A stretch of 13,091 bases of DNA from Cytauxzoon felis. Lineage: Eukaryota; Apicomplexa; Aconoidasida; Piroplasmida; Theileriidae. This document shows positions 1 to 13,091 of this stretch, piece after piece. The stretch's first letter is position 1; every line of letters starts with the position of its first letter. The notes under the pieces are model-generated. The model was given only the letters and a program-made list of their open reading frames with translations, made no database searches and was not told the origin of the DNA. A program made the position numbers and the translations under genes. The stretch lies in the NCBI GenBank assembly GCA_020283715.1, contig JAIQCW010000151.1, forward strand, positions 1-13,091, read 5' to 3'.

Positions 1-66
1 AAGCGGAGGGGGAAGTAAATAGAAGAGCTGACGGCAGGATGATGAATCTGATTGACCTCGGGTGGA
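1..66. repeat. Partial copy of the GC-rich repeat, cut by the window edge
   Basis: It starts inside the AAGCGGAGGGGGAAGTAAAT block, continues through AGAAGAGCTGACGGCAGGA and ends in GACCTCGGGTGGA, the usual right-hand terminus. It lies 3' of the proposed stop of the DNAJC11-like gene. Since every complete non-exonic copy in the window is intronic, it may sit in a further intron of that gene or of a neighbour outside the window. Confidence 0.75.
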
Positions 67-84
67 AAGACGTATATATATAAA

Positions 85-1417
85 TTATAGATTAATAGAT
101 GAGATTAGAGGTTGAGTATTTCTAGATTGGTGAGTGAGTATGGACCTTTGACATAGCCGCCGTAGATTAGATGTGATTTTTTTTGGTAATGATAATGGTT
201 TACTATCTGATACCGTAACTTCATGTACATTATTCTAATATATTTTTTTTAATTATAGAATGAATATTTAATAATTAATTGATTAGACATACCCTAAATA
301 TATATAAGACATATAATTGTGCTTCATTATCATCATTAATACCATTTTCCTATAAATTAATAAATGGGGGAAATTATCCACATACAAAATCTAATGGATT
401 ATAAAATCCAGGTAAATATGCAAATGATGTTATATTACCATAATTTAAATGTAATATACTATTCTGTACTAATATCTGTAATTGTAATGTTACATCAATA
501 TATGGACCCTTTATATGCTTCAAATCTATCGTAGTCAATGATGTTATACACTTAGGATCTATCAAACTCAAATCACCATATAATGCCCTCTTTATTATCA
601 AACCTATAAAACAATTAATATATACAACAAACATTAATACATATAAAGTTCAATGCAGTTGCTTATCAGTCCACCTGAGGTCGTCCTGCCGTCAGCTCTT
701 CTAATTACTTCCCCCTTCGCTTCCCTGAGATCAGCTTCGGGTTCCACTCGAGGTCTAGTACTATTATTCATTCCATCTTCGCCACGATCTCTGGGAGTGG
801 CTATACTCTTTAGAGATAGGTAATTAGAGAAGCTGACGGCAGGACCAAGAGAGTTGGATTGGACCTCAGGTGGAGGTGAGTGGAAGAAGAGTTGGATTGT
901 AATCGAGTACAGTAGTCATTAGATTCCAATGTTTATGTGTAGACATACCATTTTGTGTGTATTCGTGATTGATGGATTTATGGTATGTATCGGTTTTATC
1001 ATTGATAAATGTAAAGTATTTTTGTTTCATGATATCGGAGATGGTGATTAGTTTTTCATTAACGTCATTATTTTGATATATACCGTTTGAGATATCGTAT
1101 AGTATTCTTTGGTATTCATTTGATAGTACATCATATGCTAATTTAATTTCATTTAATAACCATGAGTAATTTGTATTACCAGTTCTATATATATTATTAA
1201 TAATATATTTAATTATAATATATACAAACTTATCTGGATGAAATATACGTGCGAAATGATAATATGATTTTCTAATATCGGCTATACTACAATGTGTATC
1301 TAATTCCAATATATTATAATGTGTTAATTTATTATTCATTAATAATTTATCACGTTTATTTAAATATATATTTATTGTACTAGATAAATTATTATCATCA
1401 ACTATACAATCAGACAT
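85..1417 (-). CDS. DNAJC11-like J-domain protein with C-terminal DUF3395 domain, spliced
   Basis: Five exons read right to left: 1417-1230, 1184-949, 603-386, 349-293 and 234-85. They join in phase to about 282 codons ending in TAA. The J domain is at about residues 33-95 with HPD at 60-62; removing the 45-base intron restores the normal HPDK-TGN spacing. The C-terminal half matches the DUF3395 region of DNAJC11, seen in GLIIKRALYGD, YIDVTLQLQILVQNS, LPGFYNP and LYVLYIFR. In animals DNAJC11 works with MICOS at mitochondrial cristae; the same role here is inference. The protein is about half the usual length (about 560 in animals): the J domain plus a short linker runs straight into DUF3395, so the central beta-barrel-like region is absent. 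The 604-948 intron carries a repeat element. The 3' end is the least certain part, because a last intron could run off the window. The start is the first ATG before the J domain. Confidence 0.85.
670..874 (-). mobile_element. Short-form intronic repeat element 1 (DNAJC11-like intron 604-948)
   Basis: The ends are TCCACCTGAGGTCG and GGACCTCAGGTGGA. The inner arms also pair: GTCCTGCCGTCAGCTCTTCT on the left against the complement of AGAGAAGCTGACGGCAGGAC on the right. The middle holds the conserved block GCCACGATCTCTGGGAGTGG with the ACTCTTTAGAGATAGG tail. GC content is far above the flanking sequence. Degenerate terminal-like sequence continues to about 898. Confidence 0.8.
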
Positions 1418-1531
1418 CTTGTTAATTAATAAATTATATTAAAATCATTTTTATATTATATAAAAAAAATTATTACTATTAAATACACTTTTCATTGCGA
1501 TTAAAATTTATTTTATACACAAATTAATTAT
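1418..1531. other. Intergenic spacer: 3' end of pyrophosphorylase gene, upstream of DNAJC11-like gene
   Basis: 114 bases of very AT-rich DNA. It must hold both the transcript end of one gene and the promoter of the next on the same strand. A run of A (about 1461-1468) is the only feature seen; no recognisable promoter motif. Confidence 0.6.
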
Positions 1532-3910
1532 TCATATTATTACATTCCCCTCTTCATATATACTCGATGATATACACTTGTGTGGTAATATTATACATCC
1601 ACGTATAAATAAACCATCCATCACGTCAACCGAATTACCAAATACACTCAAACCCTCTATTCTCACCTATAATTTACATATATACAATCCATCGAATATT
1701 ATCAACCACTCAAAGTTCAATCCTACTATCTCCAACTAGGCCTTCCACCTGAGGTCGTCTTGCAGACAGCTTCTCTATTTAGTTCCCCCTCCAGCTCCCA
1801 TAGATCGCTTCCAGGTTTCATTTGAGGTTATAAACCTTATTTCGCTGAGATAAGTCTTAAGTGATGGAATCCATGTTTGTTCGGATACCTCAATGAATAT
1901 AAATTGGAATGAAGTGAGGATGAGTAAACTCAATACAATCATCAAATTCCTTTTCAATGAGATATTGATATTAGAATTACATTCAATCGTCATTGAGTAA
2001 TCTTCATTAGTTTCCCCAGAAATTATGATTTTCCTTCAAATTTTCGAGGTAAAAATGAAGTAATGAAATTCGTGATTGGACCTCGAGTGGTACCCGTAGC
2101 TGATCTCAGGGAAGCGAAGGGTGAAGTAAGTATAGAGGCCACCACGGCGAGTGGAAAGGAGAGGTGGATAGGACCTCAGGTAGAGTGTTCATTGTGTTCG
2201 TGTAAACAAACCCATGATCCGATATGTGATTTCCATCCGATGATTGATCTATGTATATATGATCCATGATCTATTTTAGCGTCTATAAAATGAAATATTA
2301 TCGGGGATATGAATTACTTTTCATGATTGACGATCTTGTTATTCTTGAATAATTACCTACAACTACATTTTCTGATATTACTACATTTGGTCCAATTATT
2401 GATCCATTACCGATTTTAGCTGTCTTATGCTATAATAAATGGTGTTTTTTACCCCGACATTTATAGTGTTATAAAACATACAATTAAACATACACCTTTG
2501 AAATTAACCCCATTAAATATATTTGTATATGAGTTTTCATTTACATTTGATTTATCATTATTATCATTAGTATAATAAATCAATATACTATCATTATATA
2601 ATCTTAATATCCTATTACAACCATTCATATCATCAAAACCATCCATTGATCTCTTATAATATCTATAATCATCATTCAAATCACTAGTCAAATGCAAATA
2701 TTGCCCCTTTAAATATTCACTCGGTGTCCCAATATCAGACCTATAAATGTAGGGGTAAAAAACACTATAAAACCCCACAACATACCAATAACCAGTTAGA
2801 GGATGACAATATACATTACCCAATGAGACAAATTTAGGAAATATTTGACGTTCAATAGATGTATTTTCTAATGGTATGGAATCAATAACACTTTTATTCA
2901 ATATATAAACACCTAAAAATTATAAAAAAAATACGAGTAGATATACATACCAGCATTTATTAAATCCGATACAAATTCAGAAGGCTTCTCAATAAAACCC
3001 GTAATCCTATAATCCGTATCATGCAATACCACACCAAATGAACTAGGATTATCCACCTTTGTCACCTATATATTAAATTATAACGTAAAATTAGAATGTC
3101 CAATCTACTCCACCGAGGTTACATCCACTTGAGGTCCAATCCACGTCTGTTCCTCTTGCAGAGAGCTCTTCCAATTACTTCCCCTTCCAGCTCCCATAGA
3201 TCGCTTCCAGGTATTCCATTTCCACCTGATGTCCAATCACTACACTTCAGCCACGATCTCTGGGAGTGGCTTTACTCTTTAGAGATAGGTAATTGGAAGA
3301 GGCTCCACGCCGAGTGGAATTAGACGTGGATTGGACCTCGGGTGGAGTGTTATCGATGATCATAAGACGTACGAGTATAGTGATGGTTGCGTTTTTTTGT
3401 CTATGTGATTTGAGTAGTTCATTGAGTGGGTATTTGCAGATGACATCTGTGTTTAATACAAAGAATTCATTGGAGTCATCGTTTTCTTCGCATAATAAAT
3501 CTTTGGCTAATCTTATACAACCGGCTATTGACGAAGATTATAATTTCCAAAGAGTGACATACCAGTCCCTAAAGGTGATGATTCTATAGAATAGTCCATG
3601 CGTATATCATACTATAATAGGTAATTTTATAATTCATTTAACATCAACTAACTTTTAATTTCAATTCTTCTATTCTTTTTATAAGTTCAGGTTGAGATTC
3701 TGAGAAGGCGAGTATAATATGATCAACACCGGCCTAATTTATTAATAATAATATGAATTTCATAATCTTCAATAAATGTACCTTTTTAGCAGCGGAAATT
3801 TGATACTCTATAATAGGTGAATTACAAAATTCTACCAGAGCCTTAGGTACACTCAATGTCAATGGACGTAATCTGGTACCATGTCCACCAGATAATATTA
3901 AACACTTCAT
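1532..3910 (-). CDS. Mannose-1-phosphate guanylyltransferase (GDP-mannose pyrophosphorylase, GMPPB-like)
   Basis: The enzyme makes GDP-mannose from mannose-1-phosphate and GTP in the cytosol, feeding GPI-anchor and other mannosylation. Ten exons: 3910-3782, 3733-3653, 3611-3563, 3524-3373, 3065-2951, 2912-2786, 2740-2482, 2429-2318, 2282-2212 and 1666-1532. All join in phase to about 409 aa ending in TGA. The nucleotidyltransferase signature [19 protein letters not shown] is at residues 8-26. It is followed by [56 protein letters not shown] and [17 protein letters not shown] left-handed beta-helix tail follows ([29 protein letters not shown]) and ends in ILPHK, as in GMPPB. It is longer than human GMPPB (360 aa), mainly through an Asn/Asp/Tyr-rich insert of about 40 residues after the transferase domain. 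Nine introns; those at 3066-3372 and 1667-2211 hold repeat elements. The start lies directly before the conserved N-terminus. Confidence 0.93.
1744..2184 (-). mobile_element. Long-form intronic repeat element 2 (GDP-mannose pyrophosphorylase intron 1667-2211)
   Basis: The ends are TCCACCTGAGGTCG and GGACCTCAGGTAGA. Blocks related to GAGCTGGAGGGGGAACTAAA and GAAGCGAAGGGTGAAGTAAG face each other in opposite orientation near the two ends. Between them is the long-form module (1826-2075). The intron splices the beta-helix exon to the C-terminal ILPHK exon, so its limits are well fixed by homology. Confidence 0.8.
1826..2075 (-). repeat. Long-form module, copy A, with a short hydrophobic reading frame
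   Basis: An AT-rich module shared with 5226-5489 and 10688-10945, recognisable by TCAATGAATATAAATTGGAAT and TTTCCCCAGAAATT. This copy is inverted relative to the other two. On the minus strand a frame from ATG 1993 codes a basic start then a hydrophobic segment ([19 protein letters not shown]), like a signal peptide or anchor. It runs into the repeat blocks and stops at 1775. No family was recognised. Confidence 0.7.
2430..2481 (-). other. Microintron with internal GGGG/CCCC unit, orientation 1
   Basis: A 52-base intron from GTATGTTTTATAACAC to TTTATTATAG. It contains CTATAAATGTCGGGGTAAAA followed by AACACC in host sense. The same unit occurs reversed in the intron at 2741-2785. Splicing joins GVCLI to HKTAKIG in the beta-helix, consistent with homologues. 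Confidence 0.8.
2741..2785 (-). other. Microintron with internal GGGG/CCCC unit, orientation 2, stop-free
   Basis: A 45-base intron, GTATGTTGTGGGG to CTACATTTATAG, in which GGGGTTTTATAGTG and TTTTTTACCCC can pair weakly. Its length is a multiple of three and it has no stop, so a retained form would add 15 residues inside the GYW-SDIG motif. Confidence 0.8.
3109..3344 (-). mobile_element. Short-form intronic repeat element 3 (GDP-mannose pyrophosphorylase intron 3066-3372)
   Basis: The ends are CTCCACCGAGGTT and GGACCTCGGGTGGA. The copy-specific stretch CCAATCCACGTCT in the left arm has its exact complement AGACGTGGATTGG in the right arm. The central block GCCACGATCTCTGGGAGTGG is at about 3250. 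Splicing joins ATITIL to [11 protein letters not shown], a conserved part of the enzyme, so the element is clearly intronic. Confidence 0.82.
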
Positions 3911-4094
3911 TATTTATCATGAATATATATCTATTATATTAATTTTAATTTTAAAAATTTTATTTTATTGTCAATACTTCAACCACATATCACCTTTAGA
4001 TTCCTATAGTACACTTCCCCCTTGTACTTTTTAACTCTATTCAAATTCATTAAAATAAGCTCTTCTAACAGATGTTTTCATCACTAATTTCATC
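3911..4094. other. Intergenic spacer between CLEC16A stop and pyrophosphorylase start
   Basis: 184 bases, AT-rich, with no repeat element. It holds the 3' end of the upstream gene and the likely promoter of the downstream one. No motif recognised. Confidence 0.6.
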
Positions 4095-7000
4095 TCATTT
4101 ATCATAAAAATATTGTTTCAATGATGTTATACAAGACTCCTCTAATGAATTCTTCATCTCCATATGACTCGACATAACACACATCATATCATCATTATTT
4201 TCAAATATCAACTCGAAATCCGTCACAGCCGGTACCAATAATGTATCACTATATGAAATTATATATAATATATAATAATCAGCTCCACCTGAGGTCCAAT
4301 CACTAACTTCCACTCGACGTTCCACCTGAGGTCGTCTTGCAGACAGCTCTTCTAATTACTTCCCCCTCCGCTTCCCTGAGATCAGCTACGGGTTCTCCAC
4401 TTGAGGTTACATCCAAAGCTCTACTTTTGCCACGATCTCTGGGAGTGGCTATACTCTTTAGAGATAGGTAATTAAAAGAGCTGACGGCAGGACGAAAAGA
4501 TGTGGATTGGACTTCAGGTGGAGGGTTGAGATGGTGTTAGTGTTGTATAAGACTAACGTAAATTTTTGGTGTTTATTGATATTTTTCCATTCATTATGCC
4601 AGATTATTGAGACGGTGATTGTATATGTTTTAGGGTTATTATTTTTCATGGTGGTGTTCCAGAGTGGATGTATACATCTATGATTATATATATTAATGAA
4701 TGAGTAATATTAAAACATACGTAATTTCCCCACATTTAGGTGGTATATTCTGTTCATTATATTTTAATAATATAAAAAATATATCATGTGTTATATATAT
4801 TCTCTTCTTCTATAAAAAAGGGGGTTTTTTATCCCGATTTTTTTTTCAATATATATTCAACTTACTTTATCACCATTATTATTCATTATACAATAATATG
4901 ATTTGAAATTATCTAAATTTAATTCTATACCCAAATTCAATGGTTTACCATCAATAGTACGTAATGATAATGTATTATTATATAATAATGGACAATAATC
5001 ATATATATAATCACTATTCATAACTAATTCCTTCTCATCCATACTATTATACAAATCCCTTATCAATAATAACACCTATATATTATATTATAAATACATA
5101 ATGAAACTCCACTTGAGGTCCAATCCACCATCATCTACTCCACCTTGTTTTCCCACTCGCCGTGGTGGCTTCTCTATTTACCTATCCCTTCGCTTCACTG
5201 AGATCAGCTGCGGGTTCCACTTGAGGTCATATTCACTAATTTCACTAGTGCATTTTTATGTCTAAAATTTGAAGGAATTCTTGAATTTCTGGGGAAACTA
5301 CTGAAGATTACTCAATAACTATTGGATGAATTTCTGATGTTAATACTTCGTTCAAGAGGAATTTGTTGATTCTATTTGATTTACTCATCCTCATTTCATT
5401 CCAATTAATATTCATTGAGATATCCGAACAAACATAGATTTCATCAATTTAGACTTATCTCGGCGAGATTAGGTTTATAACCTCAAATGGAACCTGTAAG
5501 CGATCTACGGGAGCTGGAAGGGGAAATAAATAGAGGAGCTGTCTGCAAGACGAAAGAAAGGTGTATTGGAGATCAGGTATATATTAATATATGGATTGTA
5601 TATAGAAACGTACTTGTGTATATCTTCTGAATGTATCATTATTATTTTTGGGTAGTAGCCATGTATAGTTATTGATTTGTGTATCGATTTTTTTATGTTT
5701 ATCTTTATTAAAGAGCCAATTGGAGAAGAGATTTGAATTATTATTATCGATATTATTTTGATCATATATATAATTATATAATGATTGTATATAATTAAGA
5801 TAATAATTATTATTAATAAAACGTTTAAATTTAATCCATTCATCAAAAAATATAGTAAAATATGTATTATTATTATTAATAATAATATTTAATATATAAT
5901 TTCTTAATAATTCTAATGATGTATCAATATGAAACATTAATTCATCTATAAATGTATATAATAATGTATTATTATTATATCTTAAATAATTTATATATTT
6001 TATAGTATTATATACAGCTAATCTTATTAATGGTACTCTTAAATTTATTAACATTATATTACGTGATATTATATTCCATATCTGTAAATATAATTGTAAT
6101 CCTATATCACAACATGGCATTAATATAAATTTCATCAATTCCATTGATAATATATATTCATCATCTACATCATCACCTATATCATTACATTCATATAATA
6201 TATAATCATCCTGTAATTTATATAATAACAACAATAACATCATTAAACCATTATCATTACTAGGTAATGATAATAAACCATACTTTATAAATTCACCCAT
6301 CATTATATTACATACATAATCACCCCTATTCAACTCTTCCAATATATCATCTTCCACTTCACCTGAGGTCGTCCTGCCGTCAGCTTCTCTATTTAGTTTT
6401 CCCTCCGCTTCCCGTAGATCAGCTCCGGGTTCCACTTGAGGTCCATTAACAAGACTTCGTTCTTCCGGGTTACTCTCTGTTCTTCCGGGTTGAATATTTA
6501 CGTTCTTAGGGGTTGAGATTCTTTGTTCCTCCGGGTAGAATTCCTGTTCTTCCGGGTTGACATCGCCACGATCTCCGGGAGTGGCTTTACTCTTTAGAGA
6601 TAGGTAATTAGAAGAGCCGTCTGCAAGACAAGTAGAGTTGGATTGGACCTCAGGTGGAGAGCTGTCTGCAAGACCAACGGTGGAGGCGAGTGGAACAGTG
6701 GTTGTAACATTGTGTATATTATTGATGGTGATATCATATGGTAAATTTGTATTGTAGGTTGGAGTTGTGCTAGATACAGTATATATTTCTACAGTTGATT
6801 TATCAGCTGTTTCTAAACCTGAGGTTATATCATTACTATAAGTCATATCAATATTTTTTACACTTCCAGTCAAAGTCATATCCATCTCGTCTTCCATTGC
6901 CGTAGAGCCCTCACCACTCGAGGTCCAATGCCCTTCCTTCGTCTTGAAGACAGCTTCTTTATTTAGTTGTCCCTCCGCTTCCTTGAAATCAGCTCCGGGT

Positions 7001-9684
7001 TCCACTTTAGGTCCAGTACTAACTCCACTTTCCATTCCACTAGGCGTGGTGCCTTCTCTATTTACCTCACCTCGACTCCCATAGATCGTCTCGGATACTC
7101 CACTTGAGGTTACATCCTCACTACCTTCGCCACGATCTCCGGGAGTGGCATCACCGTCTACGGGGAGTGAGTTGGAAGAGCTGACGGCAGGATATACCTC
7201 AGGTGGAGAGCTCTCTGCAGGAGAACGCGAGGTTGTAACCTCAGGTGGAGAGCTTACTGCAGGACTGACCTCAAGTTTAGGACTTTCATTTGTGTTATCA
7301 TTATATGATGTATAATTATTGATGATTCCATTAGAGAAGATATATTTTGACCAGATATTGAGTTTATTGTAGAGTAGATCATCATCATATCTGGAGAGTT
7401 TATTATTAATGATGTTATTAGCTCTTGGTGAATTTGGTATAGATATGCTATCATTATTTTGTATAACTTCAAGTATATTTCTTGGTATTATGGGGCATAA
7501 TAATAATAATAATAATAAATTTTTTATATCATTACGTTTACATGACTATAATAATTATAAATGGGGTTTTTTAACAAAAAATTATAACATACCATTATTG
7601 ATATTATAATTATAAAATATGATACATTAGGTAAAAATGTACTTGAATATATTACTAAACTATCATCACTTCTTGGTGTTAAATTTTGTACCCCACTATC
7701 CCCATTATCACTGACCCCATTTTTTACAACAATATCATTGAATTGATGGAATTTCCCATCAATATATATTTTTTCTTTATTAATAATCATTAATTCATTA
7801 GAGAATAATTCACTTTTATTATTGGCATATTTATCAACTAATCCTAATTCTCTACATAGCCTTTGATATACATTACGATAATAATTAGCGTTTAAATTGT
7901 TGGGTAAATTAATATTATCCAATATTGTTATATCAATATTAGTCTTTAATACATGTTTTAATAATGGTATAAAGCATATATTAAATAATCGTACCAATAA
8001 ATGCTATAATATATTATATATCTAAATTATAATCTAATTACCCTATTTATATCCTCAATCTCTAAATCCATCAATTCTTGTATAAAACATAATACATCAT
8101 CACATTCAACTGTTAATAATGGGGTTAAAAAACACTATAACCCAACATACCAATTAAATTTTCCTCGTTTTTACCAATTGTTAATAAACTACCATTCTTA
8201 ATACAATTATTCAATCTACACCAACATTGCCTCAAAAATAAAGGCTAAATTATAATATAATAAAACTATATAATACTCACCAATTGTATCAAAACCCTAG
8301 AACGATTTATAACGTAACGTGTAACAGATGGATCATTCACTGAAATATTATATAATGAATATATTCACACGAGGTCCAATCCACCTGAGGTTACAACCAC
8401 CGTTCCACTCGCCGTGGAGGCTCCTCTATTTACCTATCCCTAAAGGGTAATGCCACTCCCGGAGATCGCGGCGATGAGAAGTTAGTTATTGGACCTCAAG
8501 TGGAAGTGGAATACCTGGAAGCGATCTATGGGAGCTGGAAGGGGAAGTAAATGGAGAAGCTGACGGCAGGACTGACCTCAGGTGGAAAGGCAAGATAATG
8601 GATGGATGAATGATGCAGATATTGGACTCGATATATTCGTTAGTGTTACATACCTCTGAGTATATTTAGGAGTATGGTCATGACATGTGTTCTTTTCATG
8701 CTATCACCACTTGTTAGGAATTTAGCTGATTGATCTAATAATGGAAACTTTTCATTTTTCTAATAATGGGGTTAATTATTTATAATATATTAAATTACCT
8801 CTTGAAAAAAGAATTTAATTGTAATGGGGTTTAATAACCCGCTTAATGTTTTTAATAATGATACAGTCCAACTACTAACATCACCACCACCATACATATC
8901 AGGTATAGATATTAATGTATTGATATAATTATTCGATAATATATAATCTATAATTATTAATATCTAAATTATAATAAAACTTACATAATGTACGCTCATT
9001 CTGAACATTATGTATCAACATTGATATCGTCTGAACCAATTGTATACGTACAGCCCTAGATGTCGATCTACTCAATACACTCGTCATATAATCCAACATA
9101 TTCTCCTCACAAAAATACCTATAACATTATATAAACCATCAAACAACTCATCTTCCACCTGAGGTCCAATCCAACTCTTCTTCCACTTGCCGTGGTGGCC
9201 TCTTCTATTTACCTCCCCCTCAAGCTCCCGTAGATCGCTCTCGGGCTTAAGGCCACGATCTCCGGGAGTGGCTCTACTTTTTAGAGATAGGTAAATAGAG
9301 AAGGCCTCCACGGCGAGTGGAAGGAGAGTTGGAATAGAGATGATATTGATTGTAACCTAGGGTGGATTACCCATTATTGGACAAAGCTAAAATGTTCTTG
9401 GAGATTGACTAACTCGAAGATGCTTTCTTTATCGTTGGCATCGCTCCAGATGATGAGTTCAGCGATTTGTCTGAGTGCATCGACGATATCATTAGCTGAG
9501 ACGAGGTTAATGACATCATTATTTAACACATTGCGATGTAATGTTCTGAAATGAGGAAATGATTATAAATTTATTAGAATTTCTACCTGAATGTTTCGAA
9601 ATTCAGACCATCTTGTAGTGAGTTTGATTTGCGATTAGTATCAGATAGATTTTCATTTAACTTTAAATCATCTGATTCTACCAT
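4095..9684 (-). CDS. CLEC16A/Ema homologue with FPL domain, 14 exons, with exonised repeat insertion
   Basis: Exons: 9684-9587, 9545-9414, 9118-8985, 8947-8799, 8759-8654, 8339-8281, 8244-8151, 8109-8042, 8003-7593, 7545-5614, 5075-4866, 4809-4721, 4677-4558 and 4248-4095. They sum to 1252 codons including TGA. The N-terminal FPL region aligns closely with animal CLEC16A: LRQIAELIIWSDANDKESIF, YILSNNYINTLI, LKTLSGLLNPITIKFFFQE, HLLVRLFNICFIPLL. Later exons keep FFDEWIKFKRF, RRYTQVLLLIRDLYNSM and FELIFENNDDMMCVMSS in the same order. Animal members act at endosomes/lysosomes in mitophagy control; the role here is inferred. About 310 residues (roughly 503-815) in a region that is poorly conserved in animals are encoded by GC-rich repeat blocks that stay open in frame. 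An eight-leucine run comes from TTA repeats near 7500-7525. Four introns carry repeat elements: 9119-9413, 8340-8653, 5076-5613 and 4249-4557. Confidence 0.88.
4284..4522 (-). mobile_element. Short-form intronic repeat element 4 (CLEC16A last intron 4249-4557)
   Basis: The ends are TCCACCTGAGGTCC and GGACTTCAGGTGGA, with the central block GCCACGATCTCTGGGAGTGG at about 4429. The left arm has the CTTGCAGACAGCTCTTCT cassette while the right arm has the GAGCTGACGGCAGGACG cassette, so this copy looks like a mosaic. A second TCCACCTGAGGTCG lies inside the left arm at about 4320. Confidence 0.8.
5108..5580 (-). mobile_element. Long-form intronic repeat element 5 (CLEC16A intron 5076-5613)
   Basis: The left end is TCCACTTGAGGTCCAATCC; the right end is degenerate (GGAGATCAGGTATA). 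Inverted copies of the GAAGCGAAGG / GAGCTGGAAGGGG block flank the long-form module (5226-5489). Splicing across it joins RRYTQ to VLLLIRDLYN, matching animal CLEC16A without a gap. The module is inverted relative to the one in element 2. Confidence 0.8.
5226..5489 (+). repeat. Long-form module, copy B
   Basis: It matches copy A in reverse orientation across its length (GAATTTCTGGGGAAACT, CATTCCAATTAATATTCATTGAGATATCC). The hydrophobic frame of copy A is broken here by stops and frame changes, so this copy is not coding. Confidence 0.7.
6353..7280 (-). repeat. Exonised, composite repeat array inside the largest CLEC16A exon
   Basis: The same blocks seen in the introns occur here in multiple copies: the GCCACGATCTCCGGGAGTGG block at about 6565 and 7128, DLREAEG-type blocks at about 6400 and 6975, and CTGACGGCAGGA and CTCTCTGCAGGA cassettes. 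The host frame stays open throughout on the minus strand, giving for example PKVEPGADFKEAEG and NGPQVEPGADLREAEG. A non-repeat stretch of about 200 bases (6690-6900) interrupts it. Animal CLEC16A has a poorly conserved, probably disordered segment here, so the insertion may be tolerated. No good splice pair removing it was seen, but alternative splicing cannot be excluded. Confidence 0.75.
6458..6560 (-). repeat. Degenerate tandem minisatellite coding PEEQ/PEER motifs
   Basis: Four clear copies and one decayed copy of a unit like TTCTTCCGGGTTGA lie at about 6460, 6479, 6502 (decayed), 6523 and 6545. Read in the CLEC16A frame they give NPEEQ, YPEEQ and NPEER. The unit is not found in the intronic elements, so it is specific to the exonised copy. 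Confidence 0.75.
8110..8150 (-). other. Microintron closely resembling 2741-2785 in an unrelated gene
   Basis: A 41-base CLEC16A intron, GTATGTTGGGTTATAGTGTT then TTTTAACCCCATTATTAACAG. The first 28 or so bases are almost the same as the GDP-mannose pyrophosphorylase intron at 2741-2785, apart from a small deletion. Confidence 0.8.
8364..8586 (+). mobile_element. Short-form intronic repeat element 6, antisense to host (CLEC16A intron 8340-8653)
   Basis: It starts at TTCACACGAGGTCC, with a standard TCCACCTGAGGTT 20 bases inside, and ends in GACCTCAGGTGGA. The central block reads GCCACTCCCGGAGATCGCGG on the plus strand, opposite to most copies, so the element is inverted relative to its host gene. 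Splicing joins the FPL-domain exon ending LLNILR to VNDPSVTRYV. Confidence 0.78.
9154..9366 (-). mobile_element. Short-form intronic repeat element 7 (CLEC16A intron 9119-9413)
   Basis: The ends are TCCACCTGAGGTCCAATCC and AACCTAGGGTGGA. The arms pair through TTCCACTTGCCGTGGTGGCC against GGCCTCCACGGCGAGTGGAA and CCAACTCTTC against GGAGAGTTGG. The central block is at about 9252. Splicing joins ESIFE to YFCEENM, which aligns without a gap to animal CLEC16A. Confidence 0.82.
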
Positions 9685-9943
9685 GACTTTAATACCATTT
9701 ATATAATAAAAATATTAAATACAACATCAATTGCTGAATCTTATTAAACTCTTATCATTTCCCCATGTCCACTGAAGGTGGTCATCTATTGAACGTATAT
9801 TATACATCCTTCTCATAGAATATGTGTGGTGTTTAGAAGTATAAAGTTCTATTAACTTGAAGTTAGATATTATAACTGACGACATCGACATGTAAACATA
9901 TAATTTAAATTTACATTAAATTAGACAACACATTATAATTATT
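9685..9943. other. Intergenic spacer between FAM210-like gene and CLEC16A start
   Basis: 259 bases if the short last exon (9977-9944) of the FAM210-like gene is real. It is AT-rich, with no repeat element and no supported reading frame on either strand. Confidence 0.5.
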
Positions 9944-11598
9944 TTATTTGCCGAAATCTACAGTACCCTGACCTACACTAATCCACCTGAGGTCCAATCC
10001 AACTCTTCATCTCCACCTTATCTTCCCACTCGCCGTGGAGGCCTCCTTCATTTACTTCCCCTTCCAGCTCCCGTAGATCGCTTCCAGGTATTCCACCTGA
10101 TGTCCTGTACTAACTCCGCTCACACCTCTACCTTCTTCATCGCCACAATCTCCGGGAGTGGCTTTACTCTTTAGAGATAGGTAATTGGAAAAGGCTCCAC
10201 GCCGAGTGGGAAGATAAGGTGGAGATGAAGAGTTGGATTGGACCTTAGGTGAAAAAGTGGTGATTATGTGATACATCCGATTCGATTACTTTCTGAGTGG
10301 TTTGCTGATTAGACATGTTAAAATGATTGAGACTACTAGGCGTATAGGCTCTACGATTTTTGTTGCAATATAAGCTGCAGTGAATTTAGCAAATGTTCCA
10401 TCCATTTCTGGAACATTAAATGATGTTATATGTGCAAATCTCAACCATTTGTTTAAATCATCACTCGTTAAATATTCACAAAATACAACCGCCGTCATCC
10501 CCAACAACGTTACAACATATACACTAAAGAAATATGATGACATAAAGTAAATTATAGAATTGTTGTCCTCCACTCGAGGTCCAATCCTACTCTCCTTTCC
10601 ACCTGAGGTCCATCTTTTCATTGCATGGAGCCTTCTCTATTTACCTCCCCTCGGATTCCCGTAGATCATCCTCGGTAGTCCACCTGAGGTCCAATCACTA
10701 ATTTCACTACTTCATTTTCATGTCCAAAATTTGAAGGAAATCGTGAATTTCTGGGGAAACTCATGAAGATATCTCAATAAATATTGGATGTACTTCTAAT
10801 CTCACTACTTCATTGAACAGGAATTTGATGATTGTATTTAATATTATCATCCTCACTTCATTCCAATTTATATTCATTGAGATATCCTTACAAACATAGA
10901 ATCAGTCACTTTAATCATATCTCGACGAGATTAGAAATTAACCTCAAGTAGAACCTGGAAGCGATCTACGGGAGCTGGAAGGGGAAGTAAATAGAGAAGG
11001 CCTCCACGGCGAGTGGAAAGGAGACAGTACAGGACTTCAAGTGGAGCTCTCACTACATTCGCTTGTGTAAACATACCTTAGATATATGATAGCACCTAAT
11101 TTACCATATCTTTTAAGAGTGAGTAATGCTTTGAGTTTAAGCTATAGTAATGGTATTGAAGAATATATAATAAATTTAAATATACCGCTATAGATTGTTC
11201 AACAAATTTTTGTTTCATTTCATTTAATCTTTTTCTACGATTGGATTTATTAGTTAATTTATAAAAATTTTGTTTTTTAGTATTAATAAATGTACGAAAT
11301 TTAATTATTCTTAATTTTAAACGTTTAATATCAAATTTTTTTTATTAATAGTATTATTTATATAATATTTTTTATTAAATATATTAAATTTATTATTATA
11401 TTGTGTAAATTGATAATAATTTGTTAATATATATGATCGATTATAATGATTCCAATTATAATTTATAATATTTAATTTATATATAGGATTAAAATATAAT
11501 TTAAATGATCTATTAATATTATATAGACTTTGTTGATAATAATATTCATTAATTATAGATATATTTTTAATATATTTTAATATTTGTATATTATACAT
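9944..11598 (-). CDS. FAM210/DUF1279-type membrane protein, spliced; N-terminus uncertain
   Basis: The well-supported exons are about 11335-11186, 11141-11077 and 10523-10290. They give a basic N-terminal stretch, then LKRYGKLGAIIYLSVYVVTL, a first membrane segment, an acidic loop, and AAYIATKIVEPIRLVVSIIL as the second membrane segment. This is the DUF1279 layout of FAM210 proteins, which are mitochondrial membrane proteins in animals. A final exon 9977-9944 joins in phase through a repeat-bearing intron and ends in TAA; without it the protein stops at 10286. The N-terminus is unclear. The first in-frame ATG after an upstream stop is 11218 (about 121 aa). A separate 94-codon Asn/Tyr-rich frame begins at ATG 11598 and would continue into this frame only with a one-base shift at a run of eight T (11336-11343). 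Introns: 11142-11185, 10524-11076 and 9978-10289; the last two hold repeats. Confidence 0.75.
9982..10253 (-). mobile_element. Short-form intronic repeat element 8 (proposed last intron of the FAM210-like gene, 9978-10289)
   Basis: It has the best-matched arms of all copies: about 74 bases pair with roughly ten mismatches. They include copy-specific ATCTCCACCTTATCTTCCC on the left and its exact complement on the right. The left terminus lies only four bases from the proposed acceptor (GGTGGATTAG). The central block is CCACAATCTCCGGGAGTGG. If the last exon is wrong, this copy is intergenic. Confidence 0.8.
10570..11045 (-). mobile_element. Long-form intronic repeat element 9 (FAM210-like intron 10524-11076)
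   Basis: The ends are TCCACTCGAGGTCC and GGACTTCAAGTGGA. CTCCTTTCCAC in the left arm pairs with GTGGAAAGGAG in the right. It carries the long-form module (10688-10945). Splicing joins KRYGKLGAIIYL to SVYVVTLLGM inside the DUF1279 domain, fixing the intron limits. Confidence 0.8.
10688..10945 (+). repeat. Long-form module, copy C
   Basis: It is in the same orientation as copy B. The hydrophobic stretch is still readable from ATG at about 10830 ([12 protein letters not shown]) but ends at TAG soon after, unlike copy A. Confidence 0.7.
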
Positions 11599-13013
11599 TT
11601 TCAAATATATTTTTTAATTGTTTTGTTATATTTAAATTAATATTATTATTATTATTCATTAATATAAATTCATTATAATTACGTAATGATTCAAATGCTA
11701 TTTTATTATTATTATTATCTATTGATTTTAATTTTATACATAATTTAGAATATTGTGATATTATTACAATAGGTGCATCATACATGAACTAAATAATATT
11801 AAATTACTATTAATATAAATTTACTTCATTTAAATAATCCCAATTATTACACCATATATCATTTATATTCTCTATCTCTTTCTATATAATTATTATAAAT
11901 TCTTATTATATATTAATTAAACATACATATTTATCTAATTTCATAGTATATATTATTAAACCAAGTGATATTCTTAATAATGTAATAACCTTCTCTACAT
12001 TATTAGCTTTATAATCTTTAATAGACATGATTCCAACAATAGCTTTTCTAATCATTACAAATGCTGGAAAAAATTTTTTTAATAGTATTAATAAATCAAG
12101 AGAAATTATTCTATAACATACTCTCATTTATTAATGATAAATTATCATCCAAAATTATAAATAATAATTCAGATAATAAATATGATGCATATACTGATCC
12201 TATTTATATATTAATTATCATATATAATCACTCCACCTGAGGTCCACATTTCTTTTCCAACTTCTCTTCGTCTTGCAGACAGCTCTTCCAATTACCTATC
12301 TCTAAAGAGTAAAGCCACTCCCGGAGATCGTGGCGAAGAATCCGAGACGATCCATGGGAGTCGAGGTGAGGTAAATAAGAAGGCCGCCACGGCGAGTGGA
12401 ATGAAGAGTAGTACTGGACCTCGAGTGGAACCCGTAGCTGATCTACGGGAGCTGGAAGGTGAAGTAAATAGAGAAACCACTACGGCGAGTGGAAAAGAGG
12501 AGGCTGTGGCCTCAGGTGTAACGGAGTGTTGGATTGGATTTCGTGTTTATTAGTTTCTACCTTGATGATTGAATGAGTTTATGATTCTATTGATTATTTC
12601 TTGTATGGTTTCAATGATGATATTATATTTGCAGTTTATGTTTTTTCTGAATTTGATGAATTCTTTTGGTATTTTGAGATTGAATTTAGTATCTTTGTTG
12701 GTGATGATATTACCATTTGTACATAAATCCATTAATTGTCTAACTACAACTATCCATAATGTACATCTTTTTTCATCATTTAAATTAATTTCTATTGAAT
12801 TATTGTATTAAATTATTAATTTAATTACCTATTAATGCATTTTTACTCATTGAACGTAGTATCTGTACCTCTAGGAATAATAATGTACTTGTATCATTTG
12901 AGGATAATAAATGACCTTCTATGGTCTTTAAATGAATCTATAATTAAATGTTATATTTATAATTATTATTAATTTATACAAACTTCTTTACGCTTAATAA
13001 TATCGTTATTCAT
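11591..13013 (-). CDS. Unrecognised helical protein, 7 exons, about 279 aa
   Basis: Exons: 13013-12984, 12937-12829, 12791-12561, 12199-12122, 12063-11927, 11881-11825 and 11788-11591. They join in phase to 280 codons including TAA. The start is the first ATG, with an in-frame TGA two codons upstream. The predicted protein is leucine/isoleucine-rich and probably all-helical (for example LLFLEVQILRSMSKNAL, TLWIVVVRQLMDLC, YASYLLSELLFIILDDNLSL, VEKVITLLRISLGLIIYTMK). That suggests HEAT/ARM-like packing, but no family was recognised. The C-terminus is Asn-rich (runs of four and five Asn). The 12200-12560 intron carries an antisense repeat element. The 12064-12121 intron has the clearest polypyrimidine tract in the window (TTTTTTCCAG). 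The stop overlaps the ATG of the next frame on the same strand (ATGTATAA), which is odd for a nuclear gene, so the last exon may be wrong. Confidence 0.65.
12232..12543 (+). mobile_element. Short-form intronic repeat element 10, antisense to host (intron 12200-12560)
   Basis: It starts TCCACCTGAGGTCC and ends in a degenerate CCTCAGGTGTAACGGAG plus TTGGATTGGAT. The central block reads GCCACTCCCGGAGATCGTGG on the plus strand. It is followed by DLRELEGEVN-type and TTASGKE-type blocks, so it is inverted relative to the host gene. It is the largest short-form copy, with extra blocks on the right. Confidence 0.75.
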
Positions 13014-13091
13014 TATTCAAGAAATGTATTTATAACTGACGAAAATTATTTCAATTTTAAGAAAATATCACCCCATTAAAAGAAGAAAAAA
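13014..13091. other. Upstream region of the rightmost gene
   Basis: AT-rich leader and probable promoter region of the minus-strand gene starting at 13013, cut by the window end. No motif recognised. Confidence 0.5.

Follow-up and report, generated by a model that had tools for sequence, protein, structure and literature searches.

The window analysed here (the whole stretch of 13,091 bases, corresponding to bases 1-13091 of contig 89) is part of the Cytauxzoon felis genome, which comprises 8.62 Mb in 181 contigs. It contains open frames with matches to the DnaJ, nucleotidyl-transferase and FAM210 domains as well as a host frame of 653 codons, and copies of a GC-rich repeat family are interspersed among and within the predicted genes (Table 1). 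The window has 31% GC, compared with 39-54% GC in the masked repeat copies. By k-mer masking, 13 segments were recognized in the window, of which 12 are copies and one is an edge fragment, and the ends of the repeat are of the TCCACCTGAGGT...ACCTCAGGTGGA type. No match to Rfam was obtained for the window at gathering scores.

Table 1. Repeat copies, protein domains and open frames located in the window
Feature	Position	Strand	Context or basis
Edge fragment of copy	1..66	+	k-mer mask; ends ACCTCGGGTGGA; outside the range of the sequence-only reading
Copy, sense to gene	668..899	-	Predicted intron 604-948, DnaJ-domain gene
DnaJ (PF00226)	ORF 866-1438	-	Domain match in ORF
Long copy, AT-rich middle, antisense	1743..2185	+	Predicted intron 1667-2211
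Copy, sense	3115..3346	-	Predicted intron 3066-3372, nucleotidyl-transferase gene
Nucleotidyl-transferase (PF00483)	ORF 3247-3537	-	Domain match in ORF
Copy, sense	4283..4522	-	Predicted intron 4249-4557
Long copy, AT-rich middle, antisense	5107..5554	+	Predicted intron 5076-5613
Host open frame, 653 codons, spanning both exonic copies	5587..7545	-	Predicted exon 5614-7545
Exonic copy, sense, in frame	6360..6701	-	Within 653-codon open frame 5587-7545
Exonic copy, sense, in frame	6913..7273	-	Within 653-codon open frame 5587-7545
Copy, antisense	8370..8590	+	Predicted intron 8340-8653
Copy, same direction as adjoining minus-strand exons	9153..9325	-	Gene model: non-genic
Copy with 65-base arms, 92% complementary	9982..10252	-	Gene model: non-genic; sequence-only reading: intron
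FAM210 (PF06916)	ORF 10286-10636	-	Domain match in ORF
Long copy, AT-rich middle, antisense	10568..11044	+	Predicted intron 10524-11076, FAM210-domain gene
Copy, antisense	12231..12519	+	Predicted intron 12200-12560

Abundance and anatomy of the repeat family

A sequence-only reading that preceded this analysis had described a GC-rich repeat family with inverted ends at this locus. Genome-wide counts showed that the family is real: the 12-mer TCCACCTGAGGT occurs 1,654 + 1,652 times in the 8.62-Mb genome (reversed control, 0) and the inner word ACTCCCRGAGATCG occurs 1,316 + 1,358 times (reversal, 0). Scaling from sampled contigs gave a rough estimate of ∼5,000 copies genome-wide (4,800-5,100). 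Outside the window, the k-mer mask recognized 57 segments in 180 kb of contig C71 and 11 in 20 kb of contig C4, and the repeat density in the window is about three times that of C71. The FAINT domain (PF04385; 'frequently associated in Theileria') had at least 145 matches in a profile search of the contigs, in keeping with a parasite of the Theileria/Cytauxzoon type.

The 81 masked segments range from fragments of <100 bases to ∼520 bases (longest, 521). An AT-rich middle is a feature of the long copies, and a few copies, such as that at 9982, look strikingly mirrored. The inverted ends CCACCTGAGGT/ACCTCAGGTGG (at most two mismatches each) were found near both ends in 35 of the 81 segments. 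Folding was carried out for copies of 180-345 bases (n=46), and the mean z scores were -3.75 for intron (n=27), -4.46 for intergenic (n=9) and -3.86 for exon copies (n=10), versus -0.2 for 25 control stretches; z was below -3 in 26 of the 46 copies and in none of the controls. In the window, the copy at 9981-10254 forms a 274-nt hairpin of -157.7 kcal/mol (z -14.0).

Distribution of copies among introns, spacers and exons

Gene models were produced by a gene finder that was self-trained on 213 kb of the same genome and scored repeats as neutral, so that the flanks decide each call. The predicted introns have a median length of 38-40 bases and GTATGT..TAG-like borders (312 confident introns; 622 repeat-free introns in a separate count). 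After removal of two low-GC tandem-repeat segments (C71, 154481 and 154732) from the 81 masked segments, 79 remained, edge fragment included, of which the gene model assigned 46 to introns, 18 to intergenic DNA and 15 to exons. Per kb of unmasked sequence, there are 1.25 segments in introns, 1.68 in intergenic DNA and 0.10 in exons. For comparison, 200 random masks matched in length to the segments were placed on C71 alone, and the gene model called 116 of them exon, 64 intron and 20 intergenic. Relative to these masks, introns were over-represented 1.8-fold (46 of 79 versus 64 of 200) and intergenic DNA 2.3-fold (18 of 79 versus 20 of 200). On the basis of the densities per kb and the random-mask control, copies are strongly depleted in exons and show no preference for introns over spacers.

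Of 64 masks placed wholly within exon, the gene model kept 54 as exon and assigned 10 to introns, and one repeat copy (C71, 46492) was called intronic despite a 1,014-codon open frame running through it. Doubt attaches to four of the 15 exon calls, which are mixed. The intergenic calls are the least certain part of the model: at least three intergenic copies lie between convergent predictions (C71, 34043, 52321 and 93780), and some of the others, two in the window among them, may be introns with weak sites, which is possible for the copy 9153..9325.

According to the sequence-only reading, ten copies in the window, taken here as those starting at about 668, 1743, 3115, 4283, 5107, 8370, 9153, 9982, 10568 and 12231, are all located in introns. 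Eight of them do lie in predicted GT-AG introns, and the two at 9153 and 9982 were called non-genic. The outer limits of the proposed range, 604 and 12560, coincide with those of the predicted introns 604-948 and 12200-12560, and the 40-140 bases said to be left after subtraction of the element agree with the 69-113 bases calculated for the eight predicted introns. On the other hand, the supposed restriction to introns was not confirmed: copies 6360-6701 and 6913-7273, which are not among the ten, lie within the 653-codon frame, and both exonic and intergenic copies are predicted elsewhere. What was borne out is the picture of an inverted-terminus, hairpin-forming element that resides in many predicted introns, in both orientations and with the splice sites outside the element.

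Such a picture could reflect a non-autonomous DNA element, introner- or MITE-like, that targets introns. This explanation would account for the predicted intron location of 46 of the 79 segments sampled and of eight of the ten window copies listed above, when random masks are called intronic in only 64 of 200 cases, and would suit the inverted ends and hairpins. However, we regard it as unlikely, since the intergenic density is at least equal to that in introns (1.68 versus 1.25 per kb), exon copies are numerous, and the predicted donors and acceptors are separated from the masked copy by medians of 48 and 48.5 bases. These predicted distances come from the gene model for 48 intron calls (the two tandem-repeat segments included), and they would change if the mask falls short of the true element ends. 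A lack of intron bias, which the sequence-only reading itself had named as speaking against its proposal, was observed relative to intergenic DNA and not relative to exons. Because the intergenic density is not below the intron density, intron targeting was not retained as the leading explanation. What looks like an intron preference can be a residue of selection against most exon insertions in a gene-dense genome. A non-autonomous DNA element as such is a plausible candidate, although no target-site duplication was found. In addition, we considered splice sites supplied by the element itself (TGAG/GT..CTCAG/GT); this candidate was rejected because donors of this genome almost never have C at +3 and the gene model places the splice sites beyond the masked copies.

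Exon copies and their host proteins

Orientation differs between the compartments: exon copies comprise 14 sense and one antisense, compared with 23 and 23 among intron copies (Fisher p 0.0025), and the sole antisense exon call is one of the four mixed calls. Frame was scored only where both anchors are present: the 5' and 3' halves then lie in one frame in all eight clean exon copies versus 9 of 22 intron copies (p 0.004). By strand, the frame is shared in six of the 15 sense and three of the seven antisense intron copies; it is also shared in five of the seven intergenic copies and in one of the two mixed exon calls. An open sense frame runs through all 10 clean exon copies, none of the three mixed exon calls and 11 of the 55 others (segments of <130 bases or without orientation excluded), a comparison that is partly circular because the exon call requires an open frame. 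The 11 copies inside long open frames show the same peptide words in a single frame, and the insert peptides include ATPGDRG and ADLREAEGEVNR stretches.

A genome-wide search with the sense and antisense peptides of the repeat (queries of 53 and 58 residues, respectively, which also differ in their words) gave a similar trend. Among the best 150 of 4,697 candidate sense matches, 59 are located in open frames that reach 300 codons and 44 in frames that reach 500, whereas among the best 150 of 1,457 antisense candidates none lies in a frame of >300 codons and none exceeds 230 codons. These figures are shares of the best matches rather than totals, and the 59 long-frame matches contain two frames that were matched twice (on C120 and C14). 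Splice potential within 110 bases, expressed as median donor plus acceptor score, was 4.9 for 11 clean exon copies versus 7.6 for 150 random exon sites (p 0.045). Around the 46 intron copies the median was 10.9, a set partly selected by such scores.

The open frame C71:38652-39962 matches arginyl-tRNA synthetase (ArgRS; PF00750, E 2.2e-40; PDB 4zaj, E 2.5e-33). One of its aligned blocks stops at query residue 287 and the next begins at 385; the stretch between them has 97 residues versus 24 in the human enzyme, and the surplus of 73 residues fits the 218-base copy at 38849-39066. The insert is absent from relatives of known structure. No GT is present within 110 bases upstream of this copy. 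About 43 further residues of this frame (146-188) have no human counterpart and are unmasked as repeat. Other copy-bearing open frames encode ERCC4-, GAF- and TCF25-domain proteins, with three copies in the GAF frame, and another host frame has a histone-like end just below the Pfam cut-off. Six host frames had been selected by length from the sense-peptide matches and form a non-random set.

Exon copies could in principle be real or retained introns (exitrons), the frame being open by chance and the RNA being spliced. A GC-rich element is stop-poor, and intron copies are evidently tolerated elsewhere, both of which would agree with this idea. However, we find it improbable in view of the sense orientation of 14 of the 15 exon calls, the single frame kept by all eight clean two-anchor copies, and the long frames that contain 59 of the best 150 sense matches and none of the best 150 antisense ones. 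Moreover, an open sense frame was found in no more than 11 of the 55 copies outside exons, sites picked at random in exons have a higher splice potential than the surroundings of the 11 exon copies, and the ArgRS copy lacks an upstream GT within the distance given above. The open frames, orientation and weak splice signals suggest that exon copies may be translated.

We also asked how the exon copies vary. Mismatches at codon positions 1, 2 and 3 numbered 42, 25 and 38 in exon copies, 78, 49 and 48 in sense intron copies and 60, 33 and 51 in antisense intron copies. From these counts, conservation of the inserted peptide in exon copies is not clearly indicated, and the idea of peptide conservation was dropped. 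Because positions one and two show no clear extra conservation, the insert peptide looks tolerated rather than needed. A functional peptide module spread by gene conversion or recombination, of which the intron and intergenic copies would be decayed by-products, is hardly likely: the same words do appear repeatedly in unrelated proteins, with as many as three occurrences in one of them, and alternative words occupy like positions, but exon copies lack a clear excess of third-position changes, are outnumbered by intron and intergenic copies and are no closer to the reference words (identity 0.89 versus 0.90-0.91 in intron and intergenic copies), and the intron copies are split evenly between antisense and sense.

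Mobility and origin of copies

No target-site duplication was detected in the 35 copies with both ends, for which the best match averaged 1.83 versus 1.80 in shuffled pairings. An autonomous partner transposon was not found in a limited search for reverse transcriptase and piggyBac-type (PF13843) sequences. The latter profile gave zero matches, but its control was also without matches anywhere, and the reverse transcriptase search gave a single open frame (contig C56, 1,010 codons), possibly telomerase. None of the 81 masked segments is long enough for a transposase. Our best guess is that the family is mobilized in trans as a MITE-like DNA element.

Co-variation of the two arms within each element was another candidate. 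Own arms were no closer than the arms of other copies (median rank of the own arm, 31.5 of 59; among the top three in 5 of 60), and chimeric hairpins assembled from 38 copies folded about equally well (p 0.18). This candidate was rejected, and the arm-to-arm matching expected from hairpin-templated copying was not found in either arm ranks or chimeric folds.

Proposed explanation and implications

Taken together, we consider it probable that this family is a hairpin element that works like the Rickettsia palindromic elements (RPE), as coding-compatible selfish DNA, landing widely and being filtered by selection, with survival in exons only where the open strand and the frame fit. It is offered as the best explanation for the anatomy, predicted sites, orientation and frame of the copies, all of which were read from the sequence, and we infer the remainder. 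Copies would land in introns, intergenic DNA and exons alike, and selection would purge most of the exon insertions. Exon copies might persist only when their single open strand is in frame, and the survivors would be translated as a hydrophilic, probably disordered insert. Copies in introns and intergenic DNA would be free in orientation and free to lose the frame.

A broader proposal, which we put forward tentatively and regard as somewhat less likely to be right than wrong, is that the family represents a still-active class of coding-compatible hairpins in a eukaryotic nucleus. It would be a counterpart of RPE with a reservoir in introns and spacers and with exons tolerated, and it would occur in a parasite group for which LINE-like elements alone were reported by a survey (in T. 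equi and some Babesia). By extrapolation, one to three segments of ∼30-120 residues might be present in hundreds of proteins, including a tRNA synthetase and perhaps a centromeric-histone-like protein.

If the proposed explanation is true, introns and spacers would accept either orientation and exons would act as a frame filter, and this dense eukaryotic case would show how a compact genome tolerates invasion. For enzymes such as ArgRS, it would also amount to a natural experiment in accommodating an insert of 70 residues. As a warning, gene models, antigen lists and protein alignments of such genomes may include repeat-derived peptides.

Comparison with known systems

To our knowledge, inserted repeats that can be read through in exons are best known from Rickettsia. 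Among the literature matches listed, which consisted of titles and the beginnings of abstracts with few subscription journals, none described a family of this kind in a eukaryote.

With respect to the group itself, class II transposons are not reported in a survey that covered 64 Apicomplexa genomes, and LINE-like elements are reported only in some species, namely T. equi and some Babesia; no transposable elements were reported for C. felis, T. parva, T. annulata and T. orientalis, and MITE candidates had been removed as likely false positives (PMC9141347).

Introner elements have been described in Amoebophrya, and M. pusilla and A. anophagefferens are also named in that report (PMC7789003). 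In Amoebophrya, they have inverted repeats at both intron ends and direct repeats of 3-5 bases over the exon borders (PMC7789003). The present family resembles them as repeated, hairpin-forming inverted repeats in alveolate introns. In contrast to introners, it has predicted splice sites that stand tens of bases away from the copy, and its copies extend beyond introns; the gene model did not indicate an element that is itself the intron, with splice sites at its ends.

As in MITEs, the copies are short and numerous (∼5,000), have terminal inverted repeats (both ends in 35 of 81 segments) and contain no transposase (MITEs as characterized in PMC7789003 and PMC10969869). Unlike MITEs, they showed no detectable target-site duplication (35 copies, 1.83 versus 1.80 shuffled), and no partner transposon was found in the limited search.

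PARCELs, as presented in PMC2996958, are likewise palindromic DNA that codes for protein repeats in microbes, eukaryotes included. In PARCELs, a 25-residue motif is arrayed in tandem, in many cases within membrane-targeted ORFs, whereas the copies described here are dispersed in unrelated proteins, introns and spacers; the two are set apart on the basis of these descriptions (PMC2996958).

Finally, RPE are short palindromic repeats of ∼150 bp with 44 reported insertions in R. conorii (PMC10969869). In both systems, palindromes are inserted in unrelated genes (metabolic ones in the case of RPE), many of them in frame, and RPE are read as an added conserved peptide (PMC10969869). We observed two hallmarks of such coding palindromes, namely insertion on a fixed strand and in a fixed frame into unrelated protein genes, and hairpin formation (z below -3 in 26 of 46 copies, and -14.0 for the window copy). 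The likeness would be one in the way of working, as described in the literature, and membership in the RPE family is not claimed. RPE are bacterial and without introns, whereas the present family occurs in a eukaryote, with ∼5,000 longer copies and a reservoir in introns and intergenic DNA that holds both orientations.

Additional repeats and open reading frames

At window positions 6449-6560, TTCTTCCGGGT-like units form a short in-frame array within an exonic copy of the main hairpin family (6360-6701, minus strand). Two further main-family copies, both in frame, were found on another contig (C32:15600-19300) in a minus-strand open frame (1-2481 of that stretch), upstream of a histone-like stretch at its end. 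The PF00125 match of this frame, with an E value of 1.7e-5, narrowly missed the family cut-off, and the histone-like end resembled H3/CENP-A as judged by eye.

The sole reverse-transcriptase-like open frame detected in the genome (PF00078; C56:73693-74436; 1,010 codons) is perhaps telomerase. The k-mer mask also caught a low-GC, TTCTCAACTTCGTCTATAAATGAAATCATATCAAC-like tandem repeat (C71:154481-154810), which is a family distinct from the main hairpin repeat and was excluded from the main-family counts.

A much smaller second repeat was also observed in the window, as a GGGGTTTTTTA / GTGTTTTTTAMCCC-like motif common to five predicted microintrons of 41-64 bases.

Predicted microintrons sharing the GGGGTTTTTTA / GTGTTTTTTAMCCC-like motif
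Feature	Position in window
Predicted microintron	2430-2493
Predicted microintron	2741-2785
Predicted microintron	4810-4865
Predicted microintron	7546-7592
Predicted microintron	8110-8150

Genome-wide, this motif type occurred at 32 sites, versus 1 for the reversed control. In the 213-kb sample, it was present in 17 of 622 introns lacking main-family copies, although predicted exons held 10 of its 31 sites. This microintron-motif repeat resembles introners more than the main hairpin family does.
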